A stretch of DNA of 64,000 nt. It comes from Bryopsis sp. KO-2023. Taxonomy: Eukaryota; Chlorophyta; Ulvophyceae; Bryopsidales; Bryopsidaceae. Location of the stretch: NCBI GenBank assembly GCA_030272585.1, contig BSYQ01000003.1:2356001-2420000 (forward strand). The letters run 5' to 3'. Below, in pieces: positions 1 through 64,000 of this stretch (position 1 is its first letter; each line of letters opens with the position of its first letter). The translations under genes and the position numbers were made by a program. The notes under the pieces were generated by a model. The model saw nothing but the letters and a program-made list of their open reading frames with translations. It made no database searches and had not been told where the DNA came from.

Positions 1-387
1 GTGGATGGGCTAGCAGATAGGAATATGCAAGCACAGGTTATGACCCTGTGTGATGGGGATCTGGATAAGGCCATCCTCACAGTCCAAAGACTCTCTGCAA
101 CTATAGGCAGTAGAGGTGGCACTACTAGTAGCTTTAGAGGCAGAGGTAGAGGGAGGGGAAGATTTGGACAGAGAAATACACAGATGTCAGCAGTGATAGC
201 TGCTGCAACATCACAACTGCCCCCTGCAGCAAATTCAGTTAAGGCTGTGCAGCAGAGAGGTCAGATGGGATCTAGGCCCTCAAGGGGAGGATCCTTTAAG
301 TGTTTTCTATGTGGAAGCACAGAGCATGGGGTGAGACAGTGTCCCAAACTGTCCCAAGCTCAGAAAGCCCTGAAGAAGGGAAACTAA
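1..387 (+). CDS. gag C-terminal part of element 1 (nucleocapsid zinc knuckle)
   Basis: The visible 128 codons are the end of a Gag protein. There is a Gly/Arg-rich stretch with repeated RGRG around residues 42-57. It is followed by one CCHC zinc knuckle, CFLCGSTEHGVRQC, near residues 101-114, and a short basic tail ending at a TAA (385-387). Zinc knuckles of this kind bind and package element RNA. The frame is open at the left edge, so the true start is outside the window. The pol frame overlaps the last 88 bases in the -1 frame. Confidence 0.85.
   Translation: MDGLADRNMQAQVMTLCDGDLDKAILTVQRLSATIGSRGGTTSSFRGRGRGRGRFGQRNTQMSAVIAAATSQLPPAANSVKAVQQRGQMGSRPSRGGSFKCFLCGSTEHGVRQCPKLSQAQKALKKGN
378..384 (+). 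promoter_or_regulatory. Likely -1 ribosomal frameshift site of element 1 gag-pol
   Basis: The heptamer G GGA AAC reads as two gag codons and fits the X XXY YYZ slippery rule. The gag stop TAA follows immediately at 385-387. A one-base backward slip here enters the 300-2506 frame and continues into protease and RT. The same heptamer serves as a frameshift site in some retroviruses. I did not identify a downstream pseudoknot. Confidence 0.65.
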
Positions 388-2501
388 AGGAGGAGGCTAG
401 TGTTGGGTCAGCTAAGCCTCCAAATGATATTGAAATGAAAGAACCCACTACAAAAACACCAGCCTCACTAAATGATGGTGTTCAAGAGACACCTGTGGTT
501 GCAGCCCCTATTGCAACAGAACAGGAAGCAAACACACTGGATGGGGTCACTCCAGGAGTGTTAATTCAAAAGAAAAAGCAGTCTCAAAAGAGAGTGGATA
601 AACAAACAGAGGCCACTGTGAGTTTACCCACTAGAGTGGAAGGAAATGTTGAGGGAAAGGAACCAGTTCAGACTGCAGTAGCTCAGGCTACAGCAGCATA
701 TAGAGGATATGAACTGGCAGGATTTATTGGTGCAAAGAAAGCTACAGCATACATTGATACAGGATCCACTGCTAATTATATTAGCATGGATGCAGTCAAG
801 GAACTAGGACTGCAATACAAACCACAAGAAACTCCTGTTAAGTTTCTAGATGGTACAGAAAGGAAATCAGTGGGGAGATGTTTTGGCATCCCTTTTGTCT
901 GTGGAAAGATCCAGCTCTCATTTGATGCTGATGTCTTCCCAGACAGTAATCACCCAATCCTGCTGGGATTGCCCTGGCTCATACACTACAATCCCAAAGT
1001 GGATTTTAAGTCAGGAATAATCACAGTAAACAAGGGCAGAAAGAGTGTAAAATTACCACTCTCAGTGATGCCTGAATATCAGCTCAAACCCACTGGAGCT
1101 ACAGAACTTTCCTTTTGTTCTAGTGGTAGAATCAAAAGACAGATAGAGAAAGGGGAAATCAAACACATCATCATGGTGGTGATCAGGCCAGAGGATGAAT
1201 CAAAGACTGGAGTAGAAACAATCCCAGAACAAAGGGAAGGGGATGATCTACAGAAAATCCTGCAGGAGGATATGGATCCCAGGATTAAGGAAGTACTGAC
1301 TCAGTACAGAAAAGTGTTTGCAAAAGATTTGCCTAAAGGTGTACCTCCTACCAGGCTGGGTCATGAATTCAGGATTGATCTGGAGGAGGGTACTGAACCC
1401 ATGTACAGGCCACTGTATAAACTGTCTCCTCTTGAGTTAGATGAGGTTAAAAGACAGTTAGATTACCTGTTGGAGATGGATTTCATAGAACCATCACAGT
1501 CACCCTTTGGGGCACCAATCCTGTTTGTCCCTAAGAAAGATGGAGGGCTCAGGATGTGCCTGGATTACAGATGGCTCAACAAGAAAACCATCAAAAACAG
1601 ATACCCTCTGCCCTTACCAGAGGAGATGATTGACAGGGTGCATGGGGCTAGATATTTCACAAAGATTGATTTGAGATCAGGCTACTGGCAGATGCCTCTA
1701 AGGGAAGAGGACAGGCCTAAGACTGCCTTTAGAAGCAGATTTGGACACTATCAGTTCAAAGTGCTTTCCTTTGGACTTACTAATGCTCCAGCACAATACA
1801 TGAACATGGTTAATGATATCTTCAAGGATATGCTGGATATCTTTGTGCTGATCTTCATTGATGACCTTCTGATCTATTCCAGAAGCATCTCTGAGCATGT
1901 AGAACATCTGGCAGCAGTCTTAGCCAGGCTACAGAAGTATAGTCTATTTGCAAAGGCCACCAAAAGTGAAATCTGTGTGAAGGAAACAGATTTCTGTGGA
2001 TTTTGGTTGAGTGAAAAAGGGATCTCAGCAATGGATGTGAAAGTTAAGGCAATCAGGGATTGGAAGCCCTTAAAAACAGTTACTGATGTCAGGAGTTTTC
2101 TGGGGATGGTATCCTTCTATAGAAGATTTATTCCTGATTTTGCAAAGATAGCAGGCCCCCTGCATGACTTAACTAAGAAGGATGTCATGTGGGAGTGGGG
2201 ATCTGCTCAGGAAAGAGCCTTCCAAACACTGAAAACTGCATTGATGGGCAAACCAGTGCTGATCCATCCCAATCCAGTAAAAGATTATACTGTGATTAGT
2301 GATGCATCTGGAGAAGCAACTGGAGGGGTCCTTTGTCAGGATCATGGCTTTGGATTGCAGCCCATAGCCTTCTGCAGTAGGAGATTATCAAAATCAGAAC
2401 AGAATTACTCAGTGTATGAAAGGGAACTCCTGGGAATAGCCTACTGCTTGATGCAGTGGAGGCACTATTTAGAGGGCTGCCCAGGAGAAGTCACAGTCTT
2501 T

Positions 2502-2506
2502 ACAGA
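2502..2506. repeat. Target-site duplication ACAGA, left copy (element 2)
   Basis: The five bases before the 5' LTR of element 2 are identical to the five after its 3' LTR (11,159-11,163). Removing the insertion and one copy restores the RNase H frame of element 1, which confirms the exact target site. Confidence 0.95.
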
Positions 2507-2742
2507 TGTTACAAGTGATCACCGAGATGTCTAGTAAGCACTAGCTAGAGCTACAGACTAGCTATGGGCACTAGTGATAGCCTAGTCAGAGCTTAAGGTC
2601 CATAGGATCCCAATAGGAGATCCTATAGCTCAAGAACCTTGGTGCCTCGCCCTAATGACATTAGTCAAGGGTCCCATCAATGAGTGGGGGTTTGATGGGT
2701 TAAGGAGGCTTCGAGGGAGGGTTCTGGGAGGTTTTTGTAACA
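2507..2742 (+). repeat. 5' LTR of element 2
   Basis: This 236-bp repeat begins TGTTACAAG and ends TTTGTAACA, with the short inverted ends TGTTAC/GTAACA. It is identical to 10,923-11,158. It contains the paired words CCTATAGCTC and GATCCTATAG, but I see no clear TATA box. Confidence 0.95.
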
Positions 2743-2744
2743 GT

Positions 2745-2756
2745 TGGTTTCGGAGC
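2745..2756 (+). other. Primer-binding site of element 2
   Basis: TGGTTTCGGAGC starts two bases after the 5' LTR. It would pair with a tRNA 3' end of the form GCTCCGAAACCA. The same 12 bases start the primer-binding site of the third LTR element (23,076). It resembles the initiator-Met site TGGTATCAGAGC used by many plant elements. Confidence 0.65.
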
Positions 2757-3086
2757 AGGAAGAGAGCGCGTCACGTTTTGACGCATAACTACACTATAAC
2801 AACTCGGAATTGGACGAAACAGGCGTCTAAAAGTAAGCCGAAAACAGGGCGCTTCGTTTGAAGCTTGTTTGAGGTCAATCGGAGTTGTCAGTGGAAAGTT
2901 ACAGCCCGACAAAGTTAGGGTTTGTTTTCTGAATCGGTGGAAAGCTAGTTCTGTGAGTTCGAGGAGACCCAAGAGGTCCTCGAAGGGCTAGTAAGACGAA
3001 AAAAAAGTTGGGTTTCAGAGTTTTGGGCAAATTTTCCAGTCTTGTTGCTGTGTTGGGGTTGTGTCCAAAGGAAACCAAAATAAAAA

Positions 3087-6000
3087 GTGACCATGAGTCA
3101 AGAAGAAGAACAAGAGGTACTTGCCTTAGAAGAAGGGTCTGTTCTGGAGGAAGTCAATGAGGACTCTCCAAGTGAAAGAACAGAGGGACCACAGTCCCCT
3201 AGCACTCTCAGGTCTGAAGTGACCAAAGAAGAGAAAGATGCTAGCCTGGGCAAAACCAGAAGAGTGACTGCTGATAAACCTGAAAAGTACCAGGGCAAAG
3301 TCCCGTGGCCAGAATTCCGTTTGGAGTTAGCCATGTACTTCAGGGCAGCAAAAGTCCCAAGAGAGGAGTGGGGAGTGATTGCACCTACTTTCCTCGGATC
3401 AAAACCCCGCCGACATTTATTGGCTAGGGTACCCAAGGAAGAACTCGAGGACGGGTCTTTATCTTGGGAAAAATTCTGCCAAGTCCTGGAAGATGGCACA
3501 TTTGGAGATCTTGCCACAGATTACTCCATAAATAATGCCCTTACTTCCTGCAAGGATCATATTGACCAGAAGGTCGATACTCCTGGCTTCGTACGCTTTG
3601 TGGATGCTCACTTAGCAATGCGAAAAGAGCCAATGGACGACACTACCAAGTGTTGGATCCTTCTGAGGGGCCTCCATCCACACTTGTGCAAACAAGTGGA
3701 GACTGATACACTTGGTCGGGAATGGAGAAGCTACTCAGCCTTGCGAACGTATGTGTTGGCTAAAGCCCCGGGTCACGATGCTCGTTTTCCGTTGAAAACT
3801 ACGGACCGGAAGGCTAAAAAGAGAGGTATGGAAACTACCTTCTCAGATCCAGCCAAAGGAAGTAAGAAGAGGCATCAGCCTAAGCAACCAAGGCTTAAAG
3901 CTCAAAGTGGCACTCAGCCCTCACGAAGACCGGTGGTACGGTTGACCGAGAGTGAGAGGGAGGCTCGCAAGAAAGCTGGCTTATGCTGGTTCTGTGGGGA
4001 ACCATGGGCAAGAGGCCATAAGTGTGGTCAGTTGAAAAAGGTGAACCTCAGTTCTTGTGAAGTCCCACTTGAGTGGACACAATTGAGAGATCAGAAGAAT
4101 CTGAATCCACATTCCACAATTGACCCAATGGACATTGATTGTGATGCTTTTCTTGCACCAATCTTGACCAGAAGTCAAAAGAGTGAAGAAATGAAATCTT
4201 CTGTGGAATTTAGGGATGAGAGAGAAGATTCTCACCAAGGAATTACAAGGGCGGAGTTCCAACGTCTTGAGACACTTTCAGGCCGCGTATTTACGTTAGA
4301 TGGGTGTTCGGATGTGAACAGTGCCTTATGTAATACATTTTGCACACCTTCTGAATTTCTGGAAAGAGATTTAGGTGGACAGCATGTGTGGTTGAATCCT
4401 CCTTTCAAGGATATCAACAAATATCTCGATCACTATCTTCTCGCAAAGAAGAGATCTCCCCATGATACTTCTTGTTGCATTCTTGTTCCAGCAAGGTCTA
4501 AAGAGTTGCATCCAGCCTTGACCTCAATGAGATTGATTGCACAATACAAGAAGGGAACAGTTTTATTCACAGCCAAAAAGGGGAAAAGTCGGAAAAGACT
4601 TCCTGGCATTCCTTGGCCCGTGAATGTGTTCTATGATCCACCCGTACCCAAAATGCCAGAGGAAGCAACAGAGCTTCTCATGCAAGATAAGCTTGCAATG
4701 CATTTTGAGGGCCTCTTGAGTGGAATCCCAGCCCATTGTCTTTTGGACTCAGGAGCTAAAGGATTAGCCTTCCTATCCAAACAGTTTTGTGAACAAAATG
4801 GGATAGCTTATCGAGCTACCGTTGGATCACAGGCTGAGTTGGCAAATGGGGATAATATTGATATAATGGGAGAGACAAAGATCACACTGAAAATTCAAGG
4901 CTATCGAGAGAAGCTTGATTGTTTGGTGTTGGATCTTCTAGATCGGTTTGATATTATACTTGGTGATACGTGGTTGCAGAAGCGTAAAGCGGTTTTAGAC
5001 TTCTTTGAAAAGAAGTGCGCTTTAACGACTTCATCCCATCAACGAATATTGCTTCGTCAGGGATTATTACCCAAAGCTACGGGTAAAGATATTCCCCAAA
5101 AACAGGTTGCATCTCTACTCTCGATACCACAGGTGAAAAGGAAGTTGAAAGATACTTCAATAAAACCTATTTTGTTGGTAGTTCGTGAGATGGAAGAGAT
5201 ATCATCCCATCTGAAATTGGCGGATGAAACGAGTGAATCAGACAAAGTTCCAGAGGAGCAAATGGAAGCTCTGTTGAAGGACTTTGATGATTTGTTTATT
5301 TCTGGTTTGGCGGAATATCCTCCTGAAAGGGCAGTGGCAGCGGATATCCCTTTGGTCGAGGGAACGCGTCCGGTCAATAGACCCTTATTTAGATACACCC
5401 CTGCTGAAAGGAAAGAGATAGAGGACCAGTTGTCCGAACTCTTATCCAAAAAATTAATTCAGCCGAGTGCTAGTCCATGGGGCGCTCCGGTCCTCTTTGT
5501 TCCTAAAAAGGATGGAGGTTTCCGGATGTGCATTGACTATAGGGGTTTAAATAAAGTAACTATCAAGAATCAGTTCCCGATCCCGCGGATTGATGACCTT
5601 CTTGATCAGTTACAAGGCGCGAGATGCTTCACATCTCTTGACCTCAGAGCCGGTTATTGGCAAATGAGAGTCAAAGAGGAAGACATCCCCAAAACCGCCT
5701 TTAAAACGCCTTTTGGATTATTTGAGTACCGGGTTCTCCCAATGGGATTAACGAACGCTCCGGCAGTGTTTCAAACACTGATGAATCATGTGTTTCAAGG
5801 AATGATAGGCAAATATGTCTTGATTTACCTTGATGACATTTTGATTTACTCAAAAACACCAGAGGAACATGTGGCCCATGTACGAGCCGTGATGCAAAGA
5901 TTAAGAGAACATAAATTGTTCCTTAAGAAGTCCAAATGTGACTTTAACAAAACAGAGTTACATTACCTTGGCTTCATTGTAGGTCGCAAAGGTATCTCTG

Positions 6001-6662
6001 TAGACCCTCGAAAAACGAATAAAGTACGAGAATGGCCTCGTCCACAAGGGGTACACGATTTGAGATCGTTCCTCGGGCTTGCCAATTATTTTCGTAAGTT
6101 CGTCCAGGGTTATTCTTCTTTGGCATCACCTCTCACTGATTTGCTTAAAAAGCAACAGACATGGGATTGGACTCCAGCTTGTGAGGCCGCTTTTGAGGGG
6201 GTGAAGAAGGCATTAACAGAAGCACCTTGCTTGGCTATGCCGGATTTTACCAAACCCTTTGAAGTAATTACGGATGCTTCTAACAATGCAATAGGGGCAG
6301 TTCTCCTTCAAGAGGGACATCCCATTGCATATGAGAGTAGAAAGCTTGCCGGCCCACAACTGAATTGGTCTACAAGTGATCAAGAAATGTATGCTACAGT
6401 TTATGCACTTCAACTATGGAGATGCTACTTGGCTGATAGCAAATTCAAAGTAATCACAGACCATAGTCCAAACACATTTTTCCATTCCCAATCGACCTTG
6501 AATCGACGGCAGGTTCGCTGGTTAGCATTACTCCATGAATTCCAATTTGAATGGGAGTATAGACCGGGACGGGTAAACGTGGCTGATCCCTTGTCGCGGA
6601 TACCGTCTTGCTCACCATCTATTGGAGTACTAGCAGGCCGTTGCAGCTTCGCTTGCAAATAA
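3087..6662 (+). CDS. Element 2 polyprotein: gag, Dam-like domain, protease, RT, RNase H (3' end replaced by an insertion)
   Basis: The 1191-codon frame starts with ATG at 3087 and an acidic N terminus. A gag region ends in the chromovirus-type zinc finger CWFCGEPWARGHKC (about residues 302-315). Residues about 385-520 form a segment with VWLNPPFKDI, the catalytic NPPF motif of N6-adenine methyltransferases, and a following ILVPARS. Next come the protease (LLDSGAKGLA, about residue 552), RT (LFVPKKDGG and the catalytic IYLDDILIYS near nt 5830) and RNase H (VITDASNNA, then NVADPLSRIP near nt 6580). After about nt 6620 the frame enters foreign sequence and stops at 6660-6662. Integrase is displaced to 9241. 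Confidence 0.9.
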   Translation: MTMSQEEEQEVLALEEGSVLEEVNEDSPSERTEGPQSPSTLRSEVTKEEKDASLGKTRRVTADKPEKYQGKVPWPEFRLELAMYFRAAKVPREEWGVIAPTFLGSKPRRHLLARVPKEELEDGSLSWEKFCQVLEDGTFGDLATDYSINNALTSCKDHIDQKVDTPGFVRFVDAHLAMRKEPMDDTTKCWILLRGLHPHLCKQVETDTLGREWRSYSALRTYVLAKAPGHDARFPLKTTDRKAKKRGMETTFSDPAKGSKKRHQPKQPRLKAQSGTQPSRRPVVRLTESEREARKKAGLCWFCGEPWARGHKCGQLKKVNLSSCEVPLEWTQLRDQKNLNPHSTIDPMDIDCDAFLAPILTRSQKSEEMKSSVEFRDEREDSHQGITRAEFQRLETLSGRVFTLDGCSDVNSALCNTFCTPSEFLERDLGGQHVWLNPPFKDINKYLDHYLLAKKRSPHDTSCCILVPARSKELHPALTSMRLIAQYKKGTVLFTAKKGKSRKRLPGIPWPVNVFYDPPVPKMPEEATELLMQDKLAMHFEGLLSGIPAHCLLDSGAKGLAFLSKQFCEQNGIAYRATVGSQAELANGDNIDIMGETKITLKIQGYREKLDCLVLDLLDRFDIILGDTWLQKRKAVLDFFEKKCALTTSSHQRILLRQGLLPKATGKDIPQKQVASLLSIPQVKRKLKDTSIKPILLVVREMEEISSHLKLADETSESDKVPEEQMEALLKDFDDLFISGLAEYPPERAVAADIPLVEGTRPVNRPLFRYTPAERKEIEDQLSELLSKKLIQPSASPWGAPVLFVPKKDGGFRMCIDYRGLNKVTIKNQFPIPRIDDLLDQLQGARCFTSLDLRAGYWQMRVKEEDIPKTAFKTPFGLFEYRVLPMGLTNAPAVFQTLMNHVFQGMIGKYVLIYLDDILIYSKTPEEHVAHVRAVMQRLREHKLFLKKSKCDFNKTELHYLGFIVGRKGISVDPRKTNKVREWPRPQGVHDLRSFLGLANYFRKFVQGYSSLASPLTDLLKKQQTWDWTPACEAAFEGVKKALTEAPCLAMPDFTKPFEVITDASNNAIGAVLLQEGHPIAYESRKLAGPQLNWSTSDQEMYATVYALQLWRCYLADSKFKVITDHSPNTFFHSQSTLNRRQVRWLALLHEFQFEWEYRPGRVNVADPLSRIPSCSPSIGVLAGRCSFACK
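4240..4650 (+). other. DNA N6-adenine methyltransferase-like (Dam-like) domain inside the element 2 polyprotein
   Basis: A domain sits between the gag zinc finger and the protease. It reads FTLDGCSDVNSALCN, then FLERDLGGQHVWLNPPF, then SCCILVPARSKELHP. A D-x-C start, an NPPF catalytic loop and a hydrophobic strand match the layout of phage-type Dam methylases. From memory, NPPF-type segments also occur in other algal retroelements. The FxGxG-like SAM-binding loop is not obvious, so activity is uncertain. Confidence 0.6.
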
Positions 6663-7306
6663 AAACGCCTCATGCCTCTTTGAGATCGATGGGACAACGA
6701 TACATTTTTATTAATGGCACACACAAACAACATGTAATAAATCTTGTGGAGTTCAAGGTTAGAAGAGAGAAGCGAAAGAGCATTCAAAAGTGTTTCTTTG
6801 GTTTTTTTCCTTACAGCCCCTAAGTTTTCTTTTTCCTACTCCTAAGATCAATGTCAAGTTTGGTTTTTTTCTTCAAATTTTGCACCCTTTTGTCTTCTCC
6901 CTTTTTTCTTTTTTTAGCTAATTTTTCTCTTTCTTCATCTTCTTGTTTAAGCTTGTTTTTTTCTTTGGGGTGATGGCGTACTTTTGATTGGGTGGTGGGT
7001 AGTTTGAATTGGTGGCGGCGGCCTCCTTGAAAGTAGAGGATTTGAGTGGGGAGTTTGGCGTCAATTTGAAAAAATACCCGAAGCAGTTGCTGGGGATTGG
7101 CAACACAACTTTCGATCCGACGACCATAGTTTTAAACCCTTACAATGTGCAGTGCAAGGTCAGTGAACTTTTTGGGGGGTTCAGAAATAGAAGGCAAGCC
7201 TTGTGAATGTAGTAGAGTCCACGTAAAAAACTGATAAATCTGTTAAATCAGGCATTCCACTTCTCCCACCACTGGTTTCAGTTCTAACGAACTTTTAGTC
7301 AAATGC

Positions 7307-7535
7307 GACAAAAAACACGAAAGCCAACCTACCGAAATCTCAAAACTCCCCATCCCCGTCAGAGGAAATCTGCAAAATCTACCCTCCAACATATCATTGT
7401 ATCCACTGGAAATTCGCAAAAAATCTCCCAAGGGAAAAGAGATAAAACACCCCCACAATAATATCCACCCTTCACTGCAGATTCACCAACTTTGCAGATT
7501 CACCAGCTGGGTAGCTTTGATTCCAGAGTATTTCC
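7307..7535 (+). repeat. Imperfect direct repeat, copy 1
   Basis: About 230 bp beginning CGACAAAAAACACGAAAG and ending in GTAGCTTTGATTCCAGAG. It recurs at 7799-8025 with scattered substitutions and small gaps. The divergence shows this duplication is older than the element 2 insertion, whose LTRs are identical. Alternatively it arrived already duplicated. Confidence 0.75.
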
Positions 7536-7798
7536 AGATAGGGGCATTCAACGCCTGCCTGAAGCATCAGTGATTCCAACTCAGTGTCCTTCTGATCAAC
7601 CCAATCCCAATCAGCAACTGCCTTCAACAAAGGTGTTTTCAAGCCTCCTCACAGTTTTCAACAGGCCTCTGGTGAGGTCTTTTTCTCTTCCCTTTTCCAG
7701 CCAAAATTTTATCTTTCTTTTTCTCTGTCTCTGTCTCTTTGCTCTGAAAAGTTTTTTTTCCAGCTCTCCCGCCACAGGTATCAGATATATAAATATGA

Positions 7799-8025
7799 TG
7801 TGACAAAAACAAAAAACACGAAAGTCAGTCTACCGAAACTCAAAACTCCTCATCCCTGTCATAGGAAAATCTGCAAAATCTACCCTCCAACAGAGCATTG
7901 TATCCACTGGAAACTCCCAAAAAATCTCCCAAGGAAAAAAAAAAATACCCCCACAAAAATATCCAATCAACTATCCACCCTTCACTGCAGATCCACCAAC
8001 TGAGTAGCTTTGATTCCAGAGTGTT
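7799..8025 (+). repeat. Imperfect direct repeat, copy 2
   Basis: Second copy of the 7307-7535 repeat. It shares the CTACCCTCCAAC, CATTGTATCCACTGGAAA and CACCCTTCACTGCAGAT words in the same order. The spacing of about 490 bp could suggest degenerate LTR-like ends, but no coding internal region is present. Confidence 0.75.
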
Positions 8026-9240
8026 TTTTTGGTCTTTTTTTCACCTCTACACGTTAAAGTCTTCTTCGGGAAAGCTGCTTTGAGTTTGCTTTGAGTGGAG
8101 GTCAGCCTCTTCAGACATCATCTTTTCGGACCACCCGCTGAGTTGAGCGAGGAGTGGCTGCGCTTGCTCGACCATCACACTGCATTCAAGGAGATGATCG
8201 CTGCCTTAAAAAAAAAACAATCAAAGGAAGCCAGTCCTGTGGCAAAACTCTCCATTTTTCTGCAATTTTATTCTCTATTTCATTCTATTTATGGCTCCAA
8301 CACTCCACAGTTATTTGCATATTTATTTTTGTGGACCTCATTGAAACTTACACCCAAGTCTTTTGTCCCTCTTTTAGTCCATGCGGCCTACAGCGCCTGG
8401 GCTGAATGCTCTATCCCATGTGGACGAACTTTAATTTTTCAAAGTCAATGAGAAAAACAACACCCCAGCAGATTTTCCCAAAACAATCGTAGTGGCCCCA
8501 CCTTGTGCCTAGCCGTAGTCGCACGCGGATTCGCCATCAATGCTCCACCACTCGTTATTAGCCTTCTTCAGCTTGCTCTGAGAGCCGCTGACAGCCTGTT
8601 TTTTTTTTGGCCGGTTTTATTCTTATCCCCACTTCTTTTTCGATCTGGAGGTCACACCAAAACTTAACGGTTTGACCGTGTTCCTCGACGATTTGAAACC
8701 CGTCGATCAAAACGCAGTGGGGAGTCGAACCCCGTCATTCTGGGCCGTTTCCAGTGCGTCCGTTTCCGATTTTCACGAATTCAAGGCGCCACAGCGCCGC
8801 CGCCATCCCCAAAAAAATCAGTCCTTGAAGTGAACAGAGCCACAAATTCACTCACATAGGTCTTCAGTAAAAGCGACTGCAGATTTTATACCTGTCGACG
8901 CGTTCGCACCATTCCCACTTCGTTGTAGCACTCGCCAGAGCTCCTCTGATGCGTCTTCCTCTGCGTTTGACCGAGGGTTGACCAAGCGTTCGACCTTCGA
9001 CAAAGAGCTCAGCTAAGCTCGACCTTCGACAAACAGCTCATCCAGGCTCGCTCAGTCTGTGGTGAAGACTGGCGTGAGCGTCCGAGACCTGACGACTGGG
9101 GTTGAGCGTTTCAGAGGCAGCAAGACTCACACAAACGACATGAGAAATAATGATGACATCGATACTTAAATGCTCCGCCAGCGACGAAAGCGCTTGCGCA
9201 TATATAAATAAGATTATGCGAGACCGGGAGATCACGTGGC

Positions 9241-10776
9241 TTGGTTTCTAGCCGGCGGGACTCTGTGGACCCATCTCCGCCTCAGGGTTATTATACCCAG
9301 TTGATAGATAGGTTGACTGAAGGGTACACTAAGGACCCTTGGTATGACACACTGGAAGCTGCCCAGGTGTTACAATATCAAGATGGTTACTGGTGGAATG
9401 GTAATGTGCTGGCTGTACCAAATTTTGGAACATTGAGACAGGATATAATCCATGATTGCCATAGTACAGTCTATAGTGGACACTTTGGTGTGGCTAAGAC
9501 TTTACGGCAAATCAAGAGACATTTTTGGTGGCCTCAGATGGAGGACCATATCAGATCATATGTGCAAGGATGTGATTCATGCCAAAGGCACAAGGGTAGG
9601 CGAAGAAAGCCTCAAGGTCCCCTAAAACCCTTGTCTATTCCGAATGCACAATGGGAAAATGTTTCGATGGATTTTGTCACTCACCTCCCACCATCTAGTG
9701 GAGCAGGTTATGATGCAATCCTTGTCTTTGTGGACATGTTAACCAAAATGGTACATCTCGCTGCAACTCGAACGGATTGTGGTGCAGCTGAAGCAGCAAA
9801 TCTCTTTGTGAACCATGTTTTCAAAGCTCATGGCATGCCAAAGAAATTGGTCACAGATAGAGATCCAAGATTTGTCTCACACTTCTTTAGGGAGTTGTGT
9901 GATAAATGGGAAATCAGTCAAGCCCTTTCTTCGGCTTATCATCCAGAAACAGATGGGCAAACCGAAGCGATGAACAAAGTGATGCAAGATACTCTTCGCC
10001 ACTTTGTGGGGCCTTCCCAAAGAAATTGGGCTGATTTATTACCGGTTGTTGAGTTTGCAATAAATAACTCAAGATCAGAAGCAACTGGAGAAACACCCTT
10101 CTTCCTGAACTATGGAAAAGATCCATGGACAGCATTGACTGCTCAGATCCCTAGAAAAGGACCAAAGCAGGTCGCTGTACCAGAAGTTCAGAAAATGACG
10201 AGTGAAATCCGAGAAGGGATTGTTGAGGCAAAGAAACGCCTTCAGGCGGCTCAGCAACGCTATAAAGCTCAAGCTGATCGTCACCGGGCTCCTGTAGAGA
10301 TCAAGGTTGGAGACCTTGTTCTCCTTGATGCAAGGAACTTAAGGTTAAAGCATCCAGGATCGCGGAAATTAACGCCGAAATGGGTAGGACCTTTCCCTAT
10401 CGAGCGTCAAATAAATGAGGTTGCTTTCAAAATAAAGCTTCCTGATACTTTGCCCATACATCCGGTGTTCCATGCTTCACTCTTGAAGCCATATTGGGCT
10501 AAAGGAACTGTGCAACCCCCGCCACCTATCGAGATTGAAGGTGACTTGGAATGGGAGGTTGAGCGCATTCTTGATCGCAGAGAGCGACGTAGGGGCAAGA
10601 AATGCTACACAGAATTCCTAGTGAAATGGGTTGGATACGGTCATGAGCACAACTCATGGGAACCGGAACAGAATGTCGTGCACGCGCGAGAATTGGTTGA
10701 CGAGTTTCACCAATCTCAAGCACAATCGATTGTACCACCTCGCACGATCCGAAGGAGATCACAAGCGAAGGTTTGA
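9241..10776 (+). CDS. Element 2 integrase with C-terminal chromodomain (separated from the rest of pol)
   Basis: The frame holds an HHCC zinc-binding domain (about residues 77-119: H in YSGHFG, then CDSCQRHKG). An RNase H-fold integrase core follows with VSMDFVTHLPP, VTDRDPRF and a Glu in HPETDGQTEAMNK (D, D, E). It ends in a GPF-type region and a chromodomain (WEVERILDRRERRRGKK, then YTEFLVKWVGY and NSWEPEQN). The chromodomain likely directs integration to marked chromatin, as known for chromoviruses. The first residues (from TTG 9241) are insertion-derived. No ATG precedes the domain, so it is not expressed as a normal polyprotein. Confidence 0.9.
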   Translation: MVSSRRDSVDPSPPQGYYTQLIDRLTEGYTKDPWYDTLEAAQVLQYQDGYWWNGNVLAVPNFGTLRQDIIHDCHSTVYSGHFGVAKTLRQIKRHFWWPQMEDHIRSYVQGCDSCQRHKGRRRKPQGPLKPLSIPNAQWENVSMDFVTHLPPSSGAGYDAILVFVDMLTKMVHLAATRTDCGAAEAANLFVNHVFKAHGMPKKLVTDRDPRFVSHFFRELCDKWEISQALSSAYHPETDGQTEAMNKVMQDTLRHFVGPSQRNWADLLPVVEFAINNSRSEATGETPFFLNYGKDPWTALTAQIPRKGPKQVAVPEVQKMTSEIREGIVEAKKRLQAAQQRYKAQADRHRAPVEIKVGDLVLLDARNLRLKHPGSRKLTPKWVGPFPIERQINEVAFKIKLPDTLPIHPVFHASLLKPYWAKGTVQPPPPIEIEGDLEWEVERILDRRERRRGKKCYTEFLVKWVGYGHEHNSWEPEQNVVHARELVDEFHQSQAQSIVPPRTIRRRSQAKV

Positions 10777-10908
10777 GACATCATATCACAGTTGGCCACT
10801 GGATGATGATGATCTCCTCTCTTAAAATAGTGTAACTACTAGACACTATCATTTGCATGATGCCTATCATGCATTTGATTCCTAGTGAACCCGAGGCGGC
10901 TTCACATC

Positions 10909-10922
10909 TAAGGAGGGGGCAC
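10909..10922 (+). other. Polypurine tract of element 2
   Basis: AAGGAGGGGGCAC directly abuts the 3' LTR start at 10,923. A purine run here primes plus-strand DNA synthesis in LTR elements. Confidence 0.8.
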
Positions 10923-11158
10923 TGTTACAAGTGATCACCGAGATGTCTAGTAAGCACTAGCTAGAGCTACAGACTAGCTATGGGCACTAGTGATAGCCTA
11001 GTCAGAGCTTAAGGTCCATAGGATCCCAATAGGAGATCCTATAGCTCAAGAACCTTGGTGCCTCGCCCTAATGACATTAGTCAAGGGTCCCATCAATGAG
11101 TGGGGGTTTGATGGGTTAAGGAGGCTTCGAGGGAGGGTTCTGGGAGGTTTTTGTAACA
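10923..11158 (+). repeat. 3' LTR of element 2
   Basis: Identical over all 236 bases to 2507-2742. It is followed by the ACAGA duplication at 11,159-11,163 and then the resumed RNase H frame of element 1. Confidence 0.95.
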
Positions 11159-11163
11159 ACAGA
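11159..11163. repeat. Target-site duplication ACAGA, right copy (element 2)
   Basis: Matches 2502-2506 exactly. Confidence 0.95.
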
Positions 11164-12822
11164 CCACCAGCCACTAACAAACTTTATGGATCAAAAGATG
11201 ATGTCAAGGCCTCAGGCCAGGTGGCTGAGAGCAGGACATTTCCTCAGCATCAAACCAAAGATTCAGTACATCCAAGGGAAATTGAATCTAGTGGCTGATG
11301 CACTATCAAGAAGCCTACCAGCAGAGAATCAAGTGAATGTAGTGAGCTCCTTACAACCTAGTATGGAGGAGATTACACTCTGGGAACAAGCAACACTGGC
11401 AGATGTTGAGATCAAGGACATCTACACTCAAATACTGGATGGGGAGAGAATTCCAGGCTATGGAATTAATGAATCAGGATTATTGATTTATCAAACTCAG
11501 GATGGACTTATGAAATTATGGGTTCCTCAGGAACTGAGAATGAAAGTCCTTACTGAAGGACATGATAATCAGATTTCAGGACATCTGGGAATAGAGAGAA
11601 CTCTGGAGCTGATGTCCAGGAAATACTACTGGAATGATATGAAAAAGGATGTCCAGGAATATGTTAGGACATGTGAGGTTTGCCAGCAAATGAAGCCTGA
11701 GTTGAGAGCTCAGAAAGGCTTGCTGCAACCTATTCCAGTAGCTGATAAGAAATGGGATCAGATCACTACTGATCTAGTGACTGATTTACCCCCTGTTGAT
11801 GGATTTGATTCAATTGCAGTATTTGTTGATAGATTGACTAAGATGGTAAAGTTCATACCCTGCAGTAAAACAATAGATGCACCAGGGTATGCAAGAATAT
11901 TCTTTGATCACATCTTCAGGAATCGATTCCCAGTGTGATAATCAGTGATAGGGACACTAGATTTGCTAGTAAATTTTGGCAGGAACTAATGAGATGTGTG
12001 GGGACTAAAATTAGAATGTCTACAGCCTTCCATCCTCAAAGTGATGGACAAAGTGAGGTCAGCATCAGGACCTTAGAAAACTTTCTAAGACCCTATGTAG
12101 AAGATCATCCAGAGACCTGGATGCAAGGATTAGGGATGGCTGAGTTTGCAGCTAATAATGCTGTGCATACTGCAACTGGATACAGCCCCTTCTACTTGAT
12201 GTATGGAGTGCATCCACAACTGCCAGGGGATTTACTTGCTGGAAAAGCTCAAGCTGAAGCAGAATCAGTACAAGAAATGATATCACATATGCAGAGCATC
12301 ATCAATGATGCCAAGGACAGATATAAAACAGCCCAAGAGAAGATGAGGCAGCAAGCAAATAAAAGGAGAAGAGATGTACAGTTTCAAGTGGGAGAAAAGG
12401 TGTTGCTCTCTACAAAGACATTGAATTTAGCAGTCTTGAAACACATCCCAGCAAAAATCAGAAGAAGATATATAGGGCCTTTTGTTATTGCTGCTGCAGT
12501 GGGATCTGTGGCATATAGATTGGTGTTACCAGATGGATGGAAATTACATCCTGTATTTCATGTATCAAAGTTAAGAAAACTTCAGGAAAGTGCTAAGTTT
12601 CCTAGGGAGGTAATGGCACCTCCAGCAGAATTAGATTCTGAGGGAGAAGAGGAATTTGAAGTTGAGGCTGTAGTAAGACATAAGTTTTCAGGAAGAAAAA
12701 GGAGATTTTTAGTAGTCTGGAAGGGGTATCCACTTAGTGAAGCAACCTGGGAACCCCAAGACAATTTACTAAATGCATCAGAGATCCTGGCTGATTATAA
12801 GAGGAGAGCTGGGATCAGGTAG
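11164..12822 (+). pseudogene. Element 1 pol, second part: RNase H end, integrase, chromodomain (frameshifted)
   Basis: This continues the RNase H domain interrupted at 2506 (IQYIQGKLNLVADALSRS). It then encodes the integrase zinc-binding domain (HDNQISGHLG and CEVCQQMK) and the catalytic core: TDLVTDLPP, IISDRDTRFASKFW and the Glu of SDGQSEVSIRTL. It ends with a chromodomain (FEVEAVVRHKFSGRKRR, FLVVWKGYPLSEATWEPQDN). The frame ends at a TGA (11,936-11,938) inside the integrase core. The rest reads in the -1 frame from 11,935, so a small indel has broken the gene just before the second catalytic Asp. Confidence 0.9.
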
Positions 12823-13078
12823 AAGTTAGATGCACTTTTGATTCTGTGGCTGAAGGATCAGGAATCCCAGAGACTAGGGGATGGGTTGCATAAGGGCAGT
12901 GAAGTGTTTTCTGAACTTCTGTGGGTTAAGGATTTTATGGGGATCTAATTATCCTTTCAGAAGTGCAGGGAGCTTGGGATTTGCATCACCCTAGTTCAGA
13001 GTTACTTTTACAGAATCAGAAGGATGCATTTGATGGATACTTGGTGAGGGCACCAACTGCCCCCAGGGGGGAGGCAAT
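12823..13078 (+). other. 3' untranslated part and polypurine tract of element 1
   Basis: This stretch between the chromodomain stop and the 3' LTR holds no gene. It ends in a purine-rich tract, AGGGGGGAGGCAA (about 13,065-13,077), directly before the TG at 13,079. Confidence 0.65.
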
Positions 13079-13600
13079 TGATACCAGCTGCTGACGTCCA
13101 GGGACGTCAGACGTCAAAGGCGTCATGCATCTGACGTCTGTGAAGCGTCAGATGCATCCCCGGTGAATGACAGCATCCTCCCAAGGAGGTACTACTGAAC
13201 TACAGCGAGGAAACCACCGTAAGAGCACAGAGTCAAGACAGTGGTTCGATCAACCAGATTAGGACTTGCGACACTGAGATCCTGGGTTCGAGTTTGAGTG
13301 GGAACGTGCTTTGGTCTGGGCCTGTGTGTGAGTGTGTGAGTGAGTCAGGAGTAGAACTGGCGGCTGTGAGTTAGGGTAGTGGGAGTGTTACGGGTGGTTA
13401 GTCACCCTCGGGAAAGTCGAACTGGGAGTTAAAGGATGGGACGCTTGATGTAACCTTGCTTTTCAGTGATCTGTTGGTGTGACCCCGAGTCTGTGACCCG
13501 TGCGATTTTGTGTGACCGTTCCGCCGCCGCCTCACTCTTTCCCGAGATAGGAGACGTCGCTCGCGGACGTCAGTCCTCCCGAGCGATAACAGCGTTTCGC
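13079..13600 (+). repeat. 3' LTR of element 1 (right end undetermined)
   Basis: The sequence TGATACCAGC follows the polypurine tract and begins the LTR. The partner 5' LTR is outside the window, so the end cannot be set. CGATAACA (ends 13,591) and GTGACA (ends 13,610) are possible CA termini. The first 60 bases carry a dense cluster of TGACGTC boxes. Confidence 0.55.
13092..13138. promoter_or_regulatory. Cluster of four TGACGTC (CRE/bZIP-type) boxes in the element 1 LTR
   Basis: TGACGTC occurs at 13,092-13,098 and 13,132-13,138 and in reverse (GACGTCA) at 13,103-13,109 and 13,110-13,116. GCGTCA half-sites lie nearby. ACGT-core boxes are classic bZIP binding sites. Their position at the start of the LTR (U3) fits an enhancer. 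Confidence 0.6.
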
Positions 13601-13910
13601 CTACGTGACAGAAACTGTGGGAAAATATAAGGAAAGAGTGTGGTGTTTCGGATAACTTTTTCGTGTAAAAACGATTGGTTCACAACATGGTTTCCTAGAC
13701 TTTCGTAAGAAGTCGGGTCGAACTGTCCCCGACTGAGTCTCAACCAAGGAACACCATCAACAGGGACTGTGGTTGAAACAAGGGTCGCACTTTTTACTGT
13801 GAAAATGTGAATCCAGCAAAAGTGTTGGTTTTTCCTCCTGTTCTCATCGATTCGTATTGATCAGTGGGGGCATCCAACACTTCAAATGTGGTAAGGTGGA
13901 TGTGGATGGA

Positions 13911-13951
<41 letters not shown>

Positions 13952-14263
13952 CAGTTCAAAAAGGAAGTTTTACGGATCCGAGGTAGTGGAGGGATGTCCA
14001 AAATTCGTGTTGCGAAAGTGAAACTTGAGTGCGTTGGCAATGTATTCGTTCTCCCCCAGCAAAAGGCGGCGGATAACGACGGCGTCGCGTCAGCAACAGG
14101 ACCTTGATTGCTCGCTGTCAGGATCCAACGGGGCTGACTTTGTCCAAATCACTGCACGCAGATTTTAGGGGTGGTTGATAAAGATTTGGACTTTCTGAAT
14201 CTCTCAACCTCGAAGCGGTGTGCAACAAGAGCAGAAGGAAGCGTGTTTTGAATCGTCTCAAAG
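13601..14263. other. Flank of element 1, no gene seen; TG microsatellite
   Basis: This is transition from element 1 into host DNA. A (TG)n run of about 36 bases lies at 13,913-13,948. A segment at about 13,787-13,835 is similar to 22,446-22,490, sharing ACTTTTTACTGT and AAAATGTGAAT. The stretch to 14,263 may include the 5' untranslated exon of the next gene. Confidence 0.4.
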
Positions 14264-14430
14264 GTAAGCTCAGCGCCAACTCAATTCGAGCAACCATTCT
14301 CGATACGAAGGGACGACAGCCTGTATCGTGAGCGCTCACGATGCTGCTCCGAAGGAGACTCCCAGGGCCTTTTTCAACTCCACCATGATCCGACGCGCTG
14401 AGTTTTTTGTTTTTTTTTGGTGGGTTTCAG

Positions 14431-14824
14431 ATGTCAGGCAGCAAGGAGGTCAGTGCATTGGTCGCCAGCGGGATTGTCGCAGTCGGAGTGATTTTGGCAG
14501 CGCTGCCGCCAGTGCGGGTGAGATCTTCGCTTTCCTGAAACTGAAACGGCGCGAAACCGCGACCCTGCGAATTTCTGTCAATCTTCCGTCCGCTGCCAGT
14601 CGATTCGCGCGGCAGAACGAATCCGTACTGACAAGCGAGATTCGATTTCCTGATGGGCTGGTTTTTTTTTTATTCCCTTTCAGAAATGGGTCAAGAAAGT
14701 TTGCTCCGGGTCATCTGAGGGCGGCGAGGCCGCCCCCAGTGCTGCCCCAGCGGCTGCCCAAGCACCAGCTGCTACAACGACCGAAGAGGCAACGAAAGCT
14801 GTGGCAGACATGGCGAGCACTTGA
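14431..14824 (+). CDS. Small single-pass membrane protein, unknown function
   Basis: Two exons (14,431-14,517 and 14,684-14,824) encode 75 residues. The N-terminal half is one membrane segment, ALVASGIVAVGVILAALP, followed by a basic turn (RKWVKK). The tail is rich in Ala, Pro and Thr. The ATG immediately follows a strong acceptor (GTGGGTTTCAG). A matching donor at 14,264 (AAG|GTAAGC) implies a 5' untranslated intron, because the upstream exon has a stop in this frame. The second intron has good GT-AG ends (GTGAGATC, CCCTTTCAG). I do not recognise the family. Confidence 0.6.
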
Positions 14825-16396
14825 GAAGAAATGAAATAATTATGAAGTGCTCGAAACAATACATTTTTCATCGAATCGATCGCTATCGTTGCGGGTTTTT
14901 TTTTGTGCGTATGGGGCATGGGATTCCTGTTTTTTGTACAGGTTAGAAGTGTAAATCAACCACATGGGTTTTTTGGGATGACCAGTTGTTACGAAAAGAA
15001 ACTCGAAAAAGAACTCGCCATTGAAGGATATGCTCAAAAGAGCCTCCCTTTGAAAAAAAAACAAGCAAAAAAAAAACATCTTCTTGTGCAGGGAATGAAA
15101 ATCTATGTTTGAAAATCGAGGTACTCTGTGCTGGTGCACATGCACTCGCACATATACCTATATTTCTGCACATTCTTTTTTCCTGGAGATCTTGGTGAGG
15201 CGATCGATTATTATATATTGCATTCTGTTCAACTACTACCTGCATTCTGTGCATCAATGATTTTTTCCTGATTTGTTTTAAACCTGAGGTTAAGGGTATT
15301 CCTCATCGAGTTGCAACATGCTTTTTTCTTCTTTGTTTTTTTGGGAGGGGGGAGGGATAATCTCTAGCATGATTACTGTCTTATTTTTATTTTTCTGAGA
15401 ATATGAGACGAGAAAAATGTGTTCATGATTTCATAAAAACTGTGCGGGGGGGAGGGGGGCAGGGATAATCTGTAGCATGATCACTGTCTTATTTTATTTT
15501 TCTGAGAATATGAGACGAGAAAAATGTGTTCATGATTTCATAAAAACTGTACCTTTTTTTCCCCAAAGGCACTCGATCTTGCCCCCAATTGTAGACAAAA
15601 AATAGACTGGCCATGCGACCTCATTTTTTTTTCTTGTAGCAACTTCAGAATGTAAAAAAAAAAAGAAAGAAAGAAAACACCCCCATGTGTCAGTATCATT
15701 AGTAACACAAAGAAGAAAAAATCCCTCGAAAAAACTATGCCAAATGCTGGTATCTGTGTCTTGAACAAAGAAAAAACAACAACTAATTAGTGTGGTTGAT
15801 AAAGTAACCACGTCAAGCGCGGTTTATGATCGAGATGCATAATACAGATAGACAGGAAAGAAATCAATTCTCCCCTCCTGTCAATCACAAAAAAAAAAAA
15901 AAAGGAAAAGCGCAACTATTACGAAACAAAAACCCCTCGGTATTTCATGAACTTCCCAAAACACTTTCCCAACCCAAACTCTTTGGGTTTTGGGGGGGAA
16001 AGGGGGTGAAAAAAAAGCCCACCAACTAAAAAAAAAAGCCCTCTCACGGGCAGCTTGATTATGCTCCAGAAACCCCTATAATAATACTCGACATCGAAAA
16101 TGTCAAAAAAAAAAGCGACAAGAAAAAAAACAACAATGTAAGATCAAGAATCGCAAAACGAGAAATAAGTACTGTAGTTTTCTGAGAAATGTAAAATTCT
16201 TATGAAGTTTTTTTCCCCGTATATTCATCTGGCAATTCATTCATGCATTTCACCCTCCAGCCATAATGGCTCCGTTGGGTAGCATCTTTTCAATCACGAC
16301 ACCACGATAAGGTCCTCCACGTCCCTCATATATATATACATATATATGTATATATTCAGATGTATATATACAACATCAGTGGTAAGATATTTTCGG
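14825..16396. other. Intergenic, homopolymer-rich, with a tandem duplication
   Basis: No convincing gene. It holds T- and A-runs, G-rich patches and an AT-rich palindrome-like tract (16,329-16,376). Short open frames here lack splice-consistent partners or recognisable motifs. Confidence 0.5.
15342..15550 (+). repeat. Tandem duplication of ~105 bp
   Basis: Copies at 15,342-15,443 and 15,444-15,550 both run from a G-rich start through GGGATAATCT, TAGCATGAT, ACTGTCTTATTTT and GAGACGAGAAAAATGTG to CATAAAAACTGT. They differ by a few substitutions and small gaps. Confidence 0.9.
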
Positions 16397-18259
16397 TTAT
16401 TTGTCAATACCCAGAGCCCCTCCCTGTCCTGGGGACCTTTGCATGTTTTGGTGGAGGTACTCCAGGTCAATTTCGTTCCTATCCAAGGTCATCCCGTTAA
16501 AAGTGACTGTTTCCCCAGCCTCCATCGCCTGGCCCAAAATGTAATCACCCACTCGATAAGCGTGGTTATCCAGCAAAAAAACGAGGACGTGCGATAATGT
16601 TGTGGAGAGCTCAAACGGTTTATTTTCCGCGGCTGGGGATGTGCTTCTCATTTTTGCGTGGCCCAAAATCCTCCCCATATCTTGCACCTGGAAAGGACAG
16701 CACACCATTGTGTTGAAATAGTTGACCCCCAGTTGAATGCATCTGACGAATCGTTATCAATCCGATAATGGGATCATCAGCTCACCAGACGGTGGAAAGA
16801 GTGACGCCAAGCTGCCCTCTTTGCAAGAATTGGGCTGCCTTCCAATTCAGCAACACCAATGCTCTCCTCTACAATCATTCCATCCTTCGCCGCTTCCACA
16901 AGACCACACAGAGAGTCATCGAAAACCCTATTCACCTGCCCACAATCCACAGAGTTCTCAAACAGGAATCGATCATAAAGCCGGCTTGATACAGCCATCG
17001 TTGCTCAGAATGACCAGGATTGGAGTCTAATGTGCCATCGATGATTCCCAAATTCAGATTTTTTCAACTGACCTCCACTGCAACATCATGTGGAAGCACT
17101 ACAATCGTCGATTCATTGCTTGCCAGCGTCCCATCTTCCGATTGAACCACAAATTTGATACACCCAGCTGTATCACCTTGGAATTCCATCCTATCAGATC
17201 AAGCCATCCACAAGTTGAAACCCATGCATTTAAACAGTTCTCCAGTTCAACAATTGCAACATGTGTCCCACAGTTTTCAGACAACCATGAAATTGCATTC
17301 TGGAGGCGATAATCGAATCATTGTGGAGGTGATTCAGATTGGAGATGCCCAGGGGAGGACAAACAAAAACAAACATAATTACATGCGAAGATGGAGGACG
17401 TTCAGGGGAGAACGGGTGAATCACCGTGCAACGCCATCATTTGGATCGATTGGTATGACGGCGATCATTTTGCTCTCATATCCGGCGAGCAACCTTAAAC
17501 TCGGCAGGTTGTCGGTGTGCAGGGGACGGAAATGGATGTCCACTTCCACCAGTTCCGTGGTTGGAATCGCTGGTGGGGAGATCAAAATGATTTCTACGAG
17601 TTGCTCACGACGGCTGGCAGCACCAATCTGAGCGTCCATAGTATATATGAGCAGCAAGGAAAAGCACTTGGTCGCACGCAAAACCCCCGCTTATTTGAAG
17701 GAAAAGAAACTTCTACAAGTTGAGCTCCCACAACCGCTCTAGCTGCTTCGGATGTGATGGGTACAAAACGACCATCTCGCCCCAAAGGAATCCTGTCCTC
17801 TATCTCAGCCCAGGCTCCTCGGACCGACCGTTTTCAAGCGCGGTCCTGCAGTGTCAGTGGTTGACAAATACTTCCGCGTGGTGGGAAGGATTCTATCTTG
17901 TGTCCCCAAATCCCATGGCCGCAACCCTCCCATCCCTCCCCACCTGGTGCATTGAATAGTCCGACATAGACGAAGCGCAGCAAGAAATTGTTTCGATCGT
18001 AAAAGCATGGGTGCGTTTGTTGTGTGCAGTCCACGGCGAAAGTCAACTTGACGTCGAAACGTGAGGCGGAACGCGGACGAAAGTCGAGCTTGAATGAGTC
18101 ACTTTGCGTGGTCGCAAACCGGGCGAGTGTAGAGGCTCGAGGCCTGCTTCTCGTGTACCAGAGAGGCTGCACCGAACGTGCGGCCACCTCTCGTGGCCCC
18201 ATCAAGTTGAACAGCGCGCGCTCATGATGGGGGGTCTTACGTCCACAGAAGAAGATTGA
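16397..18259 (-). CDS. Spliced gene of unknown function (N terminus incomplete)
   Basis: Six exons join in phase: 18,259-17,944, 17,817-17,717, 17,627-17,425, 17,190-17,073, 16,956-16,786 and 16,687-16,397. They give about 399 residues ending LGIDK. All junctions have GT-AG ends. The protein looks soluble. It starts with a basic segment, then a strand-rich region (FKLDFRPRSASRFDVKLTFA; ELVEVDIHFRPLHTDNL; CIKFVVQSEDGTLA) and a more helical C terminus (HVLVFLLDNHAYRVGDYILG). I recognise no domain. The first exon begins after an acceptor (TTGTTTCCAG), so at least one upstream exon is missing. A candidate around 18,300-18,495 lacks an ATG. Confidence 0.6.
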
Positions 18260-20578
18260 CTGGAAACAAGCTTTCAAAGTTTTGTGGTGGCTGAGAAATT
18301 TGACGAGGTGGACACATCTATCTGGATTACCTTGCACACCTCTGACTTGCGCGTCGGGATTCTTCTGCCCTCAGATTTTTCCCAACCTGATTGTCCAAAA
18401 AGCCGTGCCACCCTAAACTCTCTGACCCCCAAAGTCTCAGAATCTACCACAATCGACAGTGCAAGAAAAACTGTGGAGAGTGATTGTCGATGCACTGAGT
18501 TTTGGTTGAAACAACTCGACCTCGTTCATAGAAAGGTGAGGTCTGGTATGAAAAATCTCGATCAATCTTGTGAGACAACTCGTCTCAAACAAGGCAACAG
18601 GGGCTTAAACCCAAACATGCGCGCATGTCACAATGCCACACAGACCAAACCAGACAGGCCATGCCAATCGGGGTGCTTGACTCTTCACAAGTACTGCGAC
18701 TCATCCCCCTCCCCCTGTCCTCCGCGCTTCTCCGCTCCCTGTCCGTCGACCTTTGCTGTTGCTCTTTAGTTAGGTGGACCAATCAAAAGTTTCGAAGACA
18801 CAGACCTCGAATAATATTGCCACTACACAAGTTGCGCCAATACCTCGTTTACGTTCTTTGCAATCCTAGTGTATACAATATTATTGATCACTGCCGATAA
18901 TTTCCGTGCAATTTATGATTTGGGAATCAGTTCCCACCCTTTGAACCTTAACTCACAACACTCTGGGCTGACATTCAAATAGTCAGAAAACTGCCTTCTT
19001 ACACCAAAGGTCAGAACTCCATACAGATCAATAATTGTCCCAATATTATCCAATCCCATCACTTGATCCACCGAACAAAAAACAAAGAAAAGGGCCGGGT
19101 GGGAGGGGAAACGAAAGTGAAAATAGGAGAGCTAGCTCTCCTTAAGAACTGTTTGTGGTGATCTTACCTTGTAAGATCACCAGTCTAGCCCCAGATCCCA
19201 AAAACTGTCCCACCCTTCGATTCTGAACATAAACTCATTTACTAAGGTAAATAACATAAACAATCGACCACAATACCTCCGCCTCTCCCTCCTTGGAAGC
19301 AACTTTACAGAGAGGTAGGGAGGGAGGGAGAGAGGGAGATCGGTTGTGCGTCAATTGCGGTTAGATCAATATTAGTTTCCGAGAGGTGCCACACGCCTTG
19401 CAGGCGGAGTTGCGGTTGTGCCGTCGGCGGCAATGACAAACAAGATAAGTAAATCCTTCTGCAAGCTCATGGGATCATCGCTACATCATTAATATATATG
19501 TGTTTGTGGTCCTGGGCGGGTGGTGCTGACGTTTGCGGCCTGTTTGCATTGGTCAAACTTTGGTGTTGTTGCTAAGTGTTTCCAGCCACGACCTTAGGTC
19601 GCGGTTTTTGCAGGGGCTGTCGTTCGCACAGCCATCCGTTTGTAGTCAAATACTCTTTTGGGAAAGGCATTATTGATCGAACAGCCAACCAAAAATATTA
19701 CAAGACATGCCAGACCAGAGCCATTATTGATTGAACAACCGGACAGTGATTTTGAACGGAACTTCTGGGAGACTTTTTATTAGTCAGTGGATGTTGCTCC
19801 TCGAGGGCGGGTTTCAGGCCAATCCTCTGTGAACTGAACAGGGTGAAACCAAATAACGGCGAATTCCTTCTTAAAGAGTTCTCTTCAGATTGTACTTGTC
19901 CCAAGCGCTGAACTTCTGCTTGAAGAAGCAACGAACTTTTTTCATTGTGCAGGAGAAAGCAATGGCAAGGAGAAATATCCTTTCTGGGCGTGACGTTGTG
20001 TTCTGCCAGCTAAACCATAACCGAAATATTACGTTTCGCTCACGCACGCGATGTAGAATCTTTGCTCGATGTCTTACACGAGAATGTGAGAATGTGAGAA
20101 TGTACGAGAATGTAGTCCATTTTATCAGAACTTCCAGATTCTCGTCTGTCGCGCGCTTCTTGATGACGTTGGGAAGTCGAGCGGCGGTGCTCTGTTGGCG
20201 TTGCGGCACCGAAGGTCTGAGCTTTTTTGGGCTGCTAGGTTTCCACCAGCCCACCCTGCCGACGGGGTTTGATACAGCGTTCTATTTCTGCATATGAAGG
20301 GTTCTGTGACTTTCTGTCCATTTGGCGAAGTCGTCATGCCGGCTTGGTACGACCTGCAAACGTTCTCGTTACAAAGGTAAGCTTTCGTGAAGCAACCCAA
20401 AAACCGACGCAGGTACCTAGCCACCTGCTTGATTCTGTGAGGAAAGAAGCAATAAATCGGTGAAACACCTCTCCCCTATACAATACATCAAGCTTTTTTC
20501 CCCTGTGGTGGGGCTATTTCCATGTGCTTATGTCGTGAATTGGCCCCCGGCTCGACAGAATTTATGTTACATGTTTAG
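18260..20578. other. Intergenic region, no gene supported
   Basis: The stretch may contain the missing 5' exons of the minus-strand gene (18,270-18,560) and of the next plus-strand gene. A donor AAAG|GTAAGC at 20,377 would pair with an acceptor ending 20,578. It also has a perfect 12-bp hairpin (19,156-19,182) and short tandem GAATGTGA repeats near 20,081-20,117. Confidence 0.4.
19156..19182. repeat. Perfect 12-bp inverted repeat with 3-base loop
   Basis: TGGTGATCTTAC, loop CTT, then GTAAGATCACCA. It would form a tight hairpin, but no function is evident. Confidence 0.8.
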
Positions 20579-20680
20579 ACCACCCAAATTGGCCCATCTC
20601 TTCCTGAAGCAGGCCTCCCCACCGCCGATTTCTGTCGATCCACATTCGACACCGCTTTCAAGAAGTATGACTATTCACCC

Positions 20681-22333
20681 ATGGCCTCTGAAGGTCGATT
20701 CGTGGTGTTCCGGGTAATGAGAAACTGGCAAGAGGTCGCCAGTACCCTCGATCGGTTGGGGCCATCCATCACCACTTACCAGGTGGTGGCCGCCTTCAAA
20801 TGCTTATCGGTAATGAAGAATTTACCCCCGGAAGCCTCGCAGCTCCTGACTCGGCTGTCTGACATCGCCAGAAACCTCTCGAACAGAATGCTGCCGGAGC
20901 ATCTGGCCACAATCATCTGCTGCTGTGGGAAAATGCAATACTGGAATTCGAAAATGCTGAATGGCTTTGCAAAGACCATTCTCAGGTGCCGGTTGCATGG
21001 CCGAATGGGGCCTGCGAACTACACGAAGCTCATTGGGGCGTTGGGGATGTTGCATTCGGTTTTGGTGAAGGAGTTTTCCAGGGAGCTGCGATCGGGGGAA
21101 ACGGTGCTCCTATTCAAGAGTTTCGACCTGTTCATGGATCGAGTGGGTCGGCAAATGTCCAAACCTCACAACATGGAGCAATTCGATCGACACCAGCTTG
21201 TCAAAGTCTTGGTGGGGTTGTCGAAAATGCGGCACAGCGAACCGGTGGGGGAGTGGGAATGGGTGATTCCTGTAATAGAGGAAACGTTGAGCGTTCAGCA
21301 TGTGCCGGAGTACAGTGAGAAAGAGCTGGTGATGATATTGTGTGCGTTGAGGAAGCTGGGGATTCCGTGTCAAGAAACGCCCGTCTGGTTTGTGAGGGAA
21401 TTGATGCACGAAGATCGTATGGAAGACTATACAGGGGAGGAGCTGGCCACAATGATGTGGAATCTGGGGGTCATGGAATTCTGCGACGTGGTGAATGTGG
21501 CATATGCTCTGATGGATCAGATCACGCTGCCGCATCGCTTGACTGCCTTCACCAACCGAGACCTCTTGAGTGTTTTGGAAGGCTGTGCAATGCAGGGGTA
21601 TCGGGAGGAGTATCCGTTCAGGTCGCTGGTGGTGGAATTGATCCGTCATGAAAGAGTGAGCGAATTCACTCCAGCCGAACTGATCAGAATCCTGGATTCC
21701 TTTCAAAGGCTGCAATTCAAAGAGATAGACATGCTGTCTCATCTGTGGGTGCAGCTGTTTAACGAAAACCGGTTTCGGAGGAGGGACGTGTTGAAACAGA
21801 GGGAGCAACTCAGGCCGGATTTGACCAGGGGTTACACCTGTGCGATAATGTACAGGTTTGGGAAACTGGGTCTAGCGGAATGGGAGGTGAGACGGCGGGA
21901 GGAGCCGGAGCCGGAAAGGAAATTCACGTCAGGCTTCGAATCCCCCCCGCCGCAAATTCAACTGACGGGGGCGAGCGTCGACCAGCACACGGGGATAGAA
22001 ATTCCTCCCTTGTATCGAGGGAGGACGGCGTTCAGAATGAGCATCGGATGGCAGCCGCTGAAAGAGGGGAGGAGAGTGCCGGTCGGCCGTAATACTTTGA
22101 AAAAGAAGAGGCGGCGTCAAGAAAAGGCTAGACATCAAAAGGAAGCAAGGGAGTTTAAAAAGAGGCAAAGGGAGGAGAGGGTGCAGAAAAAGGAATTCCA
22201 TGAGCGGAGGAGGGCATCCATGAAAGCCAGGAGAGAGTCTATGAAACGACGGAACAGAGATTCTGATTATCAGCAGCAGGAAAATCATTGGTCGGATTCG
22301 GAAATCGACGAGGATTCCTTAGATTTTGATTAG
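20681..22333 (+). CDS. Helical-repeat (OPR/HPR/RAP-family-like) protein, probably organellar
   Basis: This long open exon encodes 550 residues from ATG 20,681. The frame is open back to an acceptor-like site at 20,578 (ATGTTTAG), so an upstream exon is likely. Residues 1-390 form helix-turn-helix repeats of about 35-40 residues with recurring motifs: LATIICCCGKMQYWN, YTKLIGALGMLH, ELVMILCALRKLGI, ELATMMWNLGVMEF, DLLSVLEGCAMQGY. This pattern matches octotrico-/heptatricopeptide repeat RNA-binding proteins of mitochondria and plastids, known in algae and alveolates. The C terminus (about 465-550) is a very basic coiled coil with an acidic tail. No RAP domain is seen. The RNA target is unknown. 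Confidence 0.7.
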   Translation: MASEGRFVVFRVMRNWQEVASTLDRLGPSITTYQVVAAFKCLSVMKNLPPEASQLLTRLSDIARNLSNRMLPEHLATIICCCGKMQYWNSKMLNGFAKTILRCRLHGRMGPANYTKLIGALGMLHSVLVKEFSRELRSGETVLLFKSFDLFMDRVGRQMSKPHNMEQFDRHQLVKVLVGLSKMRHSEPVGEWEWVIPVIEETLSVQHVPEYSEKELVMILCALRKLGIPCQETPVWFVRELMHEDRMEDYTGEELATMMWNLGVMEFCDVVNVAYALMDQITLPHRLTAFTNRDLLSVLEGCAMQGYREEYPFRSLVVELIRHERVSEFTPAELIRILDSFQRLQFKEIDMLSHLWVQLFNENRFRRRDVLKQREQLRPDLTRGYTCAIMYRFGKLGLAEWEVRRREEPEPERKFTSGFESPPPQIQLTGASVDQHTGIEIPPLYRGRTAFRMSIGWQPLKEGRRVPVGRNTLKKKRRRQEKARHQKEAREFKKRQREERVQKKEFHERRRASMKARRESMKRRNRDSDYQQQENHWSDSEIDEDSLDFD

Positions 22334-22814
22334 TTAATTGTTTGGTGTTTTGGGTGTGGTAGGTAAGGCTTTCTTGTGTTTCTGTTGCGCCCCCAAGTGG
22401 CGGTGTTGAACCTGATGTATCAATGTTGTGTGTGAAAACAAGAAATGGTCATACTTTTTACTGTAAAAATGTGAATTCAACAGAGGCAAACTCAAGGCTG
22501 ATCCCTCCCGCCACTCAGTTCGAGGGGAACTGCTGATGAGTGTGTGGAATGCAAGCAAAGGCAAAAGGCATTTTTTGCTTTTGGCACCCATGGTGGGTCA
22601 GCAAAACATAAATATTTGTTTTTTTTGTTTTTTTAATTTGTTAATTAATTTGTTTTAATTAATTAACATCAGTTTTTGTTTTTTTTTGTTTTTTTTTGTT
22701 TTTTGGGGGGGGGCAGGGAAGCAGACAGAATCATGGTCAGTCGAGAAACTATGATGTTATGAAACTGCCATGAGGAAGTGCGTAATCCTTTTTCAACAAA
22801 TTATGTTTATAGTC
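22334..22814. other. 3' flank of the helical-repeat gene, T-rich
   Basis: No gene. Contains TTAATTAA-type AT tracts (22,630-22,670), T-runs and a T/G homopolymer junction (22,680-22,713). The third LTR element begins at 22,819. Confidence 0.5.
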
Positions 22815-22818
22815 TTGT
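22815..22818. repeat. Target-site duplication TTGT, left copy (element 3)
   Basis: TTGT precedes the 5' LTR and repeats directly after the 3' LTR at 27,759-27,762. Confidence 0.8.
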
Positions 22819-23075
22819 TGTTCCACACGGTCTGTTTAGATGACTGATTATCGGGATTAGATTGTTGTGAGGAAGTTAGACGATCGGAAGGAGGGAAGGG
22901 TTAGATCGATGTGAGGAAGTTAGGTTACTGGAATGGATGTGAAACGGCGCTTGACAGAAACTGGGGAAGGTATTTATCGGGAAGGAAACTCGGAACAATC
23001 TAACAGTGTAAAAGACTCAAACGATCCACAGCTCGTTTCACGCAAGGATTGGGAAAACATGAGTGCAACTGTACA
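22819..23075 (+). repeat. 5' LTR of element 3
   Basis: 257 bp, from TGTTCCACACGG to GCAACTGTACA. It matches 27,502-27,758 base for base as read. It contains the ORF start codon at 22,933 and a repeated GTGAGGAAGTTAG word (22,868 and 22,911). Confidence 0.95.
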
Positions 23076-26000
23076 TGGTTTCGGAGCCGAAGACGTTTCT
23101 GGGCGCAACGCGACCAGAACGACAAAAAGAGTATACCTCTCACCTCTCTCGCTCGCTTGGCTCACCATTTTCTTTTCGACCACCTGCATACACACAGTGG
23201 ATGGAGGCATTTTCGCAACCGCTCAAGATAAAGAACTGGCAGCGTTGGAAAAGGAAAAAGTGAAGCTCAGAGCAAAAGTTATGTCCCTCTCAGAGCAACT
23301 CCGCGATGAGCGACGACTACGCGAACACCCACCTTATTGGTACATTCGCGAACGTGGTGATCAACCACCACCCGACGAACCTCCACCCAAGCTGGCACCC
23401 AACTGGGACACCCCCCGCGCAAAGGACCCTCTCGTCAAAACGGCGGGGTGGTTCTCTTTTTTCCGACTACCTACAGGAAAAGGCAAACAAACAGAGACAT
23501 GCGCAAAATGGGATACCTGTCTCACTCTCTTTACCAGCGCTTTTTTCCAGGCCACTGCTTCCCTGTCCACCGCCGTGAGGAGTTTCTTCAGTGATCCTTT
23601 CGACGTTTTTGGCGCCATGCCCAAACGAGCCCGCCATTGGTTCTCGTCCCGCCTGGATATGATGTCGCAGCTTTTTGGTGCGTTCCTGGCGTTCTTATTG
23701 GTGAACGTCCTCGCTTTCGTTTACCTCAAGCTCTCGAGTGTCATCAAGACGATCAAGGGGTCGCTTCGGACTTTGGGGAAGCTGCCGGTCGTCACACTGG
23801 CGACCACCACTGGCGAATGGATTTTGCGCTGGATGTGGTGCACCGTCGTTTCAACGCCCCCGACGACGGAATTCCAGGCACAGCTCAAAGGGCTTCAGGA
23901 CACGGTGGCTGCGCTTCAGGCGGACAGGGATCAAACGTGTGGCTACTGTGGGTGGAAGGGCCACTCGGAAGCAAACTGTAGGAAGAAAAAGCAAAACCAG
24001 AAGATTACTAACACTGTAAAGACCAATTCGCAGTATGCAGCAGCTTCCACACCACCATCTCTTCTCCACACCCCCATCACTATTCACAAACAACCACTCA
24101 AATCCTGCCTGATCGATACCGGATCTCAGGCGTCCCTGCTCCCTCTCTCCATCGCCAAACGGTATGGGATTCCGTACAGCTCCACCCTCCAAACGCCCCA
24201 GCGCATTGAAGGCTTCAACGGCTCCTCTAGTGTCGTCAATGGGGAAGCTCTCCTGCCTACCGCTATCGGAGTATCGGATGACACGCAGCTCGTCACATGG
24301 CTCGTCACCAATGCGACGACCACTCCAATTCTGGGCATCGACGGGATCAAGGCGCTCAACATCTCGGTGAATGCCAACCTTGGCGAAATCTGTCAAACCA
24401 CCACAGGAGCCACAATCCAATGTCATGTGGTAACATCTACTAACCCCACCATTGCACCTCAACAAGGCACTGTCCACCTTACCCAGCTCTGGCCTGTACA
24501 CCAGGGAACTGGCCTCTCCAGTAAAAAAACCTGCATTCAGCTGCAAGCAGGAAAACCATATATCCTGGAGCCCCAAAAGTGGACTCGACTCTACTTACCA
24601 TATAGAATGGACGTCGCCGGCCAGGCCACTATCACGCCTGCACTCCACCGCCCAGGCCTCGTCACCGGCGCATTGACGACTAAGGCGGGCCATTTCCGCG
24701 TCGACGTCTGGAACTCGACGGATCGCGTCCACCAACTCACAGCCACCACCCCCCTCATCAATATCCACGGCGCACAGCACCATGTCGTCAACCGCCTGGA
24801 CCGCCCCAAAGTCCACGCCGTCACCCTGCCACAAAAAACAAACCTCACAAGCCAGGACATTGCTAACGACATCATGGCACGTTTTCCAGACGTCGGCGAC
24901 CTCAGCACACACCCTATCAACGAAAAAATGAAAGCTCTCCAAATCAGACCGGACGAAATGGAGTGGACCAAACCAGGCGACGCAGGGTTACGCACGGAGT
25001 ATTCTGTCGACAAGGTCGTCGACAGAAACGCAGTCACGAAACAACTGGAGCTCTACGTCGACCGTGGGTATCTTTCTCTATCACCTTCCTCTGAAGCAGC
25101 CTTTTTCAACCCATTACTGCCCATCGCCAAAGACGACGGAACCTATCGTTTCACTAACGACTTTCGACGACTCAATGGCTACTTCAAAAAACTGGGCATG
25201 GTTTTTTCCGACCCATGGCGCACTATCTGGAAAGTGAAGGCCGAGTGGAAGGTCTATGCCAAAATAGACCTCAAGGACGCTTTTTTTGGACTTGCCATCT
25301 CACCTGAGCTGTCGCCCCTATTCTCCTTTACATGGCAGGGGCGGCGATACAAGTGGAACCGCCTCCCCCAAGGGTGGTGCTGGAGCCCAACCCTGTTCTC
25401 GGACAGGATCACCAGCATCCTCGGCCATTTGGACTGCGTAATCTACGCAGACGATATCTTGCTGGGCGCCCCCACTGCGGCCGAACTACACACGAAACTA
25501 AACGAACTATTTTCGGTTCTCCAGGACTACGGCTTAAAAGTGAACTACCAAAAAGTGACCTGGCTCGCAGATACAGTGGAGTTCCTCGGTTACCACCTCC
25601 ACGACGGCCAGTGGTCCCACAAGCCCTTTCTCACGGACAAACTCAATGAACTCGGCCCTGTCAACGACACCACTGACCTCGCCAGGATCATTGGTATTTT
25701 TTCTTACTGCAGGAAAACAATACCCAAGCTCGAACATCACCTGGACACCCTGAGAAAACTCCTGGCCGCCTATTCAGCTGCCCCCGATGTCGCACAATGG
25801 CAACACGACGTCCAGCAAGCTCTCCACACTTTCATCTCCTACGCCGTAAACCACCAAACGGATCTAGCCCTACCAGGCCTCACAGCTCGCACCTTCACAC
25901 TCGAAACAGACTGGTCAGGCGAACACGCAGGTTACATCCTCTTCGCCCACGACAACAAGGACCAAACCCACCTGATCGATTATGGCAGTACTCGGCTCAC

Positions 26001-27321
26001 AGAACCGACGTCCTCGTTCCTTGGCGAATTGAAGGCCGTCAAATGGGCCCTCCAAAAAACGTCGGCGTATCGAGGAAACACACCGACCACCCTACGCACT
26101 GACAACCAAGCACTCGCCGAACAAATGCGAACAGGCGGGCTTGGAAAAAACGACAAAAGGGTGGGCCGCCTGTGGGCCTGGATACTCGGTAACGAAACCC
26201 ACACCACCTTCGAATTTTTGCCGGGGTCCACTAACGTTGCTGCTGACCTCCTCAGTCGGCCGAACCAAACGGACAAAAAACAACCAACACCAGCCGTCAA
26301 CACCACGACCACCCTAACACCTCATCAGCAAGCTTGGAACACCCATCGCAAGGAGCACTGGGGTGTAGAGAAGACACACCTCCAAGCCAAACAGGACGGT
26401 CACACTATTCCCAAAAACGTCATTTCTGAAGTCGTCGCCACCTGCCCAACCTGCGCCATTTTTCGTCCCCTCACCCCACGTCGTCCCTGGGGCCAACTGC
26501 CCTACGGAGATTCCCCTGGCACTGTGCTGCATCTGGATGTTATCGGGCCCCTCACGCCCGCTACCACAGGCGAAAAGTTCATCACCTGCATCGTGGACAG
26601 CTGCACTCGACGCGGACAAGCCACGGCCTCCAGGACCGTGACGTCCGCCACAATCACGGCCGCATTGGACCGCTGGGCCGGAAACCACGGACACCCTGTG
26701 CTCCTCATCCTCGATGGGGCCGGCTACAACAGTTCGAACGACATGCGAACCTGGAGCAAAGACAACGGCGTGGAGCTCATTTACACTCCCCCACACAAAC
26801 ACAACTCCAATGGGTTGGTGGAACGTTTCCACCGCACCCTCGAGGACCGCATCAAAAAACTTTTGCACAACAGCACCCACGACTGGCCTCACCATATTGA
26901 TGCTGCAGTCCGTGCCATCAACACCACGCCGCACAGCACCACCGGCGCCTCCCCCCAGCAGCTTTGGACCAGCTCTGCGGCCACACAATGGACTGCCCGG
27001 GAACGAGCAAACAAGCAACGCGCTTACCGCAACAGCCTACGCAAAGTCGTCCCTAAGGAACTCCACGCAGGGGACCTCGTATGGCACTATGACGCCGTCC
27101 AAGCCGCCAAGCGAGAAGACAAGCTACAGCCCCACTGGCGTGGCCCCCTCCGGCTCGTCGAACAACTCACGGGCTCCCTCTGGCGAACAGCTGAACTCAC
27201 ACCACGCACGGGCCCTGGCCGCCGCCCTCGAGGCATCTACCATCAAGATCACCTCCAGAAATGCCATGGACGTCAACCTTGGCATGCGGATGACGATTTC
27301 GACTGGCCTCCCCACATGTAA
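22933..27321 (+). CDS. Element 3 Gag-Pol polyprotein
   Basis: 1462 codons. Gag: the N-terminal 47 residues are LTR-encoded. A hydrophobic segment follows (LSLAWLTIFFSTTCIHTV, about 57-75), then a coiled coil, a second membrane-like segment (LFGAFLAFLLVNVLAFVYL, about 242-262) and a zinc knuckle CGYCGWKGHSEANC (about 335). Protease: IDTGSQASLLPL (about 394). RT: TNDFRRLNGY, AKIDLKDAFFG, NRLPQGWCWSP and catalytic YADDILLG (about 837). RNase H: LETDWSGEHAG, FLGELKAVKWAL, LRTDNQAL. Integrase: H/H/C/C (HRKEHWG to CPTCAIF), then D in LHLDVIGP, D in LDGAGYNS and E in GLVERFHRTL with D-35-E spacing. Alternative starts are ATG 23,059 (also in the LTR) or ATG 23,281. Confidence 0.93.
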   Translation: MDVKRRLTETGEGIYREGNSEQSNSVKDSNDPQLVSRKDWENMSATVHGFGAEDVSGRNATRTTKRVYLSPLSLAWLTIFFSTTCIHTVDGGIFATAQDKELAALEKEKVKLRAKVMSLSEQLRDERRLREHPPYWYIRERGDQPPPDEPPPKLAPNWDTPRAKDPLVKTAGWFSFFRLPTGKGKQTETCAKWDTCLTLFTSAFFQATASLSTAVRSFFSDPFDVFGAMPKRARHWFSSRLDMMSQLFGAFLAFLLVNVLAFVYLKLSSVIKTIKGSLRTLGKLPVVTLATTTGEWILRWMWCTVVSTPPTTEFQAQLKGLQDTVAALQADRDQTCGYCGWKGHSEANCRKKKQNQKITNTVKTNSQYAAASTPPSLLHTPITIHKQPLKSCLIDTGSQASLLPLSIAKRYGIPYSSTLQTPQRIEGFNGSSSVVNGEALLPTAIGVSDDTQLVTWLVTNATTTPILGIDGIKALNISVNANLGEICQTTTGATIQCHVVTSTNPTIAPQQGTVHLTQLWPVHQGTGLSSKKTCIQLQAGKPYILEPQKWTRLYLPYRMDVAGQATITPALHRPGLVTGALTTKAGHFRVDVWNSTDRVHQLTATTPLINIHGAQHHVVNRLDRPKVHAVTLPQKTNLTSQDIANDIMARFPDVGDLSTHPINEKMKALQIRPDEMEWTKPGDAGLRTEYSVDKVVDRNAVTKQLELYVDRGYLSLSPSSEAAFFNPLLPIAKDDGTYRFTNDFRRLNGYFKKLGMVFSDPWRTIWKVKAEWKVYAKIDLKDAFFGLAISPELSPLFSFTWQGRRYKWNRLPQGWCWSPTLFSDRITSILGHLDCVIYADDILLGAPTAAELHTKLNELFSVLQDYGLKVNYQKVTWLADTVEFLGYHLHDGQWSHKPFLTDKLNELGPVNDTTDLARIIGIFSYCRKTIPKLEHHLDTLRKLLAAYSAAPDVAQWQHDVQQALHTFISYAVNHQTDLALPGLTARTFTLETDWSGEHAGYILFAHDNKDQTHLIDYGSTRLTEPTSSFLGELKAVKWALQKTSAYRGNTPTTLRTDNQALAEQMRTGGLGKNDKRVGRLWAWILGNETHTTFEFLPGSTNVAADLLSRPNQTDKKQPTPAVNTTTTLTPHQQAWNTHRKEHWGVEKTHLQAKQDGHTIPKNVISEVVATCPTCAIFRPLTPRRPWGQLPYGDSPGTVLHLDVIGPLTPATTGEKFITCIVDSCTRRGQATASRTVTSATITAALDRWAGNHGHPVLLILDGAGYNSSNDMRTWSKDNGVELIYTPPHKHNSNGLVERFHRTLEDRIKKLLHNSTHDWPHHIDAAVRAINTTPHSTTGASPQQLWTSSAATQWTARERANKQRAYRNSLRKVVPKELHAGDLVWHYDAVQAAKREDKLQPHWRGPLRLVEQLTGSLWRTAELTPRTGPGRRPRGIYHQDHLQKCHGRQPWHADDDFDWPPHM
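23076..23091 (+). other. Primer-binding site of element 3
   Basis: TGGTTTCGGAGCCGAA follows the LTR's terminal CA with no gap. It pairs with a tRNA 3' end TTCGGCTCCGAAACCA. The first 12 bases equal those of element 2. It lies within the coding frame. Confidence 0.7.
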
Positions 27322-27501
27322 GACATCCGGGCTCGGGATACACATTTTTTCTTTTTTTGATTTTTTTCGGGTTCTCAGAACGTCCCCTCCCAGTGTTGCA
27401 CGCAACCCATTTTTTTGCAGCCTTTTCTTTTTTAGCGATGACCCGTCATCTCTTTTTCTTTCGGAGTCTCTCACAGTGGAAATCAGGCGAGGTTGGGCCC
27501 A

Positions 27502-27758
27502 TGTTCCACACGGTCTGTTTAGATGACTGATTATCGGGATTAGATTGTTGTGAGGAAGTTAGACGATCGGAAGGAGGGAAGGGTTAGATCGATGTGAGGA
27601 AGTTAGGTTACTGGAATGGATGTGAAACGGCGCTTGACAGAAACTGGGGAAGGTATTTATCGGGAAGGAAACTCGGAACAATCTAACAGTGTAAAAGACT
27701 CAAACGATCCACAGCTCGTTTCACGCAAGGATTGGGAAAACATGAGTGCAACTGTACA
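27502..27758 (+). repeat. 3' LTR of element 3
   Basis: Identical to 22,819-23,075. It duplicates the ORF start region, so a short frame (27,616-27,804) reads the same N terminus and then runs into flanking DNA. Confidence 0.95.
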
Positions 27759-27762
27759 TTGT
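27759..27762. repeat. Target-site duplication TTGT, right copy (element 3)
   Basis: Matches 22,815-22,818. Confidence 0.8.
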
Positions 27763-28655
27763 TTTTATTTTTTTCCGTGTTCCTTTTTCAAAAGCAGCAC
27801 TTGACTTACTTCTTCTAAAATAATGAGGTGAATAATTCAAAATCAATTCAAAAACAAAGAAAATGTCTTTGCTCAGGACATCCTTCTTGCCCCCCGAAAA
27901 AAAAGTAATAATAGATAAAAACGCTCAGTATGTCTGCCATTCAGAAACTGGCCACGGCATGACTGTCCATAATATGTATATGATTTCTGAAAAAGGGGGG
28001 GGCAACTCATGCGACATTGAGTAGGAAAAGGACATCACCAGCCAGAGCAGAGGCCATCTGGCAAACACCCACCCGAGTATCTGATGCTCAATTTCCCAAC
28101 ATAAAGGTGGCCTGAAAGGCCATTCAAAAGCAGAAACTCACCAGGAGCAAACCTATGACGCCAGCCAGCGACTTGCGAATGCTTTTCAATACACGTGGGC
28201 AAAACAACTTTTTTTTGTCACTGACGTGGGGGTATACATTCATGATCACCATCTTCAGTGGCTTTTTTCGATTTGTGAAAGGGATGCTTGCAGGTGTCGA
28301 TCATTCACACCTCTGGAATGATTGGGTCATCGCTTTTTTTTGTTTTGTTTTGTTTCTACTGGACACGGCTTGATTCTCACAAGACGTCGTTTTCCACAAT
28401 AAGGCCTCCCAACGCCACCAAACATGATCAACATCATTGACCACTTTACTCATCACCAGAGCATTAAATGGCAGTGGTAAGAACGTACAAAATCGTCTAG
28501 AAAGGGGGATGGACTTGGAGTGGTGGGAACTACCCACCCACGTGGGTTTGCAGTGACACATTTAACTTGACCCTCCTGCTAACAACAATTGTCGCACATA
28601 GGATATCAAAGAAACACGAAGTCTCAAAGGTCCTCCAAGCATGTTGAAACGAACG
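27763..28655. other. Flank of element 3, no gene seen
   Basis: Host DNA between element 3 and the 3' end of the AP2 gene. It could contain further 3' exons of that gene (the second half of its second AP2 repeat), but I found no matching segment. Confidence 0.4.
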
Positions 28656-31600
28656 TCACCCTGCGTGCGTGTCAGTTCGAGAACCTGAGCATTTATCCCC
28701 ATCCGTATCTTCGTCAGGATGGTGTCGCGCTTCGAATTTCTTCTCATCCATTTTCCACACACCCCGATATCTGTCCAAGTCACACAGGTTTGGTACATAC
28801 AGAAAAAAACACACACACACATCGGGCCAGCAACTCTTTCAAGGAGAGCTACCTGGAGTTCTTCTTGTTCCCGAAAGCAGCATATCGCTGCATGGTCAAA
28901 ATGAACTCTGCTGGGGGCAATTGTCGAAGGTCATCTATGGCCTCGTAGTTGTCCTTGGGAAAGTTTGTTTCGGATGAATCCCCATAGAGTCTGATGGCGG
29001 CCACATCGTGGGCACGCGCCGCCGCCTCTTCAGAATCAAAGCTACCGAGAAACACATTCTCCTCCTGCTTATTGAGTGGCGACAACAGTCCATCGGTCTT
29101 TATGCGGGCCGACTCGATACATTCGTTTGGGGAAGCAAGAGAGTATTCCAGCCCACCGGATTCTCTAGAGACTTCACATACGCATCCCACCAAGCGTTCC
29201 ATCGCTCCCTTTGAACTCCTTTGAAAGCAGGTTTGGGGGGCATCTGCAACAGTTTGACGAAAATTTTCAGAACCAAGTTGGTGTATTTTGCCTCGATCTT
29301 TCATCCGGACGCATACCTTTTGAGAAATTTCGACTTCCAACCGGAATGGCAGGCGCGTGTGAGCGGCCGATGCCTCTTGCAGGACACCGCTCAACACTCC
29401 CCCTACCCCCTGCATATCGACCTGTCTCGTAAGAACAACAATGGTAGTCCCAGAAGCAACCGCCAAGAACTAAAGCAATTGTGTTTGGATAAGAACGGCT
29501 CATCTCAACAATTGTTCGATTGACGCACCGGGCCAGAGCGTCCGCGGTCATTTCCAGCGATTGTTTTCATCCTATGGTTACGTCTACGCAATGAGGTCGC
29601 TGCGAGACGACCTCTGTGATCTGGTTCCGTCAGTGTCCCAACCAACCCCTGAGAAGAACCTCGATTCACGGTGCCACCTGGGTAATGTGGAATAGGGAAC
29701 GGGTACTGTGAAGGGGAGGGTATTGGACTGGGAGGTGGTGTTGCTGGGAAGCTTGGCGGAGGGGTGGCGGAAGGAGAGGGGAGGACACGGGATGGTGTGA
29801 TCTTGTGGGGCCCCGTGTAGCCCGCAATATGCTGGTTCGGTTCGTTGAAATTGTATCCATGGCGTGTGTGGCTATGTATGGGCTGCCCATTGTGAATTTG
29901 AGAAACTACTCTCCCTTTTCTGGTTCCAGACAGAGGATCCACAGAGGCATGCACATTCACGAACTGCAACCCAGATGAAGTATGGTCCTTGTTGATTTAT
30001 CGATCCTGAAACGATTTCGCTCCTGAGACAAGACAACGCCGATGCACTCACCGAATTTCCTGGATCTCGAGTAACCCAGTTTTTTGTCGGTGTCTTGGAA
30101 CTGATGTCCGCGAACAGCTTTGAAACTGTTGGAACTTCGATATCTTTCATTTTGCTGTTGGCGGCTGGACCCAGTTTTAGCTGTCGCCCAGTTCTTGGGC
30201 TGTTATCAAAGACAATGGTGGCCAAGTATCAGGAAACCTTCCCAAACAAGCCAACACAAGAGCAGGACGGCCATTCAAATCGTGTCAGCCCCAGGCATTT
30301 TCACCTACTCAATCACAATGCCCTGGTTGAGAAGCGTCTGAGCGCGAATTTCATCAAAACCGGCATTTTGGTTCGACGTTCCAGTCACTGCATGCAAGAC
30401 ACCCCCAAACCATCAGCAACAAGTCTTCGAATTGTGGTTGCACCAGGTCAGATTCTTACCCCTTTTCTTTGCATACTGATGCAACATGAAATCATCTCTG
30501 CGTCTCTTCTGCCCTGCTAAGGAGAACCTTGGTCCCTTATCTCCATGAGAATTGTCTGTTCCGAACCTTGTTCGAGTTTCTTGACTTTGCCGTTGATTTT
30601 GGCTTGGATGGAACTGATTCTGGTAAGACTGAACACTGCCATGGGCAGGATGCTCCGCATTATACACTTGCGGGGGGTAAGTTTGCCATTGATTTTGAAC
30701 GTTGTTCGAGTGTGCGTCTGCGTGAAACATCCCGCCTTCCTCGGGAAGTCCTGAATCAACCCCAGAGGGAATTGATGCGTACGGAAGATGGGAGTCTTGC
30801 GATGGTGGCGTTTCTGAATGGATAGAGTCGTGCTGCTGGTAATAAATGTCACTCGTGCCCACCATTCCCGACAACCCCTCGCCACGATGAATATGGTCGA
30901 CGACGGGGTCCAACGGGGCGAGGGAATGCAGGACATCTTCGCAAGCTGATATTACAGAATCCAAATTCGAAAACGTTGGTTGTCTTTCCAGCCCTTGGGG
31001 GCCCTGATACTCGGTAGAGAACGCGTTCTTCTGGAGCTCTGCTTGCAGGCGTGGTGTGTATGCATCCCCGAGAACTTCTTGCAAGGAGGCGTCCCAAAGG
31101 TTAAGACCGCCGAGGAACTCCTCGGCATTCATACTGCCTGTGGGTGCATGGGGTGCGGCCAGGAAACTTCCCTAGGAAGCAGCCCTATATGGTATTTTCG
31201 CAAGAAGATCCACAGCCAACAGCGAAGCGTCACTACATGTCCTGCCAGGGAGTAGAGTTTCACTTACTGTAGGTGCCAATGGAAGGAGCTTGTCCACCTC
31301 GTCGATGGGCATGTCCCAAACGCCGTCTTGTAGAGCGCTGCTGAGATGCAAATGAGCATCATGAGCTACTGAAAAGACTAGAAAGGCCAAATAGCTCAGC
31401 ACTATCAAATCGTTTTTTTTCAATTTCATGATGGCTTCTATTCCACGTGAGTTCGTACCAGCCACTGAAGTCTATTTCACCACTCTCCATTTTTTGACCT
31501 TGAGACGCGCCATCTTCTTCCTGGGAATCCTGGAATAGGTTTCGAAAAAGATTGCTGCTGTCGCCCAAACTACAACTGAAGGAATGCTAGTATCGCGAAC

Positions 31601-31953
31601 GTCCAGGAAATGAACAAGTGAGCTGTATCTACCGGCGCTGCTCCCAAGTCCCTCACATGCTCATCATTCAAGATATCGACCGAAAAAGCTGCGTTGTCCG
31701 GAGCGTTCCCTTGTGTCACGCTGGTGGGATATGAGTGGGCCTCATCCTTGAAGAATTGTGAGTTCGACGGGTTCGAAGAATGTGGTGTCGGGCAAATGTC
31801 CCCCAACAAATGTTGCAGCTCCTCGAGACAGCTATCCTGCAGCTTGAGGGGGGGTAAATGGGAAAAGGGCTCTGGATCCGATGAACAACACTGTGTCGCG
31901 GGTGGCGGCGCGCATTCCACTTGCTTCTCGTCGTGAAAGACAACTCTATCCAT
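28656..31953 (-). CDS. Tandem AP2-domain DNA-binding protein
   Basis: Minus-strand gene with ATG at 31,953 (MDRVVFHDEK). Long low-complexity exons (31,953-31,633; about 31,567-31,460; 31,350-31,265; 31,132-30,460; 30,210-30,050; 29,970-29,520) include a basic nuclear-localisation-like stretch (GQKRRRDD, AKKRGK). The first AP2 domain spans 29,243-29,157 and 29,064-28,853, joined in phase across a 92-base intron. It reads FKGVQRERWNAWWDAYVKS and then NVFLGSFDSEEAAARAHD with AAIRLYG and TNFP. A second AP2 begins at 28,770 in phase (RYRGVWKMDEKKFEARH) but stops at 28,656 before its LGxFD half. This suggests an AP2-type transcription factor. Joins of the middle exons are unproven. Confidence 0.7.
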
Positions 31954-32979
31954 TTCCCTCAGAAAATTTGACGAGTTCACCCTTTCTTAGTGTTCAGGCT
32001 GTTCGTCCACAGGCGATATTCTTTCACAGACCCAGGGGCCGCGACTGAGTGCAAACCCAAAAAATCGCGACGGTCAATGTTCTTCAAGCTTGAAACAGCC
32101 AGCGGGTATGGACTGGCGCGTGAAAAGATGAGGTTGCGCCGACCTTGGTAAAATCCTAGGGGACCAACAGATGCGTCGATGCACAAGCGTGGCCGAAGTC
32201 GCGTTGACAAGATCTCTGCACATTGAAATTCAAAGTCAGCTCCAAGCGCAGGAGAGCTCGATTCTGCATTGACACTCTATTCACTTTTTCGAGAGACCTG
32301 CCAACGAGTACGAGTGCGCGATGCCACAACTCACAAACAGACGGATGTGCTTCGCATTCCTGGGCGTGTATATACGTAAGGACGAAAACAGTTCATAAAG
32401 AGGAGAAGGGTGCGCGCTTTGCTGCCGAAAGTTCTACCGAAGCATCGGTGGGTTGCAAGCATCGAATGTTGTTTTTGTAGAAAGAATTCAAGCAATTGCT
32501 TGCCCAATGTGTGTGGAGACTCCCCACTGGGGATCCCTGCAGAACGGTCCCCAGATAACTCAAAGTCACAGAAGACAGCGATATTATCTGCGCTTGGCAC
32601 GCCTGGGTTCTTTTCTGTTCCCTTTGGCTTTATGCGGCGGGTCGCGATGGAGAAAGCTATTCTCTTTCTATTTTGGAATACGAAAAAAACTGGAGACTGT
32701 TGAATGCCACTCGGTTGGTTTTTTAAGATGTGGGGGTAACGACAAAACATAGAATATGTCCCAATGTATCACGAGTAATTAACTTTTCTCCCTCCAAATC
32801 AACAACTTCCTTCGAAGGCATATTAGAGATACCACCTCCTAGCATCATTCGGTTTGGGTTCATGGGTTGATGTGTTTTCCTTCTTTTGGTTTGAGCTCAC
32901 TCCGGGTTTTGTATTCGGACTCGATGTGATCATCTCACAACGAACCATTGAAAAACTGCACATAAACAATGAAATTCGA
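31954..32979. other. 5' flank of the AP2 gene, no gene supported
   Basis: Likely promoter and upstream region. Overlapping short open frames on both strands (32,223-32,752) lack splice partners and motifs. Confidence 0.4.
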
Positions 32980-33102
32980 CCCCTCTCTCATGGTTGCATC
33001 TTATAGCCATCATTCAAAAATGCTGCGTTCAACACGGACACGACCAGTGTTGAACACAGTATTTTTGAATGGTGGTTATAAGATGCAACCATGAGAGAGG
33101 GG
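32980..33102. repeat. Near-perfect 56-bp inverted repeat with 11-base loop
   Basis: Left arm 32,980-33,035, loop GGACACGACCA (33,036-33,046), right arm 33,047-33,102. Arms start CCCCTCTCTCATGG and end CCATGAGAGAGGGG. They differ at four positions only, all transitions. In a plus-strand transcript three of these would be G-U pairs and one C-A. It could be a foldback transposon or a small-RNA-type hairpin precursor. Flanks show no clear target duplication. Confidence 0.85.
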
Positions 33103-33745
33103 TTAAATGTACAACATGGCATCGATGATATCATGGGGGGGGATGGCCTCATTTTGCTGTTCCGTAATTGTGATAATTTCTAATTGCACTGACAAATGCT
33201 GTGACATCAGTGAAAGAAATAAGCAAGTGCCCTTACAACAGATCTGCAGAGTTCTTTTCAACATTCGAGTCGCAAATGGTCGGGACCTTTCCCAAAAAAC
33301 GAAAAAGATATCGAAGGTGGCATCATGGCTCGCCATGTAGAACATGAATTCCCAAGGCGGCAAAAGAAACAAGACCTGTGTTGTGTGTGCAACTCGATCA
33401 AAGCAGTTATGTTCAAACGACTTCGCGTATGAACGGAGATGGATACGAAGAGGGAGCAATCTATTGTAAGAAAATTGTTCACTAATGCGAGTCGTGCCAC
33501 CTCCAGTCAAGACTTTTTTAATATTGAATTGGTGTAGACAACAAGAGAGAAAACAAAACGCAAAAAGACCAATCCCCGACCTTGTGCTTTTCTTTTGAAT
33601 AGTTTCCAAGAAACCTCTGTGAATTGACACAGACTCTGCCACCCACCAGGTGCCTGAGCAATACAATGTTCTGGACCAAACCTGTGGTGATGACCACCCC
33701 AAGTCCTAGAATTAACACTATTCCAGGTCGTCCAATTTGAGGCAA
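33103..33745 (-). CDS. Hypothetical protein with N-terminal membrane anchor (tentative)
   Basis: Possible two-exon gene. The first exon, from ATG 33,745, encodes a hydrophobic anchor (GIVLILGLGVVITTGLVQNI) and ends at LLRHL before a GTGGGT donor near 33,645. A second open stretch, from about 33,500 to the TAA at 33,103, encodes roughly 130 residues (LLPLRIHLRSYAKSFEHN; FLLPPWEFMFYMASHDATFD). No family recognised. The stop codon abuts the right arm of the hairpin (ends 33,102), so the hairpin would be in the 3' untranslated region. The join phase is unresolved. Confidence 0.35.
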
Positions 33746-34060
33746 CGTATCAACTAGCAGACGAAGAAAATTTTCTGATCCTTACAACCAAGCATCTCAT
33801 CAACTAATGCATCATTCCTTTTGGAACTCATACCAATTTATCACCCCCACCCCAAACAAACAAAAAAACCACCAAAAAAGCAAAGAACTCATTCTGAATT
33901 TCTTCTCGTGTCCCCCTCCAGCACTCTCAAAACGTTGCAGTGTCGATTCCAGGTCTGACAACAATCATGTACCCTTCCCCCTCCCCCCTCCCCAATATGA
34001 ACAAAAACGGTTAAAACTGCTGACCACACAAAAACCGAGAATTGGCATCAAAACTAGCAT
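33746..34060. other. Short intergenic gap, no gene seen
   Basis: About 315 bases between two minus-strand genes. Pyrimidine-rich (C/T-rich 33,970-34,000) with no motif I can assign. Confidence 0.4.
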
Positions 34061-36781
34061 CTAGACTTGGGCAAGCCCTGTGTCGAGGTAGACAGTGTCA
34101 TCTTGTGGATCTGATTCCCTCACGATTTCGCCGATTTCGGCTTCCTTGCACACTTCCAGGGCCGCCTTTTCACTCTCCTCGTCCCCGCCCGTCAAAATGA
34201 TGGCTGCAGTTTCGCTGGGCTCGTAAATCAAGGTCTCATCGTCGTCGAATGCATCCTGGAACGACCCCGTGGTGGTGATCACATCGCACCCCAGCTTGCG
34301 CCAATCGTCGAACTCTGTGGCGAACGCGATGCTAGCTTCGTTCGGAGCCTGGACCAAAAGTCAGCACAAAATCATGCGAAGCAAAACTCCACCCAAGAAA
34401 ACATCACCTAAATCGAGCAGGATATCGCTCCAGGTCCCTATCCATGTGGCGTAAGCTTGGATGAACCTGGCGTTTGCATGCACTCCTTCGGTTGGATCGA
34501 CACTGAACTCAGAATGCTACCCATTTGCAGAAGCAAATCTCTACCTTGTAATACATCTTCACATCGCCTCGGAGCTCCACGGTCAGACCCACAATATCCG
34601 GTGTTGCATTGATCAAACTCCTTGCGGCTGCTATACCTTCCCCCTCACAGAAAATCACCACCTACACCACACCTCACTGAAACCTTCCAGCTATTTTTTG
34701 CAAAAAAACTCCTACTGCTGGACAACTCGAAAAAAAAATTACTACTCCTCATGCAAAAGCAGGCCAACCGAAACGAAATTTATTTATTTTTCAGGTGGAA
34801 AAATTGAATTTGGGTGGAAAATTTGAGTTTGGCCGTACCGTTGGAAACCTGTAGACGCCAAAAATTGGGCCTCGGAGCTTCAGCCCTCCACCCTTGAATG
34901 GGCCGAGTTCCACCGGGGTGTCTTCTTCCAAATTGTACAGATCGGGGAATTCCTTCTCTGTTACCATGAGCAGCAGCTCTGCCTTCAACAACCCAGCCAC
35001 CACTTAAAACACTTACAACAGTTGGAGGTTAGATATTTCTCAATTCTTAACACCGATGACCACTGTGACAAACTTTTTTTATAGTTGGTATTATTTGGTG
35101 GTGTTTTTTCTGTATGGCCATCTTGACGCAGTGCATGATCGAGAGGATTCGTTACCTTCACTGACAATTCATCGACCTCTGTTTTGGTTTCACCAGCGTA
35201 GATATCGCCTTTCAGTTTCAACAGGGACTTCTCATTCAGCTCTTCCGAAAACGGAGGGCAGCAAACTGGACAGTCAAGGCACCACACACGTCATTTTCCT
35301 GTCAATCCTCAATTTGTGGAGGAAAAAAAAAGAATTCCAAAACCATGCACACTACAGCAGAAAATTCATCTATGGATAATAGACGCACTTCCTTTCCGAA
35401 TCCACGGTCAATTTTTTTGCGATCGGAAAAAGCGAAAGCGACAGATTTTTTGAACCTCACCTGGGACTTCCATCTCGATGCCATTGTTGATCCTGACGGA
35501 CGCTTTCTGCCCGACTCGCTTGTAGGAATTCATGATCGGAACTTTCTCCCGAGAAATTTCCACCTCCAGGGCCACCACTCGATGAGTAGGCGTGATCTGC
35601 GAACTCCTCAGAAAAGTTGCGGGATTCCATTCCGGCTGGTCCACAGCCGCCCATTTGGCTTCGTACCACCCTGGTCGGTCAGGGAATTGGAGGAGATCCT
35701 ATTCCCACAGAATTTCTCAAAAAATAAATACAAAATACAAAATTTAGTGCTTAAAAAAAAATTAAAAAATCCCATAGAATTTCACAGAATAAATAAGAAA
35801 TAAAAAAATCTACTGCTTTTTTCAAATTCTAATTCCCACAGAAGTTCACAAAAATAGATACAACATAATGAATCTAATGCTATTTTAAAAAAAACTCAAT
35901 TCCCACATAATCTCACAAAAATAAATACAAATTAAAACCTAATGTTTTGTTTAATAATTTTGATCCCCTAATGGTTCTCCAAACATGCAATTGTCTCCCA
36001 CAGAGGTTTGTGTGGTATGAAAACCTTCGGATCTCCGTTTTGGGACTTTTTGTGATTGGGCAGCGATTCAATCGAGTTTTTTGCTAAGCTGGATATCCCA
36101 GTGATGCTCACCTCTTCATCATCCACCTCCACAGAGAATACAGCACCTCCAAATCGGGATCTCACTGTGAAAATAAATGGAATGAAAGAAAATTTATCGA
36201 AAGGGTGATTATCAGCTGAATGGCTGTCTCATCAACAGCTCAGGACCGCATTCTTGAACAAAAATCTGATGATGCCGATTTAAGAAAGCAGTGAAAATAA
36301 AAGAAGATTGGATTTCCTGTTTTGAGAGACAATTTTTAAATGGGCCCCAAGAAAATACTGGATGATGTCATTACACCCATCCTCATGATCATCCCATTCA
36401 ACACCAAAACCAAATCGATGAAATAAGAAATGTTAAAAAACAAGTTTGGTTGATGGGCATTCCATCCCATACCTGAAACGCTGCGATTCTCTCTGTTGGG
36501 CCTGCGACAACAACAGAAAAAACAAACACACAAGCTCAAAAACCAAACACCCATTTTCTGTCGACAACTTGTCTCCAAATCGCGCAACAACTACCTGGCA
36601 TTGGTATCGAGACTGGAGGGCGACGGGACAGCGCTCCGGAAGGGCTGGTGATGAGCAAAGCAAGCAAAACGTCAGGGACCGTCCGTCGCTCCTTCGAAAC
36701 GAACTTTTGAGATCACTGGGTGGGGTCGACTACCTGCAGAGGGCTGTTGGCGAGCCCTCGAACGTTGTTCCCTGTCCTCAT
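34061..36781 (-). CDS. FAD/NAD(P)-binding oxidoreductase, FNR superfamily, probably plastid-targeted
   Basis: Exons in phase: 36,781-36,734, 36,644-36,595, 36,501-36,473, one from 36,164 (end uncertain), 35,670-35,461, 35,265-35,156, 34,982-34,839, 34,661-34,545 and 34,348-34,061. The N terminus (MRTGNNVRGLANSPLQ, PFRSAVPSPSSL) is Ser/Arg-rich and acid-poor, like a transit peptide. The FAD-binding barrel includes WNPATFLRSSQITPTH, RVGQKASVRI and LKAELLLMVTEKEFPDLY-type strands. The NAD(P) part has FPTVVIFCEGEGIAAARSLI and GDVKMYY. The layout matches the plant oxidoreductases related to fruit protein pKIWI502. The usual GTGxxP loop reads EGEGIAA, so nucleotide binding may be altered. The substrate is unknown. 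Confidence 0.72.
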
Positions 36782-37410
36782 CGGGTGAAACATTGGGGGG
36801 GGTGATCTGATACGTGAAGGTGGAGATTGTGTGACGGATTGGAGCGAAACATGATTCTTGCCCAGGTTCAAATACTGTCACTCATTACTGTATTTGGCGG
36901 CGGAGATGACTAATGAAGTGGAACCCCTGTGGTGGCTTTGGTGGAGATCGCGACTGGAAAAACGAATTTTTCTCCAGTCTGCAAGAGATTGTGCCAGTGT
37001 TCACTTCCTGCTTTTTATCTTTTTTTTATCTTTTTGTTTTGCAGCATTATTATTTCATAGGGAGGGACGTGTTGAGCGAAAATTGGAAAAACCTCCCAAG
37101 ACAATCGTTGCACCGGTACGAACTCAATTCGATTAAAGAGAGGCAGAAAAACAGAAAGCGAGAGACATCCAACCAATTATTGTAGAAACAGAGATTTCTG
37201 AAAAAACAAAAAGCCTGTCCCCAACCATGTTACAATCAATACACCACACCAGTCATCCCCCCCACTGCACAAAACCCCCCTTACACCACCCACGCACGAC
37301 AGACATAGCCATTATCGCCTCGTTGTGCCGTCTCTTAATTTTTCTGCTATAAAAGTTATGTTAAAAAAGTTCTTTTGAAATGCACATTAACTATGTGCAA
37401 GACCTGGTGG
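36782..37410. other. Intergenic region, no gene seen
   Basis: Between the 5' end of the FNR-like gene and the 3' end of the UBAC2-like gene, both on the minus strand. Holds T-runs (37,020-37,040) and C-rich tracts, and probably the FNR-like promoter. Confidence 0.4.
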
Positions 37411-37732
37411 CTACCCTCGCTCCACCAGCAGCGAAATGGCCGCCTGAACGTCATTCCCTGTCGTTTCCAGCGCTCGGCTGACCCGGGCCTCCTCGAAACC
37501 CATGCCGACAAGCTGTTGAATTGCCTCCGGGGAGGCGGTTGCTCTTGGTGCCCCCTGCACACAGATCCAGATTACTAATGGATCGTTCTTGCATTTGATT
37601 CCTAAATGCTCGTTTCAGATATATTTATAGATATCGTTTTGATGGGGATGGTATGACAGACCAGGGCTTTTTCCGATGTCACAGTGCCACCATGGCCATA
37701 TTCCCAGCAGGGGGAAAAACAACTACAATGAA

Positions 37733-37763
<31 letters not shown>

Positions 37764-39510
37764 TGAATAAACAAATCAGTGAGTACAATGAGAAAATTTC
37801 ACACCTGGTTTTGAGGAGCATGCGGTGTGTTTCCACGAATTCCCATGTTGCCCCCTTCGAAGGATTGATTTCTTGGGACATACAGTCGGACCTGTGGACC
37901 CGAGCCTTGCGGATCAAGCACTCTTCCCAGCGTCCGACCAAAAAACTTTTTGATCACCGATGGTAGCTGCACATCACCAAATTTCATAACGTTGGGTAAA
38001 ATTGGGGGTGGAGATGGATGCATGCCAAAAAAAATGGCGTTTCATCTGAGAATCCCTTATCCCGCCGTTTAAAACTAGCCGGGGGGGGGGGGGAGCGGAG
38101 AAATAACAATTTGAAAAAATTGAGCTGAGCTCTTTGTTTCGATCTAATCGAAACAAAAACGTCAAAAAAAAAACCCCAGCAACCCAATGCACGGCTCCGT
38201 TTCAGGCATCACACAATTCTGCACTAGGGTTTGCATGATTTCTCAAAAACACTCAGGGAAAAAAATGCATCCACTTTGAAAACTGAGCTAAGCTTCTGTT
38301 TTCATTTTCTCAGGGGAGAGGTTCGCTCACCATGAACTTTCGCATACCAAACATATTGGACCTGTAAGTGGCTCCAGCAATCACACCACAAAGAGCAGCG
38401 AATGCAGAAGAAAGCCCAGACGACAAGATCAGTTGCAATCCTGCCAAATATACGAACGCCTGTGGTTGCAAAAAATGAAATAAAATAAGCACATGTCGTG
38501 AGCATTGATTTCTGCGATATTTCTGCTGGATGAAATTTTGTTCCCAGAAGGCAAACTGTTCTAATCCATAGCAGTTCACGAATTGTTCTCTTTTCATTAA
38601 AAAGAAAAAAGAAAATAAATTATTTGCTCTTCATTAATATATATCAATATGAATTAGCAGTTTTTTCTTCTTTATGATAATATACATACGTTATATGTAT
38701 CTTTTCTTTTTTTTTTAGAAACTTTGAAAACGCCCTCCATTAGTGATTTGGGGGGGGGGCTGGATGGATTTGGTCCTAAATTTTTATTTATTTTTATTTT
38801 TTCTTGAGCTACCCTTGTTTCAAGAAATCCAGTTGCAAGTTTTTCTTTTCAAACACACAAGCCTTTATGTTCGTTTATTTTTCGGGCCCTCCCTCCATTT
38901 ACCAGAGCCCGTCCCCACCTTGTCAGATAGTTGCATTCCAAGGAAAGAAAATCTCGTCGAAGGTGGGACGTCAAAAACGAAAGGCACAAAACAGGCGAAA
39001 ATCAGCCCGTAAGGTCCCGTCGGAAGCACCCGACGCCAGTTGTAAGCGAAGTGCAGAGCGGTTTGCAATCCCAAGGACAACCCGCTGACCACGCACGCGA
39101 AACTCCCGAATTTTGCGGACCCGGCTTGTCGCTCTAAGATTCTGAAGTAATAAAGCAATGCCACGCCGAACAAGAGTTCGCCCGTGTTTTGGAAAACGAA
39201 AACTCGCGCGAATGGGCTCAAGAGGGGGCCCACGGACACCAGGGAGGCTTTCGATGCTTGCCAAGCCACCGAAGAAACGGCGCTCGCCACGAACACTCCC
39301 TTCGAGACGGGGGCATTCCCTAAATACAGTCGAGAATCACAAATAAGGCTTCTTTTTCTCAAGGAGAGGGACAGCAGGGGCTAGGAAGAGTTACGTTTGA
39401 TATCGTCGACGAGATTTGGGTCCCTGCAGGAACCTCTGTTCGGCAGAGATTTTCATCAAACTTAAACAGAGCGAATGGTACCTACCGAAGCCTCCCGTGC
39501 CAGCGCTCAT
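37411..39510 (-). CDS. UBAC2: UBAC2-like rhomboid pseudoprotease with C-terminal UBA domain
   Basis: Five exons close in phase: 39,510-39,486, 39,319-38,919, 38,459-38,331, 37,966-37,805 and 37,554-37,411, giving 286 residues. The N terminus (MSAGTGGFGNAPVSKGVF) matches the start of the UBAC2 family. A rhomboid-like membrane domain follows (FQNTGELLFGVALLYYFRILERQAGSAKFG; GPYGLIFACFVPFVF; YLAGLQLILSSGLSSAF). The C terminus is a UBA domain with VGMGFEEARVSRAL and NDVQAAISLLV. The catalytic GxSG and His of active rhomboids are absent, as in the family. Known members sit in the ER membrane and act with ER-associated degradation and lipid-droplet factors. It is head-to-head with MIC10. Confidence 0.92.
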
Positions 39511-39897
39511 GCGAAAGTTGGGACTTCTGCACTACCTGGCCCACCCCTGTTTTCGCTGAAACACCACAATCCCACGAAATCCCTCGACTTCGCTTGTGCG
39601 AACTTTGCTCCCAAGATCGCAGTTCCCAGCGGACGATCGGCTCGCTTTCCGTCCAAGAAACCCGACACGGCCGCTGTTGAGATCACGAGCAAGCCTTTCG
39701 AAACCAAAAAGATAGGGGTGCCCTGGCCAAAAAGTAACTCTCCAGAAAAGGGACGTGTTTCTCACAAGAATCGGTGGAGTGCCAGAATCTCCTGTACGAC
39801 ATCGAACACCCAGTTTTGTGTGAGAACTGTGGAGCGTATTACTGATTTCTTCTCCATCTGCCTCGACTGCTCGAAAGCGCGCTGTTGCTTGCGTTCG
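39511..39897. promoter_or_regulatory. Bidirectional promoter between the UBAC2-like gene and MIC10
   Basis: 387 bases separate the two divergent start codons, too short for independent distant promoters, so shared control is likely. GC content is higher than in neighbouring intergenic DNA. No TATA box is evident. Open frames run through it on both strands but have no recognisable content. Confidence 0.55.
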
Positions 39898-40319
39898 ATG
39901 GCGGATTCACGACCCTCCCCACTCTACTTGGACGCGAAATGGGACAAGGTTATCGACTTGTCCATGCGAAGAGTGGTGTATAGCGGGCTCGCGACAGGGC
40001 TCGCAGGATTAATACTCACAAGTAGGGACTCTGCCGAGAACCAGAGGGAGGTCATCCCTGGGTGATTGGTTATTTTAACAAGCACAGATATCAATGAAGC
40101 GAGGGGATGGGTGGAGGGGTGTTCATTCTTTGTATCGGAGTTGTGGGCTCAGCTTGATAATGGTGGTAGTCATTTTTTTTTCTGTTGCATATTTTTATTT
40201 CAGGAAGTGGGAGTGCCCGGATGGCATTTCTGTCGCTGGGTGTGGGCTTCGGGGCTGGAACTGCTTACGAAGAATCCACCAAAGAGGTGAGAATCAGGAG
40301 CAACTTTGATATCGATTAG
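39898..40319 (+). CDS. MIC10: MICOS complex subunit MIC10
   Basis: Two exons (39,898-40,021 and 40,204-40,319) join in phase and encode 79 residues, the normal family length. The N terminus has the family signature LDAKWDKVIDLSMRR. Two membrane segments with glycine motifs follow: YSGLATGLAGLILT and, after the intron, MAFLSLGVGFGAGTAYEE, equivalent to the GxGxGxAY signature. MIC10 oligomerises through these glycines and bends the mitochondrial inner membrane at crista junctions. Intron ends are GTAGGG and TTTATTTCAG. The tail after STKE reads into a possible donor (GTGAGA), so the last 10 residues could be replaced by another exon. Confidence 0.9.
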
Positions 40320-42008
40320 TCATTGGATTGATGATTGTTTGTGCCTGAGTTTGTCCGTGGGTTGCTAAGACCTGGAAAAAACAAAAATCCATAACCCATT
40401 TTAACTGGGAAAAATTAAAGTGTTTGAATCGCATTATGGAGTCTATGGAAAAAAAATAAGTTATTGTTTTGAAAAATAATTTTAAGAAATAAAAGTTATT
40501 ACTATTTTGGGAGACAGGAGATGCATAAATAAATAAAAAATTTCTACAGTTTTGGGGAAAACAGTAGGATTACATTTTTTTAACTTTTTTGGTTAAATTG
40601 GAGGCAAATTTCTGATCCCTTGAAGAGCCTCTGCGCTTCTTTTTGTTTTTTGGTTAGTTGTTCTATTGTATTCTTATTGTGCGTGCAGGCAGGCTGTTTC
40701 TTTTTCCTTTGAATTCAATCCTTTTTTTTCTTTCCCAGATGGAGGCCATTTTCAAAAAGGATGCCGACAAATGAATGTGCTTCACAACGTGCTTTTTTTT
40801 TCTAACATACATTCCAGCCCCAAACCACAAACAAAAAACGAACTCCTGAAAAGTAGGAGATAATGCTCTTTTTTGGTTTTGGGGTGGGGGTCTTTTAAAC
40901 ACCACCGGACTCTTCTCTGAGGTTAGTCAGCATCAGAACTCAAAGCGAGTAAACGGGAAGGTCGTCGCTGTAGTTATATCTTGCAAGTACAGCAAAAAAA
41001 AGGGGGGGGGGGGGGAAGAGAGAAGAGGGGTTTTGGTGGGGGCTTGGAATTTTGATTAATATATTTTTTTTCCTGATCGAGAGGGAAAGAAAGAAAGCAA
41101 GTGTGATTCTGGGTGCTGACAGAAATCGAAACCTTGGTTGGTTCAGGCAAGATTGAATGAAGATTGGTGGTCCACAGTTGCATTTTCTGTTTTTTTTTGT
41201 TTCTGAAATGGTATTTCATCATGTTCAGTCGCAACCCGTCTTGGTCCAATCTCTAAAGAATCTGAGGAGGGGCTTTTCATCTAGACTTCTTGGCCGAAAC
41301 ATCACTTGTTGAACCACCAGTGGTGCCTTGAATCCATGTCTCTCTTGATACCACGAACTGGCAGAATCAGCCAGTTTCCAGTGGTTCAAATTCCATTCTC
41401 ATCACTCATTTAGTGCATTTAGTGGAGTCCAGTGCTTCAACTTCAATCGAGTGTGAGAGACCCAGTCTCAGCCAGATATACCAGTCCCCCGACCAGGAAT
41501 CGGATAGAGAAGACAACTAAGAGGCGACTCGCGGATCACCTGTACCGCCTCTTTGTTTGCTGAGATCGGCTCACCCCCCCCCATATTTCAAGAAATGCTA
41601 CATTTTTTTGGAGGCAATGCAGCTTGCTGAACATCTTCAAAGAAAGCAGGCCCCTTGCACAGGCCTTGCAATGGCACATTTCATTTGATTATTTCAGTGC
41701 ATCACCAACCCAGTCGGAGGTGAAGCATGGTTTGAATCGTCGAGAGGACCAAACGCTGCTCCAAATGGAGTGACGCTCCCAGCTATTGTAGAGTGACAAG
41801 AGGAACCAAGAGTGAAATCCAAAGGTATCCCACGTCAGACTCTGGTAGTACCAGAGAAGAGGGTAAGGTGCTCACGTGAAGCGCGTTTTTGAAGGGAAAG
41901 GGATAAAAGAATAGTGCACCACGTGGTCAGAACCTTTGGTTTCACCTTTTGTTGCGAAGACTTCTTTTGTTACAATATTACCACAATTTCAAGAGGGGGC
42001 TTGTGCTC
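40320..42008. other. Intergenic region, no gene seen
   Basis: AT-rich with A/T homopolymers and a G-run (41,002-41,015). Open frames are short and without motifs. Confidence 0.45.
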
Positions 42009-42042
42009 TTGTTGGAGTGGACTAGCTAGTCCACTCCAACAA
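42009..42042. repeat. Perfect 34-bp palindrome
   Basis: Both halves read TTGTTGGAGTGGACTAG from either strand, centred on AGCT at 42,025/42,026, with no loop. Confidence 0.95.
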
Positions 42043-42133
42043 TATATTTTCGCTCCACCATCAAATACAGAAACATCGTTTCGTGATCGCCTCAGTATTC
42101 CAACAAACCTCTGGATGTTCCTTATAAGCATCT

Positions 42134-42157
42134 ATTCATCTGTAATTACAGATGAAT
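42134..42157. repeat. Perfect 24-bp palindrome
   Basis: ATTCATCTGTAA and its exact reverse complement TTACAGATGAAT, centred on AATT. ATTCATCTGTAA recurs directly at about 42,176-42,187. Confidence 0.95.
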
Positions 42158-42297
42158 CACAAGGGAACGAATGGAATTCATCTGTAAAGCAAGAGTGGGT
42201 TTGGTAGCTGCTCGAGCACACTTTAACACTGTTTTGAGACATCGACTGAAGGTGAAATCAAGATTATCAAGTTAGCATCCATTACATTGACCTAGGC

Positions 42298-42311
42298 CTT
42301 ACAGGCCTGTA
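42298..42311. repeat. 14-bp palindrome TTACAGGCCTGTAA
   Basis: The third uninterrupted palindrome in a 303-bp stretch. It lies about 320 bp past the stop of the alanine-rich gene. Confidence 0.8.
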
Positions 42312-42630
42312 AGTGTTTCTGGACCGGCGGCGGCCGAAGTCCCTAACGAAAATACCACACACGATTTCACACACGCCACCACCTCCCACGCACGAAAGGA
42401 AGACAGCTCTCGCCCCGGTCAGGTCCAAATGCAAGTGCTTTCATGCCACCCACAGACGTGGCTCAAAATATAACAGAAAGAGGGCTTTCCACTGCTTTTC
42501 AAGTGGATTCTGCCCTTGTGTTCACTTCTCCATAGAAAAGGTGAACGATGCTCGTGTACGCCCGAAATTATACGTGATCCTCTGGTTGGTGCTCCTTTTT
42601 GTTGTTGCTCGATAAACGAACGTGCTGGTA

Positions 42631-44018
42631 CTAGTAGCAAAAGCACTGTGGCACGGACGATCCCAAGGGGAAAATCAACAGATTGTGGTTGGGGTCGAAA
42701 GAAGCCCCGCTTCGCAGCCCGTTCTTGGCGCATCTGCGCAAAACACGAAAAACAAATGCAGCTCATCACCAATACAAACGCGGTGACTAGTAAACAACAC
42801 AATCAGCAATGCGAGCCTGCTCACCCTGGAGCATCCCAGCAGCAAGAGTACTCTGCCACAGTGGTGCAGACTGGTAGCTGGGAGCCGGCCGTGGTCGAGG
42901 AAGAGCCAGAATCAGCGGTGCCATCGCCGCTCGTCGTTGGCGCTGGGTCGCCCACCTCATTAAGGTTGACGTTGGTGGCGGTGGAGCTTCCCTCCACGTC
43001 GACTCCGCATTCGGAGTTGGTACCCAATTCGCCTGCTCTCAACACATTCGCACGTTGCTTGCTGTCCAAGGCCACACAAGAAACGAGATGAACAACAAAC
43101 GGCCGAACCTGTGCAGACTTCTGAAGTGGCGATCGCTAAGGCGTCAGCTATAGCTGTTGTTGCCGAGAGCACAAACTCGGAGCGAAAAGCCTCTGCTGTT
43201 CCGCTGCCTTCGACGCACGCCCTGGTGCTGCCTTCCGCGGCGGCTTTCGCGAATCCTACCGCTATCGCTGTCAGGTCTCCCATACACACTGCGCCGGATT
43301 CGCCGCTGGCTGCGACTGCTACGGCTCGAGCAAATGCTTCTGCATAAGCGGTTGCGAAGGAATCTCCACGGGCTACGCTGAAACCGCATCCAAAGCCCTG
43401 ACCATCACAGGAGACCTACACGAGCAAAGCAAGGGGTCAATGCACGAAAAGGGATACACAAAAAACTGACAATCAACTTCAGCCAGGCTGCACCGACCTT
43501 TGCCAGCGCCTCGAAATAAACAGACGCTACGGCAGTCGCGGCGGCCGTTGCTGCAGCTTGCGCCGACACGGGACTACACAGATCATTCGTCAAGATCTCC
43601 TTGACTTCGCTCTCCAGTTTTGATTCCGCGAATGCGAGAGACTGCCGAACCACCACACACGAGACGTTTTCTGAACAAGTTAGGAACAGCATGAAATGCT
43701 GAAAAGAGACGAGATACTGACAGCGAGGAGAAGAGCTCTTACGTTGCAACTCGCCCCAGCCCAGCCCTTGCACGACCCCGACTTCACCACGAGGCTCACC
43801 GAACCGAACACTTGGCAAGAAGTGGTTGAGGTCTGATAGAGGCGTCGGCCTAAATGAAAGCATACAATTGTATAATTGATTTGCAAATCTAAGGTGGGGC
43901 ATCCCAACCAGAGCAGGAAAACGAGAGCCTGCGCCCACATGTGCTGCAAACCTGCCAAAGCTTGTGGCGGCGCCACGAGTGCAAGGAAGGTCAACACGAT
44001 TGCAGCTTTCATCATCAT
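42631..44018 (-). CDS. Secreted Cys-containing protein with alternating-alanine repeats, unknown function
   Basis: Six exons close in phase: 44,018-43,952, 43,849-43,743, 43,641-43,498, 43,415-43,109, 43,032-42,825 and 42,733-42,631, giving 311 residues. The N terminus is a classic signal peptide (MMMKAAIVLTFLALVAPPQALA). The middle has long tracts with Ala at every second position (FATAYAEAFARAVAVAAS; LTAIAVGFAKAAAEG; TTAIADALAIATSEV), punctuated by Cys (SCDGQGFGCGFSVARG; ACVEGSG). Residues about 209-275 are Ser/Thr/Gly-rich, followed by CTTVAEYSCCWDAPGCAKNG. The exon 3 acceptor was chosen by phase. The 2-residue periodicity suggests beta-strands with small-residue faces, as in surface or amyloid-like proteins. 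I know no named family. Confidence 0.75.
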
Positions 44019-45201
44019 TGTCAGGAAAGAGTCGGGACAAAGAAGTCGGCTGAGAGTAGAAAAAACGCACGCACAGAGCACAGAGAAAACACACCAGTCG
44101 TTGCTTTGCGATGCTCGGCGCAGAGCCGGTTTTTATGCTGTGCGCAGCAAGCCAGTTACAACTTTTCCTGTCCGACGTGCATAACTTTCAACCGCCACTG
44201 GTGATGTGTTTTGAAATGTACAATGCATATATATTTTTTAATTTCCGTGCTTGAAAAAACTTCAGAGCAATACGTTCTTTTTTGTACTGGTAAGAAACGT
44301 ACAACGACATCCCAACATCCTATAAGAATCTCTAGTTTGGAGGGACCAGCAAGAGTGTTGCCTAAAGAACAAATCTGGAATGCAAAACATAGCTCCAGCT
44401 TATGTAGGTGGTTCATTGGTGGTTCATTGAACGTTTGCTCATTTTTCTAGCACCGTTTGTGGTTTGCTTACAGCAGTCCATCTACGAAATGTTACTTTGG
44501 CTTACAGAAAGACCTGGATACAACCGAGAAGAAGACTATATATCCTTGCTACCAAGATCCGATCTGCGCTATAAATAATCTCATTCAATTGAATTGGGTC
44601 TGACACAACAGAAAGCAAAACAATCGTGTTGCATCATTCCCAGCACTATAGGTGTTTTCCTTGGACAAAGCGATCTACGAAAGCAAAACAAGTGTGTTCA
44701 ATTCACAACACTAAAAATGTACCAAAGCAAAAAAAAAGTGTGTTTCATCCCCAACACCATATGTACTGCTTGCAGCTGTGGAATCCATCTTTTGAACCCC
44801 CCCCCCCTTTTTTTAATATGTAAAAATCATGCGCTGCACTTCCCCCTCCCCCCCCCCCTCTTTTCAATCATCTACAAAACAGCTCAGCAAAAATCAAATG
44901 AAATGAGTTTTTATAAATTCTCTGTTGTTCTATTCAGGCATCCCCTGTCCTGGAAAGAAACACCCTCCGAGACAAAACCTGACAAATCCAGGTCTGAAAA
45001 CAAAAAAATTCAACAGTTTTTCATAGGGAATGTGTGCACTTTGCTCAAGGAAGCAAAGCCTCGGAGATGTTCATCTCTACACAAAAAGAATAAGATAGAC
45101 AAACAATGCATCCATTTATGCCTATATGAATACGAAATATGTGCCTATTTGGCCAAAAAAAAAAGAAATTGACGTGATGCGACATGAACATTTCTCCCTT
45201 T
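44019..45201. other. Intergenic region, no gene seen
   Basis: Upstream of the alanine-rich gene and downstream of the ABC transporter. Contains C-runs followed by T-runs (44,798-44,815; 44,847-44,862). The 192-codon open frame at 44,594-45,172 is low-complexity and lacks family features. Confidence 0.45.
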
Positions 45202-48200
45202 TTATTCATGGTCGCTGTCTTCCAGAATGGTGGATTGCATGTTGGCCGCCGTTTTCGCGGCCTCCACCATCGCGGCGAACGTTCCCCCCTCTCGATTCAT
45301 CAGAACGGACGGCGGCCCGAACTCCACCAGCTCCCCGTCATGCAACACCACCAAATAGTCGCAATCCATGATTGTGTCGATGCGGTGTGCGATCACCAGC
45401 AACGTGGGGGTTTTGGCTCCGGAGTGCTTCTTCTGTTCGGCCCATTCCCGCAGCGTGGTTTGGATCATAGCATCGGTGTGGCGATCGACGTTCGCTGTAG
45501 CTTCGTCCAGGGCTACCACTGACGCATCCTTCAACAGAGCCCTGAATTCGAAATTCCACATCGTGCCCAACTCAATCCCACAACAACTCGATGAGAAAAG
45601 TTTTGTTGGATCCACACGCTTGGGAGTGAAGTGTGTGGAACAAACACTGCATGGATCTTGTTTTTTTGAGCTGAGAAATGACACTGCACCGAAACCGAAG
45701 CGAATGCATGGATATGAACAGTCTTTCTTCCACACCTGGCCAAGCACATCAGTTGGCGCTCTCCAGTACTCAGATTCTCCCCACATTCCTTCATCTCAGC
45801 ATCCAAACCCCCGACCATTTCGACAAGTTCCTTCAGCTGGACCATCGACAAGACCTACACAACCGAATCAAACCTCAACTCTATTATGTATTATCTATTG
45901 TCTCCTCTATTATTCCATGTTCCATGTTTTTTTTCCCCCAACATATCCCAACACATGATCAGATGGACTTTTTTTAGGGGGCATTAAGTCGTTACCTTCC
46001 AGATTTCATGATCGGATGATTCTTTCCAGGGATCCAAGTTCATTCGGAGGGTTCCGCTGAACAACATGGGGTCTTGTGGGATGATGGCCAATTCTCGTCG
46101 CAGAGCATCGACCCCGATGGTAGATGTGTCCACTCCATCGATCGAAATCTTTCCACTGTTTACATCGATCAACCTGTGGGGGGGGAGGAAAAAAAAAACA
46201 TTAAACAATTTAAATATTTTTTCGTGAACCTCCACGTATCAACAAATAGTCAACACTAAAAATAAAGCTTTATAGAAAATTAAAAACAAAAATGTATATG
46301 AGGAAAGTGAAACGTGAAGTAAAGTGGGGAGGATATCATTGCATTAACTTGAACCTCTCTGGCTCCCTGGATTTTGGACAAAAACATTAGGCAAAAATAT
46401 GCATCTCTTGTTGATAAGGGCTGAAATACATACCAACCCCCCCCCCAAAAAAAAAAAATTAAGTTTAAAATGAATAAATAAATAATGAAACAAAGCAACA
46501 AGGGAAGAAAAACACTGACCTGTAGAGTGTCAACATCAGGGAAGATTTTCCTGAGCCCGTCCTGCCCACAACCCCGACAGATGCCCCTCCTGGGATCTCG
46601 AATTTCAAATCTTTGAGAACAGGGCTCAGTCCGGAACGATAAGTGGCAGTCACATTCTCGTAAGTGATGGCTCCACTCGACGGCCATTTCGGTGGAGGAC
46701 TGCCACCTCCTTCACTGACCCTGGTCGAACGATAACAAAAGATACCCCTTGAGCCATCACCAGATATTTTTCCTTTTTTTAGTTTTTGCAGGGACTCTCG
46801 CATTCTTGTATGCCACATAAAAAACAGTGGTGTGTGAAAAAGCTTTTTTGGGAAGTATATACAGTTTTTGCCACGGCCTCAACAGTAACTTGATGCACAC
46901 CAAGGACGAGATCAACTGGATATTTGCCTGGGCTCCCATTGTGATGGATTTTCCTTCGTTTTTTTTTTTTTTTTTTTTTTGGGGGGGGGGTCTAGATATT
47001 GTTAGAACATCGTTCTTAGCCAAACAGATGGCTTTGTAGATTATGCATTACCTCGGGGGTTCCTGCTCCAGATGAGAATATTCCAGCATTCGCTCCACCG
47101 ACGTCATCAAGTTCTCCAGCTCGGCCGACTGTCTGACAGCCCATTGAAGGGCTCCGGTCAACTGGAGCACCCGGGACATTGCCAGGGCAACAATCTCAGG
47201 GGAAACCTGATTGCAAAAAAAAATCAAAAACGTCAAATTCCTCAACCCAGAGAATACAACCATCGCCAACCACCACCGAAAAACACCATGACAGACTGCG
47301 ATAACCTGATGCATGATTACGTTGCCCTCGGACGGCAGCCCTTTTGTTCGTTTTTTTCAGTTCCACCTTTCGTTTGCTACTTTGTCAGACTGGTGCAATG
47401 AATTTTTTTTCTCACCTCTTTTCTTAGCAACATGGAAAGCAGGACCGATCCTGCGAGCAGCGAGGCACTGATTCCATCCAGTCGAAAGCCCACCCACCGA
47501 GAACTGACCATGAACGCATACCACCACGCACCGTTTGCATCCATGCACTCCAAGAAGGATTTCTCAAACTCCTTGTGAGCACCGTATGCACGAATCGTCG
47601 CCAGACCCTGCACAACCCAGATTAATTTTGTCAATGTTTTTTTATTACCTACCATCATTGTTATGAGCCCTCCAGCATGTTTCGATTTTTTCCCCCGGGG
47701 GGGCGGGGGGAACAGGCAATACATGATGCCGATGACTAATACAGATCTTTTGCCTTGCTGAGCATAAATAAGAAAACAAAAGCATCCAATTTCGACTCGA
47801 TATCGCCCCCTTTCGTTTTCATGGAGCCATCGATGCACTTTTCTCGTGCCGTTTCGTTGCTCCCTCATCTAAACACCTCCACAAACCTCACACATGCACA
47901 TTCACACAGCAAAAAAAAATGCATCCGTCCGAAATCAATCTTGCCTTTAGGTTCTCTGAGAAGATGGCGTAAATAGGAGACCTCGTCGTCCCTTCAAAAC
48001 GCTTCACTTCCCGAGATGACACCACATATTTCCTCCGAACCCTCATGAAAATGACCAGCACAATCAAAAACAGCGGAATGATCACAGGCACCGCCACCCC
48101 AGTCAAAACCAGAGTCCCAAACGTGACGGTCAAAATGGCCATGACCTCGATGACCACCGTCGGAAGCAGTTCATCCACCATGCCTTGGTCCTTCGAGAAA

Positions 48201-51200
48201 CGATTCACCACTCGACCCGTGGGGTTGGTGTGGAAGAATTTCAGGGGGGAGCGCATGACTCTGGCCACCATTTGGTTGTGCAGCTTGCTGGATCCTCTGA
48301 TGCATGACGTAAACATCAGCAGGCCGAAAAGAATCGCAAACGCGATGCCTGAGAAGGTGACCGCGCTGTATATGCCGATCCATCTGCAACAATGACACAC
48401 CACACAGTGGAAAAACGAATTCTTGGTTTTTTATCGAGGGAAGGGTCGGGATTTGATGCAGCTGAACGGATGTGCCATAAACCCCAATGTTTTTGGAGTC
48501 CAGAAATAGATATTTCGGTAACCAAGAACACGGCACATTTGACATTCAATATCCTCCTGGCTTTTCCCCTGGTTTTTCTCTTCCCCTCAAATTTGTATAT
48601 GGTACCTCGATCGCTGCTGATCTTCATGGTCAGCATTTGCCCACTGAGAAAGCCACCATTCCGCAACGAAGAACACTCCTTGCGTCAGGAAACACAGCAC
48701 CACGATGATCGCACACATGGGGGCTCCGATGAACACGATATAATCCCAGTAAACCTTCCACGACACATTGCCGCTCTCCTTTCCTTCAGGATTAACCAGC
48801 TCGCCATCCGCATCTGCTCAAAACATGCCAACGGAAAAAAAACACATCATCGATACGACTCCCCCAAAACGAGACATGCATGGTGAGCATGCATGAGATG
48901 CATTCGAAAAGAAATGTTCATGTGCATGCATGAGATGCTTTCCATACAGCATCTCACTGCATTGGATGAAAGCAAACCCACCTTTTTCTCGTCCCTCTTT
49001 CTGAATCCGCTTGGCGCTGACCTTTTTGCTGCTACCCTCCCCTGAAATCTCGTCATTACATCCTGCCTTGATGACCGTGTCGATCGAGCTAAGACTGACC
49101 TGCACACCATCCCCCCTTTCAGAATCTCACATGGTCCCCAAATGACTCTTCCCAATTCAAACCCAGATGCCGACACTGAGCAGATGCACCCTTTTCATCG
49201 CTGCTACACAACGCAACATCAAGGCCCTCCATGTCAGACATACACACATACAATAATTCAACCCACAGGTGTCGATACCTCCGAATCCACCCTGGTCATC
49301 CCATCTTTGTCAGGCTTTCCAAACACGTCTTCGAAACCTTCGGACTTGATCCTTTCCCATGGAGCCACCATTGCGATTCCACCCTGTTGCATTACCGCCA
49401 CTTGGTCGCACCTCGGAAGGAATTGCCTTTGATGAGTGACCAGAATTCTGGTGGATCTCTGCATGATGCCCTGAGGTCCGATGCATTTGTCGAACAGGAT
49501 TCTAGCCACATGCGGATCCACGGCGCTCAAGGGATCGTCCAAGAGTTGGATGTCTGCCTCAGAGTAGGCTGCCCTTGCCAGGCATAGTCTCGCCTTCTGG
49601 CCACCTGCACTCAACAACAAGAATATCACTCTGATGCTGATTTCCTGGTGGTTTGCCGCCAGCGTCACAAAAACCCGAAAAGGAAAACTCAAGTACTAAC
49701 AGCAGGGGTATAGCATGATGTTTTCCGAGGATTCCGGTGGCCGTTTTGCCCACCAGAAAGGTTGATTCCTCGTTCTCCGAGTTCTGTGGCATCCCCAGCT
49801 GGGAGCCTCTGGATGTCTGGCAGCAGGGCACACGCTTCGATCACGGTTTGATACTTCTCTTCGTCGAAGGGCTGGCCGAAAACGATGTTTTCTCGAACAG
49901 TGCCGGCTTTCACCCAAGGCACTTGGGAAACGTAGGCCACGCGTCCACACATGGTTACACCTGAGTGCAAAGGTACACTGTTCAAATCCCACAAACTGCA
50001 TTTGCAAGAATGCGGGGCCATCGAAACAAATCTCCAGGGGAAGAGGAGAATCGCATCCAATCACATTGGGGCAAACCAAGGGTGTATTTTTTTCTCCTCT
50101 TTTTTCTGGAAAGGGGTGTTGGAATGTGTGTGTGTGTGTGTGTGTGTTTTGGGGGGGTTATGGGCAGACAGGCCTTTTATCACATGGAGGAGTTTTCTTT
50201 TCAAGTGTACCTGTGGCGAGGTGTTCATCGAACTGCATTTCTCCCAGAAGTGCCGATAAAAGCGAGCTCTTTCCGCTGCCAACTCTTCCAGCCACCCCAA
50301 GCAGTTCACCAGGTTCCACTGCTAACGAAATATCTTTGAGGGTCCGCATTCTTTTGAGTTTCGGAGTCTTCGGCTTCTTGATGCTGGCACCGATGGAAGT
50401 CAATGCGATCGTTCGAGTGGAAAACTGACATAAACAAACATACCTCCTCAAATTTCTGTTTTTTTTACGTCCAAGCATGGTTCGACATCCAGCATCTCCC
50501 CCCCCCAAAAAAAAAAAAAAAAAAAAAAGACAGGTTAAAACTGTTAAGATTTCGAGTTTGATCCTTTTTCTTTCCTTTTTTTTTGAACTCCCCATCTGGT
50601 GAGGAAAAAAAAGAAAGGTTTACCAGAGGTGACAGAAAAAAAATTCTCATTAACCGAAGGTCATTTACCTGTTTTTTCAGGGCAGCCTTGGACAGCGATT
50701 GTTTCTCAGCAGGTTCCTTGGTTGCCCAGCTGAAATCCAAATGCGCCAGACTGACACACCCAGGCGACGTGCCATCACCCTGGACGATGCGATCCGATTT
50801 CGGAGGCTCCGGAGCTGACAGAAATTTATCCAGTCTGTCCAACGACACTACGAGCTCGGCCCCCTTTTCAACAGCTAAAAACGAAAAAAAAAAAATCCAT
50901 CGTGAAAAATGTTAAGATACATTGGTCATGCATAGTTTTCGTTTCGAAAGCAAACTCACTGTAGAGAAAGAGTGGTTCTGAGAAGCTGGGTGGAAGCTTC
51001 TTGTGAGATGTATGGTGATGTCGGGAGTTCAAAAACAGAGATGCATTATAAAGTTTGGATGTTAGGTGGCCCATTTAATTGCCTCCGTAAACTCTGACTC
51101 AGTGATTTTCTATTTTTTATTCGACCATTTTCGATTGATTTGACCCCAACCCCCCAAAACACTCACCCAACACGAAGAACAAAGCCATCGACAGCTTCGG

Positions 51201-53612
51201 CAAACTCAACAGAACAATAACGTAGAATGCCCCAGTCACATCCAAGGTCTTGCCTATCCCCCACACCGTGGCGAACGTCGTGAAAGCCGCCAAAAACGAA
51301 ATGAACATATTCAAAGCCTGGTTGCTTCCCCTGATCAAAGACGTCCCCATAAGATACTTCTTTTCCTCTTTCCTGAGTTTCTTGACCTCATCAATGAAAG
51401 GGTCCTCCCATCCCAGCATTTTCACAGCCATCGATCCGGACACCAGTTGCCCCAGAAGGTGAATTCGCTTGTCAGACCATCTTGCACAACCCCGCCGGAA
51501 CCACCCAATGTATTTCGACAAAATGGCCTTTTCGGAGAAACAGATGCACAACCACACACACACACTGTGAAAGGAAGCTTCCACCTTGTCCCGCGATTGG
51601 ACTCTGAAAATTAAGGATGATGCGTTTTTCAAATACGTCGAAACGGGGTTGCACTCTTCGCACAAATTTTGTGGCGGCCAGCTTCTGAAATTTGTTGCAA
51701 AAAAAAAGCCATTTTCTTTCTTTCTTTTTAATGGGAAATAAGTCTTACCTGGCCAGGGACCAACAGCATCATGGTGCTCACTCCAGCCAGGGCAGGCAGA
51801 AATCCCACTTCCTTTGAAATGAGGACCGTGACCACCACCAGCTCCAGCGGCCCGAGGATCACAAAAACGAGAAAGGGCATGGCATCGTCGAAACGCCGTA
51901 CGTCATTGCTGATCAGATTCACCACTTGGCCGGAGGTCAGGTGTGCCACTGAGGCGGTGTTCAACCGGAGCACTTTGGAATGGATGGCGGCTATGAGCAT
52001 TTGACGCATCCGGAAACCCATAAGGCACCCCTGCCTGTGAATCAAACGAGCATTTAAAATAACAGAATGCATAAAATACACTCAAGGGAGGGGAAAGGGG
52101 GGGGGGATGAATGAAGAAACAAGCAAACACAAACGAAAAACATTGGAAAGTATGAGGTAGATGCTAAGGGAATATCCGCCGATCGATTGAGGGTGGCTAG
52201 ATCCATTGAGCCAAAATTTCACTTTTTTTTTTTTTTGAGGGGGGCAAATTACTGGTCAAATTGTTAACAGAATCATGTTGAATTGGTACAACATTCGGAC
52301 ATTTATTTGAGTATTTTATTTTATTTCATTTATTTGTGGGATGATCGGAATATGTACCTCTCTGGCTACATGTATTTCTGAAAAAAAACTCACAAAAAGA
52401 ATCGGTGATGCGTGATCATGAATAAGAATCCCACTGAACTCAGCAGCACTCCCCACATCCAGCCTTCCGATTGCGACACTGTCCCTCGGCCTCGGTCGTA
52501 GTCAATCAGCCAACTGATGTATCGACGGAAGAATAATGGGCCAGCTATCCTGAAAACACCCCCCCCAAAAAAAAACAAAAACAAAAAAACAGTGCTTGAA
52601 AAAATCATAGTAACTTGAAAAAAAAAAAACGATTGATTTTTGAATGGGTGGATGAGTGGATGGGTGCAACGGAGTTAAAATAAAGAGCTTTGTCGAAAAA
52701 GTGGGGGAAAGGGGGAGGGGGAGGAGAAGTTTCTTGCCGTGCCGAATAAAAGAAAGGGGAGGAAAATACGGAAAATTTAAAATAAAAAAGAATTGGTGTA
52801 CCTGATCGCGGTCTCCAGCAATCCATAAAGAAGTTGTATCAAAAATTCGTAGTTGAATATACGAACCAAGCTGCGGGTTGTCCGATTCAGCCGGCGCCTT
52901 CTAGGGTTATCCCCCCCTGCATCCTGTATTCCAGACCAACGGATTTATATTTAAAAAATATATATACATCCTAGTATTTGTACAACTGCCATCAATATAA
53001 TAACGATTAAGTAAAGTTTACAGCTGGAGGGGCTGCCTGAGACGAAAAGTAGATTGCGGGTACTACATAGAAGTTTTTTGATCAAATTTATATGGGTTGA
53101 GAATTCCCCCCCTCTCCCTCCCAAAAACAGTATCTATTTTTAAAAATTGAATCTACAGTATCTACAATCCATTGGATCAAATTTGATCAAATCACCAAAC
53201 AATCTCTGTTCAAATCTCAGCACAGTCATTCAGAAAAATCACCAGAAAATCAGCCAACAATTATTCACAATCGATGCATCATTCATCAGATTTGTGGAAC
53301 CAGTCGAAGCTTTTCCGCACATTGATGTCGTTGATTTTTTTTTGGGGGGGGGGTTCACCTTGATGTCGTTATATGTGTGTGTGAATTTGTTCAGCAAAAC
53401 GCCGACCATATCCCCAGGAGGAAGGTCGGCAGCCACGCTGTGCTCGTCGATTTCCCCACGCAGTCCCAGCCGCAACAGCTTCTCCACATCCCCGAAAGAA
53501 ATGTATCGCCACGCATCGGATAACCGCTTGAAAACCCCCATGGTAGTCGAGACGGGTTTGTGGAGTGAAGCCAGGGGGCCATATACATATGGAATGCAGT
53601 GTTGGGTGATCT
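45202..53612 (-). CDS. ABCC (MRP-type) full ABC transporter
   Basis: About 19 exons encode TMD1-NBD1-TMD2-NBD2 with no TMD0. The first visible exon (about 53,612-53,359) has the MRP N-terminal linker ([27 protein letters not shown]). It follows an acceptor, so the start is ATG 53,541 or further upstream. TMD1 lies at 52,872-51,167 ([36 protein letters not shown]). NBD1 has Walker [10 protein letters not shown] (about 50,270), LSGGQ (about 49,765) and Walker [14 protein letters not shown]2 lies at 48,815-47,053 ([34 protein letters not shown]). NBD2 has GRTGSGKSS (about 46,550), LSTGERQL (about 45,760) and [12 protein letters not shown]. It stops at 45,202. The family exports organic anions and conjugates across vacuolar or plasma membranes. 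The cargo here is unknown. Confidence 0.9.
50125..50149. repeat. TG microsatellite in an ABCC intron
   Basis: A run of about twelve TG units, followed by a G-run, in the intron between the two NBD1 exons. Confidence 0.9.
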
Positions 53613-54291
53613 GAGGATTAGAAGAAGTGACTGTTTATGACAAAAGTTTCACAGGTTGAATCCCAGTGGTGGGTTTCTGCTGAGGTCTCCACTGCTAGAT
53701 TTTCGAAAACTGATCGAAATTTTGGGGTAACTGAGGGGGTACATTCATATTGGCTGTCTCAATTTAATTTTTTTTTTGGGGGGGGGCAGTTTAGGGCAGC
53801 TTGTCGATTTTTTCTGCAGGATTTGTTGATGAACTGGAAATTGCACATTAATGAGGTTGTGAATCTTCAAAATTGACCAAAATTTGGTCGATTTGATCGC
53901 TCGTGACATTCTGGGTTGCGAAACAGGAAAAGGGTTGAGAGGAAACTCGAAACTTGTGCTTTTTCGAACTGCCCTCGACAGAGTTCGTGAAAAAAAAGCT
54001 GCTTTTTCACATATCGACCCGCGAATGCTCGCCGGAATGCTTTTGCGGAGGCTGCGCTGCCAACCGTTGCCGACGGGGTGGAGTAATGCAAGGTATGGCG
54101 GGGGAACTCGTCCTGGAAATTGATTTCTTCGTTTTCACCCTCTTTACTGGAGTTTTTCCAGCAGATTTCGTGTGATTTTTTTCAATTTGGGGTGGAATGG
54201 GTGAAATTCACTGTGAAAGAAAAAACAGCTTTTTTTTTGTGGCAAGACCACAAAAAATATATTTTCTGGCTGACAGGATTTTTTCTTTAGG
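53613..54291. other. Region between the divergent ABCC and exonuclease-domain genes
   Basis: May hold the first exon of both genes. On the plus strand, a frame from ATG 54,027 (MLAGMLLRRLRCQPLP) looks like a mitochondrial leader with a donor (GCAAG|GTATGG), but its phase does not match the known exonuclease exon. Includes a T/G homopolymer junction at 53,769-53,786. Confidence 0.4.
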
Positions 54292-54338
54292 CCGGTTTCC
54301 CGAAGTCAGCGAATTCAACCATCGCTTTTCGCAGGCGG

Positions 54339-55385
54339 ATGGGCTCGAAACCTTTGAAAAAACAGCCTCTTCCAGAAAATGCCTTACTGTACAAGGGACC
54401 CATTCACTATGTGGCAACAGCAGAACAAGCCGAAGATTGGTGCAGGCACTTGGAAAAGAAAGTGAAGGTGGTTGGGCTGGGGGCGGAATGGAGGGCTGAT
54501 ATGAAAAGGGGGCAGGATCACCCGGTCTCCATGATCCAGATGTGTTTCAGGACCGAGAAACTGCTACGAGTGGTTTTATTTCATGTGAAATATTCTGGGA
54601 TCCCAAAGAAACTACGAGACGTTTTGACGGTGAGCACGAGGTCTCTCACACTTCTCTTTCTCTTTTTCTGGCACACTTTTTCTGGCACACTTTTTCTGGC
54701 ACACTTTTTCTGGCACACTTTTTGTGGCACACTTTTTTTGACTCACTTTTTTCACTCTTCCTCTGGATCGCTTTGTTTTCACTCTTTCTCTGGCACTCTT
54801 TTTCTTCACTCTTTTTCTGGCGCATTTTTTCTTCACTCTTTTTTCTAGCTCTCTTTTTCTGGCATACTTTTTTTCCTCTTTTCCTACCACACGAACGTTG
54901 GGGCCTTTATCACGGATGATCCACAGAGTTGCTCATAATTTTTACTCAACATTAAAAGGGTCTTTTTTTTTTTCTCTCCCCAGAGCGAAACCATCTTGAA
55001 AGTCGGTGCCAGTCTGCTGTACGATAAGGCGAAACTGAAGGCCCATTCCGCACTGGAGATGAAAAACGTTTTCGACCTGTCTTGGAGCGAAAGCAAGGTT
55101 CTACGTGGAGGCTCCATGTTCAGAAAACCGTTGAACATCAAGGAGCTGGTCCCCCGGGTGATGGACAAAGTCATGGTGCGAGAGGGCAAATGGTTGAGAA
55201 GCGATTGGGCCAGGAGACCGTTGAAAAGGGAGCAAATGGATTTCGCCGCTTTGGACGCGTACGCTCCTTTCGCCGTGTATGAGCGAATGAAAGAAATTCA
55301 CCTGAAAAGGCTGGCCCGCCAGGAAGGGGACTCCGATGAACTCGGCCCCATCGATACCAAGGAGCTAGATTTTCCGTGGGGGTGA
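54339..55385 (+). CDS. 3'-5' exonuclease-domain (DEDD, WRN-exo-like) protein, probably impaired
   Basis: Exon 1 (54,339-54,629) and exon 2 (54,984-55,385) join in phase: 97 + 133 residues. The frame is open back to an acceptor at 54,292, so an N-terminal exon is possible. The fold matches RNase D/WRN exonucleases: VVGLGAEW for Exo I, PVSMIQMCF, SETILKVGASLLYD for Exo II, NVFDLSWSE, and FAALDAYAPFAVYERM for Exo III. Exo I should read DxE but has GxE. The Exo III Tyr (YxxxD) is Phe. The Asp of Exo II and the last Asp remain. It lacks the first metal-binding Asp, so it may bind nucleic acid without cutting. Confidence 0.82.
54660..54880 (+). repeat. Degenerate tandem repeat in the exonuclease gene intron
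   Basis: Units of about 14 bases, TTTTTCTGGCACAC, repeated with drift to TTTTTCTTCACTC. It fills most of the intron and is still pyrimidine-rich, so it may serve as an extended splice tract. Confidence 0.85.
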
Positions 55386-55899
55386 TCGCCTCGATTGGCC
55401 CGTTTTTTTACCATCGGGTTGAATAATGCAGAGATAGGATTGTTGTTCTGGGAGAGTTCCTAAGAAGTGTAAGCAGGGCTGGCGATGGTAGGAGAGTTAT
55501 TCTCCAGGTTTTTTGGAAGTCTTGTTTGGGGGCGATATTTGCTTTCTTTTTCCTTGCTAAGTTTTCATGGGAGGAGGGTTCCAACACCATGTTGTGAAAG
55601 TGTTTTTTGCTTTTGAAAGCAAGCATTCAGCCGAATCTTGAGGAAAATCCTGCCTTCCCAATTTTTTGGGCGATATGCAACCCCTTCTTTGATTCACCCA
55701 ACCGCCAAGTGAATTGCTGTCAAATCAATATTGTTTGGAACATCAACCGCCGTTACAGGCGTTACTCAAATACGAATCACTCGATGGACGGTTGGTCTGA
55801 CTCTGACCGCTTTTTGCGTTTCTGGCGCCAAACCTCGACGCCTTTCTTGTTTCTGGTGTTCGATCGAATCGTGTTTCGACGTTTTTCTGTTGTTGGGCT
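55386..55899. other. Intergenic gap and promoter of the pseudokinase-SET gene
   Basis: About 510 bases with no motif I can assign. An alternative frame (55,607-55,948) overlaps the first exon but has no recognisable content. Confidence 0.4.
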
Positions 55900-58800
55900 A
55901 TGGAGACCTCACCGAGCATGGGTTTGTGGATTTGGGGCGGAAAGTTGAAGGTGTTTCCGGGTGCGCTTGGCAATGAAACCACCTCGACGGCTTTGAACCG
56001 CGATACGGGGGAGGAAGCTGTCGCATGGCAGCTTCGCGTGTATGAGCCTGACACGGACGCAGCCCGGAAAATTCTGAAGGAGTTCAAAGGACAAGTGGAC
56101 CGGTTGATTGGGTTGAATCACAGGAACGTTCTCAAGGTGGGAATTTCGAACTTCAACAGAACAGGGGGTGATTTTTTTGCACTCTCGTCGTGGCTCAAGG
56201 AAAAGGCAAGCGGCGCGAAAGGCGATCCCCCCGCTCCCCCGGAAAAGACACAGAAAATAAGTGAAGGAGATCAACGCTGGGAAGGACCTTCAACTGCTTT
56301 GGAAATGCTCCCAGAAATTACTCTCTGTGGTGAACGTTGCTCCAGAAGCAAGACATTCTTCCATCATTTTTCAGCCCAATACCAAGGTTTCGAACTAGCA
56401 AGTTCATTTATTGAACAGTTACAGGCCAGAAGAAAATGGACTAAAGAAGAATATGATCCAGCACCAGACAGCCTCACTCCATTCGTTTTTGATTTGTTGA
56501 ATCGAGCCGATTTTTCATGTAGATGAGGGATTTTTTTCTGACAAAAGCAGGATGCGTTGAATGTTTTTCTGTGTGTTATTTTGCTAAAATTGTGTGTGTG
56601 TTTTGCAGTTTTTTTATTGCCATGTGGAGGAGTGGACTTCCTTGACTCTGTTGTGTGATATTTACGGAAAGAAGCTGCACCATGTAATGCAGCGTTATGC
56701 TGTACCTCTTCCATTAGCGAAGAAATTTCTGTCGCAAGTGAGTCCTTTTTTTATTTGTTTACTAAACATAGATCTAAAATATATTTATATCTGTATATTC
56801 ATGGATACATAAATATTGATATCTTTATAGATATGTATATATGAATGAATGAATGAATGTTTAATTTACATTAGGCAAACTTGCTGAAGGAAGGCCGTCC
56901 ACAACGAGGTCATTTAGTCCCAGGCCCTCGAGAAAAAATCCGACTCAAAATAGGCAGTTCTAGAAAACCCTCCACAGTTGCACCCCAGATGTAAAAATAC
57001 AAATTCAAAAAAGCCTCAACGTGCAGCATTCCCATTTGTCCTGTTAAGAGAGCCAAATACAAGTCCAGCTATGGTCGCATGTCTTTCGGAAAAGCCTTGA
57101 TTTCAAGTTTTGCCTGTTTATACGTTTTGTGTTTTTTTCCAACCACACCCCCTTCTTCCAGATATTAAATGGCCTCGAATTCCTCCTCTCCCATGGTATC
57201 TCCCTGGTAGTCAGTCTCAGGAACGTCTGTCTGACGGACAACGGGACCGTCAAGCTCCGGGTGGTTCTGCGAGACCTCGAACATCAGAAATCGTTGAGGG
57301 AGTGCATTGCCAGTCTGGAGCCATTGGGTCGAACCTTATTTTCCTCCCACACTCCGACAGCAGATGATTTCGCAAAGGCTTGTCAGGTCGCCACGAACTT
57401 CCAGCAGTTGAGGAAATTCACAACACCGACACCACTAACACCACCACCACCATCGCCACCACCACCACCACCAGAAGCCATTCAAGAGGATCCGGCCTCC
57501 ACCACACCCCCGCCAAGAGAAACTCAAGCATCTTTGCAACAGCGTGTAGAGAAGAGGGCACCTGGTGGTGAGAATATCGCTGAGGAGGGGACCAAAAGAC
57601 AGCGTGGACTTGCTGGAGAGAGGCTGGTGGTGGGCATATCGAGGTCCAAAAAGAGTTCAATGAGACGAGATTTCGTGTTGTGGCGGAAGGAGGTCTTATC
57701 CACCAAGACCGCCAAAGAGGTCAGTTTCTTGATGGGATATATATGTATATGTGAATGAATGAAGGTTTAATTTACATTAGGCCAACTTGCCCAACGAAGG
57801 CCGTCATAACGAGGTGATCTAGCCCAAGCCCTTGAGAAAAATCCAGCTGAATATAGCCAGTTCTAGAAAACCCTCCATAGTTGCATCTAAGATAAAGTAA
57901 ACCTAGTGGAGACCCCTTGTGATATATATATATATATATATATATAATCCTCCTTCGTTTGATTTTCCCATTGACAACACCACATTTGCTCCAGGTTGAG
58001 GAAGTCGAACTGTTGGATCCACAGGGGACATCCACGATGGAGTGTGTCGATCTGATGTCAGACGACGGAAGCCCATCCAAAGACGGACCCAGCAAAACTC
58101 CACGAAAAGGAAATGCCCAACATCCCAGGACCAATGATGTTGCTGCCCAAAATGGGAGGGAGGGTGGCAGTGATCGTATCGAGGGGTTGGATCCACACCA
58201 GGATGGAATCGCTGTGGTTAGCACGGATGCGGCGGCTGCTGGAAATATCAGCAGTCCAAGTAGAGACAGCGACGCTCTTGATGGGGCAGGGAAATTGAAC
58301 TTGTTTGACGCAGGTGAGATCCATGTCTGTTTGTTTGTTTGGGTTTTTTCCCCCTCCTTTTTGTCCAATGTATTTCTTTTGGGGAAGTCTTGCCCCTATA
58401 GGGGTGTAGGAACAACCCAACATCTCGTCACAACGATCTGATCTGATCGATCCGATCCGATCTGGTCCTCTCTGTGTGTTGTAAAATCGATCTCCATCAG
58501 TGAATCAGGGTTTCTTTTAGAAACAGCTTGATTGTGTGTGTGTGAGTGTTTTTTTTTTGCTTTTTAAGGTGGTCCCTCCACTCCCATGTCTTCCATGTTG
58601 ACCAGCGAGAATGCCGATTCTGCAAGCAAGCTGCCAACTGCTCGGAAGAGCTCAGGGCCTACTCCGGTACTGGGAAAAAGGGATCAACTGAAGAGGAAAG
58701 CTGCCATCGAGGGGGTCAAGCGCCGTCGACTGAGCTTGAGGGAAAATGCCAGAAGAACTATGGAGGTCCCCAAAAATGCACCGCAATGCATCGACGTTCC

Positions 58801-60324
58801 CTCCCAAATTTTGAAGCGATGCCACAGGTGAGTGTGTCGAGATTTGGTTTTGTTCCTTTTTCCACCTGGATCCTGACCAGGCAAGTTTTACTTATTTTTT
58901 TATATTTTTTTCGGGGTGGAGGGGGGGGGGGGGAAATGTCGAAACGCAGTTTTGGGTTTCATATGTAGTTTCGTTTTTCTATAAGGGTGGGTGGGTTATA
59001 TCCCCCGCTTAAGTGACCTAATAATATTTTTTTTTCTATTTTTTGGGGGGCGTAATTTTCTATTGTTATTTTCTTTTAATCTCAAACACCACAGGGTTCT
59101 GTATTTTTGTCTTCTCAACTCCCAAGTGTTGTTCGCCTTTCCTCCATCCCACACACCCAGTTCCCTAATTGCTTTCGGTTTTTTTTTTTGTTCTTTTTCC
59201 AGGCCTGAGCCCAATGTATATGTTGAAGAGCATTGTTACGACTTCACGTACCTTCCATCCCTGTTGCCCTCGAGTCTTTCCGCTTTGGCAACGGACGTTT
59301 TTAAACAAAAAACCGGGGATTACCGAAAGGTGCTGCGATTCGGAACGCAGTTCAAGGTTTTTGTGGGCAAGCATGGAATACATACAGGAAAGGGACGGGG
59401 TGTGGTGGCTTTGGAGCCCATTTTGAAGAACCGATGCGTTTTCGAATATACCGGTAAGTTATCTGCTTTTTTTCTTCTGCCATTTCTGCAAACATCGTAG
59501 GATTTTTTTCTGCACTTTTGATTCACTTTCCTGTAAATCAGAAATAAGTCCTGCCATCAAAAAATAAAACCAATAAAATCAAACAAAGCTGATTTCCACC
59601 ATCCTGAAGATGCCAGGGCTAAATCACCTCGTTGTGGTCGGCCTTCGTTGGGCAAGTTCGCCTAATGTCGATTAAACCTTCATTCAAACCTCCAGATGCC
59701 CAAAAAATAAAAACCATGTTCTGCTGTTGAATACGCGAATGCCATACAATATGAGATCATTTGATATGATTCCATCGCACCCCCAAGTCTTGCTCCGTTT
59801 TTGACTCTCGATGCGTGAATCGGTCAGGTGCTTTGCTTTCTGAGGAGGAGGCCACGGGGGCGGGCGAACAGTATTTTTTCGAAATCGCGGACCATCAACA
59901 GGATGACGACTACAAGGAGTTGGCAACATATCGGCTCCCCAACGGTCAAACGCCCACGATCATCGATGCCACAAACAAAGGCAATGCTTCCCGCTTCCTG
60001 AACCACAGCTGCTTGCCGAACTTGGAGGTGTTGAAGGATGTGGAAAAGGTGGAAACGATCTTCAAGGAGGCGGGGGTGTTTCGAATCATCATGCGGGCGG
60101 TGCGGGATATTTTGAAGGGGGAGGAGCTGACGATCGATTACCATCCGAATGACACGAGGCAGACTTTGGAGGAATGTGCGGCGAGGAGGAAGGTCCCGTG
60201 TTGCTGTGGGGCGGAAGATAAGTGCAAGAAGTGGATTGTGCTTTCTGGGGAAGTGGATGATGAGGGGGAGGATGAGGAGGAAGGAAAAGAGGAAGGAAAA
60301 GGGGAGGGAGAAGGAGATCAGTGA
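55900..60324 (+). CDS. WNK/NRBP-like pseudokinase fused to a SET methyltransferase domain
   Basis: Seven exons close exactly in phase: 55,900-56,136, 56,609-56,737, 57,162-57,719, 57,995-58,313, 58,569-58,827, 59,203-59,453 and 59,828-60,324; 749 residues. Residues about 15-160 form a kinase-like fold: NRDTGEEAVAWQLRVYE (Lys replaced), LIGLNHRNVLKFFYCH, LTLLCDIYGKKLHHVM, LNGLEFLLSHGI. The HRD segment reads SLVVSLRN and the DFG segment reads KLRVVL, so catalysis is lost. A Pro-rich and basic linker follows (about 210-500, RKAAIEGVKRRRLSLRE). The SET domain has GKGRGVVALEP (about 563), RFLNHSCLPNLEV (about 642), EELTIDYH (about 685) and a post-SET CCCGAEDKC (about 709). The tail is acidic. It is probably a nuclear lysine methyltransferase; the substrate is unknown. 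Confidence 0.88.
56842..57000 (+). repeat. Dispersed intronic repeat, copy 1
   Basis: Starts GAATGAATGAATGTTTAATT and continues ACATTAGGC, GAAGGCCGTCC, ACAACGAGGTCAT, CAGTTCTAGAAAACCCTCCA. Lies in intron 2 of the pseudokinase-SET gene. Confidence 0.9.
57754..57900 (+). repeat. Dispersed intronic repeat, copy 2
   Basis: Same order of words as copy 1: GAATGAATGAAGGTTTAATT, ACATTAGGCCAACTTGCCC, ACGAAGGCCGTC, ACGAGGTGATCTAGCCC, CAGTTCTAGAAAACCCTCCA. Lies in intron 3. An (AT)n run follows at about 57,922-57,946. Confidence 0.9.
59598..59693 (-). repeat. Dispersed intronic repeat, copy 3 (inverted, partial)
   Basis: The reverse complement reads GAATGAAGGTTTAATC, ACATTAGGCGAACTTGCCC, AACGAAGGCCG, ACAACGAGGTGATTTAGCCC. 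It lacks the right part of copies 1 and 2. Lies in intron 6 of the same gene. Confidence 0.88.
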
Positions 60325-60703
60325 TGTGGTGGGGATGGGTGTTTTTTTTTTCCGTTCGTCGATCTACTCTTTGCTTCATTTTGGTTTTGCTTTTGCTTTC
60401 ATTGGCTGTTTATTTGTGTATATTGATGTTTTGGGGGGGAGGGGGGAACACCAGCTGTCAGACTTTTAGCGGTCATCGGTCGCTGGCAGTGCCTGGTTGA
60501 AACTTTTTGATGTGCGGGAGAGGACCTCGATGGTCAGGGAAAACTGGGGAGTTCGGGTAGAATATCGATTTTGCTGTAATTATGAGCATATTGGACAGAA
60601 CGCTGAAAACAGATGCATGATTTCTTTCCGAGTTGGTGGATGGTTACATTCGATAAGCCAACGCAATGTGCAAATGACCATGCGATCTGCTAAAAGACTT
60701 CAA
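60325..60703. other. Gap between convergent genes
   Basis: About 380 bases between the stops of the pseudokinase-SET gene (plus) and the methyltransferase gene (minus). Holds both 3' untranslated regions. No gene seen. Confidence 0.5.
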
Positions 60704-62804
60704 TCAATTTCTTTGCTTCAAAAAGGCCACCGTTTCGACATGAGAGGTCTGGGGGAAGAAATCTGCAGGGACGATTTTTTGGACATCGTAGCTTCCTTGG
60801 ACCCCACACAACACCTGCAAGTCTCGAGCCAGAGTTGCAGGGTTGCAGCTGACATACACTATGCGGTCTGGCCCAGCTTCCAGCAGGCAATCCAGCACAG
60901 CTGCATCACATCCTTTCCTGGGTGGATCTATGATGACCACCTCTGGGTTGAAACCTCCGCCCCTGATCAAGCGTGGCAGCACAGTTTCGACTCTCCCCAC
61001 CTGCAGGGGAGACGGAAGATCGACGTATTTTGCTTTAATGGACACACCCATCCCCCAGCATTCAACGCTTCACTCTTTTCCCCCAGTCTCAAGGTGGTTG
61101 CAATGACAATCCTTCGATTGTTAGGGAGCATCAGCATTCCGGCTCACCTCGAAATTAACGTTGTTGATGGAATTCTCCCTTGCGTTAGTAGTGGCTTGTT
61201 CGATCGATTCCTCCATGATCTCCACCCCCAAAACCTGTCCTTCTGGAAGCCGTGATGCCAGTGGCAGAGCGATCGTCCCGATTCCACAATAAGCATCCAG
61301 CAAAACCTCATCTCCCCTCAAATCCAGCTCCTCTATTATCATCCCGACCACCCTCTCTGCCTGCACAGTGTTGACTTGGAAAAATGTGGTCGATGCCAAT
61401 CTCAGGTCGAGCTCCATGAATTTCTCGACGAGAAATGGCTGTCCCCTCACCACAAAGGTTTCTGATCCAAAGATTTCTTTCGTTTTCCTGGAGTTTATGT
61501 TGATGCACACACCGACTATGTTGGGGTGGTCTGCCATCCACGATTGTGCCAGCTGTTTGATTCCTGGTAACCTTCGTTTCGTTGAAACGATTGTCAGGAG
61601 AATCTGCCCAGTGTGGTGGCCGATCCTCAAACTCAAGTGACGGATATCTCCCTTGTGCTTCTTGCCGTCGTATATCGGCCAGCCAGACTCCTGCACATGC
61701 ATTCCCAGATTGATTTTCCATCATGGTGCTGAACAATTGACCATCCTATTTCCCCTCAAGGATTCCCTCCAAGATGCCAAGTCAGAATATGCCAGGAGTG
61801 GGCAGCTGGGACAGGATGTCCCTCTGAGCATTCCGAGAAAGCAGCTATGTTGCACAGCCATAGCGACCTACTCAAGTGTAAACAGGTCCAGATGCGTCGC
61901 CATTAAAACAATCTCCCCCAACAAGACCCCCCTCCCCCCCTGCAACAATTCTTCCACTCCATGCGAATCAGACAACCCCTGGTCAGCACATTAGGATCCT
62001 TTTCAATGGATCTACCCTCACCAGCATATCACGTTTCACTGTCGCAAGCACAGGGTCCAGTCTGACATCCTGCACAGGGCAATGCTCGATGTCCACCACA
62101 TCATGGGTCCCTTTCTCATAGTAGCCCATGCACGCTCCGTTCAATGCTGAGCGGGAGAATGGGTAGCTGACCTTGTTGCGATAACCGAAAGGTTCGGATG
62201 GAAGAGCAGTCTTGACATCGACATTCGACAATTTTCCGATTCGGGAGATAGCTTGCACCACCTAGAATATACCACCCTTCCCCTGATGTTGAATATATCT
62301 GTGTCCAAGATATGTTGGCATGATGTGCCATCAATGCGTCTGTCATCAATGCATCTCAGTGAAAGAACGTATTGTGCGATTGCTCCGTTTGATCACCTGG
62401 TTTCGCTTGATTTCGAGCTGGAGGCTGTAATCCACGCACTGCCACTGACAGCCTCCACATTTATCGGCAACGGGGCAGGGAGGGACGACGCGATTGGATG
62501 ACGCCTCCAACACCTTCTCCAACCTTCCCTGCGCGAGATTTTTTTTCACTTGAATCAACCTCACCGCCAGGCGGTCTCCTGGAACGCCATTCCGCACGAA
62601 AACAACGCGGCCGAGAAATCTCCCCACAGCATCGCCAGAACTTCCTAGGTCGGAGACATGCAAATTGATGGATGCCCCTTTTTGCCACGATCCCTCTCCG
62701 CACATGATCAGATGCATGAACGCGCGCCACCATCGAGTGAACGCAACTGTGTGGATTTGTGGCAAACCCACAATGTCATCCATGGCCAATAAGGTGCTCA
62801 TCAC
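60704..62804 (-). CDS. RNA (uracil-5-)-methyltransferase, TrmA/RlmD family
   Basis: Exons 62,804-62,397, 62,261-62,022, 61,690-61,148 and 61,000-60,704 join in phase (about 495 residues). A short extra exon near 61,978 is possible. The N-terminal part is a TRAM-like domain (GRVVFVRNGVPGDRLAVRLI) and an iron-sulfur cysteine motif (CPVADKCGGCQWQ). The catalytic domain has the SAM loop LLDAYCGIGTIALPLA, the IIDPPRKGCD motif, the nucleophile Cys in IVYVSCNPATLARD, and the C-terminal FPQTSHVETVAFL with the base Glu. This matches bacterial RlmD (RumA) and plant/algal homologues that make 5-methyluridine in rRNA or tRNA. A possible acceptor before ATG 62,802 means an upstream targeting exon is not excluded. 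Confidence 0.9.
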
Positions 62805-64000
62805 CTGTCAGCCGCGCTCTATATCATCGATGCAAAACAACACGAAACAAAAACTACTACGAAATCCAAAAAAGAAAGACAGAGTGAGCCCCAAAGACGA
62901 AGCCAAACAGCCAAATCGACAGAGACCCCAAAAGGATAAGAAACGTCTACCCAGCCTAAGCCGCCATGGTGTATTTTGGTATACATGACGTACACCAAAA
63001 TACTACCCCAAACCCCAAGGCCGAGACGGGGTAAACCAGAACTCTTGGGCGACCTCCGAAACAAACCCGAGAGGGGGAACATGATAAAGAACCACCTCCC
63101 TCTATAGAATGATCAGATTTCCTGGAATCAGGGAGTTCGTGCGTAGCCAGTCAAGAGTTCAGTGGTGTGATGGTGGTTGGGAAAACAAGCCAACATAACA
63201 CAGAATTCGTGTGGGGTGAACATTTAACGAGGTAGTAAGCCAGAGAGTCCTTCCTGTGCACCAGTGTTTTTAATTGCAAGTAAAAGACGTCCTCGTTTTG
63301 TTTTCCCCCGGAAAGTTCCCAGTACTGCTCAGAACTCTTCCCCGACTTCTTCCTCCTCTTCACTATTGAATTCACAACCATGCCCATAACCTCAACTCCA
63401 AAAGGAGTGTGGTGGAACTGTGCGAATGGAATCACTCGCTGCCAGCTAGCAGGGAGTAGTAGGGTGTGGGATCCTCGGGTTTTCACGGCCACATCTCGTC
63501 AAGCCATATTCCCGTCGTGGGGCTGCGTTTTGTCCGCAGGTTTTTGCTAGGTAAAACGAGCGATACATCATAACCCAGCTGCTGCTGCCCCTCCACCAAC
63601 ACCACCCCCGCACACAAACGCATCAATCAGTCACACTGATCAATGGCAATCTTCGTGTCAGCCTGCAGGTTCCATCCAGCGAATCAGATCAGTTTGTGAA
63701 CCCCAGAGTTGACGTTCCACAAAAGAAAGAAGTCCAGCGAATTACCCAATTCTCCCGATGAACACGTTTGTTGCGACTGGGAGGGATGGATCAGAGGCCG
63801 GAGCGGTGCGTGTCCAATGTGAAGCAGTGGACTGCGGAGCCTTGTTGGAGGTGACAAAATCTGGCGGCGCCGCCAGGTGTCCGATCGTTTCTATCGAAAA
63901 AGGAGCAACAAAAAAGACCCAATCAAATGTTCGTGGCGAACAAAACGAAAAAGTAACGCCATCCGATTTTCCAAAGTGCCTCTGCTGTCTGTGGAGGCTT
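62805..64000. other. Window end: no confident gene apart from a weak minus-strand ORF
   Basis: Apart from a 113-codon ORF at 63,151-63,492 I see no convincing coding. A TGGTGTATTTTGGTATAC...GTACACCAAAATAC inverted repeat occurs at about 62,970-63,003. Confidence 0.4.
63151..63492 (-). CDS. Hypothetical small basic protein (weak)
   Basis: A 113-codon ORF with a reasonable start (GAGATGGCCG). It is basic around residues 40-55 (VVNSIVKRRKKSGKSS). It is not similar to anything I can name. It may be one exon of a longer gene or chance. Confidence 0.25.
   Translation of the reverse strand: MAVKTRGSHTLLLPASWQRVIPFAQFHHTPFGVEVMGMVVNSIVKRRKKSGKSSEQYWELSGGKQNEDVFYLQLKTLVHRKDSLAYYLVKCSPHTNSVLCWLVFPTTITPLNS

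Follow-up and report, generated by a model that had tools for sequence, protein, structure and literature searches.

The gene described here, on the forward strand of Bryopsis sp. KO-2023, a green alga with giant cells, appears to encode a protein in which a dead, kinase-derived part stands ahead of an intact-looking SET domain, an unusual combination, and comparison of its sequence supports a single gene model for the two. The window, i.e., the whole stretch of 64,000 nucleotides that was analysed, is part of contig C3 of an assembly of 91 Mb in 28 contigs, for which the genome paper is given as Plant J 119:1091-1111 in the citation carried by PMC12509668. The explanation that we favour, and to which we would give about an even chance, is one nuclear gene for a SET lysine methyltransferase that carries a truncated, dead, kinase-derived docking module, with a linker of about 290 residues between the two and a lineage-specific fusion as its origin.

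Spliced together, the seven exons yield 2250 nt that encode 749 residues with no internal stop, the stop codon lying at 60322-60324, and the translation is identical at 749 of 749 residues to BSKO_03318, deposited as a hypothetical protein of Bryopsis sp. KO-2023. All exons are on the plus strand. Exon 1 (55900..56136, residues 1-79) holds the kinase-like N-lobe up to alpha-C, with the Pkinase match starting at residue 29, and exon 2 (56609..56737, residues 80-122) holds, according to the kinase alignment, beta-4/5, the hinge, alpha-D and the start of alpha-E. The rest of alpha-E, a degenerate catalytic-loop region and the start of the Pro-rich linker fall in exon 3 (57162..57719, residues 123-308), together with two helices predicted at low confidence. 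The linker (residues 213-500) is polar; it continues through exon 4 (57995..58313, residues 309-414), where VDLMSDD at residue 326 presumably resembles a SUMO-interacting motif, and exon 5 (58569..58827, residues 415-500), where the basic KRDQLKRKAAIEGVKRR at residue 451 has the look of what we take to be a bipartite nuclear signal. A PEPNVY block and the start of the SET domain (GKGRG, EYTG), with no pre-SET Cys cluster, lie in exon 6 (59203..59453, residues 501-584), and exon 7 (59828..60324, residues 585-749 and the stop) supplies the remainder of SET (RFLNHSCLPN, ELTIDY), the post-SET CCCGAEDKC and an acidic tail.

The preliminary description had joined these exons into one 749-residue frame without a single phase error. 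The frame itself stands, given its 2250 nt and the identity with BSKO_03318, but the agreement in phase is weak evidence at the exon 1-2 junction, because 69 donor/acceptor combinations there (23 GT/GC donors by 3 acceptors) leave the frame open; the chosen junction counts because the deposited model has the same one. At the exon 3-4 and 4-5 junctions, GT-AG sites keep the frame. Codon scores were derived from 15 ORFs of the window of at least 200 aa, ten of which were scanned with Pfam (five of these ten had retroelement domain matches) and one of which, 60470-61252 (+), is antisense to the downstream neighbour. By these scores the model frame ranks top of the three forward frames in 7/7 exons (chance about 1 in 2200) and top of all six frames in 6/7, exon 2 being the exception. 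The lowest exon score, 0.048, belongs to exon 5, and absolute scores cannot tell exon from intron, since reverse frames of the introns reach 0.141.

These data bear on the possibility that two neighbouring genes were wrongly merged, with exons 1-3 forming a short kinase-like gene, followed by a SET gene whose ATG would lie in exon 4 or exon 5. Such a merged annotation is the second rival, the main rival to the docking role being passenger decay of the kinase part, and we regard a merger as quite unlikely. It would fit the unspliced frame of exon 3, which ends within intron 3 at the stop codon 57756-57758, the ATG codons present in exons 4 and 5, the low codon score of exon 5, the lack of any Pfam match in the linker exons, and the SET relatives that have no kinase match (see below). 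The intron between exons 4 and 5 also contains, at 58480, TGTAA, a word that some green algae use as a poly(A) signal; however, the scan of 5.1 kb met it five times, and about 5.0 occurrences are expected by chance at equal base frequencies. The deposited annotation as one gene and the GT-AG joins that keep exons 3, 4 and 5 in frame argue for a single gene.

The descent of the N-terminus from a protein kinase is supported by three sequence tests that agree. The Pfam profile Pkinase (PF00069) matches residues 29-136 with an E value of 7.7e-5, and shuffled (0/8) and reversed (0/1) versions of residues 32-208 gave no match. In a phmmer search of the PDB, the CDK2 variant 5oo1 was aligned to residues 31-154 at E 2.7e-6, other CDK2 chains followed at about 5e-5 to 3e-4, most of them near 6.5e-5, and GCN2 reached a whole-chain E of 1.5e-5, its best single stretch (i-E 0.0013) covering chain residues 335-443, the pseudokinase domain of GCN2. 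The third test used an independent profile made with 31 kinases of viral contigs, against which residues 1-212 ranked 1 of 20,001, scoring 20.9 bits where the highest of 20,000 shuffled sequences reached 9.0. That the likeness is a chance or convergent alpha/beta pattern instead of kinase ancestry could draw on the Pkinase score of 22.6 bits, which is below the curated cut-off of 31.7, on the poor structure model obtained when kinase rows are left out, and on residues 123-208, which alone match nothing convincing; set against the concordance of the three tests and the negative controls, we hold this to be very unlikely. An NCBIfam MAD6 kinase match at the N-terminus (E 0.0022) was far below its cut-off and was read as general domain similarity.

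The preliminary description saw a WNK/NRBP-like kinase, an affiliation that the searches do not bear out: by sequence, CDK2 variants and GCN2 lead, and WNK is absent among the best 60 of 205 matches, while by fold WNK entries appear, tied with Plk4, Aurora, CRAF, JAK2 and others. The description of the kinase as dead is borne out both by pattern and by aligned position. VAIK, GxGxxG, HRD, DFG and [AS]PE patterns occur nowhere in the 749-residue protein. In the alignment with the CDK2 variant, the beta-3 lysine position is taken by W43 (or Q44, one residue on), the alpha-C glutamate position by Q65 and the HRD position by S136-L137-V138, and the catalytic-loop asparagine is retained as N143. 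The DFG position would be V156-V157-L158, by extrapolation just beyond the end of the alignment at residue 154.

A complete kinase fold, as first proposed, does not hold, as the Pkinase alignment spans only profile positions 16-120 of 263. Kinase similarity is limited to residues ~29-154; from the DFG position to the Pro-rich linker only about 50 residues are left, and residues 123-208 alone gave no kinase match. For these last two reasons the N-terminus is best read as a truncated pseudokinase that would comprise the N-lobe with alpha-D and alpha-E, not as a whole dead kinase. A reading of residues ~168-208 as left over from the late helices of the C-lobe gained no support. Structure prediction without kinase rows gave a mean pLDDT of 32.9 with no residue at or above 70, and was poor even across SET. 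With 31 kinases aligned, block means of at least 60 were reached only at residues 41-90 and 101-140 and in a lone linker helix at 451-470, and this model is no independent test of the fold because those kinases sat in its alignment.

The C-terminal half holds a clear SET domain, with Pfam SET (PF00856) matching residues 565-689 at E 1.8e-20 (73.8 bits vs a cut-off of 22.4) over profile positions 1-104 of 105. The SET motifs reported earlier were confirmed, and GKGRG, EYTG, RFLNHSCLPN with NHSCLPN at residue 643, and ELTIDY at 684 are all kept, and the post-SET CCCGAEDKC at 709 provides the zinc-type cysteines C709, C711 and C717, to be taken together with C646. In a four-row SET alignment the invariant columns include Y583, N643, H644, C646, Y689, C709, C711 and C717. 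The domain is probably an active enzyme. Its best PDB sequence matches are SUV39H2 (E 9.7e-13), then NSD2 and KMT2C/2D, and the SET core and post-SET cysteines of SUV39H2 (PDB 6p0r/2r3a) are also present in the Bryopsis protein. The SUV39 subfamily is defined by a pre-SET zinc cluster of nine cysteines, whereas here C512 is the sole Cys in residues 501-565, and the Pfam scan gave no chromodomain match at E<=1. A further difference from SUV39-type enzymes is I687, two residues before the catalytic Tyr, a position where Phe or Tyr is usual and where the relatives P0004, P0002 and P0003 have Ile, Phe and Tyr, respectively. An NCBIfam AnkI/LegAS4 match at the SET part (E 3.9e-8) was likewise far below its cut-off and was read as general domain similarity.

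These three relatives were retrieved from a protein collection whose sources for them include MMETSP, P0004 with the SET part as query (30-32% identity) and P0002 and P0003 with the whole protein. Candidates in this search need shared five-residue words, and for the whole-protein query the 7990 sharing most words were scored. P0004 and P0002 share with the Bryopsis protein an EPNV block ahead of SET, but the SET domain stands without a Pkinase match at E<=10 in 3/3 of the relatives, in contrast to the kinase-like part plus SET of the Bryopsis protein. With residues 1-212 as the query region, 923 candidates were scored, and the protein itself was the sole match at E<=1. No Caulerpa or Ostreobium protein was among the matches listed for the collection, and viral contigs queried with P0001, P0004 and a Bryopsis kinase exon returned no relatives. 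The same architecture, which the preliminary description had proposed to look for in related genomes, was not found among these candidates, and the simplest reading would be that the fusion is confined to Bryopsis or its close relatives. Contig C2 also carries about 200 bp of exon 7 sequence, inside a pair of duplicated blocks.

If the favoured explanation is right, the substrate of the SET domain would be a histone lysine or another lysine, the linker would supply a nuclear import signal, and the kinase-derived module, no longer able to transfer phosphate, could offer a surface for protein docking, through which the methyltransferase would reach its partner or substrate. Pseudokinases often work by binding, and we favour docking for this reason and because the enzyme looks intact and similarity to the N-lobe is kept where the phosphotransfer residues are lost. 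A kinase fold without most of its C-lobe may nevertheless be unstable or bind nothing. The kinase stretch could instead be a decaying passenger, a leftover of fusion or exon capture that is translated and functionless, so that SET alone matters. This is possible, if somewhat unlikely: the stretch has lost its catalytic motifs and the greater part of the C-lobe, none of the 923 scored candidates apart from the protein itself conserves it, and gene pieces are mobile in this genome, as with the exon 7 sequence on C2. However, three exons have kept an open frame, the codon scores favour the model frame among the forward frames, and the hydrophobic content of residues 1-212 is domain-like (0.37 vs 0.19 for linker residues 213-500).

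The preliminary description knew of no described fusion of a kinase fold with SET, which was incorrect. The 2010 kinome paper (PMC3019232) reports PITG_14137 of Phytophthora infestans as a CDK-like kinase that is inactive and carries a histone-lysine methyltransferase at the N-terminus, and describes orthologs in P. ramorum and P. sojae and absence from other species, including H. arabidopsidis. It is the one direct precedent for this pairing that was found in the literature, and other descriptions may exist. Compared by description, both systems unite an inactive kinase and a lysine methyltransferase in one protein, and the CDK-like kinase of PITG_14137 has a parallel in the CDK2 variant that is the best PDB sequence match of the Bryopsis N-terminus. 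The pairing as such is therefore already known; what differs here is the lineage, a green alga in place of an oomycete, and the domain order, with the methyltransferase N-terminal in PITG_14137 and the kinase-like part ahead of SET in Bryopsis. Furthermore, the CMGC section of PMC3019232 does not describe the Phytophthora kinase as truncated. As the order is reversed and 3/3 SET relatives lack a kinase match, the Bryopsis fusion probably arose separately.

A second precedent acts in trans, TRIB3 being reported to interfere with the MLL complex (the TRIB3-MLL SET case). Tribbles (TRIB3) and the GCN2 pseudokinase resemble the Bryopsis N-terminus in kinase ancestry and loss of catalytic residues, and differ in that the Bryopsis module lies in cis with SET and has lost most of its C-lobe. 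We hypothesize, while considering it unlikely, that a kinase N-lobe which had lost catalysis and most of the C-lobe became a cis-acting allosteric or recruitment module, and that dead kinase and histone methyltransferase were combined independently, once in a siphonous green alga and once in the oomycetes. Should the module prove functional, steering of a methyltransferase by a pseudokinase in cis becomes testable, for comparison with TRIB3 and MLL in trans, and with the Phytophthora case the pairing would look recurrent; independent invention in the alga and in oomycetes would make it a recurrent route that links signalling partners to chromatin. If the module is decaying, a kinase fragment has been retained accidentally in front of a chromatin enzyme. 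A search of the Bryopsis genome with the N-terminus returned three matches to exons of the gene itself and, elsewhere, two weak ones (E 0.036 and 0.15), the first of which lies in a frame that looks by eye like that of an ordinary kinase.

The retrotransposon ORF at 3084-6659 (+) encodes a protease, a reverse transcriptase and an RNase H, and the protease is preceded by a Dam-like DNA adenine methyltransferase domain at 4080-4700. When this piece was scanned alone, it matched the Pfam Dam profile with an E-value of 9.7e-7 and a score of 29.1 bits, above the cut-off of 28.1, while a scan of the whole ORF gave 25.5 bits, below the same cut-off. Within the Bryopsis sp. KO-2023 assembly, 150 matches were scored of 186 candidates, among them 28 full-length ones at 99-100% identity (the window's own included), 16 of which lie in frames of 1657-1702 codons. 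The near-identity of the full-length matches and these long frames suggest recent activity. A second open frame of 1465 codons at 22924-27318 (+) matches profiles of aspartyl protease, reverse transcriptase, RNase H and an integrase-like domain, several of them near or under their own cut-offs; from its sequence, it is classed as a long LTR-type retroelement ORF.

Part of BSKO_03318, the gene with a kinase-like N-terminus and a SET C-terminus, recurs elsewhere in the genome. A stretch of its seventh exon, which encodes most of the SET domain (window 59926-60125), is found on contig C2 at 1743414-1743620 (+) and 1279369-1279575 (-) (L022 and L023), with 91% identity over about 200 bp and 7 additional bases that shift the frame. 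Both fragments lie within two large duplicated blocks. Where these blocks align, they share 95.7-97.2% identity, and the genome contains no more than two copies of a 1.4 kb piece of the block; inspection of the block edges by eye revealed no terminal inverted repeats. The C2 copies look like a fragment of the gene that was captured when a duplicated and perhaps mobile segment took it up.

Introns 2 and 3 of BSKO_03318 each contain an interspersed element of ~140 bp (56840-56995 and 57752-57893), and its core motif is present, inverted and with 2 mismatches, in intron 6 (59652-59676, (-)). Of 364 candidate places across the assembly, 40 were scored, the window's own two copies among them, and all of these have 81-100% identity. 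The element resembles a short transposable element of the non-autonomous kind.

Downstream of BSKO_03318, several open pieces on the opposite strand (60704-62807 (-), extent judged by eye) look like a RumA/TrmA-type uracil-5 RNA methyltransferase, with a tRNA_U5-meth_tr match (E 3e-10) in the single scanned piece 61121-61720. The upstream neighbour codes for the C-terminal portion of a 3'-5' exonuclease (54939-55385 (+), DNA_pol_A_exo1, E 7.7e-9), and just upstream of this exon lies a 14-bp tandem repeat of 15.4 copies (54662-54872, consensus CTTTTTCTGGCACA).
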